Source: a virus. Taken from it: a stretch of DNA of 32,044 nt. The notes below the pieces were generated by a model, which saw nothing but the letters and a program-made list of their open reading frames with translations, made no database searches and had not been told where the DNA came from. Positions 1-32,044 of this stretch are shown here, in pieces (the stretch's first letter is position 1; each line of letters begins with the position of its first letter). The stretch covers positions 3,503 to 35,546 of the IMG/VR virus record IMGVR_UViG_3300038825_001314, one strand, 5' to 3'. The translations under genes were made by a program, and so were the position numbers.

Positions 1-1728
1 GACGGATTGCGCGCTGCCCAGTGAGCCAAATCGATTTGCGCCAGCTTTATCAATTGGCACTACGAAGCGACCAAGAGACTCCTCTGAGAAGGATCCATTC
101 TGTCCAACACCAGCCGACCATCCATCCTCAAGCTTTAACCCTTGTGCGCGCACGTTTTTTCCGTAATTAATTAACCGTCTTAGGTTTCTCAATTTCGCTT
201 GCTGTATTTCAGCAGTGTCTCCCAATGTAGGCAGAGCCATTTGCAAGGCTTCTGCATCTTTGTCAGTTGGTTTGCTTCCCTGAACAGCTACGGCAAGAGC
301 TAAACCAGCAGTTTGATTGAGACTTACTGCGGCAACTTCTTCAGGTAAAAATCTGCGAACCCAAGGTATTTGCGTTAGAAACTCCGCAACTGGATTATTG
401 TTTCCACGCAACGGGTTGTCGCTATCGGCTGCATACAAGGCTTCCATATAAGAATTAAGAACCGCGTTGGCGTCTTCAGGACCGCCGCCGCCACCATCAT
501 CGCCCCCGCCGCGACCTTGTAGATTCAAGTTTGCCACATCGCGATTTGCGTCCGCTCTTATCTGCGCGATGCGCTCTGCCGATTCGCGATCAGCATCCAT
601 CGCCCTCTGCGTCATCCGCGCTTGGCCGACTCCACCTAACGCGGCTCCCAGTGCGCCGAGGATATTGCCGCCCGTGCTCGTTGCCGTGTCCGCTTGTGCA
701 ACCTCCGCAGGCCCACCCAGGAATGCCGCAATCGCGTTATTGACGCGCTGCTCTTGGTTTGCGCGCCTATTTGCTTTGTCCTGCGCGCGGCTTTGCATCA
801 TGCCACCCACGCCCTGTCCGAGTATGCCCAACGCGCTGAGTAGCTCAGGATTGTCACCCAACATACTCAAGATGCTGCGTATTCTGCTTTGCCCCTCTTC
901 GGTTGTGGGCTCCTGTCCTGTGGGCGCTTGCCCCGTTACTGACTGCGGCGCTGGGTTGGTTGTCACTGCGCTGACTCTATCTGTGTCAGAGTTATCGCCC
1001 TGTACGGGATCTGGACGCCTTGCGGGAGGGACTTCTGACCCAACCAAGCCCTGTTCGCGCAGCCTCCTGTCCAACTCGTCCAATTGGTCATTGGACATCT
1101 GGAAGATGTTATCTGAGGGGGGCACCACGCTCCGTGGGGGCGTTGACCTGTCTATGGCATCTAAGTCACTATTGGACATTTGAAAGATGTTGCCTGCAGG
1201 GCTTACGGTCCCAACGCCGCTCGATACATCGGGAGCACCTTGAGGTATTCTGTTCGGGTCAAAGAGACCACGACCCGTCAGTATGTCCCTACCTTCCCTT
1301 GTCAGTAGGTCTGCGCCCGTGCGCTGCAAGTCGTAATCAAACGTCTCTATAGGCCCACCCACTGCGCTGTCAGCAGCCGCAGACCCATAGCCACTACCCA
1401 CCCTATTGCGCTCTCTGGCAGCAGCGTCCACGGCGTCCAGTGCGCCACCACTCTGCGCGACGCTTCTCGTTGCTAGCAGGGAGGTCTGTGGGTCATTGGG
1501 GTTATACCGCAACTGCTCATCCGTTGGGCCTGTGCCATACAGGAAGTCGTATAACTCCATCCGCAGCGGGGAAGTGCCGCGATCTGCGCGCCGCAGGGAC
1601 TCATACCTGCGCCGTACATTCTCTTCCTGTGTAGTGGGTTGGTATAGGCTTGGCGGACGTAAGCCTTCAATTAGCTCAAAGTCCAACATCCCACTAAGTT
1701 TGGGGTCGTAGAATCTAAACTTGCTCAT
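1..1728 (-). CDS. Virion protein, partial (C-terminus beyond base 1)
   Basis: The frame is open from an ATG at 1728 down to base 1 (576 codons) with no stop, so the C-terminus lies outside the window. The product looks disordered in its first half. A short motif, NIFQMSN, occurs twice, 27 residues apart (about residues 179 and 206). Glycine-rich hydrophobic stretches with GxxxG spacing follow (near LLSALGILGQGVGG and NILGALGAALGG). The last part is more globular. The gene lies at the downstream end of the structural operon, after the 116-aa and 1435-aa proteins. By position and composition it could be an ejection or internal virion protein, but I recognise no named family. That it is coding is well supported; the role is inference. 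Confidence 0.75.
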   Translation of the reverse strand, partial: MSKFRFYDPKLSGMLDFELIEGLRPPSLYQPTTQEENVRRRYESLRRADRGTSPLRMELYDFLYGTGPTDEQLRYNPNDPQTSLLATRSVAQSGGALDAVDAAARERNRVGSGYGSAAADSAVGGPIETFDYDLQRTGADLLTREGRDILTGRGLFDPNRIPQGAPDVSSGVGTVSPAGNIFQMSNSDLDAIDRSTPPRSVVPPSDNIFQMSNDQLDELDRRLREQGLVGSEVPPARRPDPVQGDNSDTDRVSAVTTNPAPQSVTGQAPTGQEPTTEEGQSRIRSILSMLGDNPELLSALGILGQGVGGMMQSRAQDKANRRANQEQRVNNAIAAFLGGPAEVAQADTATSTGGNILGALGAALGGVGQARMTQRAMDADRESAERIAQIRADANRDVANLNLQGRGGGDDGGGGGPEDANAVLNSYMEALYAADSDNPLRGNNNPVAEFLTQIPWVRRFLPEEVAAVSLNQTAGLALAVAVQGSKPTDKDAEALQMALPTLGDTAEIQQAKLRNLRRLINYGKNVRAQGLKLEDGWSAGVGQNGSFSEESLGRFVVPIDKAGANRFGSLGSAQSV

Positions 1729-1742
1729 TATCTACCTGTTGT

Positions 1743-2093
1743 TTAATCCAGCATGAAGCTACTGCGAAGGTTTCTTTCAGGTGCGCTTAACATCTGCGTG
1801 CTTGACGTCTTAGGCGAAACCCCGCCAAAGCGACCTGCGCCATACTGCACCGCAAGAGGCGCTAACTGTGCGAGTATGCTCAACCCGCGCGTGGCACCAG
1901 AGGGTGTAGCGGCAACGCGCGCTTGACCTGGAGAGGTGCGGCGGAAGGAAGCAATTGCATCCAGCATAGCCTGCTCTTCCTCTTGACGCTTACGCGCCTT
2001 GTCCATGTCGCTTTGTGCGCTGCGGCCAGCCAAATAGTTTAGTCCTTGACCAACGCCCGTTGAGATGAGTGCTACTGTGAGTGGATCCATCAT
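1743..2093 (-). CDS. Small virion-associated protein (hypothetical)
   Basis: A 116-residue protein. The start ATG overlaps the TGA stop of the 1435-aa gene as ATGA, so translation is probably coupled. Residues 1-23 form a hydrophobic glycine-containing segment (DPLTVALISTGVGQGLNYLAG). A charged helix rich in K, R, E and Q follows at about residues 29-50, then a low-complexity Ala/Gly/Ser C-terminus. The N-terminal segment resembles the glycine-rich hydrophobic stretches in the neighbouring partial virion protein. It sits between two putative ejection-type proteins, so a role in the virion or in DNA delivery is plausible. No specific family recognised. Confidence 0.65.
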   Translation of the reverse strand: MMDPLTVALISTGVGQGLNYLAGRSAQSDMDKARKRQEEEQAMLDAIASFRRTSPGQARVAATPSGATRGLSILAQLAPLAVQYGAGRFGGVSPKTSSTQMLSAPERNLRSSFMLD

Positions 2094-5000
2094 AATCCTC
2101 TTAGGTTTGCCAAGTCGGCTATGAGGTTTTGATATGCGCCAAGGTTGGGAAACCCAAAGGGAATCGCATTGCCCTGCATATCCCTGCGCTGCGTGTTGAC
2201 TCTGGTCAGAATGTCCTCCAGTTGTGCGGGTGTAAGCGCTGTCTGGTCAGGGTTTATGGGGTCAACGGGGTTAGTGGGCGTAGAATTGAAATTAGCCGCA
2301 GATGGGCGCTGGAATAAGCTATTCAACAAAGCTCCTGCATTGGTTGATGACCCACTGAGCATATTGGCGATAGTTTGATTTATTTGGTTGCGCTGATCCT
2401 CTGGCACAGCCTGCGCGAGCGCGATAAACTGACCGATGTTGCGCTCATCAATGAGGCTGGACGCGTCACGGTTTGCTATGTTAGCCGCTTCCAACTGTGA
2501 CGGCATTAGCTGGTTGGCAAAGTTGACCTGTTGGTTAGTCAGCAGGCTCTCTAATGTCTGCCTATCGCCAAACTGCCCCGTAGCAAGATTCTGTTGGAGT
2601 AGGTTGTTGGCAGTGGTTTGATCCATCACGCCTTGGTTGACCAGCTCCTGCAAGGCAGTAGCATTCGTTCCCTGTTGCTGTAAACTGCCGATGTTACCTT
2701 GGTTGACTAACGTCTGTAGCAGCCTATCGTTTGTCCCTTGCGTGCCGATCTGTGAGATAGCCTGCTGACCGAGAATCCGCTGCAGCGCCTCCGCATTTGT
2801 GCCCTGCTGCTGCAATCCCTCAACGTTGCCCTGATTGACAAGAGCCTGTAGCAGCCTATCGCTCGTGCCTTGTGCGCCAATCTGAGAGAGGGCCTGCTGA
2901 CCTAAGATGCGCTGTAGCGCTTGCTGGTTGGTACCCTGCTGCGAGAGTTGGCCCAATGCGCCTTGGTTGATTAGATCCTGCAAGAGGCGCTGGTTGGTGC
3001 CCTGTGCAGCCAACTGCGAGAGGGACTGTCTGCCTAAGATGTTTTGCAGAGCTTGGTCCGCTGTGCTCTGCGCGCCAATCTGGTCCAGCCTATTTTGCAA
3101 CTCAGCCGTAAACTGACCCTCACCCACGCGCGCTTGACGCACACCCTCTTCAAACTGTTCGCGATCTGTCACGCCGCCCTGTAGCAGTTGACGTGACGTT
3201 ACGCGATCCGCCAAGTCCTGCTGCGCTTGCAACTGACGCAATCCAAGGTCAGCAGCAAAGCGCTCATCAGCACTTAAGCGCGCGACATCAGCAAGCTGTC
3301 TATCCGCTATACCAAACTGCTGATCTACATTGAGGCGTTGGGCATCTAAGTCTGCGGCTTGGTTAGCGAGGGCCCCGCGCAGGTCTTGATCGCGCGCTGT
3401 TAAGCCTGCATTCATGGCAGCGATCTGGCCTTGAAGCGAAGATGCTTGATTGGAAAGGCCAGCGGTCAGGTCTTGATCACGTCCCGTTAAGAGCGCCTCA
3501 AGGTTGAGCCTCTGTGCGTCTAATCCTGCCGCTTGATTAGCAAGGGCAACATCAGAATCCTGCTGGCGTCCTGTGAGTATGGCATCTAAGTTCGCGCGCT
3601 GTGCGTCGAGGTCTGCCTGTTGGTTGGCAAGTGCAGTGAGGCGATCCTGCTCGCGTCCACGCAAGCGCGCGTCTGCCTGCGATTCCTGCGCGCGTAAGTT
3701 GGCAAGCTGATTTAGTTCGCCTTCGGTTAGGTCTTGCGCGCGTGCAGCGAGGTTCTGCGTCTCGTTGAACTGCTGCGCTTCCAAATTAGCGCGCTGGTTA
3801 GCTAAAGCGATATCTGCATCTTGAGCACGTCCCGCAAGCGTGGCATCAAGATTCATGCCTTGCGCCTCTAAGTTCGCACGTTGATTTGCAAGAGCGATAT
3901 CTGCATCCTGTGCGCGCCCTGCTATCATAGCGTCAAGGTTCATGCCCTGCGCTTCTAAGTTTGCGCGCTGGTTAGCAAGAGCTACATCAGCGTCCTGCTG
4001 CCTGCCAGACAGAATGGTTTCTAAGTTTAGACGCTGCGCATCCAAATTCGCCAACTGATTCGACTGCTCTGCGGTTAAGTCCTGTGCGCGGCCTGCAATA
4101 TTTGCGTCTAAATTAGCGCGCTGTGCGTCTAAATTAGCTTGCTGGTTTGCGAGAGCGGTCAATCGATCTTGCTCGCGTCCGCGTAAGAAGGCGTCAGCAG
4201 TTGACTCCTGTGCGCGTAGGTTAGCTAATTGGTTGAGTTCTGCAGCGGACAGATCCTGCGCTCTGGCTGATAAGGCCTGCTGTTCGTTGAAGCGTTGCGC
4301 ATCAAGGTTGGCCTGCTGGTTCGCAAGCGCAGCACTAAGATCCTGCCCACGCGCGCCCAGCACTGCTTCCAAGTTGCTTTGGCCTGCCGTGAGATCTTGT
4401 CCGCGCGCCTGCAACCTTTGCGCATCGCCCGTTATGCCGCGACTTGACGCTAGCCCTGCTAGGTCTATAGCAGCTTGCAGGGCTGGGTCATTCTGACTTA
4501 GGGCATACCCTTGAGCCAAGGCATTCAATCGATCTCTGCGTAGGTTTTGGTTGCCCTCCTCAAACACATCCACCGTGTTGCCCGACTGCAGCACGCCCAG
4601 CCTATTCAACTGTGCTATGTCACGCTCACGTTGACGCGATGCTGTGTTCTCCAAGTCTGCCAGCAGTGCAGCTGTCTGCGGATTGCCTGCGCCACCCATG
4701 GCGTTAGCATTCTCTATCCGACCAAGGAGTAGATTGCCAAATTGGGTCTCAAAGTCAGATGCGCCTGCCGTGGGGGCGAACTCACCCAAAGCGATGCGCT
4801 CATTCATGGCATTGAGCGCTGCATTCTGCGCCTGCACATTGCTGTTGTAGTTATTGAGTGCGATGTTCTGCGCTGACATGGTGGGATCATACGCAGCTAA
4901 TGACTGATCCTGCGATGTAACATTGGGATTAAGTGCATTTAAACCGATGGTATAAGCAGTAGCATTAGGGTTAATTGCCGCTAATGACTGATCTTGAGAC

Positions 5001-6397
5001 GCTACATTGGGGTTAAGTGCAGCTAGGCTAGCGTCCTGCGATGTTACATTAGGGTCAAATGCATTTAGGCTGGCGTTCTGCGATGCTACCCCGCTATTGT
5101 AGTTTGCCAGCGCTATGTTATTAGCTGACATGGTGGGGTTAAATGCAGCGAGACTCTGAGACTGTGCCTGTATATTGGGATTAATCGCTGATAGCGATGC
5201 CTGCTGCGCTTGGGCATTGAAGTTTACAGGGTCGAGGTTGACATTCTGCGTGGCGATGGTAGGCGTGAAGCGATCAAGGCCAATCTCGCGCGAGGTAGCC
5301 GCAGGCAAGTTAAACTGCAGCCCTGCATTTGCTATATTGAAATCACGCAGGCCACTTATAGCGTTTTGTCCAAACGTCTCACCCCTACCTATAGCGCTCT
5401 GTATCATCTGCATCTGCTGCTCGCGCAATTCGCGATCCGATGCACCGCCCGTAGCGCGCGCAGCGGCGTCACTAGGGGCACCCGCGTTGGATAACGTCTC
5501 TACGGGAGCAACTGCAGTAGTCGTGGGTGCGGAGGCTACGCGCTCACCCTGCGTAGCTGCCACATTGGTCATCGTGGGCGCTGTTTGTGTGGGATTAGCA
5601 TTTATGGACGCGCGCAGTGATGCGTTTTCCGCTTCCAGTTCCCGCGCGCGCTGCTCTGCTTGATATCTGGGGTCGCTGCCTAATAGGTTCCTGTAGTCAT
5701 CTGAGCCTAAGAAGGTATTAACCTGGTTCTGTATCTCCTGCGGTAGGTCCATCGCGGTAAGGCCACTCTGACTGCGCCAATTACGAATACCTGCGCCCCT
5801 AAAAGCCATAGGGTCGCGGCGTATAGCAGCCATCAACTCCTCACCTGCATCAACTTGCCCGAAAAAGCTATCCAATGCTCCACCGCCCGCTGCAGGAGCA
5901 ACCACGTTAGTGGGTGGAGTGCTTGTGTCTCCACCACCTGCAGGGGTTATACCGCCCATCATGTCCCTAGCTGCCCGACCAGAGCTTGCAAGGGCATCGC
6001 TTGCATTGGGTGGGGGCGGTGACGCAGGGGGTGGTGTGGGTGGAGGAGGGGGTGGTGTGGTTACAGTAGTGAGACTAGTTGGACCCACGCCCGTATCAGG
6101 CCCGCTCGCTACGTTGTTGGTTAGGAAAGGGCGATCAGGTCCAACGCCCATCGTAGGGTTGCTGTTGGGACCAAAGGGACCCGTGACACCTTCGGGAAAC
6201 CCCACTAATGGCTCTCCCGTTCCTGCTGGAGGCGCTCCCATGGGCGCACTGGTATTAGCAGGAGGGGCACTCATGGGCCTGCCCCCAAATAAGCCTTGAT
6301 CTGCCTCTAGAAAAAATTGATCAAACATACTGCGGGGTTGCGTAGTCCTTCTACGTATGCCACCACCTCCGCCTGCATAGCTTCTGCTTATAGCCAT
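2090..6397 (-). CDS. 1435-aa virion protein with three tandem repeat arrays
   Basis: The largest gene of the window. Residues 40-135 are proline/glycine-rich, with a polyproline run near 114-130. Residues 375-535 hold about eleven copies of a 14-residue repeat of the form NPNVxSQDxSLAAL. Residues 660-1030 hold a 29-residue helical repeat, GRAQD-x3-ALANQ-xANLxAQ-xxNLDA-xxA; the adjacent copies near 798-875 are almost identical. Residues 1105-1260 hold a 22-residue repeat, QGTNxRLLQxLVNQG, in alternating forms that make a 44-residue super-repeat. The composition (Gln, Asn, Ala, Leu, Asp) suggests long helical rods. The gene overlaps the upstream tail gene as TAATG. Position and repeats suggest an internal/ejection protein or an elongated tail component; this is inference. 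A tape-measure role is less likely without other long-tail genes. Confidence 0.85.
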   Translation of the reverse strand: MAISRSYAGGGGGIRRRTTQPRSMFDQFFLEADQGLFGGRPMSAPPANTSAPMGAPPAGTGEPLVGFPEGVTGPFGPNSNPTMGVGPDRPFLTNNVASGPDTGVGPTSLTTVTTPPPPPPTPPPASPPPPNASDALASSGRAARDMMGGITPAGGGDTSTPPTNVVAPAAGGGALDSFFGQVDAGEELMAAIRRDPMAFRGAGIRNWRSQSGLTAMDLPQEIQNQVNTFLGSDDYRNLLGSDPRYQAEQRARELEAENASLRASINANPTQTAPTMTNVAATQGERVASAPTTTAVAPVETLSNAGAPSDAAARATGGASDRELREQQMQMIQSAIGRGETFGQNAISGLRDFNIANAGLQFNLPAATSREIGLDRFTPTIATQNVNLDPVNFNAQAQQASLSAINPNIQAQSQSLAAFNPTMSANNIALANYNSGVASQNASLNAFDPNVTSQDASLAALNPNVASQDQSLAAINPNATAYTIGLNALNPNVTSQDQSLAAYDPTMSAQNIALNNYNSNVQAQNAALNAMNERIALGEFAPTAGASDFETQFGNLLLGRIENANAMGGAGNPQTAALLADLENTASRQRERDIAQLNRLGVLQSGNTVDVFEEGNQNLRRDRLNALAQGYALSQNDPALQAAIDLAGLASSRGITGDAQRLQARGQDLTAGQSNLEAVLGARGQDLSAALANQQANLDAQRFNEQQALSARAQDLSAAELNQLANLRAQESTADAFLRGREQDRLTALANQQANLDAQRANLDANIAGRAQDLTAEQSNQLANLDAQRLNLETILSGRQQDADVALANQRANLEAQGMNLDAMIAGRAQDADIALANQRANLEAQGMNLDATLAGRAQDADIALANQRANLEAQQFNETQNLAARAQDLTEGELNQLANLRAQESQADARLRGREQDRLTALANQQADLDAQRANLDAILTGRQQDSDVALANQAAGLDAQRLNLEALLTGRDQDLTAGLSNQASSLQGQIAAMNAGLTARDQDLRGALANQAADLDAQRLNVDQQFGIADRQLADVARLSADERFAADLGLRQLQAQQDLADRVTSRQLLQGGVTDREQFEEGVRQARVGEGQFTAELQNRLDQIGAQSTADQALQNILGRQSLSQLAAQGTNQRLLQDLINQGALGQLSQQGTNQQALQRILGQQALSQIGAQGTSDRLLQALVNQGNVEGLQQQGTNAEALQRILGQQAISQIGTQGTNDRLLQTLVNQGNIGSLQQQGTNATALQELVNQGVMDQTTANNLLQQNLATGQFGDRQTLESLLTNQQVNFANQLMPSQLEAANIANRDASSLIDERNIGQFIALAQAVPEDQRNQINQTIANMLSGSSTNAGALLNSLFQRPSAANFNSTPTNPVDPINPDQTALTPAQLEDILTRVNTQRRDMQGNAIPFGFPNLGAYQNLIADLANLRGL

Positions 6398-7887
6398 TAG
6401 CTGTTCCGTGCCCTACGGCGCTTGCGTCCGATTGGTTTGTATTGTAAGTGTATCCGTCTGAAAGTGCCGACCTGATTGGTGCCACCGTTTGAGTATTTGA
6501 GACTGCTGTGTGGATCATACCCCGCTAAGTCGGTGTCCCTGCCGATCATGCGCGTTGTGCCCAAGATGCCTGCTCCCAACGCATCAGCGCCCAACACAAA
6601 TGAGTTGCTTTTGAGAGACAGTTGTTCCGTTGTGCCGATGAGACCCGATGAGTCTTGCGTTACACTCGCGTAGTAGTCCCCCGCCCCGTCAAAGTATGTG
6701 CGCGCATAGAGCCAACGCAGGCGCACATCAGAGCCAAAGGGTGCAGGCGATCCTGTAGTGAACGACCAAGAGATCGCGGAGCCATTGTCATTAGTGCCCG
6801 TCTCCATATCGTATAGGATGCCATCAAAGCCGCCCGCGTGCGGTTTACCCGACACAAGCCCCGTGCAGGCCCTTCCTGCTGTATATTCCCACGGTCCAGA
6901 CCAACAATTGTAGCGCGTATTGTACGCGACTATGTGGTTGGGCTTAGTTTGCCCCGTGCCGTAGGGTAGGAAAAACCACACCTCATTAGCATCTGGATAG
7001 CGAATGGCAAATGCGTTGGATAGGGCAGATGTGTTGATCTCAGGCCAATAGCCATCATCTAACTGATAACTGATCTTTGTTACCTGCGCTCCGCCTGACC
7101 ACGAGTAGATGCCGTCATCTTGCAGGAATAACTGCACATCAGCGGGCAATGATACGGTGCTTAAACCATTCACGCCTGCTTCTACCGTCCTCTGCTGGCG
7201 ATGGTAGGGTATGGTCGTATTGCCTGTGGGAATCAGCGTGGAGATGCCATCGCGCGTATGCACGATCAGCGCATTCTGTGCGGGAACGAGAGCGGTGATC
7301 TCGGCTTGGAAGTTGTAGAATGACGTAGCGCCCCATGTCTCTATGTCCCCTATATCAGAATACCAGAGTTGTGAGGTATTGGCGTTGGTGTTAGCCATCC
7401 ACAGCCTATTGTCATACCACGCCATGTGTTCCGCTGTAGTAAATCGACTGTCCACATCCAATGCAGTTGCGTTGCCCGTGCCTGCCCACTTCCACGGCGC
7501 ATCTACGCCATTGGTGGCAACCAGCGTGCCGTTACAGTTGGCACTCTCGAATGTGTTTGTGTCACCAGCGGTTATGGTTAAGGAGCCTGTAATTGCACTC
7601 CATCCACTATTGTAGTAATACAGCGCTGATCCAGCAGCTATAACTACATAGGTAGTGGATGCGTTCGGCTTAAACTCCGCGCATAGAGTGACTGTGGGAG
7701 TTCCAGCCAGCGCAGAGGCACTCTGGTAGGAGGCGGTTCCAGCGCGCGTTACCACTTGACCAGAACTCCCAATGCGCATATTCCACATATCCGACAAGCC
7801 CTTTGGGCCAACATCCTCTACAGCATTACTGTATAGGACACCGTCCGTCCAAGGGCCATATTGTACTGTGTCGGCTTGTATCGCCAT
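6397..7887 (-). CDS. Tail/DNA-stabilisation protein, probable beta-propeller
   Basis: A 496-residue protein following the connector gene. It is rich in short beta-strand motifs with aromatics and glycines (for example YYNSGWSAITG, TLVATNGVDAPWKW, MAWYDNRLWMANT, VQLFLQDDGIYSWSGG). These recur about every 45-60 residues, as expected for blades of a beta-propeller. The C-terminus is very basic (a KRRRAR run). Length and position after the head-tail connector resemble the P22 gp10-type tail stabilisation proteins of podoviruses (established for that group; similarity here is by pattern and not alignment). The start ATG abuts the end of the 234-aa gene. Probably part of the tail hub closing the portal channel. 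Confidence 0.65.
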   Translation of the reverse strand: MAIQADTVQYGPWTDGVLYSNAVEDVGPKGLSDMWNMRIGSSGQVVTRAGTASYQSASALAGTPTVTLCAEFKPNASTTYVVIAAGSALYYYNSGWSAITGSLTITAGDTNTFESANCNGTLVATNGVDAPWKWAGTGNATALDVDSRFTTAEHMAWYDNRLWMANTNANTSQLWYSDIGDIETWGATSFYNFQAEITALVPAQNALIVHTRDGISTLIPTGNTTIPYHRQQRTVEAGVNGLSTVSLPADVQLFLQDDGIYSWSGGAQVTKISYQLDDGYWPEINTSALSNAFAIRYPDANEVWFFLPYGTGQTKPNHIVAYNTRYNCWSGPWEYTAGRACTGLVSGKPHAGGFDGILYDMETGTNDNGSAISWSFTTGSPAPFGSDVRLRWLYARTYFDGAGDYYASVTQDSSGLIGTTEQLSLKSNSFVLGADALGAGILGTTRMIGRDTDLAGYDPHSSLKYSNGGTNQVGTFRRIHLQYKPIGRKRRRARNS

Positions 7888-8591
7888 TATTGTAGCGATC
7901 CCTCCTCAATGCGGAAGTTTAGTCGAAAACGTGCATCTCTGCGGCGCAGTCTGTAGTCCCTGTTTCCCGCCATGCGTCCATTGATCTCTTTAGCCTGCCT
8001 GACATACCGCTCCATCTCGCTACCATTCAAGCGCGCGCTGGTATCGTCTCCATACTCGACCATGATGCCAGCGGCTGCGCCCATGTATAAGGCGTGGTGT
8101 AGTAGTAGAGGTATGCCGTGATCCTGCAGCAGATCATCGGTGTCGTTTGCGGAAGTTAGTTCGGGGAAGGTTTTGTAATAGCGATACTTGATAGTCTCGC
8201 CTGATGTGTCGGGCGTAGGGTGCAATTCCAAAATAGGTGCGCCCGTAGATGCGTCTGTGCCCGCTACATAGACCCAAGCAGCGTCACCTGTGCGTGATTG
8301 ATCGGGGTCATCCGCATCTATCTCACTGCTGCCCACGATTAGCAAGGGGCGGTCATTGGTTTCATCGCGCACAGATAGGAGATGCTGCACATTACTTGCC
8401 AGCACGTACTCACGTTGAGAGGCTACTGTGGTAATCGACGCCTCTTCGTACATCCACCACCACGTTGCGCGCGCAGCGATGTCCTGCAGGGTTGCGTTGA
8501 CATAGACGCGCGCCTGTGAGCGGTATTCGGAGTTGGTCTCCGTGAGACCCGCGCGCTGTATGGCGCGGTCCAACACATCGTTTAGTAGCAT
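7887..8591 (-). CDS. Head-tail connector/adaptor protein
   Basis: A 234-residue, largely helical protein that starts VLDRAIQRAGL. It has a tryptophan-rich patch (ATWWWMYEE) near residues 42-50 and a central beta region ending ELHPTPDTSGETIKYRYYK. A helical C-terminal part begins near LLLHHALYMGAAAG and ends in a basic segment. This architecture matches the phage adaptor proteins (gp6/gp4 type, also called tail tubular A-like) that dock under the portal. It lies between head and tail genes, directly upstream of the propeller-like tail protein, which fits. There is little Shine-Dalgarno sequence; the start lies 4 bases past the stop of the 121-aa gene, so translation is probably coupled. Exact family not certain. 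Confidence 0.65.
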   Translation of the reverse strand: MLLNDVLDRAIQRAGLTETNSEYRSQARVYVNATLQDIAARATWWWMYEEASITTVASQREYVLASNVQHLLSVRDETNDRPLLIVGSSEIDADDPDQSRTGDAAWVYVAGTDASTGAPILELHPTPDTSGETIKYRYYKTFPELTSANDTDDLLQDHGIPLLLHHALYMGAAAGIMVEYGDDTSARLNGSEMERYVRQAKEINGRMAGNRDYRLRRRDARFRLNFRIEEGSLQ

Positions 8592-8594
8592 TCG

Positions 8595-8960
8595 TTACAT
8601 TTGGGCCTGCGTTGCCATATCCGCAGCGGGACCGCCTAACGAGCGAGCCTGTGCAGTGAGCCCCTTGCGCCAATCGCGGAGAAACTTCTCCACAGCAGCA
8701 GGGCCTTTTTCGGTAACGCTTTCGGGGATGGGAGTCTCGTAGCCCTCCACTTGCAGGCAATCGCCAACCTGGGTAGCAACGAGACGAGCATTTGAGTTTG
8801 TAACTGATGACGTTTGCGGTGAGCCCTCACCGACCTCTTCGACTTCGCCGCGCTCCATCTGTGCGACCTTAGACGCCAGTGACTTAATCATCTCAGCCAT
8901 CTGTTCAGGGCTCATGCCCTCAACTTCTGGTGCTTTGTTTTGTGCTGTATTTTTAGCCAT
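8595..8960 (-). CDS. Hypothetical head-region protein
   Basis: A 121-residue acidic protein with a strong ribosome binding site (GGGAGG just before the ATG). The N-terminal half has a short predicted coiled coil (MSPEQMAEMIKSLASKVAQMERGE). The middle contains a compact segment with ARLVATQVGDCLQVEGYETPIPE, and the C-terminal part is helical with several Ala/Gln residues. It lies between the decoration protein and the connector. It is separated from the decoration gene by a hairpin that could lower expression of downstream genes. I recognise no family; a minor head or head-completion protein is possible. Confidence 0.6.
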   Translation of the reverse strand: MAKNTAQNKAPEVEGMSPEQMAEMIKSLASKVAQMERGEVEEVGEGSPQTSSVTNSNARLVATQVGDCLQVEGYETPIPESVTEKGPAAVEKFLRDWRKGLTAQARSLGGPAADMATQAQM

Positions 8961-8981
8961 TGCATTGCCTCCCTAAATGCG

Positions 8982-9016
8982 GTGAGGTGGAGTGCCTGCC
9001 GTGCGCCCCACCTCAC
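8982..9016 (-). promoter_or_regulatory. Intergenic hairpin after the decoration gene
   Basis: A perfect 9-bp inverted repeat, GTGAGGTGG at 8982-8990 and CCACCTCAC at 9008-9016, lies in the gap between the decoration protein and the next gene. There is no T-tract after it on the minus strand, so it is not a canonical terminator. It could be a partial terminator or an RNA-stabilising 3' hairpin that keeps capsid mRNA more abundant than the downstream tail mRNA. Its position right after the highest-copy capsid genes supports this inference. Confidence 0.45.
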
Positions 9017-9027
9017 TCACAGTGTGT

Positions 9028-9537
9028 TTAGATGACCCCGTCAAAAACGAAAGGGTTATCAATCTCAATTTCCGCCAAGCCTGACGAAGGCGTGCCAATA
9101 GCTGAGGCCGACTTGGCTCCAACGATGACATCACCCGCGACAACAGCGTCATCAACGCTGCCTGCGGTAGACGTGGCGTAGACATCTGCGCCATCCGCAA
9201 ACGAGGCGAGCACTTTGGCTACAGCCTTGCCACGGATCTGATACCAGCCATACTGGTTGGCAACATTGGCGCTCATGGCGACAGCCACGGGGCCTTTGGC
9301 GTCAGCAGCTAGCAGAGCCGTGGAGTGATCGTCACGATTGAACGTGACAACCGACCCAACGGCGGTGCTTGCTACGCCTTTGAGGTAAATAAATTCACCA
9401 GCGCCGTAATCCGTGGAGTAATCACAGTCCTTAGCCTGCATCGTTACACCAAGCGGAAAATTGGCGGTGGTGCTAGTTGCATCAATAGCCTGCGCGCCTC
9501 CGATATACCCAGGCTGTATACGCTTCCAAGTAGCCAT
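9028..9537 (-). CDS. Capsid decoration protein
   Basis: A 169-residue beta-rich protein directly downstream of the major capsid gene. It has the composition of head decoration proteins (Ala, Val, Gly, Thr, Ser, Asp, few Cys). It includes a turn-rich segment VGSVVTFNRDD and a strand pair around GPVAVAMSANVANQYGWYQIRGKAVAKV (residues about 90-115). A similar YGWYQxxGxA pattern is common in phage proteins next to the capsid that are annotated as DUF2190-like or decoration proteins; this is from memory of the family. It is likely a surface stabilising protein present in high copy. Start ATG with AGGA about 10 bases upstream. Confidence 0.6.
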   Translation of the reverse strand: MATWKRIQPGYIGGAQAIDATSTTANFPLGVTMQAKDCDYSTDYGAGEFIYLKGVASTAVGSVVTFNRDDHSTALLAADAKGPVAVAMSANVANQYGWYQIRGKAVAKVLASFADGADVYATSTAGSVDDAVVAGDVIVGAKSASAIGTPSSGLAEIEIDNPFVFDGVI

Positions 9538-9563
9538 TGTTAACTATTCCTATCTGTTAGGGT

Positions 9564-10544
9564 TTAGGAGGACGTGAGGTTGTAAATGACGCCCTGACGG
9601 CGGCGATTGTTGCTGGTCAATTGCGAACAAAGGACCACGAAACTCGTGCGAGCTAGCTGGTTGGCAGGTTCGCGGAACGGGGTCTTCGCAAAATTGAGCC
9701 CCTCTTGAACCTTGAACTTGAGATACTTGCTTTGGAGCATGTACATCAAGCCACTACCGCAGTCGCGATCCATGATGAGTTCCGCGTTGCGATACATGGG
9801 GTTGGTGCCGTCAAGCTCGTTGGCATCGCCGCCCGTCAAGCGCAGATACGTGCCGCCTTCAAAAAGCGATTCGTAGTCTCCGCCAAGAGCGAAGGTCGTG
9901 ATGATCGTGTCAACCTTGTCATTGCCTTCGGAGACTTCGTTATACAGGTTCTTCATACGGATCAAACCTTCAAACGTGTCACCGCTGGCCGTCAGGAAAG
10001 ACGTGTCAGACGTGGCGTTCTCGCGCTTGTTGTCCCACCACGTTTCCGTGCCAGAGTTGATGCCACCGATGGTAGCACCAGCCGAGGTTGAGACGATGTC
10101 GGGCAAGCCGATGATCGCCTTACCACTCTGAGCCGTGTGCAACGCAGAGTTGACTGTGTCAAAGTGCGTGGTCATAGCGCGGCGCGTCTTGCTCTCCAGC
10201 AACTTGACGGCGCTGTCGCTTTTGCGGCTTTCCTTTTCTTCGGTCATGCTGATCGTGATGGGGGTAGCCAAGTAGCGCCAGTTGTAAAACGCTGCCGTTA
10301 CGCCATCCGTAGCATCCGTATTGAGGGTGTCATAGCCGTCAAACCACTGCGAGGTGTCGAGGGCATACATCAAGTCCTCTTGGATTTCCTTGCCGCCGAC
10401 TTCGGTTTCAAGGATGCCGCTTTTGCGGAATTTGTCGACGGTGGGAAAGCTGTCGCTGATATTGTCCGTGAGACGCTTGCGCTTTGCGCGCATAGATAGC
10501 GTCCAAGCCTCGTCCCACGTTTCGTTGGTAGTAGAAGCTGCCAT
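9564..10544 (-). CDS. Major capsid protein (HK97-fold type)
   Basis: A 326-residue protein placed between the scaffold gene and the decoration gene, the expected slot for the major capsid protein. It starts with a helical N-arm (MAASTTNETWDEAWTLSMRAKRKRL). An E-loop-like region with GGKEIQEDLMY follows near residue 50. A segment WRYLATPITISMTEEKESRK at about 88-107 and a central helix KLLESKTRRAMTTHFDTVNSAL come next. The C-terminal part is beta-rich and ends SQLTSNNRRRQGVIYNLTSS. Similar layouts occur in podovirus and siphovirus capsid proteins of 300-350 residues with a separate scaffold. No protease gene is seen, so a separate scaffold without cleavage seems likely. Confidence 0.8.
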   Translation of the reverse strand: MAASTTNETWDEAWTLSMRAKRKRLTDNISDSFPTVDKFRKSGILETEVGGKEIQEDLMYALDTSQWFDGYDTLNTDATDGVTAAFYNWRYLATPITISMTEEKESRKSDSAVKLLESKTRRAMTTHFDTVNSALHTAQSGKAIIGLPDIVSTSAGATIGGINSGTETWWDNKRENATSDTSFLTASGDTFEGLIRMKNLYNEVSEGNDKVDTIITTFALGGDYESLFEGGTYLRLTGGDANELDGTNPMYRNAELIMDRDCGSGLMYMLQSKYLKFKVQEGLNFAKTPFREPANQLARTSFVVLCSQLTSNNRRRQGVIYNLTSS

Positions 10545-10563
10545 TTATGGTTCTCTTTTGTGT

Positions 10564-11445
10564 TTAGTCAAAACCGAGTGATTTCATCGCTGCCATTAGA
10601 TCAGCGTCTGTGTCCACGCGCGCTCCATCCGTGGTAGCGCGTGCACTGCCAGAACTCGCTGTCCGCTTAGCTTGAGACTTTACTGTGCGATCCGTCTCCC
10701 GCGCCGCTTCTAGCTGTTGAGCCGTCTTGCCTGTGATGCTTTCAAACGCCTCTTTGACCGTACTGCCTTGGTCAACAAGCGCTTTCATGGCAAACATCTG
10801 ACGCTCATTGAGGTTGTCTACCTCATTGCCATACGCTTCGCGCACCTCTGCAATCTGACTCATTCGCTGCTGCACCTGCTGCTGTTGCAGATACTGCGCG
10901 AACGCTTGATTGCCTTGGTTTGCTTGCTCTAACTGATTTCGCAGTTGGTTGATCTGCTCCAGCATCGGTGCTGACTGCTGCTGGAAGAGCGTATTAACCA
11001 CCTCAAGACCGCGCTTTTCATCGTCATCCAAATATTGGCTGATCTTATCAACGGGAGATGGCTCCTGTTGAGGCTGTTGATACATCTGCTGTATCTGCGT
11101 TATAGCCTGCAGATATTGCTGACGCTCTTCTGCCGCGCGGGTCTGTTCTTCTCTGGCCTGCTGTTGAGCCTGCGTGTAGCTGGATTGGAAGTTCTTAGCC
11201 AACTGCGCCACTGGCTTATACTGATCGGGTAGCGAGTCCGAATTTACGCGCAACCAATCAACCGTATTCGGGTCAAATTCTGCGCTTGCTGTATCCGCCT
11301 CGGAGTGTCCGCTTTGTGCTTGGGTGTCTTCACTGCGAGTGTCCCTTGCTAGATCGGCACCCAAATCGGGTGTGGAATCTGCTTCAGGAGTCGAGGAAGG
11401 TGCATCGTCTACACTGACGGAGTCCTCTGACATGATTTCGCTCAT
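10564..11445 (-). CDS. Capsid scaffolding protein
   Basis: A 293-residue acidic, Gln-rich protein directly upstream of the major capsid gene, with GGAGG before its ATG. The N-terminal 75 residues are disordered and rich in Ser, Asp, Glu and Thr. Residues about 80-205 form long Gln-rich helices (QQAREEQTRAAEERQQYLQAI and QQSAPMLEQINQLRNQLEQ), which look like coiled coil. The C-terminal 60 residues are basic (TVKSQAKRTASS), as expected for the capsid-binding end of a scaffold, and finish with a short DLMAAMKSLGFD helix. Composition, size and gene order (portal, zinc ribbon, scaffold, capsid) together support the call. Confidence 0.8.
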   Translation of the reverse strand: MSEIMSEDSVSVDDAPSSTPEADSTPDLGADLARDTRSEDTQAQSGHSEADTASAEFDPNTVDWLRVNSDSLPDQYKPVAQLAKNFQSSYTQAQQQAREEQTRAAEERQQYLQAITQIQQMYQQPQQEPSPVDKISQYLDDDEKRGLEVVNTLFQQQSAPMLEQINQLRNQLEQANQGNQAFAQYLQQQQVQQRMSQIAEVREAYGNEVDNLNERQMFAMKALVDQGSTVKEAFESITGKTAQQLEAARETDRTVKSQAKRTASSGSARATTDGARVDTDADLMAAMKSLGFD

Positions 11446-11469
11446 TGTATAGGTTGCCTCCTAATGGGT

Positions 11470-11835
11470 TTACATCCGTGCATCCTGTGGACGTTCTGTC
11501 CAAGATGCTCTATCTGGCCCTACTGTCGGCTCTTCTCTTCGTTTAGAGCGACTGCCTCCAATTGGGTCGTTCGTTTCTATCAGATTGTGCTCTTTTAAGT
11601 ATTTCTTCTTCTCTTCGTAGGTATTGAAAACGCGACCCACTGCAGGCTGCCAAACGCCATACATGGACGCTGCGCTCGTGATCTGGCCCAATCGTTTCAC
11701 CCCCGCAAAGTGCTGGGTGCTAGCGTGCGCTCCACACTTACCGCACTCGCGCACCTTGGGCAGTTTGTTTATGGAGAAGTACAGATCTTTCTCTATGTGC
11801 CCGCAGGCATCACACGAGTAATCGTATATTGGCAT
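11470..11835 (-). CDS. FmdB-type zinc ribbon protein
   Basis: The preferred start is the ATG at 11835, giving 121 residues that begin MPIYDYSCDACGH, the classic beginning of FmdB-family zinc ribbons. Two CxxC pairs (C8/C11 and C31/C34) form the zinc site. An in-frame upstream start at 11883 would lie inside the portal gene and is unlikely. The ATG follows the portal stop by four bases with no clear ribosome binding site, so translation is probably coupled. The remainder is polar and basic. FmdB-like ribbons are common in phage head modules between portal and scaffold; the function there is not established. It may bind nucleic acid or help head assembly. Confidence 0.8.
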   Translation of the reverse strand: MPIYDYSCDACGHIEKDLYFSINKLPKVRECGKCGAHASTQHFAGVKRLGQITSAASMYGVWQPAVGRVFNTYEEKKKYLKEHNLIETNDPIGGSRSKRREEPTVGPDRASWTERPQDARM

Positions 11836-11839
11836 ATAT

Positions 11840-13897
11840 TTAGTTTTGGTCAGGGTCCGCTGCGGATACGGCCTGCGATACACGTTGAGCGTTGGATCGC
11901 ACGGTGCTCTCTATAGCCTGCACCTGGCCGTTTATGTCGTTGACTGATGGGACGGCTTTTGCTGTTCCGCCACCTGCGCGCGCGCCCTGTTGCAAGAATT
12001 GCTGGTGCTGCTGCATATGCACCTGCATAATTTGCTGGAACTGCTGCACGGCTTGTGGGTTGACCTGCATGGCCTGCTGCAGGAATTGCGTGACGGCTGG
12101 ATCTTGCTGTGCTTGCTGGTGCGCTTGCAGTTCGGCTTGATGGTCATCGGTAGGTAGCACTCCAGGATCTTGTAAGCGCGCTGCCATAAACTGGTTTTCT
12201 AACTGCGCCTTGCGCACGGACGTAGCGCGCTCACCTTGTCCAATCAGCTTGTCGGGATCGCTTACCTTGAAAGTGCGCAGGACCATCTTGATCAACTCCA
12301 TCTGATTGACTTCTGGCCTGTTTGCCAGTGTGTTAACCAGAGCGAGCGTATCCTCGCGCTCCATCTGCTCAAAGAGGGGGCGCATAGAGTTGGCTTCGAT
12401 GTTTATCCGAAATGGCACCTTAAGTATGTCCGACTCAATGACCTGCTGATAGCGCTGATCACCTACACTCACCTCAACGATAAACTCTTCGGGTGTGTAT
12501 CGTGGATCCGACATAATGCGCAGCGTGTTGTGCGCGATAGTCTCATAGGCTTGAGAGACGCTGTCCTGCAACCACTCGCGATTTAACTGACCAAAAGACG
12601 CGACCAGCGAACTCTGCGTAGCTGTCATCTTGCCAGATCCAGCAAGCGCTACGCCTGAGACATTGAGGATGCTCTCCTCTTCCTCTTTAGCCGAGCGGTC
12701 TATAAGCAGTTGGTCTTGTGGGACGTTGCCCATCTGCATCTCGCGAAAGGCATTGTTTACATCGTTGACCCACAAGATCGTGCCATCTTTGGCGTCTTCA
12801 ATCTGCTCTGCAACGACCTCGTTTTCATCGCGCTCCGATTTTTGTCCCAGCAACAAGCGCGGGTAGCGCTTGAGCAAGTCTGCGCGGCGCGAGATGCTTT
12901 CCACTTGGATCTTCTGCTGATCTTCCACGTAGCCCATCATAGGCAGGCCCATCGGGCCGTCCGTGCCATCGTGCAGGTCAAACTGGATTGGGTGATACGG
13001 GAACCCGCCTTTGACTAACCATGCGCCCGTGGGCACCATCTCCCCCGTCATAAGGGGCTCGCCCGTGATGGGGTCGGGAATAGTGATGGCGTCCATCTCC
13101 AAGAAGGGATGGTCAATCTCTTCTACAGGCTCATCGATGCCACGCGCGAACGTAACGCGCTTGCCATGTATGCGATCATGCACCTCCGTCAGCATCACCA
13201 TCTCGCCATTTTCTTGGGCTTCGGTGTATGCCTCGCGCTCATCCTGCGTCATAGGTGACTCTTGCAGGTTATTGAGCATCTCATCGCGATCCTCACGCAC
13301 AATCGGCTTAATCTTATTCTTGAATCGATCAAAGCGCGGATCCTTGCGCACAAACTCTAGCGGCACAATCATGTCTTCCATGATGTAGCGCGCCTCGTGC
13401 AGCTTGTGTGGAGGTGTTAATGGGTCGATGTAGACATTAAAGGGCGATACGCGACGCACGGACACCATGTCGTTAGCCATTGTGTCTGACGTGACATAAG
13501 GTGCGATGATGTCGTTATTGCCCGCAGGATTGTAGTCAAATTTTAGCCAACCCAAATAGCAATACAATGCGTCAAAGAGCGCCTGTTGCACTTCGGGACG
13601 CACATCCATGACGCGGTTGGCTGCGTTAGCCGTTGATGCGATGATTTCAGCATGATCACGCACTACAGGGTTATCCACAGAGGCCATAATGTGTGGATAG
13701 CGAAAAGAGATAGACGCTAAAAGCTGGCGCGTCAGCGGGTAAAAGCGGGAGATGCGCACTACCTCATCAACGCCCAAGTGCTCATACTCCATGCGATACG
13801 CTTTTAGCAGCCTGCGCCAAACGCGATGCTTGGGTGCCATGTAGCGTTTAGCGATCTCTCGCTCGCGCTTCCACTTTTGTATCTCTTTTTCTTGCAT
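11840..13897 (-). CDS. Portal protein
   Basis: A 685-residue protein immediately downstream of the large terminase, the usual place for the portal. The N-terminal region is basic (KWKREREIAKRYMAPKHRVWRRLL). Segments such as RISRFYPLTRQLLASISFRYPHI and VSPFNVYIDPLTPP resemble portals of P22-like size (about 700 residues). The long C-terminal tail (about 590-660) is extremely Gln-rich, including QQAMQVNPQAVQQFQQIMQ, suggesting a helical barrel or coiled extension inside the capsid. It would form the dodecameric DNA channel at one vertex and dock the terminase. Start ATG at 13897, with AGGG six bases upstream. Confidence 0.85.
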   Translation of the reverse strand: MQEKEIQKWKREREIAKRYMAPKHRVWRRLLKAYRMEYEHLGVDEVVRISRFYPLTRQLLASISFRYPHIMASVDNPVVRDHAEIIASTANAANRVMDVRPEVQQALFDALYCYLGWLKFDYNPAGNNDIIAPYVTSDTMANDMVSVRRVSPFNVYIDPLTPPHKLHEARYIMEDMIVPLEFVRKDPRFDRFKNKIKPIVREDRDEMLNNLQESPMTQDEREAYTEAQENGEMVMLTEVHDRIHGKRVTFARGIDEPVEEIDHPFLEMDAITIPDPITGEPLMTGEMVPTGAWLVKGGFPYHPIQFDLHDGTDGPMGLPMMGYVEDQQKIQVESISRRADLLKRYPRLLLGQKSERDENEVVAEQIEDAKDGTILWVNDVNNAFREMQMGNVPQDQLLIDRSAKEEEESILNVSGVALAGSGKMTATQSSLVASFGQLNREWLQDSVSQAYETIAHNTLRIMSDPRYTPEEFIVEVSVGDQRYQQVIESDILKVPFRINIEANSMRPLFEQMEREDTLALVNTLANRPEVNQMELIKMVLRTFKVSDPDKLIGQGERATSVRKAQLENQFMAARLQDPGVLPTDDHQAELQAHQQAQQDPAVTQFLQQAMQVNPQAVQQFQQIMQVHMQQHQQFLQQGARAGGGTAKAVPSVNDINGQVQAIESTVRSNAQRVSQAVSAADPDQN

Positions 13898-13938
13898 TTT
13901 TCCCTAATTGACCCAGCAAGGGTCCTCGTGGTCTAAAC

Positions 13939-15319
13939 TCAGGCGGCGTATCGCGAGCCGCGCTTCTTCTTCTTGAGGGAGCCGATGACATTTGCACCCA
14001 GCTTATGATCTTTGTTGCGTGGTTTCTTTTGCTCACTCGCCTTATACGCATACATCATCAGGTAGCGCAGAGCATCTGCTGCGTGATCTTCACTCTTGGT
14101 ATCCACGTCTTCTGGATTGCGCCGATCCCTTGGCAGGCTTGGCATGGTGCGGCATAGATTTTCAGTCCAACCAGAAAACGCATACACGCGTTGTTTAAGC
14201 AGTGCGTCATTAACTACTCGCCATCCAGCTATGCGCTCGTTAGCGCCACGCGTCAAATACAGGCCGTTTTGTCGGAAGATGTCGGCAGGAGAGTTATTGA
14301 TCACTTCGCTTAAGCGCCTGCGCACAAACATGCTGGGGTCGCAGACGATGATGCTGGGCCTGCGTCCACCCGTAAAAGGGCAGGTCTCTATAAGCTTGTT
14401 AATCTCATAGGCGTGCTGAGATGCTGTAGCGTTGCCTTGGTAGTATTCAGAGATGACGTATAGATTACCGTCGTAGTCTGTAGTCGCTAGCAAAAACGCG
14501 CTAGGGGAACTTTCACCGTAGTCTAGCGCGCCAATAAGAGGCCAGTGTTCTGGGATCTCAAATGAGGGAACCTGAACGTCTTTGGTCCACAGAGAAAAGT
14601 AAGCACCAACGATGCTGTCCCAATCTCCTTCAAGCCACGCTTTGACAAGATCAGGATCTCCAACCTCACGCAGGCGATCCACGTAGTCGGGATCATTCCG
14701 CATGAGGATCTTGTTGTCCTGCACGCGCGCGGGGATAAACATCCGCGTTGCGCCATTATCGCCGTGTATCAGCGTGCGCGGGGGACCTGCCGTGATGAAG
14801 TACTGCTTGACTGCGTCATGGCCTACGCCACCTGGGTTTGCCGTGCAGCGGAAACGCTTGCGTTTGGCAGGGCCGCGTAGGCGCGACTTCATCATTTGGT
14901 AAAACTTGAGATCTGACCAGTTGGTAAGTTCATCGAATCCTACCCATGACAGGGACCACCCTTGGTAGCGCGGGAAGTCAAGCTCATTTTCCGCGTGGCG
15001 CAGGCGTAGGATTGCGCCTGTCTTAAAGTGCCACTCGTGCGCGCCAACCTTATACTCGCCGCCTAACTGCGGGTAGAACTCGTGCGTCTGAGCAATAATA
15101 TCATCCAACTCAGGGTAGGAACGGCGAAAGAGCACGCCTACCCAGTCAGATCCCTGGTCAATATCTGCGGCAAAATCTCCGATAAGCCATGCAGTCTTAG
15201 CCTCCCCCCGCTGCGCCGCCATATAGGAGCTCGTCCACAAACCCCGCTGTGCGGATGGCCTCTTCCTGAGGGCCAGCTTGTGGTGTCCATACGACAGGCG
15301 TGGGGCTCGCTATGCTCAT
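13939..15319 (-). CDS. terL: Terminase large subunit, Walker A split by +1 frame change
   Basis: ATP-driven DNA packaging motor and nuclease. The gene starts at ATG 15319, coupled as ATGA to the 56-aa gene. Frame 1 encodes 40 residues ending ELLYGGAAGGG and hits TAA at 15197-15199. Dropping one base there continues with AAG ACT GCA (K-T-A-W), restoring a canonical P-loop GxxxxGKT. The remaining 419 residues are in the next frame, for about 459 residues in all, a normal TerL length. Walker B is WVGFDELTNW. The C-terminal nuclease acidic residues are visible as GALDYG, VCDPS and DHAADALRY. Without the frame change, the downstream frame has only an internal ATG at 15240 and lacks a proper P-loop. 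Cause: programmed frameshift, mutation or an indel in the six-G run; unresolved. Confidence 0.85.
15196..15210 (-). other. Candidate +1 frameshift site in terL
   Basis: Read on the minus strand this is a run of six G, then AGG, C, TAA and G. The upstream frame meets the TAA stop codon just after a purine-rich Shine-Dalgarno-like stretch (GGGGGGAGG). Slippage by +1 at the stop gives AAG, the P-loop lysine. Slippage by +1 on the G-run would also join the frames but would give G-E-A-K-T in place of G-G-G-K-T. The bacterial prfB +1 site likewise has a Shine-Dalgarno-like stretch close to an in-frame stop, though with different spacing. Confidence 0.45.
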
Positions 15320-15486
15320 TTGCTCTTTTTCTTACGCGCTACAGCGGCGTTATCCACTAAGTTGGGATAAGGGCGTCCTGCTTTTTTAGCGCGCGCTTTG
15401 GCGGCGGCTTTCTGTTTAGGCGTTAGCTTCGACCGCTTCGACTTGGGCTTGGGGTTCGCCTTTTCCCAGAAGGGCTTTTTTGCCAT
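15316..15486 (-). CDS. Small basic protein between terS and terL
   Basis: 56 residues from the ATG at 15486, which has a very strong ribosome binding site (GGAGGAG six bases upstream). It begins MAKKPFWEKANPKPKSKRSK and continues with a Lys/Ala-rich helix, then AGRPYPNLVDNAAVARKKKSK. It overlaps the 3' end of terS by 71 bases in another frame, and its TGA overlaps the terL ATG. Small basic proteins of this kind, with the GRPYPNLVDN signature, are familiar next to phage terminases. They are probably DNA-binding, but the function is unknown. Confidence 0.75.
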   Translation of the reverse strand: MAKKPFWEKANPKPKSKRSKLTPKQKAAAKARAKKAGRPYPNLVDNAAVARKKKSK

Positions 15487-15967
15487 TGGTCTCCTCCCAA
15501 TCAGCATCGACTGCCTGCTGCGCTAGTTTATTCTGCTCCAACCACTCTTCGTATGAATCGGGGCGAGGTGGGATGGCTACAGACACATTCCCTTTGTGCT
15601 CCACCTCTACGTGCACCTTGTGATCACCCACTTCCTCGCGTATTTCGCGTAAGACCTTGATTTTAAGATCTACGCGCTTGTCCTCAATCGAATCGTAGAG
15701 GTCCGTTAAGCGTTGTATGCGCGTACGACGCATAGCCATCGGGAGGTCGTTAAAGTTGTCCTTTACACGCGCTAATTCTTGGGAGACGTATTCTTTAAAA
15801 GGCTCAGAGCGCAGAAACCACTTAGTGACGGTGTCTTCCTTTACGCCGACCTTCTTTGCGATGTAGCTCTTGTGCGTCTTTTGCTTGCGCGCAAAGGTGT
15901 CGAGGACGTAGAGGTCCGCCGCTTGCTTTTGCTGTTCCGTGAGTTCTGTGCGTTTTTGTGGGGGCAT
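15416..15967 (-). CDS. terS: Terminase small subunit
   Basis: 183 residues from the ATG at 15967, beginning MPPQKRTELTEQQKQAADLY. The open frame extends to 16039, but the upstream part looks non-coding. A helix-turn-helix lies near residues 27-50 (HKSYIAKKVGVKEDTVTKWF), the typical DNA-recognition element of TerS. It is followed by a helical oligomerisation region (LARVKDNFNDLPMAMRR and beyond) and an acidic tail. It would recognise the packaging site and load TerL. The start has little Shine-Dalgarno sequence. It is the first gene of the late leftward operon and borders the repeat-rich non-coding block, a natural place for a packaging site. Confidence 0.8.
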   Translation of the reverse strand: MPPQKRTELTEQQKQAADLYVLDTFARKQKTHKSYIAKKVGVKEDTVTKWFLRSEPFKEYVSQELARVKDNFNDLPMAMRRTRIQRLTDLYDSIEDKRVDLKIKVLREIREEVGDHKVHVEVEHKGNVSVAIPPRPDSYEEWLEQNKLAQQAVDADWEETNGKKALLGKGEPQAQVEAVEANA

Positions 15968-15996
15968 AATAGATACGGTTAGATATACACCTAAAT

Positions 15997-16024
15997 AATT
16001 TAAAGAGCGCGTGTAGTGAATCAA
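15997..16024 (-). promoter_or_regulatory. Possible late promoter upstream of terS
   Basis: On the minus strand, TTGATT (16019-16024) and TAAATT (15997-16002) are separated by 16 bases, and the block is AT-rich compared with its surroundings. This is a weak sigma-70-like match 30 bases before the terS start. No phage-type RNA polymerase promoter repeat was seen elsewhere. Late genes may instead be read from a promoter further upstream. Confidence 0.3.
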
Positions 16025-16450
16025 GGGGTCTTTTGTCACCGTTTCTTTTGTAAGTTGCTCTATTGCAACGATTTACAGTAGCTAAAATTGCGGGATTTAC
16101 GTATATAAAGGCACCCCCTGATCGGTTCTTTCCCGCGATTTTCGTTTATGTTAATCATTGCGGCACAGGTATTTACGGAAGAAAGTGTGACAAATAACCC
16201 CTTGCATTATTACACGCGTTTGTTATCTTTATGGGGTATTCGTAATTCTTCGCGCGGGTTGGCAATAGGCAAACGACTTTGGCCGCGCGAGGGTGTAGTG
16301 CTCCTACCAAAGGGTCCAGCATAAGAGCAGCCGTGGCATAACGGGATGAGCGGCAAGACTGGTGAGGCTGGTGTCAGAGCCAAGATAACAAGTGGATCCC
16401 CGATCGCAGTGGACACCTCGCTGCGTGCGCCGACGATCACCGCTGTCCGA

Positions 16451-16557
16451 ATGGGCTGATCGCGCAGAGATGACCACCTTTTGCTTGCTTTAGGGCGGGT
16501 AAGGGTTGGACCTCTCTGCGCCTCCTCCTTCCGCGAACCGATGGGCTGTACGCGCAG
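16451..16557 (+). repeat. Spaced direct repeat ATGGGCTG-NN-CGCGCAG
   Basis: Two 17-base copies, at 16451-16467 and 16541-16557, differ only in the central two bases and have starts 90 bases apart. They lie on either side of the inverted repeat 16462-16521; the first copy overlaps its left arm. The arrangement looks like paired protein-binding sites. Confidence 0.5.
16462..16521. repeat. Inverted repeat / long hairpin in non-coding block
   Basis: GCGCAGAGA at 16462-16470 pairs perfectly with TCTCTGCGC at 16513-16521. Pairing partly continues inwards (TGACCACC against GGGTTGGACC), giving a stem of up to about 16 pairs with a loop near 25 bases. There is no T-tract on either side, so it is not a simple terminator. 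It may be structured RNA, or a protein-binding cruciform near the packaging genes. Confidence 0.45.
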
Positions 16558-17150
16558 TACGCGCTAGTAAGCGCTTAGTGCGCGAGAGGGGGGTTTTAGA
16601 GTGGGCGAGATATGGGGGCGAGTATATGCGCATTCCCACTCCACTGCGGGGGGCGGGTCGCTTCACCTGCTCAAATGAGCACTAAAACCAGCTTAATCAA
16701 TCGCAATTAAGCCTAAAATCGCTTTAATCGCATCCTGTTAAGCTGCTAAAGCTGGCATATCGCCCACAAGCGCCCATAACGCCCCTTAGACGCCCTATCG
16801 CCATTTACAGCCATATTGAGCGCCATAGAGCGCCTGGACGCCTTAGAAGCGATTACAGCGCCTTATACGCGCACTTGTGCCAATAGGCGCACATGGCGCT
16901 ATATATGCGCGTATCGTCTTACTATCCATAATGGGAATTATCGTTAGTATAAAAATAGGCGTATGAGGGCGCGCGTACATGCAGCCCTGAGCGCCCCTAA
17001 GCGCGCGTATGCGCTGAACGCGCGCGTATCTATATAGGCAGCGGATTGATTAGCTTAGGATCGGTAACGCTATCCCAGCGCGCATACAGCGCACATTGCG
17101 CGCGCATAGCGCAGCAGCAGCAGCAGCGCACAAGCTCGCGCAGCGGGCAC

Positions 17151-17184
17151 AAAAAAGCGCCCCTAGCCGAATGACTGGGGGCGC
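17151..17184 (-). terminator. Rho-independent terminator of the early leftward operon
   Basis: On the minus strand a GC-rich stem (GCGCCCC paired with GGGGCGC, plus two more pairs) with an 8-10 base loop is followed by six T. It lies 26 bases beyond the stop of the 80-aa gene, as expected for the end of the leftward cluster read from 18951. Confidence 0.85.
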
Positions 17185-17209
17185 GCTTTGTTACTGCTGA
17201 ATACTGCGT

Positions 17210-17452
17210 TTATACGTATGTAATTTCAACATCTGACAATGATATCTCCCAATATTCAAATAAATCTTTTATTTCGTCCCATATTTGTTGCCTAGTAACA
17301 GCATACATATAACCACGGCCAGCAGTGTGATACAAATCATTATCACTCTCTGCAGCACTGTTAAGCGCTTGTACTACATCCTTTTTATTACTTAGCTTTA
17401 ATGTGTCTATTTCTACTTTGTCCACACTCGCGAATGCCCTATAAATAACCAT
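17210..17452 (-). CDS. Hypothetical early protein (80 aa)
   Basis: 80 residues, mixed alpha/beta, acidic. It starts MVIYRAFASVDKVEIDTLKL and ends DLFEYWEISLSDVEITYV. The base composition is more AT-rich than in neighbouring genes. The ribosome binding leader (AGAGAGGGCGAA before the ATG) is nearly identical to that of the next gene upstream, so the pair are probably expressed alike. Last gene before the terminator. No family recognised. Confidence 0.65.
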   Translation of the reverse strand: MVIYRAFASVDKVEIDTLKLSNKKDVVQALNSAAESDNDLYHTAGRGYMYAVTRQQIWDEIKDLFEYWEISLSDVEITYV

Positions 17453-17482
17453 TATTCGCCCTCTCTTTATACTTGGCTGCGT

Positions 17483-17713
17483 TTATTCGATATCTTGCCA
17501 TGTGGCTTTGTGCGCCATGTCTAGCGCGTCCGCTGCAGCTATCGAGCGCACTTTGTATACCAAAGCGCCTGTTCGCTCGGCAACGCGTAATGTTGTCCCC
17601 TGATATCGTTGGCGCTTACGCGCTACTGCCTTGGCTGCTGACAATGTGCGCGCGTTTGTGTGTTCCCAAACGGGTAGCGCGCTTTCGCCCTCACACGTAT
17701 AAAAGTCTGTCAT
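17483..17713 (-). CDS. Hypothetical early protein (76 aa)
   Basis: 76 residues, basic, starting MTDFYTCEGESALPVWEH, with an Ala/Lys/Arg-rich helix (SAAKAVARKRQRYQG) and a beta hairpin after it. The leader AGAGAGGGCGAAA just before the ATG nearly copies that of the 80-aa gene. Part of the leftward early cluster. Function unknown. Confidence 0.65.
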   Translation of the reverse strand: MTDFYTCEGESALPVWEHTNARTLSAAKAVARKRQRYQGTTLRVAERTGALVYKVRSIAAADALDMAHKATWQDIE

Positions 17714-17715
17714 TT

Positions 17716-17730
17716 TTCGCCCTCTCTAAA
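17716..17730 (-). promoter_or_regulatory. Duplicated translation leader
   Basis: The 15 bases before the 76-aa gene (17716-17730) match those before the 80-aa gene (17455-17469) at 13 positions. Each places GAGAGGG five to six bases before the ATG. The duplication suggests one gene-leader unit was copied, or that both are under a common translational control. Confidence 0.5.
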
Positions 17731-17893
17731 CGTGTAAATTGTGGTTAATCCAGCTGCGCAAGTACTTGCGGCGCGCGCCTTGCTTTTTCGCGCGCTTGCG
17801 CTTATCTAAAAACACTAGCAGCCCAATCACGGCAAGCGCCAAGAGCTCTGTTTGAAGTATAGCGTCATCATATAGCCAATGTTCGTGCATCAT
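17726..17893 (-). CDS. Small membrane protein (55 aa)
   Basis: 55 residues from the first of two ATGs at 17893. The start overlaps the TGA of the cysteine-rich gene as ATGA. Residues 15-30 are one hydrophobic helix (LLALAVIGLLVFLD), followed by a very basic C-terminal tail (KRKRAKKQGARRKYLR). By the positive-inside rule the tail should be cytoplasmic. One of three single-span small proteins in this leftward cluster. Function unknown. Confidence 0.65.
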   Translation of the reverse strand: MMHEHWLYDDAILQTELLALAVIGLLVFLDKRKRAKKQGARRKYLRSWINHNLHV

Positions 17894-18567
17894 TGATTTA
17901 CACTCCCGTCAAAAAAAGCCTTTGCTTTGTTGGGCGCGCCATGGCCATAAATAGCAATGTCACGCGCGCCTGTACTCGTGCCCGCGCATAATTTACACTC
18001 CGCGCATGTGATGCCTTTAGTGCTATTGGGGCATAAGATTTCGCCCGTCTCTAGCTGCTCGCCATGCCTTAAAATACGAAACGTCCTATATCCTAAATCT
18101 TTCGCTTTTTCGCGCGTCTCGCCATTATTGACGTGGTCTATGCTAGCCATTAAAAGCGCGCTGTATTGCGTGTCTACTTTGTGCCATTGGTGCGTGTATC
18201 CCGTGTGACCTTTTGAGCTATCGACTAGCTCTGTAAGTTTGTCCATCGGTATAAATGCTGGGTCACCATATGCGCCCAAGCGCAGCGGCTTGTCAATCTT
18301 GGGCACGTCCTGCACAGGCTGCGCAGCATATGCTTTTTGAGGCGCGTTATAGCTGACAGGGTTAACATAGCATGAACCGCCTACACTGGCGCGCAGCGGG
18401 CAGTCACCACAGATGATACTGTCTTTCTTTTTCCTTATCGCATCGGTAGCAGTCATGCGCACAGGCAATATCGAAAGTTGCGCCATGTCGCCAGTTTTAA
18501 CGTTTGCCGATTTAGTGCGCACACATGAAAGCGCGCCCATTCTATGTCCATCTGACCAAATCTTCAT
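17890..18567 (-). CDS. Cysteine-rich phage protein (DUF7227-like)
   Basis: 225 residues. Two cysteine clusters are visible: CGDC plus a third Cys at residues 53-66, and CP, then C-x2-C-x2-C at 179-194. Between them are RLGAYGDP (96-103), HTGYTHQW (121-128) and YRTFRI (160-165). The same order of motifs occurs in a family of uncharacterised proteins I recall from phages and plasmids of actinobacteria and alphaproteobacteria (DUF7227-like; the name is from memory). The cysteines probably bind a metal or iron-sulfur cluster. Activity unknown. The gene sits between small membrane proteins in the early leftward operon, where host-takeover or immunity genes are common. Confidence 0.75.
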   Translation of the reverse strand: MKIWSDGHRMGALSCVRTKSANVKTGDMAQLSILPVRMTATDAIRKKKDSIICGDCPLRASVGGSCYVNPVSYNAPQKAYAAQPVQDVPKIDKPLRLGAYGDPAFIPMDKLTELVDSSKGHTGYTHQWHKVDTQYSALLMASIDHVNNGETREKAKDLGYRTFRILRHGEQLETGEILCPNSTKGITCAECKLCAGTSTGARDIAIYGHGAPNKAKAFFDGSVNQ

Positions 18568-18568
18568 G

Positions 18569-18742
18569 TTATCCCCCTATGTAGAGCGCAATGGCTATTG
18601 AAGCGCCTGATATAAAAGCGCCAGCTATCGTGCTGTGCGTAACAATGCTATTTAATAGCGTGTGGTTTAGTTTGTACTCATAGCGCCCAGTATAGCGCCC
18701 GCGCGCGTCTCTAATGGGTGTCAATTCTCTTAGTCTCAACAT
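18569..18742 (-). CDS. Small membrane protein (57 aa)
   Basis: 57 residues from ATG 18742, with AAGG about 13 bases upstream; a GTG at 18781 in the same frame would give 70. The N-terminal half is basic (LRELTPIRDARGRYTGRY). The C-terminal half is one hydrophobic helix with Gly and Ser (STIAGAFISGASIAIALYIGG). The stop lies one base before the cysteine-rich gene. No family recognised; it may insert in the inner membrane. Confidence 0.55.
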   Translation of the reverse strand: MLRLRELTPIRDARGRYTGRYEYKLNHTLLNSIVTHSTIAGAFISGASIAIALYIGG

Positions 18743-18807
18743 TTTGCTATCCGCCTTTTTTGACGTTAAAAGGGCGCGCACTATACGAAGCGCGCGCCCT
18801 GAAGGAT

Positions 18808-18951
18808 TTAGACTGCTATTAGTAGGGCCGCCGACAAAACAATAGGCGCCAAGAAAAAAAGCACGTCTATCCTATGCTCTCTTTTTAAGCGCGCTATTTT
18901 TCGCTCGTAGCGTTCGCGTCTTTCGTTTATTTCTTTTGCTGTCATTGTCAT
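18808..18951 (-). CDS. Small membrane protein (47 aa), first gene of leftward operon
   Basis: 47 residues from ATG 18951, preceded by AAAGGTGG at a good distance. The N-terminal 28 residues form a highly charged helix (EINERRERYERKIARLKRE). The last 18 residues are a hydrophobic span (VLFFLAPIVLSAALLIAV). Too short for usual gene-length cut-offs but well formed. It is the promoter-proximal gene of the leftward cluster, just beyond the palindrome at 18997-19016. Confidence 0.6.
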   Translation of the reverse strand: MTMTAKEINERRERYERKIARLKREHRIDVLFFLAPIVLSAALLIAV

Positions 18952-18996
18952 TTTGTCCACCTTTGCTTGTGTGCGCTGCATTGCGCTGTTGTTAAA

Positions 18997-19016
18997 AAGA
19001 TAACGTGTGTTATCTT
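18997..19016. promoter_or_regulatory. Perfect palindrome AAGATAAC-GTGT-GTTATCTT (operator candidate)
   Basis: Two 8-base half-sites are perfectly inverted around 4 bases, 46 bases before the 47-aa gene and upstream of the whole leftward cluster. This is a typical dimeric repressor site. Candidate binders are the helix-turn-helix or ribbon-helix-helix proteins encoded at 19374-20713. Isolated 8-base half-sites occur at 16222-16229 and 16382-16389 in the non-coding block. Confidence 0.6.
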
Positions 19017-19131
19017 ATCGCACAAGCTTTTTTTTTGCATGTAACGCACTTTTTTTGCGCAGCGCCCGCGCTATGCAAGCGCACTATAAAACGCGCCTAT
19101 ACACGCGCGCGCCCTTATAGAATCGCCCGCC

Positions 19132-19173
19132 CGCGCACACGCGCACACACGCGCACACACGCGCGCGCGTATA
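19132..19173. repeat. 42-bp alternating pyrimidine/purine tract
   Basis: Every base from 19132 to 19173 alternates Y/R, built from CG, CA and TA steps (repeated ACACGCGC). Such tracts can form left-handed Z-DNA under negative supercoiling (established property of CG/CA repeats). It adjoins the four repeats at 19182-19291. Confidence 0.65.
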
Positions 19174-19181
19174 GAATGAGG

Positions 19182-19291
19182 TTGATTAGAGCTTAGATGC
19201 CCAAGTTGATTAGGGGGTATTTGCCCAGGAAACGAGCTTGATTAGAGCGAGGTTGCCCAGAGAATGAGCTTGATTGGGCGCTCTTTGCCCA
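19182..19291 (+). repeat. Four iteron-like repeats TTGATTRG-N8-TGCCCA
   Basis: Four copies start at 19182, 19206, 19238 and 19270. All keep TTGATTRG, exactly eight variable bases, then TGCCCA. Spacings are 24, 32 and 32 bases. The fixed inner spacing shows these are binding sites for one protein or complex. Gene-free location next to an alternating tract suggests a replication origin or a regulatory array; which is unknown. Confidence 0.65.
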
Positions 19292-19293
19292 AT

Positions 19294-19329
19294 AAAAAAG
19301 CGCCATTAGCCATGGAAGGCTAACAGCGC
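19294..19329 (-). terminator. Rho-independent terminator after the ribbon-helix-helix genes
   Basis: On the minus strand GCGC-TG-TTAGCC, a six-base loop, GGCTAA-TG-GCGC, then six T. It lies 45 bases after the stop of the second ribbon-helix-helix gene and so ends the short 19818-19374 operon, insulating the control region 18952-19293 from read-through. Confidence 0.85.
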
Positions 19330-19373
19330 GTAGGTACTGCCGCATAAACAGAACTATAAATATAAGCTGCGAC

Positions 19374-19565
19374 TTATACTTTGTCTAGCTCTATATCCTG
19401 CTTTGGGACGGGAATTGTGCCATCTTTTGTTATGCTTAAGTAATATGTCATAGCCATGTGTATGTAGGTCGTGCGTGTAAGGCCCAGATTCTCCGCAGCG
19501 CTAGTCACCTTAGCCTTCATCTCAGGGGTCATCCGTATCATTACATGCTCTGTTCTATTCGCCAT
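19374..19565 (-). CDS. Ribbon-helix-helix protein 2
   Basis: 63 residues from ATG 19565 (AGGAA eight to nine bases upstream; longer in-frame starts lie inside the previous gene). The sequence MANRTEHVMIRMTPEMKAKV then an AAENLGLTRTTYIHMAMTYYL helix pair fits the Arc/MetJ/CopG fold. A short strand (HVMIRM) inserts in the DNA major groove, followed by two helices. It overlaps the upstream ribbon-helix-helix gene by 11 bases. Likely a dimeric DNA-binding regulator, by analogy with Arc and Mnt of phage P22 (known precedent). The tail is acidic. Confidence 0.75.
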   Translation of the reverse strand: MANRTEHVMIRMTPEMKAKVTSAAENLGLTRTTYIHMAMTYYLSITKDGTIPVPKQDIELDKV

Positions 19566-19818
19566 CGTCATCTTCCTTGACAGTGCCCATTTGTGCACCT
19601 ATATTACCCACCAACCCTTTAGCGAGTAGCTGCTCGACAACTGCGCTCGCGATGCGATCAACAGGAGGCTCAACTTGTATATGCTTGTCAATATACTCTT
19701 TCACTGACAGTCGTATTATATCAGCAACACTGATACCCATTATGGCGCTCATGCGCTCTAAATCTTCGCGCACTTGTGGTGCAAATCGCACACCGATGGG
19801 CTCGCTTTTGTTTGGCAT
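19555..19818 (-). CDS. Ribbon-helix-helix protein 1
   Basis: 87 residues with strand EPIGVRFAP near the N-terminus and helices VREDLERMSAIMGI and SVADIIRLSVKEYI, the ribbon-helix-helix pattern. A C-terminal helix and an acidic tail (KEDDDGE) follow. It lies first in a two-gene operon, divergent from the repressor at 20003. A good sigma-70 promoter lies 32-60 bases upstream. Probably regulates its own promoter region and perhaps the repressor, as small phage antirepressor-type regulators do. Confidence 0.75.
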   Translation of the reverse strand: MPNKSEPIGVRFAPQVREDLERMSAIMGISVADIIRLSVKEYIDKHIQVEPPVDRIASAVVEQLLAKGLVGNIGAQMGTVKEDDDGE

Positions 19819-19849
19819 ATCACACTCCCTTGTATGTTTTGACTCTCAT

Positions 19850-19878
19850 AAAATAGTAACAGCGTGTTGCTTTGTCAA
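19850..19878 (-). promoter_or_regulatory. Sigma-70 promoter for the ribbon-helix-helix operon
   Basis: On the minus strand a consensus -35 TTGACA (19873-19878) and -10 TATTTT (19850-19855) are separated by 17 bases. It drives the genes at 19818-19374 and lies in the divergent region shared with the repressor. Confidence 0.65.
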
Positions 19879-19892
19879 ACGTATGTTATTGC

Positions 19893-19910
19893 GTGTTGTA
19901 AAATTAACAC
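19893..19910. promoter_or_regulatory. Operator-like inverted repeat GTGTT-N8-AACAC
   Basis: GTGTT at 19893-19897 and AACAC at 19906-19910 are inverted around an AT-rich centre. The centre contains TAAAAT, which could be the -10 of the rightward repressor promoter. The location between divergent regulators suits autoregulation. A second similar word, TTAACACTT, occurs before the M15 gene (23511-23519). Confidence 0.4.
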
Positions 19911-20002
19911 TTGCGTAAATCACCCAAAATGCCCACATTGTGAATTACGAATACACCAATAGTGGTGTTGTATTTGATTTGCTAATTTTGCATATTGGAG
20001 GC

Positions 20003-20713
20003 ATGATGAGCATGGGAACACATGAATCAGAGCTATTTTGGGACCGACTCAGAGTAGCATACAACGCGTCAAATCATACGCATGAAACGCTAGCTGAAGC
20101 GGCTGGCGTATCACGTAATACAGTGCAGCGCTTGCTTGCAGGCGAATCAAATAGCGGCTTTGTCAAGACACTCACAGACATGACAAATGCGTTGGGCATC
20201 CCATTAAAAACGCTGTTTGATTATCAGGCACAAATAAACCATCGCATTGGCAAAATAGGCATATTAAGTATCGATCAGATGATCAACGAAATATATAGCG
20301 AGATTAGCGTTTCGGGATGCGATGAGCTTGCAAAATACGCACACCCTGACTACAAAGTATTCAATCCGAACTACAAAAAAAGTGTTAGTGATACGTATAA
20401 TACTGCGCGTGAACGCGGTTATATAACGCTCGATGAAGAGCGTTTGATTAATACGCAAAACAATACCTTAAATGGTAGATTGATGCAAAAAGAGTTGCTT
20501 AAGTATTACAGTATCCCAGACTATCTTGTTGTCATCTTTGACTGCAAGACAATTTTAAAAAGCGATCCCAGCATAAAAACCATCTACGAAATAATAGAGC
20601 ATGTAAAACTTGAACACCCCATTGAGTATTATAGCAAGGATACCGAACCTCCAAAAATAATAAAACGATATTGGAGTATAGTAGATAACAATAGCACCTT
20701 AGTATCCATATAA
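20003..20713 (+). CDS. Helix-turn-helix repressor (CI/Cro-type, non-LexA)
   Basis: Probable lysogeny regulator. GGAGG at 19997-20001 points to a start among the ATGs at 20003, 20006 and 20012; the open frame begins at 19940. An XRE-type helix-turn-helix is clear (HETLAEAAGVSRNTVQRLLAGE), with a following helix pair to about residue 75. The remaining 160 residues have no S24/LexA-type cleavage site or Ser-Lys pair that I can see, so SOS self-cleavage is unlikely. Instead they form an uncharacterised domain (PNYKKSVSDTYNTARERGYI and onwards). The gene is AT-rich relative to the late genes and lies divergent from the ribbon-helix-helix operon. Confidence 0.75.
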   Translation: MMSMGTHESELFWDRLRVAYNASNHTHETLAEAAGVSRNTVQRLLAGESNSGFVKTLTDMTNALGIPLKTLFDYQAQINHRIGKIGILSIDQMINEIYSEISVSGCDELAKYAHPDYKVFNPNYKKSVSDTYNTARERGYITLDEERLINTQNNTLNGRLMQKELLKYYSIPDYLVVIFDCKTILKSDPSIKTIYEIIEHVKLEHPIEYYSKDTEPPKIIKRYWSIVDNNSTLVSI

Positions 20714-20744
20714 AAAAGAGCCCCACCTAAAGTAGGCAGGACTC
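20712..20744 (-). terminator. Minus-strand terminator behind the repressor gene
   Basis: Read leftwards, bases 20744-20718 fold into a 12-pair stem with a three-base loop. It includes three G-U wobbles that are C-A mismatches on the other strand. Six U follow. The hairpin is therefore good only in leftward RNA, although all annotated genes around it run rightwards. It may stop an antisense transcript before it enters the repressor gene. Confidence 0.55.
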
Positions 20745-20815
20745 TCAAATCGCAGTAGGCGCGTCACATCTTGGCCGATAGCGCGCTTACCTAAACACCC
20801 ACAGGGGGTATCTGT

Positions 20816-21007
20816 ATGCAAAGTTATAACTCTATTGAAGATAAGTCAACAAAGGTCTTCCGCCCTTGCAGTTCCTGCGAGGGTACTATGCGCCTTGTGG
20901 GTTCCCGCTCACAGCATGGCGTCTTCCAATTTTATAGCTGCCAAACGTGCCACGATGCGCTAGATCTGCGCCTGCTCGGTGACTCCCACAGGGAGGTCGC
21001 TGCATGA
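20816..21007 (+). CDS. Small zinc-finger-like protein
   Basis: 63 residues with two CxxC pairs, PCSSCEG and SCQTCHD (about residues 17-20 and 38-41), separated by a short beta hairpin (GTMRLVGSRSQHGVFQFY). This is a minimal zinc ribbon. It is the first gene of the rightward early operon, with AGGGGGT upstream of the ATG. Its TGA overlaps the ATG of the next 28-aa ORF. Probably binds nucleic acid or a host protein; role unknown. Confidence 0.65.
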   Translation: MQSYNSIEDKSTKVFRPCSSCEGTMRLVGSRSQHGVFQFYSCQTCHDALDLRLLGDSHREVAA

Positions 21008-21090
21008 GACAGGATAACGATTCCGAGTATTGGTGGACTGTATCGCTGGCAATCATAGTCATCTCTCTCGCACTGCAATTCATCCCATAA
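21004..21090 (+). CDS. Tiny membrane peptide (28 aa)
   Basis: 28 residues starting at an ATG that overlaps the previous TGA (ATGA). An acidic head (MRQDNDSEYWW) is followed by one hydrophobic span (TVSLAIIVISLALQFIP). It fills the gap before the SSB-like gene. Coupling and a clean transmembrane span make it plausible, but its small size lowers certainty. Confidence 0.5.
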   Translation: MRQDNDSEYWWTVSLAIIVISLALQFIP

Positions 21091-21100
21091 GGAGGTCAAA

Positions 21101-21769
21101 GTGGACGACAACAAGATCGATCTACCCGAAGGCTCAACATCGCTCTATTTCCCCTTTCCGCCCAAAGTCGGCACAGGTAAAGGTGGTCGAGAGTGGTATT
21201 TGTGGAAATGCAAACCCGCAGGTCAAGACGGCAACGCGGACAATGTCTTCTTCCCGTCTGCACAGTTGCACACATCACTCTTGAGCGTAGCAGGTCCGAT
21301 AGTGCAGGGCAGCAACGGACGCGAGCAATTTCAAAATGGCGGATTTGACGCGACCATCACGCGCACAGGCACTGGTAACGCATCGCGTTATGAGGTGACC
21401 GCTGGGCGGATGGAGGGCGCACCCGCGCCGCAGGCTCAAAGCTACGGACAACCACCACAACAACAGCAACCGCAGGCCAATGGAGCGGTGCCTGATGATG
21501 GCGTCCCCTCACCGTGGCAGATCGTGAGCACCTACGGATTTGCACTGAAAGAGGCGCGGCAACTGTGGGCCAATGAGGGCATCGATGTAACGCCCACGGA
21601 ACTGCACGCCATCGCCACTTCTATGTTCATCACGTTGTGCCGAGAGGGCTCGTGGCGCAAAGTGCAGGCCATAGTAGCGCAGGAGACACCTCCCGCGCCG
21701 CAGGAGGAGAAACTCGTGCAGATGCCTGCACAGCAACCCGCCAATGTGGGCGATGACCTGCCCTTCTAG
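21101..21769 (+). CDS. Single-stranded DNA-binding protein-like
   Basis: 222 residues from a GTG with a very good AAGGAGG upstream. The N-terminal 105 residues are beta-rich and may be an OB fold (YLWKCKPAG, GFDATITRTG, SRYEVTAGRM). Residues about 112-145 are a Pro/Gln-rich linker. Then an unusual helical segment (about 145-190, including YGFALKEARQLWANEG and ELHAIATSMFITLCREG) precedes a disordered tail ending VGDDLPF. The acidic-hydrophobic tip DDLPF matches the C-terminal tip of bacterial SSBs that recruits replication and repair proteins. The fold assignment is by pattern; the tip is clear. Confidence 0.65.
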   Translation: MDDNKIDLPEGSTSLYFPFPPKVGTGKGGREWYLWKCKPAGQDGNADNVFFPSAQLHTSLLSVAGPIVQGSNGREQFQNGGFDATITRTGTGNASRYEVTAGRMEGAPAPQAQSYGQPPQQQQPQANGAVPDDGVPSPWQIVSTYGFALKEARQLWANEGIDVTPTELHAIATSMFITLCREGSWRKVQAIVAQETPPAPQEEKLVQMPAQQPANVGDDLPF

Positions 21770-21771
21770 TT

Positions 21772-22062
21772 ATGCAGATATGGCGCGAGTTGGAGCGAGT
21801 AGCAGATCACCACGGGTTGGCCGTGGAGCAGGTGCGTGACGTGTTGTGTGACGCATTGTGCGAGGGTGCGAAGGTTGGGTGGGGTGCTGCTGAGTATCAA
21901 GCTGTAGCGCCATCGGGTGAGTTAACGCTCACGCAAAATGGTAAAGTCGTGGATCCCGCGCTACTCCCCTTGCGCGGGGTCTACGCAACCAGAGCGATGC
22001 TGTATGAGCGATTGGCGGAGTTAGTAGCAAGGAGAGACGCGGATGCCAGCGAAGAGATGTAA
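21772..22062 (+). CDS. Hypothetical early protein (96 aa)
   Basis: 96 residues starting three bases after the SSB-like gene. It has helical segments (RELERVADHHGLAVEQVRDVLCDALCEGAKVG) and a beta pair (GELTLTQNGKVVDPALLP), ending in a charged helix. It overlaps the DUF1064 gene by 20 bases. Coupling with an SSB and a nuclease suggests a DNA-metabolism partner, but no family is recognised. Confidence 0.6.
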   Translation: MQIWRELERVADHHGLAVEQVRDVLCDALCEGAKVGWGAAEYQAVAPSGELTLTQNGKVVDPALLPLRGVYATRAMLYERLAELVARRDADASEEM

Positions 22063-22486
22063 TTACAAGGGCATTACCTACGACTCCAAAGCAGAGGCAG
22101 GCTATCACTTGGAGTTGCTCGCGCGCAAAAAGCGCGGTGAGATCGGTGAGATTGAACTACAGCCTTCGTGGGATCTCTACGGGGTTGAGTTTGCTGGCAT
22201 ACTGGACCCAAAGGAGATCGCGCGGGCAGTGCGCGTAGGTAAATACACAGCGGATTTTCGCTACTACGATACGCGTCAAGAGGAGTGGATTGTAGTGGAT
22301 ATCAAGGGGCAAGTGCCCAAGACGGTCACGCGCAGAGATGGGACAAAGCGCAGGATTGCGGGAGGTAAAGGCTGGACGGCTTTCCGCCTGCGCTGCGAAC
22401 TACTCAAAGCCAACTACGGGATAGACGTGCAGGTAGTTGAGGGAGCGCCCTACACGCGCTTAGCTACGGAGTTGGGCATCAAATGA
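22043..22486 (+). CDS. DUF1064-type endonuclease
   Basis: 147 residues. It opens with a short segment YKGITYDSKAEAGYHLELLARKK. The core D71 (YTADFRYY) and D86-I-K88 (IVVDIKG) give a PD-(D/E)XK arrangement, with E18 or E24 as the first acidic residue. This order and length match DUF1064 phage nucleases, which are predicted Holliday-junction resolvase-like or structure-specific endonucleases. It follows an SSB-like gene, so a role in recombination or branch removal before packaging is likely. Fold by motif; activity by family. Confidence 0.8.
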   Translation: MPAKRCNYKGITYDSKAEAGYHLELLARKKRGEIGEIELQPSWDLYGVEFAGILDPKEIARAVRVGKYTADFRYYDTRQEEWIVVDIKGQVPKTVTRRDGTKRRIAGGKGWTAFRLRCELLKANYGIDVQVVEGAPYTRLATELGIK

Positions 22487-22686
22487 TAGATGAAGCGATA
22501 CATAACGAGTTCTGGAGTGTGACGCTCTGCACGCACATCAGCGATGAAGCGAAACATTGCTGGATAGCGGAAATAGAGATGCCACACAGGACAATACATG
22601 GACGGTTCGACACGTTTGAAGAGGCGAAAAAATGGTTGGAAAAATGCACAAAGAGCAACAGCAAAACCTCTACGACCACCTCGTGA
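22483..22686 (+). CDS. Hypothetical small protein (67 aa)
   Basis: 67 residues, overlapping the nuclease stop as ATGA. A beta meander (FWSVTLCTHI, WIAEIEMPHRTIHGRF) is followed by one helix (DTFEEAKKWLEKC), the shape of small double-stranded-RNA- or HicB-like folds (pattern only). The Ser/Thr-rich tail overlaps the next gene by about 55 bases. Confidence 0.5.
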   Translation: MIDEAIHNEFWSVTLCTHISDEAKHCWIAEIEMPHRTIHGRFDTFEEAKKWLEKCTKSNSKTSTTTS

Positions 22687-22859
22687 ATCTCGCCAATGAG
22701 GCGCACGATAACGTAGCAAGGCCAGAGGCGAGCACAATGCGCCACTCACGGTATGGCAGTCATGGGTCGTATACGGGGACACTGAGATACCTAATGCACC
22801 ACAATTGGATACGCAAAATCAAAGGCGATGCACATCACGCGTATAAGATCGTCCGATGA
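22632..22859 (+). CDS. Hypothetical small protein, possible winged helix
   Basis: 75 residues; in-frame ATGs at 22632 and 22644 (GGA five bases before the latter). The first half is a helix (EQQQNLYDHLVNLANEAHDNV). The second half (HGSYTGTLRYLMHHNWIRKIKG then AYKIVR) resembles the recognition helix and wing of a winged-helix domain. Its stop overlaps the next start. A DNA-binding accessory role is possible; uncertain. Confidence 0.5.
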   Translation: MVGKMHKEQQQNLYDHLVNLANEAHDNVARPEASTMRHSRYGSHGSYTGTLRYLMHHNWIRKIKGDAHHAYKIVR

Positions 22860-23056
22860 TTAGCCTGCAAAAGTTTGAGGGCAGCAACCCCATAAACCAA
22901 TACATGACCCAGCAGCAGCAAGAGATCATGCGACTAGAAAAAGACAATCAGCGCTTGGGCAATCTCCTGCGCGAGGTGCGCCACGAACTGCGCCTGCGTG
23001 AGATAGAGTTAGCGCACTGGCGTGATCGCGCCGTGCGCGCGGAGAGCGGTCAATGA
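22856..23056 (+). CDS. Coiled-coil protein (66 aa)
   Basis: 66 residues starting at an ATG that overlaps the previous TGA. Most of it is one amphipathic helix (QQEIMRLEKDNQRLGNLLREV and the following HELRLREIELAHWRDRAV) with Leu at heptad positions, so a dimeric coiled coil. Its stop overlaps the start of another coiled-coil gene. Function unknown. Confidence 0.6.
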   Translation: MISLQKFEGSNPINQYMTQQQQEIMRLEKDNQRLGNLLREVRHELRLREIELAHWRDRAVRAESGQ

Positions 23057-23343
23057 CGTTAGCGGTAGCGCCTGATGATACGTCCGTAATCGACGAGCTT
23101 AACGAGACGATAGAGCGCTTGCGAGACGTGAACCGCAAGCTGCATAAGGAGCACCGCAGGAAGATCAAGCAACTGGAGCTAGATCTAGAGATAGCAGTCC
23201 TGCAAGCGCAGCGCCCCTATCTCAAGCCGTGGGAGCAGCGCCAGATAACAGAAGCGATAGACGCCCTACATGAGGGCAATAAATATCCCGAATGCGCGCC
23301 CATTACGCGCCTATTGATGGAGAGACAATGGCAATCTACATAG
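23053..23343 (+). CDS. Coiled-coil protein (96 aa)
   Basis: 96 residues with a long charged helix (VIDELNETIERLRDVNRKLHK, then EHRRKIKQLELDLEIAVLQAQ) and a C-terminal helical segment WEQRQITEAIDALHEGN. It probably forms a coiled coil and may pair with the preceding 66-aa protein. Overlaps its neighbours on both sides. Function unknown. Confidence 0.6.
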   Translation: MTLAVAPDDTSVIDELNETIERLRDVNRKLHKEHRRKIKQLELDLEIAVLQAQRPYLKPWEQRQITEAIDALHEGNKYPECAPITRLLMERQWQST

Positions 23344-23495
23344 AAGCAGCGACAGAGGAAGAAGTGAATCAAAAGATCAGCGAGGTGTTAGAACGTTACC
23401 CCACCGCTGGATGGTCTACTACGATTGACAAGCCAAAGCAGGAAGCAAGCGGTAAATGGGTCGCGCGTGGTTGGCGCGGCACACACTGCGATTAA
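23328..23495 (+). CDS. Hypothetical small protein (55 aa)
   Basis: 55 residues from ATG 23328 (GGAGAG seven bases upstream). MAIYIEAATEEEVNQKISEV gives a strand then a helix, and a second beta pair (WSTTIDKPKQ, GKWVARGW) follows. The compact beta-alpha-beta-beta layout suggests a stable mini-domain. A longer in-frame start at 23292 overlaps the previous gene and looks unlikely. It is the last gene before a 43-base gap that carries a palindrome. Confidence 0.6.
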   Translation: MAIYIEAATEEEVNQKISEVLERYPTAGWSTTIDKPKQEASGKWVARGWRGTHCD

Positions 23496-23497
23496 AA

Positions 23498-23515
23498 GTT
23501 AACACACACGTTAAC
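23498..23515. promoter_or_regulatory. Palindrome GTTAAC-ACACAC-GTTAAC before the M15 gene
   Basis: Two palindromic GTTAAC words lie six bases apart, 23 bases before the peptidase ATG and in the only real gap for several genes. Its words (GTTAAC, TTAACACTT) resemble those in the regulator intergenic region (19893-19910). Possibly an operator that keeps the lytic peptidase silent in lysogeny. Confidence 0.4.
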
Positions 23516-23537
23516 ACTTACGGGAAAGGACGACAGT

Positions 23538-23957
23538 ATGCAATACACAAAAGAGACATGGCCCACGGAACGCTGGGAGCACTTTTCATTCGACGAGATG
23601 AAGTGCAAGCACAGTGGTTTGTGTGATATGGATGAGGCGATGATGGACAAATTAGAGGAGCTACGCGTTGTGTCCAACTTCGGGCTCGCTGTGTCGAGTG
23701 GGTACAGAGATAAGACGCATCCGATCGAAGCGAAGAAGATTGAAGGTGGCGGTCCTGGCGGTGCCCACACTACAGGCAAAGCGGTGGATTTAGCCGTGTC
23801 CCACAAAAAGGCCTACATCGTGCTACGCGAGGCGATGCGCCTTGGGTTTACTGGGATCGGCGTGAAACAGCAGGGAGACGCGCGCTTCCTGCACTTGGAC
23901 ACCATTGGCGATCAAGACAAATTCCACGTCCCCCGCCCCACTCTCTGGAGCTACTAA
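23538..23957 (+). CDS. M15-family zinc peptidase, probable endolysin
   Basis: 139 residues, single domain. Metal-site motifs of M15 peptidoglycan peptidases are present: SSGYR (53-57), HP near 61-62, GAHTTGKAVDL with H77 and D84, and RFLHLD with H119 and D121. It starts HFSFDEMKC, as in the M15A-type phage peptidases. It cleaves D-Ala bonds in cell-wall peptides (family knowledge). No signal peptide, so it needs a holin for export. Odd position: it lies in the early rightward operon, far from the holin candidates at 29248-30553. Ribosome site GGAAAGGA is good. Confidence 0.85.
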   Translation: MQYTKETWPTERWEHFSFDEMKCKHSGLCDMDEAMMDKLEELRVVSNFGLAVSSGYRDKTHPIEAKKIEGGGPGGAHTTGKAVDLAVSHKKAYIVLREAMRLGFTGIGVKQQGDARFLHLDTIGDQDKFHVPRPTLWSY

Positions 23958-24046
23958 CCATCAAACGAACAGCAGCGGGTGCCAAGGCTCATCAGCGCGA
24001 CGACAGGGAGGACCGCACAATCGCGTATCGCATCTGGCGCAGGGAG

Positions 24047-24499
24047 GTGGAGAGGTCTCCTTACACGTCCGATGTCGATCAGGTGGAGTGGGTTGTCGTG
24101 GATGGTGAGGTGGTGCCTGCTGCTGTGTTGGAGTTAACGCGCATCGATCACGAGCGCATCGGTCCTGCTTATCTGCAGGCCATACTGGACAGATACAATA
24201 CGCAGGGACAGGGGATGTTCGCGCGCTATGTAGGGCGCAGGCTGCGGTGTGACGCGTATATAGTCGCTTATAAATACGACCTAACCACCTATCACCTATA
24301 CAACCTATCGCAGGAGCGTGGATGGGTTGAGATGAGTAAGGAGAGGTATACCGCATGGCTACAGCACCTATACAAATACAAGGCGTCCCAAAAGCGATTG
24401 AGGCAATCAACAGCGCGAAAAACTGGAGCGAGCTTGAATCGGTCATTAATCACGCCGAGCACTACTACGCAGCGCGTCAAATATCTCGTGAGCAATTAG
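24047..24499 (+). CDS. Hypothetical protein, start uncertain
   Basis: 150 residues from GTG 24047, but the frame stays open upstream to the M15 gene end. That upstream stretch also looks coding (Arg/Asp-rich, RDDREDRTIAYRIWRRE), with no ATG, GTG or TTG in it. The true start may be a rare codon, or a few bases of sequence are off. The core (VEWVVVDGEVVPAAVLELTRIDHERI; MFARYVGRRLRCDAYIVAYK) is well formed. The last 48 codons overlap the next gene and look less natural. Function unknown. Confidence 0.5.
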   Translation: MERSPYTSDVDQVEWVVVDGEVVPAAVLELTRIDHERIGPAYLQAILDRYNTQGQGMFARYVGRRLRCDAYIVAYKYDLTTYHLYNLSQERGWVEMSKERYTAWLQHLYKYKASQKRLRQSTARKTGASLNRSLITPSTTTQRVKYLVSN

Positions 24500-24555
24500 A
24501 GGCGATTGCCATGGCAACATGGCAGCGCAGCAAACAACTAAACAGGGAGCGATAA
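24355..24555 (+). CDS. Hypothetical small protein (66 aa)
   Basis: 66 residues with AAGGAGAG nine bases before the ATG. It begins MATAPIQIQGVPKAIEAINSA and is helical and polar after that. It overlaps the preceding gene by 145 bases in another frame, and its TAA overlaps the next ATG (TAATG). Function unknown. Confidence 0.6.
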   Translation: MATAPIQIQGVPKAIEAINSAKNWSELESVINHAEHYYAARQISREQLEAIAMATWQRSKQLNRER

Positions 24556-24830
24556 TGGAATCGCAGGTCGTAGGAGTAATGGAGGAAGCAGCAAAGATGT
24601 TTAAGCAGCGCGTTGAGATAGAGTATGATCGCACGCTCGTCAGGGCGCAGCAGAAGGCACTTGACGATTATGATGAGTTTGTCAAAAAGCGCCGAGATGA
24701 GCTTGTGGATGAGATTATGGCAGCGCGCGAGAGGATCGTAAACAGCGTTGTAGTAGAGGCACTGAAGGAGAGCGAGATTGGCAGTCACGTCAGAATCTAT
24801 CTACGCGCAGACGGTGAGCAGTCAGAGTGA
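24555..24830 (+). CDS. Coiled-coil hypothetical protein (91 aa)
   Basis: 91 residues from the TAATG-coupled ATG at 24555; an earlier in-frame start inside the previous gene is less likely. The protein is almost entirely helical and highly charged (EEAAKMFKQRVEIEYDRTLV, KKRRDELVDEIMAARERIV). It ends in a short beta segment (SHVRIYLRADGE). Probably a dimeric coiled coil. Function unknown. Confidence 0.6.
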   Translation: MESQVVGVMEEAAKMFKQRVEIEYDRTLVRAQQKALDDYDEFVKKRRDELVDEIMAARERIVNSVVVEALKESEIGSHVRIYLRADGEQSE

Positions 24831-25176
24831 GTTGGTGGATGCGCTCATGTCCATACCGATCCCGAAATGGCAAAAGCGCAAGCACTACGACGATATCATA
24901 CACGGACACACCTACGCGCACATAAACGAGGAGTGGATCGACGCGATACTGGATATGCAGCGCCAGGGAAGGCGCATCCCACGCGCGTGGCGATACACGC
25001 CTGTATTCACGCGCATCATAGGTGAGCACATACTGCACATTACAGGGCCATTATTAGAGGAGGTGAGGGTTGCCGCAACAAATCTCGTTGTGGGAGAGAG
25101 AAAGAGAACAGCGCTATTACAGGCTCGCCGCACTGGTGCCGATAGACAGCGTCGAGTCACTTACAATGCAGGATAA
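24778..25176 (+). CDS. Hypothetical protein (132 aa)
   Basis: TTG start at 24778 with AAGGAG seven bases upstream; GTG 24814 is an alternative. The central part (PIPKWQKRKHYDDIIHGHTYAH, then INEEWIDAILDMQRQGRRIPRAW) is convincing and suggests a helical DNA- or protein-binding unit. The last 35 codons overlap the next gene and are Arg/Ala/Thr-rich, so the C-terminus may be only a read-out of the other frame. Function unknown. Confidence 0.5.
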   Translation: MAVTSESIYAQTVSSQSELVDALMSIPIPKWQKRKHYDDIIHGHTYAHINEEWIDAILDMQRQGRRIPRAWRYTPVFTRIIGEHILHITGPLLEEVRVAATNLVVGERKRTALLQARRTGADRQRRVTYNAG

Positions 25177-25408
25177 TCCAACTATAATGTGGTGCCAGAT
25201 CGTGCAGCGCATAATACGGGAGAGTGGATGCGGGGAATCCCACCCTGACTATCGGATGCTAGAGGAAGTCAAACAGGAATCACAGATTTACGTGGAGGCG
25301 GATAGGCGGTGGGAGGAGCTACGGGCGGAATGGATAGCAGCGCGTCAGGAGATGGAGCCGATAGAGTTGGATGCACTGCAATCGGAAATAGAGTTTCTCG
25401 CGGCGTAA
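25070..25408 (+). CDS. Hypothetical protein (112 aa)
   Basis: 112 residues starting at TTG 25070, preceded by GAGGAGGTGAGGG. It is charged and helical (SLWEREREQRYYRLAALVPI near the start; RRWEELRAEWIAARQEMEPIE near the end), with a short Cys pair in the middle (MWCQIVQRIIRESGCG). It overlaps the genes on both sides. Function unknown. Confidence 0.6.
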   Translation: MPQQISLWEREREQRYYRLAALVPIDSVESLTMQDNPTIMWCQIVQRIIRESGCGESHPDYRMLEEVKQESQIYVEADRRWEELRAEWIAARQEMEPIELDALQSEIEFLAA

Positions 25409-25668
25409 AAGATGCGGCGTGCCTGCGCCCACCCGAAGAGCGCATAGCATTTGCAGTAATAGAGCAAGCGGTGCGCGAATTGTTGGATTGTGAGGAAAAA
25501 TTAAGGGGCGTGAAGAAGCCCTACCAGCGCGCGCGATTGCGTAAAGAGCAGGATGACCTGCTCAGATGGTTGTCGATTCCAACGTGGGCGCACGCTATTA
25601 GTAACACGGATCCAGACTACGCAGTGGAGCGATCCCTGCGCAGATTGCGGGAGGTAAGAAGGCGATGA
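25309..25668 (+). CDS. Phage small helical protein, start uncertain
   Basis: The supported part begins near PPEERIAFAVIEQAVRELLD and runs to the TGA at 25668 (about 80 residues). The upstream 35 codons overlap the previous gene and read as low-quality Gly/Ser/Ala sequence, yet they hold the only usual starts (GTG 25309, ATG 25330). The pattern A-x-I-x-QAVRELL ... LLRWLSIPTW ... is familiar from small proteins found in phage early or packaging-adjacent regions. These have no known function. A rare start codon or overlapping start is likely. Confidence 0.5.
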   Translation: MGGATGGMDSSASGDGADRVGCTAIGNRVSRGVKDAACLRPPEERIAFAVIEQAVRELLDCEEKLRGVKKPYQRARLRKEQDDLLRWLSIPTWAHAISNTDPDYAVERSLRRLREVRRR

Positions 25669-25778
25669 GAATATTTGCAATAGTCATGTCAGCACTGGCG
25701 ATAATAGCCCTCTTGGTAACAAGAGACCAGCCCACGCGGGTAACGAGGGATGAGATAGACGATAGCTGGGTTTGCTGA
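25665..25778 (+). CDS. Small membrane protein (37 aa)
   Basis: 37 residues. The ATG overlaps the preceding TGA as ATGA. MRIFAIVMSALAIIALLVT is a hydrophobic span, either signal anchor or membrane helix, followed by a polar tail with a Trp and a final Cys (SWVC). It is not a lipoprotein by its N-terminus. It closes the long chain of overlapping early genes before a 104-base gap. Function unknown. Confidence 0.55.
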   Translation: MRIFAIVMSALAIIALLVTRDQPTRVTRDEIDDSWVC

Positions 25779-25882
25779 CACGTAGGTGTGAGTGGAAAGT
25801 GAGTGTTGTTTAGTGCGTTGACTGGGGAGTTGGCATACTTAAACAATCAAAAACTTATAACTAACCAAGGCAGAAAAGTAAG

Positions 25883-26146
25883 GTGACTTACCCCACTCGC
25901 ACCTACACATATTGGATACGCGTAAACACTCAGGAACTGCGCGACAAAGCCCAGCGCAAATACCCTAAGAGTATCGTAGGTGCGCGAATTAAATGGCCCT
26001 GCAGGCAGTATTCAGCGGAGTATGTGTGCGCAGAGACACGCGGTCCACGCGAGTATAGAGCTACGTTGACCGCTGCCCTGCGCGCGATGGGGTATCGGGA
26101 CGCGGAAGTAATCCCCGAGGAGTCTTGGCCGTATTGGTGGTATTAG
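25883..26146 (+). CDS. Hypothetical basic protein (87 aa)
   Basis: 87 residues from GTG 25883 (AAGTAAGG upstream), after a 104-base gap that may hold a promoter (weak TTGACT near 25820). Rich in Arg, Tyr and Trp (YTYWIRVNTQELRDKAQRKY; IKWPCRQYSAEYVCAETRG) with two cysteines. It ends in an aromatic cluster (ESWPYWWY). It may fold as a small beta-rich domain. Function unknown. Confidence 0.6.
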   Translation: MTYPTRTYTYWIRVNTQELRDKAQRKYPKSIVGARIKWPCRQYSAEYVCAETRGPREYRATLTAALRAMGYRDAEVIPEESWPYWWY

Positions 26147-26170
26147 ATGTCCTAACGAGGAGAAAACACT

Positions 26171-26668
26171 ATGAAAATCACGCACATTAAAACGCCACTT
26201 AATAAATACACTTTCAAATCACCTAAGATTAAAAGATGGGCAGAGGGCAAATGTGAGGGCTATGTGTTAAACTTATTTGCAGGACAAACCCTACTTGATG
26301 TGAATGAGCATCGGAATGACATAAGGGAGAACATGAGGGCGGATACACACATGGATGCTTTGGATTTTTGCAAAAGTTACAGCGGCAATCTGTTTGATAC
26401 GATTCTTCTTGATCCGCCTTACGCCTTTCGCAAGTCTATGGAAATGTACGAGGGCGCTATGTGCAGCCCGTTTAATAGACTGAAAGATGCCATCATTCCA
26501 ATTCTAAGTGAAAACGGCAAGGTTATAACCTTTGGTTATCACTCAATAAGCATGGGCGCAAAGCGCGGATTTGAAGTAGAAGAGGTTTGCATAATGAGCC
26601 ATGGTGGTGCAATCCACGATACGATTGCAACTGTTGAAAGACGCACTAAATGTCATTCCCCACGCTAA
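26171..26668 (+). CDS. Small DNA methyltransferase (DPPY type)
   Basis: 165 residues with GAGGAG before the ATG. SAM-binding motif I appears as NLFAGQT (34-40) and catalytic motif IV as LLDPPYAFRKSMEMYEG with DPPY at 81-84. That marks an amino-group (N6-adenine or N4-cytosine) methyltransferase. A VITFGYHS segment near 118-125 fits a later core strand. It is short, with no separate target-recognition domain, and is more AT-rich than its neighbours, which suggests recent acquisition. It converges with the integrase gene with a 23-base 3' overlap. Possible roles are protection from restriction or regulation. Confidence 0.7.
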   Translation: MKITHIKTPLNKYTFKSPKIKRWAEGKCEGYVLNLFAGQTLLDVNEHRNDIRENMRADTHMDALDFCKSYSGNLFDTILLDPPYAFRKSMEMYEGAMCSPFNRLKDAIIPILSENGKVITFGYHSISMGAKRGFEVEEVCIMSHGGAIHDTIATVERRTKCHSPR

Positions 26669-27536
26669 ATTTTTCATGCTGTGATTTCACGTTCGATCTT
26701 GCCATGTGCACATAACGTGCAGTCATGGCTTGCGTAGTGTGGCCCAAGATTCGTTGCAAGCTGAAGGGATCACCCCCCGCTTCAATGTAATGCAGGGCAA
26801 ACGAATGCCGCGCGGTGTGTGGAGAGAGGCGCACCCCCTCAATGTTGACCTTCTTGCGCAAGCGTTTAAACATCATCTGCACGCCGCGCGGGGAGAAGGG
26901 TGTTCCCTCCTCTGTGATAAATAGCTCTCTATACTGTGGGCGCGCGTAGCGCTCGCGCTGCTTGAGATACGCCCACAATGCCTTGCGCGTCTTCTTGCTA
27001 TATGGCACGGAGCGCTCCTTCTGCCCCTTGCCATGCCGCACCAATATATACCCCTCCTGCAGATCCACATCCAGCGTAGTAACACCGCACGCCTCTTGCA
27101 GGCGCAGCCCTGTGTCGAAGAGCAGGCGCACTATCGTCTGGTTGCGCAGGCCGCGAAAGGTGCTTGTGTCGAATGCACTCAGGACGGCGCGTATTTGGTC
27201 TGTTGATAGGGGTCGCACGGTAGTCTGCGAAGAGGCTACTTTTGGCAGGCGTATAGCTTCTTTAGTATACCCCTCTGCGTCTAGGAATCGCGTGAAAGTT
27301 TTTATCCCACGCCAGTAGGTGTGTCGCGTTGTGCTGGTCGTTCCGCGCTCCTGCGCCGCGAGGAAGAAGGGCGCGATCCACTCTTGCAGTGCGTCCACGT
27401 CCACGTCCCCTTCCGCTTCTTGCACAAAACGCACGAGCGCGCCAGCCGAATCATGGTAAAAAGCGAGCGTCTTCTGTGTGAACCCGCTAATCTTTTTTTC
27501 TGCGAGGAAAACCTCAAACGCCTTAGATATGCGCAT
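26646..27536 (-). CDS. int: Tyrosine integrase
   Basis: 296 residues from ATG 27536, chosen because AGGGGGG lies eight bases upstream (an upstream in-frame start at 27572 lacks one). An N-terminal SAM-like core-binding domain (ISKAFEVFLAEKKISGFTQK) precedes the catalytic domain. Catalytic residues are all visible: R145 in TGLRLQE, K170 in HGKGQKERS, H240 and R243 in PHTARHS, H266 in LGHTT, and Y275 in ARYVHM. It integrates the phage at an att site, very probably the adjacent tRNA-Val. No excisionase was recognised. Its 5' leader contains an inverted repeat that could hide the ribosome site. Confidence 0.95.
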   Translation of the reverse strand: MRISKAFEVFLAEKKISGFTQKTLAFYHDSAGALVRFVQEAEGDVDVDALQEWIAPFFLAAQERGTTSTTRHTYWRGIKTFTRFLDAEGYTKEAIRLPKVASSQTTVRPLSTDQIRAVLSAFDTSTFRGLRNQTIVRLLFDTGLRLQEACGVTTLDVDLQEGYILVRHGKGQKERSVPYSKKTRKALWAYLKQRERYARPQYRELFITEEGTPFSPRGVQMMFKRLRKKVNIEGVRLSPHTARHSFALHYIEAGGDPFSLQRILGHTTQAMTARYVHMARSNVKSQHEKFSVGNDI

Positions 27537-27537
27537 A

Positions 27538-27598
27538 AAAATACCCCCCTGGTGTGCGCTTGCCTTGAACAAAGCAGGTGCTCTCAGAGGGGTATTTT
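27538..27598 (-). promoter_or_regulatory. Inverted repeat in the integrase leader
   Basis: AAAATACCCC at 27538-27547 and GGGGTATTTT at 27589-27598 are exact inverted copies separated by 41 bases. In the leftward transcript one arm contains the integrase ribosome binding site (GGGGGG) while the other could pair with it. The element can be an RNA switch on integrase translation, or a pair of arm-type binding sites. An 11-base word GCAGGTGCTCT (27574-27584), also found in the tRNA-Val gene, lies in the loop. Confidence 0.5.
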
Positions 27599-27641
27599 CT
27601 TGCTTGCGCGAATTCGCGTAAGTTATTGCGCTGCAGTAAAA

Positions 27642-27718
27642 TGGTGGGCGATGCTGGGCTCGAACCAGCGACCCCCTGCTTGTAAGGCAGGTGCTCTGAC
27701 CAACTGAGCTAATCGCTT
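27642..27718 (-). tRNA. tRNA-Val (TAC)
   Basis: All arms can be drawn: D arm GCTC/GAGC, anticodon arm CCTGC-CTTACAA-GCAGG with TAC at 34-36, T arm GCTGG-TTCGAGC-CCAGC, encoded CCA. The acceptor stem is imperfect: AAGCGAT against ATCGCCC leaves mismatches A1-C72 and A2-C71. Its 3' end faces the integrase, the classic layout of an attachment site in a tRNA gene. It may be the attP copy of a host tRNA, a working phage tRNA, or both. Confidence 0.85.
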
Positions 27719-27787
27719 AATAAACAACACCTTACGCAAATGATACCCCGCACGGGAACACCTGCCTCCCAATATAGCAGGGTATGC

Positions 27788-28003
27788 TCACTCGTCAATA
27801 TATAAATCCTTCAGCGCGATCTGCGCGTCTATCAGGCGCTTGAGTTGCATCCGCAGAAAGAGGCGCTCTTCCGCGTCTACTACAGACCACTGCGATAGCG
27901 CTAAGACCGTGTTGGATAGGGTCTGCGCGTAGGTAGATGCATCGCTGAATGTTGTCTCTGCAGGCTCTTCGATCTCTACGAATATCTCTCGCTCGTCGCT
28001 CAA
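27788..28003 (-). CDS. Hypothetical small protein (71 aa)
   Basis: 71 residues from a TTG that overlaps the TGA of the phosphoesterase gene (TTGA) with GGAG seven bases upstream. An acidic head (SDEREIFVEIEEPAETTF) is followed by a helical part with an arginine-rich loop (ERLFLRMQLKRLIDAQIALKD). The frame stays open a little upstream inside the phosphoesterase gene but meets a TAG there. Last gene of the late operon before tRNA-Val. No family recognised. Confidence 0.55.
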   Translation of the reverse strand: MSDEREIFVEIEEPAETTFSDASTYAQTLSNTVLALSQWSVVDAEERLFLRMQLKRLIDAQIALKDLYIDE

Positions 28004-28716
28004 CTCGTCTCCAGTATTGATTTGTCCCAGCGTCCGTTTGTGCGCAATACCATCGGTAGCACTATGGGGTAACTGCCCCAGCTATCAAACCAGTATTGCT
28101 CGCGCCATTTCCACGTAGGCTGTAGGCCGTAGATTTTGTTGGTATCGTGCAGCATCTGTATGGGCAGACCAACGGTCTTGGCTTGGCGCACGGGTATCGC
28201 GTCATGGTTGCCTACCGTGATCGTCATGCGCGGAAACATATCCTGCAATTCGTGCGCTGCCTCACGCGCAGCTATATACTCATCCTCCGCGTTGAGGGCA
28301 TCCGTCTCCGACTCGTGATAGCTGGGCCTGTGGTGATCGAAAATGTCTCCCACGCACAGGACACGCTTGAACTGGTAGCGCGCATCCAGCGCGCGCAGGA
28401 ACGCATACGCGTCTCTGTGCTGATAGGGGAGATGTAGGTCGGGTATGACAAGTGTGTTGCCGCGTTTACTCAAGAGCATCCCGCAGCCCAGTATAGGGCG
28501 CTTGAGGACCATCTTAGAGCCATAGCGCGCGGATGGGGAGTCGGGATCTACCAGGCACCCCGTAGACATAGACCAGCGCAGCTTGCCCTTATCGGCAAAC
28601 CGCTCTATGCCTTGGATAGAGTGATGGTGACCTTGTATAGAATGGTGGGAAAATTTGGTGGCATTGTTGAGTGTATTACTGCTCAGACTATGCACCATGA
28701 GTGTATCTGCTGCCAT
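28000..28716 (-). CDS. Calcineurin-like metallophosphoesterase, circularly permuted order
   Basis: 238 residues. The catalytic-domain motifs are present in an unusual order. H9 (MVHSLSS) and GHHH (29-32), then GCLVDPDSP and KRPILGCG (up to 79), come first. D93-x-H95 (IPDLHLP), GD (123-124, GDIFDHH) and GNHD (169-172) follow. In the usual phage phosphoesterases DxH, GD and GNHD come first, and GHxH with GCLxD and KRPIxGCG end the protein. The segment here starting HSLSSN aligns by eye with the family's second half. So the protein looks circularly permuted. It likely hydrolyses phosphoesters using two metals; substrate unknown. It lies in the late operon next to tRNA-Met. Confidence 0.8.
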   Translation of the reverse strand: MAADTLMVHSLSSNTLNNATKFSHHSIQGHHHSIQGIERFADKGKLRWSMSTGCLVDPDSPSARYGSKMVLKRPILGCGMLLSKRGNTLVIPDLHLPYQHRDAYAFLRALDARYQFKRVLCVGDIFDHHRPSYHESETDALNAEDEYIAAREAAHELQDMFPRMTITVGNHDAIPVRQAKTVGLPIQMLHDTNKIYGLQPTWKWREQYWFDSWGSYPIVLPMVLRTNGRWDKSILETS

Positions 28717-28736
28717 GCCTGCCCCCTATTAGTTTA

Positions 28737-28810
28737 TGGAGGCGGGGGCGCGAGTCGAACGCGCAACTTGGGGTAATGAGCCCCATATGATACCCTTTCA
28801 CTACCCCGCT
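28737..28810 (-). tRNA. tRNA-Met (CAT), initiator-like
   Basis: Arms: acceptor AGCGGGG/CCCCGCC with an A1-C72 mismatch, D arm GTGA/TCAT, anticodon arm TGGGG-CTCATTA-CCCCA, T arm GCGCG-TTCGACT-CGCGC, encoded CCA. Two hallmarks of bacterial initiator tRNA are present: an unpaired 1-72 position and three G-C pairs (GGG/CCC) next to the anticodon loop. A11-T24 of initiators is not present (T11-A24). The T loop is elongator-like. It may be an unusual initiator or an elongator with a GC-rich anticodon stem. Confidence 0.85.
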
Positions 28811-28815
28811 CCACA

Positions 28816-29052
28816 TTACACCAAACGCTCTATAACTGCCCGCGCTTCCATTCCCTGGCGCGTTGTAACTGCTAGCTGCTGCAACAGTCGCTCCGCCTCA
28901 TCGGGCGTTATAGTGCCATCCTCCTTCGCGCGCTCATACGAGTCCGTCAGCGCGCGCATGGATACTAATACATCACGCAACTCGCTCACCGCATTGCGCA
29001 GATCTTTCACTCCGCGCCCCATGCGAACAGCGGCTGCAACTGCACCAAACAT
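28816..29052 (-). CDS. Hypothetical late protein (78 aa)
   Basis: 78 residues, starting at an ATG overlapping the previous TAA (TAATG). It is helical (LRNAVSELRDVLVSMRALTD, ITPDEAERLLQQLAVTTRQG) with a short hydrophobic N-terminus (MFGAVAAAVRMGRG). The TITPDEAERLL segment recalls accessory proteins in phage lysis cassettes; this is weak. It precedes tRNA-Met in the operon. Confidence 0.6.
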   Translation of the reverse strand: MFGAVAAAVRMGRGVKDLRNAVSELRDVLVSMRALTDSYERAKEDGTITPDEAERLLQQLAVTTRQGMEARAVIERLV

Positions 29053-29243
29053 TAGTCGAGCCCTTCCTCAATGTTTTCTGGCTCTGCGGGAGGGGCCTCG
29101 CTGCCTTCCTCTTGCTCTGTCAGCTTGACTTTCCCCTCTAACACATCCAGCATCCCACGCAGTCGCTGCCAAGTAGGATCCGCGTTGATGACCTGTTCCT
29201 CCCGCTTCGCCATTTCAGTTTTTACTGCCTCCAACAATTCCAT
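29052..29243 (-). CDS. Hypothetical acidic protein (63 aa)
   Basis: 63 residues from ATG 29243, with GGGAGG seven bases upstream; a longer frame from 29309 would overlap the previous gene. A helical N-terminal part (MELLEAVKTEMAKREEQVI) leads to WQRLRGMLDVLEGKVKL, and then to a strongly acidic tail (EEGSEAPPAEPENIEEGLD). Part of the tightly packed late cluster. Function unknown. Confidence 0.65.
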   Translation of the reverse strand: MELLEAVKTEMAKREEQVINADPTWQRLRGMLDVLEGKVKLTEQEEGSEAPPAEPENIEEGLD

Positions 29244-29247
29244 GCTA

Positions 29248-29499
29248 CTACCTCCCTTGAGTGTGTTGTAATAAGCCCTCCAATCGGGCGTGTGATCGTA
29301 ATAGTTCATTTAAAAGTTCGTTTGTGTGATCAAGCTTGTTGGCTACGGCGCGCATCTCTGCCGCAGCGGAGTCCGTGCCGTTGCCATTTTTTTGGGCGAG
29401 CTTTGTTAGCACCCATGCAGTAAGTGCACCGCCCCCTATGCCTCCTCCTCCCGTCGTGAGCAGCATCGCTATGGGATCGCTACTAGTTGCTGGGTCCAT
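29248..29499 (-). CDS. Small membrane protein, holin candidate (83 aa)
   Basis: 83 residues. One hydrophobic, glycine-rich span (IAMLLTTGGGGIGGGALTAWVLTKL, residues about 10-34) is followed by a polar linker and a coiled-coil helix (VANKLDHTNELLNELLRSHARL). A single-span protein with a cytoplasmic coiled coil and a location among lysis-type genes could be a holin or holin partner. No family recognised; holin calls on topology alone are uncertain. Confidence 0.55.
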   Translation of the reverse strand: MDPATSSDPIAMLLTTGGGGIGGGALTAWVLTKLAQKNGNGTDSAAAEMRAVANKLDHTNELLNELLRSHARLEGLLQHTQGR

Positions 29500-29505
29500 T
29501 GCCTA

Positions 29506-29799
29506 TCACCATTTAGTGCGGTGCGACCAATATTTGGCGCTGAATTTATCGGGCTTACTGGGACTTTGTGCGTTGTGGCGCGCGTAGTAGCTCTTTCTGC
29601 GTGCTTTCTCTTTTTCCGTCTTCGGGTTGCTCCCCGCGCCCTTGACGCCCTGTTGCCCAAACCTCACAAGCTTGGTCTCGCCTGTTGCTTTGCGTGCCAC
29701 CACGGCGTGACTCTTGGTCTTGTGCCCTGGCGTCTTGACGGGCTTGTTGTATGAGCTTGCACCGATCTTGGCTAGCTTAGAATCCTTTTTCGCCGCCAT
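29506..29799 (-). CDS. Basic conserved phage protein (97 aa)
   Basis: 97 residues, strongly basic. Visible landmarks are SHAVVARKATGETKLVRFGQQGVKGAG and then EKARRKSYYARHNAQ and KFSAKYWSHRTKW. The same series (RFGQxGVxGxG ... RRxSYxARH ... SAxYWxxxxKW) is found in a set of phage proteins that I know only as uncharacterised (DUF5872-like; the name is from memory). The charge suggests binding to DNA or to a virion surface. It follows the 39-aa gene in the operon. Confidence 0.65.
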   Translation of the reverse strand: MAAKKDSKLAKIGASSYNKPVKTPGHKTKSHAVVARKATGETKLVRFGQQGVKGAGSNPKTEKEKARRKSYYARHNAQSPSKPDKFSAKYWSHRTKW

Positions 29800-29800
29800 G

Positions 29801-29920
29801 CTATCTGCCTCTGCCTGACTTGCGGCTTTTAGCCTTCGCTTTTGCCTTCGCTTTTGCCTTACTCGCTGCAGCCATACCTTTTTTGGTATAGGGGTATTTC
29901 TTGCCGCCTACGTTTGGCAT
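29801..29920 (-). CDS. Tiny basic phage protein (39 aa)
   Basis: 39 residues. It begins MPNVGGKKYPYTKKGMAAA and ends in alternating Lys-Ala with SRKSGRGR. The beginning MPNVGGKK-[FY]-PYT-x-GMAAA is a familiar conserved phage sequence. An AAGGTGG ribosome site lies upstream. It stops one base before the next gene and starts one base after the previous one. Probably DNA-binding or a small virion component; function unknown. Confidence 0.75.
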   Translation of the reverse strand: MPNVGGKKYPYTKKGMAAASKAKAKAKAKAKSRKSGRGR

Positions 29921-29921
29921 A

Positions 29922-30380
29922 TCAGCCACCTTTCTGTTTGTTTTGTGAATTGCTGCGTATCACGTCATCACCGCGCTTAACCGTCACGTTGCCACCCTCT
30001 ACGTCCACGCGCATGGGTTGCTCCTCGCGGTCCAGCTTATCCAGCTTTTCGATGAGTTGATTGATGACTGCAAACTCTGGGCGCTCTTGCTTGTCGGTAG
30101 CGCCAGCGATGTTTGACAACATCGATATGAGGGCTGTAAGGGAGGATCCCAACAGACCCATGACTGCTGCGATTTTAGCCTCTTCTAAATAGAGGCTTGC
30201 TATAATACCGAGGCTGGCGATGAGCGTTATGTAGATGAGCCCATGCTTGCCTATTGATTTACCCGCGACCTCTTTCGCCGAAGATGCCGCCTCCAAACGC
30301 GCTAACTCTGCGCGCACTTCTTCTTTGTAATATGCGATGGTCCGTTTAAGCTTCGACTTCTCCTCATCGCTGGGAGCCAT
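29922..30380 (-). CDS. Two-span membrane protein, holin candidate (152 aa)
   Basis: 152 residues. The N-terminal 45 residues are a charged helix (KLKRTIAYYKEEVRAELARLE). Two hydrophobic spans are seen near 48-65 (LIYITLIASLGIIASLYL) and 70-90 (IAAVMGLLGSSLTALISML). The tail is polar with a beta segment (MRVDVEGGNVTVKRGDDVI). Two spans with cytoplasmic ends would suit a class II holin-like pore or another membrane complex. It overlaps the 57-aa gene by one base. No family recognised. Confidence 0.6.
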   Translation of the reverse strand: MAPSDEEKSKLKRTIAYYKEEVRAELARLEAASSAKEVAGKSIGKHGLIYITLIASLGIIASLYLEEAKIAAVMGLLGSSLTALISMLSNIAGATDKQERPEFAVINQLIEKLDKLDREEQPMRVDVEGGNVTVKRGDDVIRSNSQNKQKGG

Positions 30381-30553
30381 TAATCTCCTTCGCTAAAGTA
30401 GAATCCTAATACAGCGCCGTAGATACCCACGAGGGTTGTTGCATCCACCTCATCGGCCCACGCCGCTTCATACACTACAAGCGCAGTCAGCGACAATGCG
30501 ATTATCTGTCTAATGCGCGCCTTCGTAAAGAAATTGCTTATCACTTCGCTCAT
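30380..30553 (-). CDS. Small membrane protein (57 aa), holin-like
   Basis: 57 residues too short for usual gene-length cut-offs; TAATG overlaps on both sides. MSEVISNFFTKARIRQ is followed by a hydrophobic span (IIALSLTALVVYEAAWA) and a second weaker one (TTLVGIYGAVLGFYF). It is next to the 152-aa membrane protein, so the two may form a holin/antiholin or a lysis pair; this is inferred from topology and adjacency. Confidence 0.6.
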   Translation of the reverse strand: MSEVISNFFTKARIRQIIALSLTALVVYEAAWADEVDATTLVGIYGAVLGFYFSEGD

Positions 30554-30906
30554 TACTCTACGCTACTCCACGGAGCGGTCTGCTCGCGAGGTGCGCTTGC
30601 ACGAGCCTGTAACTGCGCCTCTAAGCCACTCTGCTGCTCTTGCCCCCATGCGGTAAGCTGATCAATAGCGCGCTGTGGTAGGCCAGTCAGCGCGTCTAAC
30701 GCGACATAGTCATCAGCGGTCAGACTGCTCAGATCGAGTGAGATCCACGGATCTGTGGAAGCCACCTCGCCTGTGTCCGTGTCCGTGGCCTTAGCGATGC
30801 ATACAACGGCACTTATGCAATCGGTCTGGACGCTGCCGTCACCGAGGGTTTCTGTGCCGACGCGGATGCGGTCTGTGATGGTCAAATCATGGCTGTACGT
30901 TGGCAT
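30553..30906 (-). CDS. Hypothetical late protein (117 aa)
   Basis: 117 residues. The N-terminal part is beta-rich (YSHDLTITDRIRVGTETLGDG, TDCISAVVCIAKATDTDTG, TDPWISLDLSSLTADDYVAL). The C-terminal part is helical and Gln-rich. The TDRIRVGTETLxDG pattern recurs in small phage proteins next to tail fibres, which are uncharacterised as far as I know. Probably a minor tail or baseplate component. Start with its own ATG four bases after the neighbour's stop. Confidence 0.6.
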   Translation of the reverse strand: MPTYSHDLTITDRIRVGTETLGDGSVQTDCISAVVCIAKATDTDTGEVASTDPWISLDLSSLTADDYVALDALTGLPQRAIDQLTAWGQEQQSGLEAQLQARASAPREQTAPWSSVE

Positions 30907-30909
30907 TGT

Positions 30910-31167
30910 CTATTCTCCTATTTGCTGTGATGCGATGTGTGCCGCATACGCATCTTTGATGTCTTGTGTCCATACTGCCCCTGCAATCGCTTGCACCTCT
31001 GCGCTCTCACCGCTTACATCTGCGTCTGGTGCGAGTGCTTTGCGATGGAATGCGCGAGTCAACTCTTCGCCATCGCGCTCTACTACGGTGGCCGTGCGGA
31101 CTTGTATGTGCTTGAACTGTCCCACGACTTCAATCTTGTCTTCTTCTGTGCGTTCGGTTAATGCCAT
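30910..31167 (-). CDS. Hypothetical tail-fibre-adjacent protein (85 aa)
   Basis: 85 residues from ATG 31167 (AGGAGA seven bases upstream; a longer frame to 31200 overlaps the tail fibre). The body reads ALTERTEEDKIEVVGQFKHI, then VRTATVVERDGEELTRAFHRK, a beta-rich segment that I associate with small conserved proteins downstream of phage tail fibres. The C-terminus is helical (TQDIKDAYAAHIASQQIGE). Role unknown; possibly fibre assembly. Confidence 0.6.
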   Translation of the reverse strand: MALTERTEEDKIEVVGQFKHIQVRTATVVERDGEELTRAFHRKALAPDADVSGESAEVQAIAGAVWTQDIKDAYAAHIASQQIGE

Positions 31168-31178
31168 TGGTAGTCTCC

Positions 31179-32044
31179 TTATGCAGTCCTGTATGTCCAC
31201 GACACATACATAAAAAATGACGTTGACGTTATAGCTGTATTTAGAACATTTTCATAGTTTGCGTTGTCTTTCATTGCACGACACGTTGACGTTGTATTAC
31301 CGCTCCCAATATTCCACGCGACTTGCACGGTCCCAGTTGGCAAGTCTATAAAACCAAAGTTGCCAAAATTCCCTGCATACCAAACACTGGTGCTATTTTC
31401 TGTCGCAAAAGGAAATCCACTCACGTCTAATGGTGTGCCGTCCATCGACGTAATGCTACTCAATGTTATGTAACAACTGGCGTGTACTAATTGCCCTATT
31501 TTTACATATGTGCCACTATTTTGACCATACGTTCCAGTAAACCCATCTATCGTAGGTGTCCACGTCCCAATTTCGTAGTCCGACAAGGCGTTATTAGAAG
31601 AAGTATCTCCGTTGAACGTGATGCCGCCAGAGGAGAGGATGCGAAGGCGTTCAGTTCCACCCGTTGTGACAGCTATTGTATTGGTAGTAGGCCAATAAAT
31701 ACCTGTATCGACATCGCCTTTTTCGCATAGTCCGGGAGTTGTAGCATTTCGTCCATCAATCGCAATACCACCGTTGACGTTTAATTTATTTGTGCCATAT
31801 ACGCTCGTAGTGCCAACAAGCAGATTCCCAGACGAGTCGATGCGTGCGCGTTCGGCTCCACCAACAGCAAACCGCAGATACCCTCCACCGTTTACGTCGA
31901 TGCCAAAATTGCCGCTCGTGTCGAGGTAGCCGAGATAGGAATTTGCGCCAGAGGTAGATTCATCGAGCCGCAATGCGCTGGCTGAACTCGCTCCAGATGC
32001 GTGTATTTTAGTCGATGGCGAGGACGTGCCCAATCCAATCAGAC
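31179..32044 (-). CDS. Tail fibre/receptor-binding protein, partial (N-terminus beyond the window)
   Basis: The frame is open to base 32044 without a start (reading LIGLGTSSPSTKIHASG at the edge), so the N-terminus is missing. About 287 residues are in the window. Motifs of phage fibres are clear: the GLGTSSPSTK lead, short beta repeats with ARIDSSGNLLVGTT and ERLRILSSGGITFNGDT, then YEIGTWTPTIDGF and a beta-rich, Asn/Thr-rich C-terminal region. No S74 chaperone domain is seen at the end (it stops at SWTYRTA). It would mediate host-surface attachment. Confidence 0.75.
   Translation of the reverse strand, partial: LIGLGTSSPSTKIHASGASSASALRLDESTSGANSYLGYLDTSGNFGIDVNGGGYLRFAVGGAERARIDSSGNLLVGTTSVYGTNKLNVNGGIAIDGRNATTPGLCEKGDVDTGIYWPTTNTIAVTTGGTERLRILSSGGITFNGDTSSNNALSDYEIGTWTPTIDGFTGTYGQNSGTYVKIGQLVHASCYITLSSITSMDGTPLDVSGFPFATENSTSVWYAGNFGNFGFIDLPTGTVQVAWNIGSGNTTSTCRAMKDNANYENVLNTAITSTSFFMYVSWTYRTA

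What the first reader, a model, noticed from the sequence alone, without database searches (positions are those of the whole stretch)
15190..15319. Large terminase P-loop interrupted by an in-frame TAA at the lysine position
Frame 1 ends YGGAAGGG-stop. The next frame supplies K-T-A-W, so one +1 shift restores GxxxxGKT exactly. A purine-rich Shine-Dalgarno-like stretch with a six-G run lies immediately before the stop, somewhat as in the prfB +1 site. The start of frame 1 is coupled as ATGA to the upstream gene, so the N-terminal frame is really translated. If programmed, it would throttle production of the packaging motor. If not, it is a homopolymer indel (five G in place of six would give G-E-A-K-T).
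Basis: partly seen in the sequence, partly recalled or inferred. Interest (0 to 1): 0.78.

Follow-up and report, generated by a model that had tools for sequence, protein, structure and literature searches.

The report
Conserved frameshift inside terminase ATP-binding loop
In this temperate phage and its closest relatives, the gene for the DNA-packaging motor is split by a stop codon exactly at the ATP-binding lysine, and the split has been kept by natural selection, so the ribosome almost certainly has to jump one base forward to make the motor; unrelated phages have independently evolved frame jumps at the same spot.

Summary
On the minus strand, the large-terminase gene (15319-13939) stops at TAA 15199-15197, after YGGAAGGG. 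Skipping one base gives GGAAGGGKT and a further 418-residue terminase frame. This is not an error or a dead gene. Three other IMG/VR contigs carry the same break with substitutions around it. Synonymous divergence reaches 0.54, nonsynonymous about 0.03, and both halves are under purifying selection. A 74%-identical relative and about 76 more distant ones have a continuous frame. Two unrelated terminase lineages (L082/L086, L096/L291) have the identical layout, GGG-GGN-GGG-UAA-R, kept over dS 1.15 to saturation. In two further families the same P-loop is broken -1 at G_GGA_AAA or +1 at a G6 run. At least nine changes of frame state are needed there, against one frame change (plus three in-frame stops) in about 200 kb of downstream terminase sequence.

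I conclude that this is a functional programmed +1 frameshift, most likely a prfB-like ribosomal shift at Gly-UAA aided by the GGG nine bases before the stop. It probably limits motor synthesis. I found no report of terminase P-loop frameshifting in the open-access library searched. The shift, its slip point and its efficiency are unmeasured.

The parts
15197..15319 (-). ORF1: N-terminal 40 codons of the large terminase (adenine-binding WTPQAGPQ segment and first half of Walker A, YGGAAGGG) ending in TAA
   Evidence: same frame 0 conserved in L001-L003 with dS 0.07-0.26 and dN 0.01-0.03; homologous to the N-terminus of continuous relatives
13939..15198 (-). ORF2 in the +1 frame: Walker A lysine (AAG 15198-15196), Walker B and nuclease domain of the large terminase, 418 codons plus stop
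   Evidence: PHROG terminase large subunit E 1.5e-30; dS up to 0.54, dN 0.03; fold matches D6E large terminase
15200..15208 (-). Gly1-Gly2-Gly3 codons GGG GGA GGC; GGG (15208-15206) lies at -9..-7 from the stop, as GGG does in prfB; the six-G run is 15209-15204
   Evidence: GGG at Gly1 in 3% of 165 intact P-loops but in every +1-TAA lineage with a relative sharing the break; 8 of 8 fourfold sites from -33 to -4 invariant
15197..15199 (-). In-frame TAA; its T (15199) is the base passed over in the +1 shift
   Evidence: TAA kept in all four clade members while flanking bases change
15316..15507 (-). Small upstream ORF (phrog_34011) overlapping the terminase start as ATGA
15416..16039 (-). Candidate small terminase subunit (phrog_7344, weak)
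   Evidence: E 9e-6

Best explanation
It is a functional programmed +1 frameshift in the large-terminase gene. Ribosomes translate 40 codons in frame 0 and reach Gly3-UAA inside the Walker A loop. Most would terminate and release a 40-residue peptide. A fraction pass over the U of the UAA and resume at AAG (Lys41), making the only full-length, ATPase-competent terminase (GGAAGGGKT). The G-rich Gly1-Gly2 codons just upstream probably pair with the 16S rRNA anti-Shine-Dalgarno and strain the ribosome-mRNA contact, as in prfB. The likely purpose is to hold the motor protein at a low, set ratio to the structural proteins of the same operon. Shown here: the break, its conservation, selection on both halves, and its recurrence in unrelated phages. 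Inferred: that the shift is ribosomal, that it occurs at the stop, that the G-rich element stimulates it, and the dosage role.
For: Four clade members share the break; all genes are 1381 nt, dS is up to 0.54 and dN about 0.03 in ORF2, and ORF1 is also constrained in frame 0. 8 of 8 fourfold sites just before the stop are invariant (about p 0.004; no such window in ORF2). L082/L086 (55% aa identity, saturated dS) and L096/L291 (dS 1.15, dN 0.076) keep the same layout. GGG at Gly1 is 3% in 165 intact P-loops but universal in these lineages. Shift at the stop: every variable base in Gly2-Gly3 is a silent frame-0 third position, whereas a shift further upstream would put Ala in place of the Gly that is invariant in 18 relatives. 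The joined protein folds as a large terminase, with the strand, P-loop and helix spanning the junction. UAA is an ordinary stop in many window genes.
Against: No protein or ribosome data. GGC to GCU re-pairing is poor, unlike CUU to UUU in prfB, and UAA-purine is not the weak UGA-C stop of prfB. The Shine-Dalgarno-like run partly overlaps the P site and sits closer to the stop than in prfB. No stable 3' RNA structure was found. The host is unknown.
Confidence: 0.68

Rival explanations
1. The +1 shift is real but happens one or two codons earlier, on the G-run: a tRNA-Gly on GGG re-pairs perfectly one base on (GGG to GGG), so the product reads GGAAGEAKT here and GEGKT, GAGKS, GEGKS or GVGKT in relatives; the TAA only terminates unshifted ribosomes.
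For: Perfect re-pairing is possible in every +1 member; all have GGG-GG at this point. L209/L213 shift +1 on GGG GGG C with no stop in the next codon. Gly3 is GGG in L002, L003, L082, L086, L096 and L291, which keeps Gly in the +1 frame.
Against: In the window and L001 it would put Ala at a position that is Gly in all 18 aligned relatives. Gly2 would vary as Glu/Ala/Val, while in frame 0 all changes are silent. There is no reason for the ribosome to stall at GGG GGA.
Confidence: 0.2
2. Transcriptional slippage on the G-run: RNA polymerase drops one G in a fraction of transcripts, restoring the frame.
For: Six-G run at the site; G-run length varies in one other family (L281 has seven).
Against: Two conserved +1 lineages have only five G. 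The same Ala argument applies in the window and L001. The -1 lineages fit the ribosomal heptamer G_GGA_AAA in phase. From general knowledge, bacterial slippage usually needs longer runs.
Confidence: 0.07
3. Sequencing or assembly error, or a decayed gene.
For: Homopolymer context; L089, a similar hit, has a second frame break and may be such an error.
Against: Four contigs with substitutions around the break, dN/dS about 0.06; two unrelated conserved lineages; one frame change and three in-frame stops in about 200 kb of downstream sequence of the two other families, none in the 80 relatives of the window gene.
Confidence: 0.02
4. No frameshift: ORF2 is translated on its own from an internal ATG at -23 (MAAQRGEAKT...), giving a nuclease-only or ATPase-dead protein.
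For: An ATG with a weak upstream GGACGAG exists in all four clade members.
Against: That ATG is forced by the codons TAT GGC of frame 0; the other lineages have no ATG there. It would discard the conserved ORF1 and the P-loop while the rest of the motor stays under strong selection.
Confidence: 0.03

Closest known systems
prfB (release factor 2) programmed +1 frameshift (PMC12421855)
   Same: In-frame stop early in the gene; purine-rich Shine-Dalgarno-like element with GGG at -9..-7 from the stop; the downstream frame is entered by skipping one base.
   Different: UAA-purine instead of UGA-C; Gly codon (GGC/GGG) instead of the slippery CUU-U; the G element overlaps the P-site codons; the gene does not encode a release factor, so the autoregulation logic is absent.
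Streptomyces phage Hau3 terminase, suspected translational bypassing (PMC5009743)
   Same: A phage terminase gene thought to need recoding for full-length product.
   Different: Bypassing linked to a UUA codon and a KGWG-coding context, not a one-base shift at the P-loop.
Phage tail-assembly chaperone G/GT -1 frameshift (Xu, Hendrix and Duda 2004, cited in PMC3483164)
   Same: Programmed frameshifting in a phage morphogenesis gene; the -1 P-loop sites found here use a similar G_GGA_AAA heptamer.
   Different: Tail gene, -1, two functional products of fixed ratio near the 3' end; here +1, early in the gene, and the unshifted product is a 40-residue fragment.
Listeria phage PSA +1 frameshifts in capsid and tail genes (Zimmer 2003, known to me and cited in PMC10299305)
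   Same: +1 frameshifting in phage structural genes.
   Different: Shift near the 3' end adding a C-terminal extension; a different site and gene.
Large terminase of phage D6E (PDB 5oea)
   Same: Closest solved fold of the joined protein, E 3e-15, TM about 0.6.
   Different: 18% identity; my knowledge gives no frameshift in D6E.

Membership tests
Phage large terminase (TerL) | Walker A GxxxxGK[ST] followed by Walker B in one polypeptide | tested here: met
   Only after the +1 shift: GGAAGGGKT with invariant G35, G38, G40, K41, and D129/E130
Phage large terminase (TerL) | Terminase fold, ATPase plus nuclease domain | tested here: met
   AlphaFold2 model pLDDT 75; Foldseek best D6E, then T4 gp17, HK97, Sf6; PHROG terminase E 1.5e-30
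prfB-type +1 programmed frameshift | In-frame stop directly after the shift codon | tested here: met
   GGC TAA, conserved in four clade members and in L082/L086/L096/L291
prfB-type +1 programmed frameshift | Shine-Dalgarno-like element three bases before the shift codon | tested here: inconclusive
   GGG at -9..-7 as in prfB, but the -12..-7 duplex is weaker (-4.5 against -8.2 kcal/mol) and the run extends into the shift codons
prfB-type +1 programmed frameshift | Slippery CUU-U with P-site re-pairing and a UGA-C stop | tested here: not met
   GGC/GGG followed by UAA-R (consensus)
Programmed frameshift (general) | Frame break conserved by selection across divergent relatives | tested here: met
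   dS up to 0.54 with dN 0.03; L096/L291 dS 1.15; L082/L086 saturated
Programmed frameshift (general) | Trans-frame product made at a measurable rate | not testable with these tools
   Needs a reporter assay or mass spectrometry
Tail-chaperone G/GT -1 frameshift | -1 slippery heptamer upstream of the tape measure gene | tested here: not met
   The shift is +1 and the gene is the large terminase

The most novel reading that the evidence does not exclude
The terminase P-loop is a general, repeatedly evolved recoding site in tailed phages. Its obligatory Gly-Gly-Gly-Lys codons supply both a Shine-Dalgarno-like G-run and slippery heptamers without any protein change, and phages use +1 (GGG GGN GGS UAA or GGG GGG C) or -1 (G_GGA_AAA) shifts there to set the dose of the packaging motor.
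Probability: 0.6. Interest if true: 0.75.

Novelty: new variant of a known kind. Interest (0 to 1): 0.64.

Why it matters
If true, a whole class of phages makes its essential packaging ATPase only by recoding, at the catalytic loop itself. Gene callers then miss or split the hallmark gene most used to classify phages. It also gives a compact natural +1 site with UAA and glycine codons, unlike the textbook prfB site, and makes the question of how phages hold motor dosage low directly testable. It shows how amino-acid constraint (Gly-Gly-Gly-Lys) can supply a frameshift signal at no cost, which would explain its repeated origin.

Tried and rejected
L095 matched the pattern but lies in the intact +1 frame of a peptidoglycan-binding protein. 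The genome contigs pattern hits (L097-L108) show no terminase N-terminus in frame 0; L097, for example, is an intact ClpB-like GEPGVGKT read in another frame. L089 has a second frame break downstream and was set aside as a possible error. L113, L119 and L122 are inteins placed at the P-loop lysine, not frameshifts. YuA and ArV1 terminases are continuous. A 3' stimulatory RNA structure was looked for and not supported (z -0.7 and +1.0). A phage-borne suppressor or frameshifting tRNA: only tRNA-Val and tRNA-Met are present. Stop reassignment: UAA ends many other window genes. No near DNA match exists in the GenBank phage collection. The literature search found no terminase P-loop frameshift; in the GeneTack survey of 1106 genomes the word terminase does not occur in the main text. 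That library holds open-licence papers only.

Full report
What is there. On the minus strand the large-terminase gene starts at ATG 15319, overlapping the upstream ORF as ATGA, and reads 40 codons ending YGGAAGGG, then TAA at 15199-15197. The +1 frame continues K-T-A-W for 418 codons to the stop at 13939. Reading TAAG as one step joins them into a 459-residue protein with Walker A GGAAGGGKT. PHROG profiles call the downstream part terminase large subunit. An AlphaFold2 model of the joined protein puts a strand, the P-loop and a helix exactly across the junction, and Foldseek finds the D6E, T4, HK97 and Sf6 large terminases.

Is it an error? No. IMG/VR holds three close relatives from other metagenomes (L001, 98% amino-acid identity; L002 and L003, 95%) with the same break. 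All four genes are 1381 nt with no indels. Synonymous divergence in ORF2 is up to 0.54 and nonsynonymous about 0.03; ORF1 in frame 0 has dS up to 0.26 and dN 0.01-0.03. The bases at the site itself have changed (GGC-TAAG, GGC-TAAA, GGG-TAAG) without repairing the frame. Eight of eight fourfold-degenerate sites from -33 to -4 before the stop are invariant, about p 0.004, and no window of eight such sites is invariant in ORF2. The first continuous relative is L004 at 74% identity; about 76 others at 51-58% are also continuous.

Is it unique? No. A pattern scan of IMG/VR for Gly-Gly-x-x-Gly-Gly-Gly-TAA-R found unrelated terminases with the same layout. L082 and L086 share it at 55% amino-acid identity with saturated dS, and L096 and L291 share it at dS 1.15 and dN 0.076. 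The scan fixed GGN codons and TAA but not the third bases; yet every lineage with a relative sharing the break has GGG at the first Gly, against 5 of 165 (3%) intact P-loops. That GGG lies at -9..-7 from the stop, as in prfB.

A control scan with A, C or G in place of the T led further afield. In two more terminase families the P-loop is broken -1 at a G_GGA_AAA heptamer, or +1 at GGG GGG C. Trees need at least six changes of frame state in one family and three in the other. In those families, about 200 kb of sequence downstream of the P-loop holds one frame change and three in-frame stops; the 80 relatives of the window gene hold none downstream. These two families were entered through broken members, so their frequencies (about 8-11%) are not population estimates.

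Where does the shift happen? Between the three Gly codons and the stop, all differences among the +1 members are third positions of frame 0, silent there (GGA/GGC/GGT at Gly2, GGC/GGG at Gly3). A shift earlier on the G-run would make them second-position changes and put Ala at residue 40 in the window and L001, a position that is Gly in all 18 aligned relatives. I therefore favour the shift at Gly3-UAA. The counterweight is poor re-pairing of GGC to GCU and the perfect re-pairing available to GGG on the G-run, so I keep about one chance in five for the earlier site. No 3' RNA structure stands out, and the phage carries no relevant tRNA.

How it probably works, and why. Ribosomes coupled from the upstream gene translate ORF1. 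At Gly3-UAA most would release a 40-residue peptide; some move on by one base and make the motor. The G-rich stretch probably acts like the internal Shine-Dalgarno element of prfB. The likely result is a low, fixed dose of the packaging ATPase. The last two sentences are inference.

Known or new. Programmed frameshifting is well known in phage tail genes and in prfB, and the terminase of Streptomyces phage Hau3 has been suspected of bypassing. I found no report of frameshifting at the terminase P-loop in the open-access library, and the GeneTack survey text does not mention terminase. I rate it a new variant of a known kind. It works like prfB but fails two of its defining features (CUU-U and UGA-C), so I do not file it as a prfB-type site.

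Noticed in passing
L129, L139, L140, L142, L143, L159; L232, L255, L256, L269, L284, L287: Large terminases broken in the -1 sense at G_GGA_AAA within the P-loop, in at least six separate places on two family trees; L129 comes from a record whose number looks like an isolate genome.
   Followed up: partly
L209, L213 and L281 (P-loop): +1 breaks at GGG GGG C, and a seven-G variant, in the same rumen-type terminase family.
   Followed up: partly
L093 413-630: Group I intron (Rfam RF00028) inserted inside the terminase P-loop of Rhizobium phage RHph_N3_13; the annotated gene lacks its first exon.
   Followed up: partly
L113, L119, L122, L166, L196, L286: Inteins inserted at the P-loop lysine or just before the next residue of large terminases, so the P-loop is a hot spot for several kinds of interruption.
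   Followed up: no
window 26646-27718: Tyrosine integrase gene next to a tRNA-Val gene (27642-27718), suggesting a temperate phage with its attachment site there.
   Followed up: no
window 16300-17160: Long stretch without clear genes, rich in GCGC-type short palindromes, between the packaging genes and the next module.
   Followed up: no
L089 4270-4690: Another terminase with GGC GGG TAAG at the P-loop, but with a second frame break 130 codons later; probably an error-prone contig.
   Followed up: partly

Follow-up and report, generated by a model that had tools for sequence, protein, structure and literature searches.

The stretch of DNA analysed here (hereafter the window; 32,044 nt, positions 3503-35546 of a 35.5-kb virus record assembled from environmental sequence) encodes a metallophosphoesterase (MPE) in which two adjacent parts of the chain have changed places: its block order is B-A-C, against A-B-C in its linear relatives. 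The gene (28000..28716, minus strand, stop included) has an ATG start and encodes 238 aa. We read the product as a working calcineurin-like MPE with a rewired chain, in which blocks A and B have been exchanged and block C has been left at the C-terminus, and assign this reading a probability of about 0.78. The three blocks would come together in the usual MPE fold around a two-metal site, and the enzyme would cleave phosphodiesters, likeliest in DNA, during phage DNA metabolism. Within a known enzyme superfamily, we rate the protein as a topological variant that is new, and apparently a rare natural instance of chain rewiring that has left the fold of an enzyme intact.

A ribosome-binding-like AGGGGG (28722..28727, minus strand), read directly from the sequence, lies 5 nt upstream of the ATG. 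An in-frame TAG three codons upstream closes the frame before the start, so that no missing half lies upstream in that frame, and the gene occurs in a single copy in the whole 35.5-kb record. It is flanked by genes for tRNA-Val (27642-27718) and, on its other side, tRNA-Met (28737-28810; anticodon CAT). The tyrosine integrase gene adjoins tRNA-Val directly (the two span 26646-27718 of the window), and an integrase beside a tRNA gene is the usual layout of a tRNA attachment site. With genes for this integrase, a repressor-like regulator, terminase, major head protein, endolysin and tail fibre, the virus, a phage, looks temperate. Elsewhere in the window, a 1435-aa protein (2090-6397, minus strand) consists mostly of degenerate repeats such as LANQRANLDAQ, has no Pfam match and is encoded by a gene containing tandem DNA repeats of 87 and 42 bases, and a 225-aa protein (17890-18567, minus strand) strongly matches PHROG_2554 (E 6.9e-52), a family of unknown function.

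All five ligand motifs of the MPE superfamily (DxH, GDxxD, GNH, H and GHxH) are present in the window protein, and their order along the chain is IV-V-I-II-III instead of I-II-III-IV-V. Block B (aa 1-82; 28471..28716, minus strand), delimited by a profile of linear proteins and by PHROG_221, carries H9 of motif IV, H30 and H32 of motif V within GHHH (aa 29-32), GCLVD (aa 53-57) and KRPILGCG (aa 72-79); in linear relatives it comes after block A. Block A (aa 83-213; 28078..28470, minus strand), N-terminal in linear relatives and recognised by the same profile and by PF00149, holds D93 and H95 of motif I (DLH, aa 93-95), D124 and D127 of motif II (GD, aa 123-124) and N170 and H171 of motif III (GNHD, aa 169-172). 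Block C (aa 214-238; 28003..28077, minus strand), placed by the profile and by BLASTP matches to the tail, comprises the last beta-strand (PIVLPMVL) and a GRW tail, and forms the C-terminus in permuted and linear proteins alike. The preliminary description had placed GHHH, GCLVD and KRPILGCG ahead of DLH, GD and GNHD, and the motif positions in the 238-aa reading frame bear this out; it had also put the new ends near a metal-binding position, and the new N-terminus indeed lies just before the motif-IV residue H9.

The calcineurin-like MPE superfamily profile PF00149 matched aa 88-207, with motifs I-III only, at 27.2 bits (cut-off 21.5). PHROG_221 matched the whole protein (E 2.2e-36) in two stretches that are not collinear, aa 1-81 aligning with its positions 266-334 and aa 87-238 with positions 114-243; searched singly, both halves were significant (E 4.3e-9 and 1.3e-26). 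By BLASTP against the linear relative L001, aa 87-226 matched the N-terminal part (40% identity over 140 aa, E 4e-35) and aa 3-83 the C-terminal part (56% over 81 aa, E 1e-30). These separate matches uphold the earlier claim that roughly the first 80 residues resemble the second half of the family and the remainder its first half, with breakpoints about where they had been put.

Block order was tested with a profile built exclusively from linear proteins and scored on native, rotated and block-exchanged sequences. On the native chain, block A (aa 88-210) aligned with profile positions 2-124 (140.6 bits), block B (aa 4-83) with positions 131-209 (72.3 bits) and block C (aa 215-234) with positions 210-229 (10.0 bits). 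A check for collinear motifs by profile, set beforehand as the refutation of the reordering, was thus run, and the motifs were not collinear. With the blocks put in canonical order, the profile aligned colinearly in a single match (255.6 bits, positions 2-229), and the best cuts for the exchange fell after aa 82 and after aa 213. The best pure rotation reached 140.9 bits, no gain over the native chain. The A+B core is therefore permuted with C in place; since B-A-C is no rotation of A-B-C, the change is a non-cyclic exchange of two adjacent blocks, and the strict definition of circular permutation does not apply. Of the earlier term 'circularly permuted', the reordering stands and the circularity does not, as aa 214-238 stay C-terminal.

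The arrangement recurs in other viruses. IMG/VR was covered by two junction-pattern scans and later homology scans, and block order was checked with separate A and B profiles. Besides the window, 31 contigs from 28 metagenomes carry B-A in one open reading frame (32 with the window, counted by contig name), which settles that the natural reordering proposed in the preliminary description is real; the remaining fetched IMG/VR loci were A-B or fragments. The permuted relatives share joints and frame, down to about 40% identity. In tblastn against phage records, no single place covered at least 80% of the window query, and plasmids gave no match to the permuted MPE. GTDB genome contigs yielded five loci: four are linear, and the fifth, where its contig ends, is a fragment with block A only. 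Providencia phage PS3 and Pseudomonas phage Bf7, considered as permuted isolates from tblastn matches covering query residues 55-213 in one piece, were rejected: both encode linear proteins, and chance extension into the N-terminal regions of these accounts for the additional 20-30 aa of the matches.

The window protein was modelled with AF2 as a single chain from an input of 52 rows, made up of 12 natural permuted chains and of linear homologues cut into separate A and B pieces. The model had a pLDDT of 89.5 and a pTM of 0.89, and the mean pLDDT of the blocks around the joints (aa 81-90 and 211-220) was 95 and 96 or 93. The linear relative L053 was modelled with a pLDDT of 83.5 and a pTM of 0.84. 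Helices and strands of the two models correspond one to one, in B-A-C and A-B-C order respectively, and the joints are located in loops between beta-strands of both. A BFVD model made by others (A0A516M849) superposed on the window model over 233 columns (TM 0.94, rmsd 1.5, 55% identity), and linear phage MPEs, lower among the BFVD matches, fitted well over only about 120 columns. BFVD also holds two separate proteins of Escherichia phage K1E (A0A2I4Q1Y4 and A0A2I4Q1Z7, 237 and 104 aa), each matching part of the MPE model, and the MPE gene may be split in that phage.

Against solved structures, the L053 model aligned over its whole length with LpxH, PolD DP1 and YfcE (Z 13-14; Foldseek E 4e-7). 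The permuted model matched solved MPE structures partially (Z up to 6.1, mostly aa 84-232), and its best listed Foldseek E value against the PDB was 0.027, with MPE halves mixed with unrelated GTPases, a list that says little by itself. Such half-matches are expected of rewired connectivity, because sequential aligners cannot place block B as well. On LpxH the alignment of the permuted model ran from residue 2 to about residue 242 (ends 240-245); this span equals that of the linear model and so suggests that block C is predicted in its usual place in the fold. A sequence search of the PDB with the family profiles returned no relative.

Across nine metal-ligand columns, all 14 permuted and all 66 linear proteins agreed, one D to E change at the second motif-II acid being the sole exception. 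This conservation, with the confident AF2 fold, provides an indirect test of whether GHHH lies at the metal site, the other point that the preliminary description had named as a refutation. The permuted set comprised 14 distinct sequences after clustering of the tree set at 93% identity; L220 and L221 were added later and are unclustered. Permuted pairs with moderate dS gave dN/dS values of 0.033 (L072-L096), 0.047 (L113-L114) and 0.089 (L010-L102). Two pairs with near-saturated dS gave 0.044 and 0.055, one near-identical pair with very few changes gave 0.26, and the ratio was incomputable in four distant pairs, the window pair among them. Codon comparison thus indicates purifying selection on the permuted lineages.

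Phosphodiesterase activity is likely. Nucleic acid is the likeliest substrate, at roughly even odds, and a nuclease function in phage DNA metabolism is probable. Four lines point to DNA. In permuted relatives the neighbouring genes encode primase-helicase, family A DNA polymerase, 5'-3' exonuclease, phage endonuclease I and ribonucleotide reductase. The linear proteins L015 and L022 have a helix-turn-helix (HTH) match at the N-terminus. In NCBIfam, the motif I-III half weakly resembles the endonuclease PdeM (TIGR04123; E 0.0011, 18.4 bits against a cut-off of 150; E 1e-4 for L041). Lastly, the phage MPE Gp48 of mycobacteriophage A10ZJ24 degrades DNA and hydrolyses bis-pNPP, as shown experimentally (PMC12287305). 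For YfcE (TIGR00040, cut-off 56.25 bits) the window protein was not listed, and L053 (19.6 bits) and L019 (20.9 bits) were both below the cut-off; among PADLOC anti-phage defence profiles no family matched at E 0.1. The window gene itself lies between two tRNA genes near an integrase, outside any replication module, so its role in the window phage may differ. The permuted MPE of L220 (2317-3195, plus strand) has an extra N-terminal CxxC...CxxC, zinc-ribbon-like with weak Pfam support.

Several other readings were weighed against the block exchange. Because the record was assembled from environmental sequence, an assembly error or chimeric contig had to be considered; the same order, joints and frame in the 31 other contigs rule this out, and a viral protein model of the same topology exists in BFVD (A0A516M849), which leaves it a negligible chance. 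If the whole domain had been circularly permuted in the strict sense, and the C strand re-derived or fused later, the event would have followed the usual route to permuted proteins, tandem duplication and trimming; in favour of this, too, block C is short and by itself scores just 10.0 bits. We consider this reading improbable, given the gap between rotation and block exchange in the profile test and the LpxH alignment, which ends for the permuted model as it does for the linear one. The GRW tail, moreover, appears in BLASTP as a separate third piece matching the C-terminus of several linear relatives (for NF-1, 16 aligned residues, 56%, E 0.001), and its pattern P..PM.L...G.W (P217, P221, M222, L224, G228 and W230) is invariant in nine permuted proteins.

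In a domain-swapped dimer the halves would complete the fold between chains, and the order within one chain would matter little; this is very improbable, since AF2 models one chain confidently, joints included. The permuted protein could also have ceased to be an enzyme and taken on a binding or regulatory role, a reading that draws on the closeness of the window gene to the integrase and on the precedent of Bxb1 gp47, an MPE-like recombination directionality factor with no phosphoesterase activity (PMC12287305). Against it, the metal-ligand columns are all conserved throughout the 14 permuted proteins, and related phages carry the gene in a replication module with no integrase immediately adjacent, so that we judge it an outside chance. 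A working MPE with blocks A and B exchanged remains our reading.

Permuted and linear MPEs occupy one slot of a T7-like replication module in related phages. In the permuted L030, L068 and L072 the order is exonuclease, endonuclease I, a short ORF, MPE, DUF3310, a short ORF and ribonucleotide reductase (RNR); in the linear L189 it is exonuclease, endonuclease I, an ORF, MPE, DUF3310 and RNR. The common slot fits replacement in place. The RNR gene of L189 (9842-12508, plus strand) holds an intein with an HNH match, and an endonuclease VII-like gene of L130 (5746-7053, plus strand) has an apparent large insertion of a similar kind. As to mechanism, duplication of A-B would have given A-B-A-B-C, a new start within the first B would have given B-A-B-C, and the second B would then have been deleted at a matching beta-turn to leave B-A-C. 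Neither B-A-B-C nor A-B-A-B-C was found among the fetched loci with the A and B profiles, which returned AB, BA and fragments only.

The permutation probably arose once, which is the simpler account. Of the 14 permuted sequences in an 80-row tree, 13 formed one clade (support 100/98) beside the linear L001/L053 clade (87/72). The remaining sequence, L019 (MPE gene at 1551-2255, minus strand, with GWLGD in place of GCLVD), fell outside, and two changes were required in 200/200 bootstrap trees. This placement, together with a highest identity to a linear protein, L131 (50%), favours L019 as a second, independent permutation at the same turns. Yet in a 32-row tree a single clade of all 14 was not rejected (AU p 0.06; halves 0.15 and 0.08), and L019 has a long branch and its joints at the same places as the other permuted proteins, so we regard the second event as rather unlikely. 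A search for L019-like sequences returned L019 itself as the sole permuted protein. It is correspondingly doubtful that phages have made this non-cyclic change of a catalytic fold more than once, at the same beta-turns, replacing the linear orthologue in its own slot and keeping the active site.

Most natural permutations of enzymes have been deduced from comparisons of remotely related proteins. The present family allows a direct test, by comparison of natural proteins, of how the order of a chain can change while the fold retains its active site, because the permuted and linear orthologues are closely related (their halves are 40-56% identical), their neighbours are common in related phages and every metal ligand is kept. 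The case also implies that sequential aligners and motif-order annotation undervalue permuted proteins, as the half-matches of the permuted model among solved MPEs illustrate. The open literature, with subscription journals mostly outside its scope, gave no description of a permuted MPE; the results concerned genome-end permutation or other domains.

Among known systems, the closest are the linear phage MPEs of PHROG_221, such as gp11 of Methylophilales phage MEP301, the phosphodiesterase of Bacteriophage Phi NF-1 and the phosphoesterase of Pseudomonas phage Bf7. They share homologous halves, the GRW tail and the ligand motifs with the window protein, and permuted and linear forms have common neighbours in related phages, but they are A-B-C where the window protein is B-A-C. 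LpxH, YfcE and PolD DP1, which the linear L053 model matches over its whole length, are matched by the permuted model in part and in a different chain order, and sequence similarity is undetectable. Gp48 of A10ZJ24 is likewise a phage MPE with five motifs, but no permutation is reported for it (PMC12287305). PdeM, the ligase-associated DNA damage response endonuclease with the weak motif I-III likeness, is linear, and the window protein is far below its cut-off. Natural changes of block order within one fold are also seen in phage DNA adenine methylases, which exist with and without circular permutation (PMC7824862), and between AML1/CBF and riboflavin synthase, a non-cyclic example aligned over 42 residues in otherwise dissimilar proteins (PMC2096629). 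Natural non-cyclic permutations have been described as little studied, one structural example being termed 'possibly naturally occurring' (PMC2096629). Unlike AML1/CBF and riboflavin synthase, the permuted and linear MPEs are recognisable orthologues with a common gene order.
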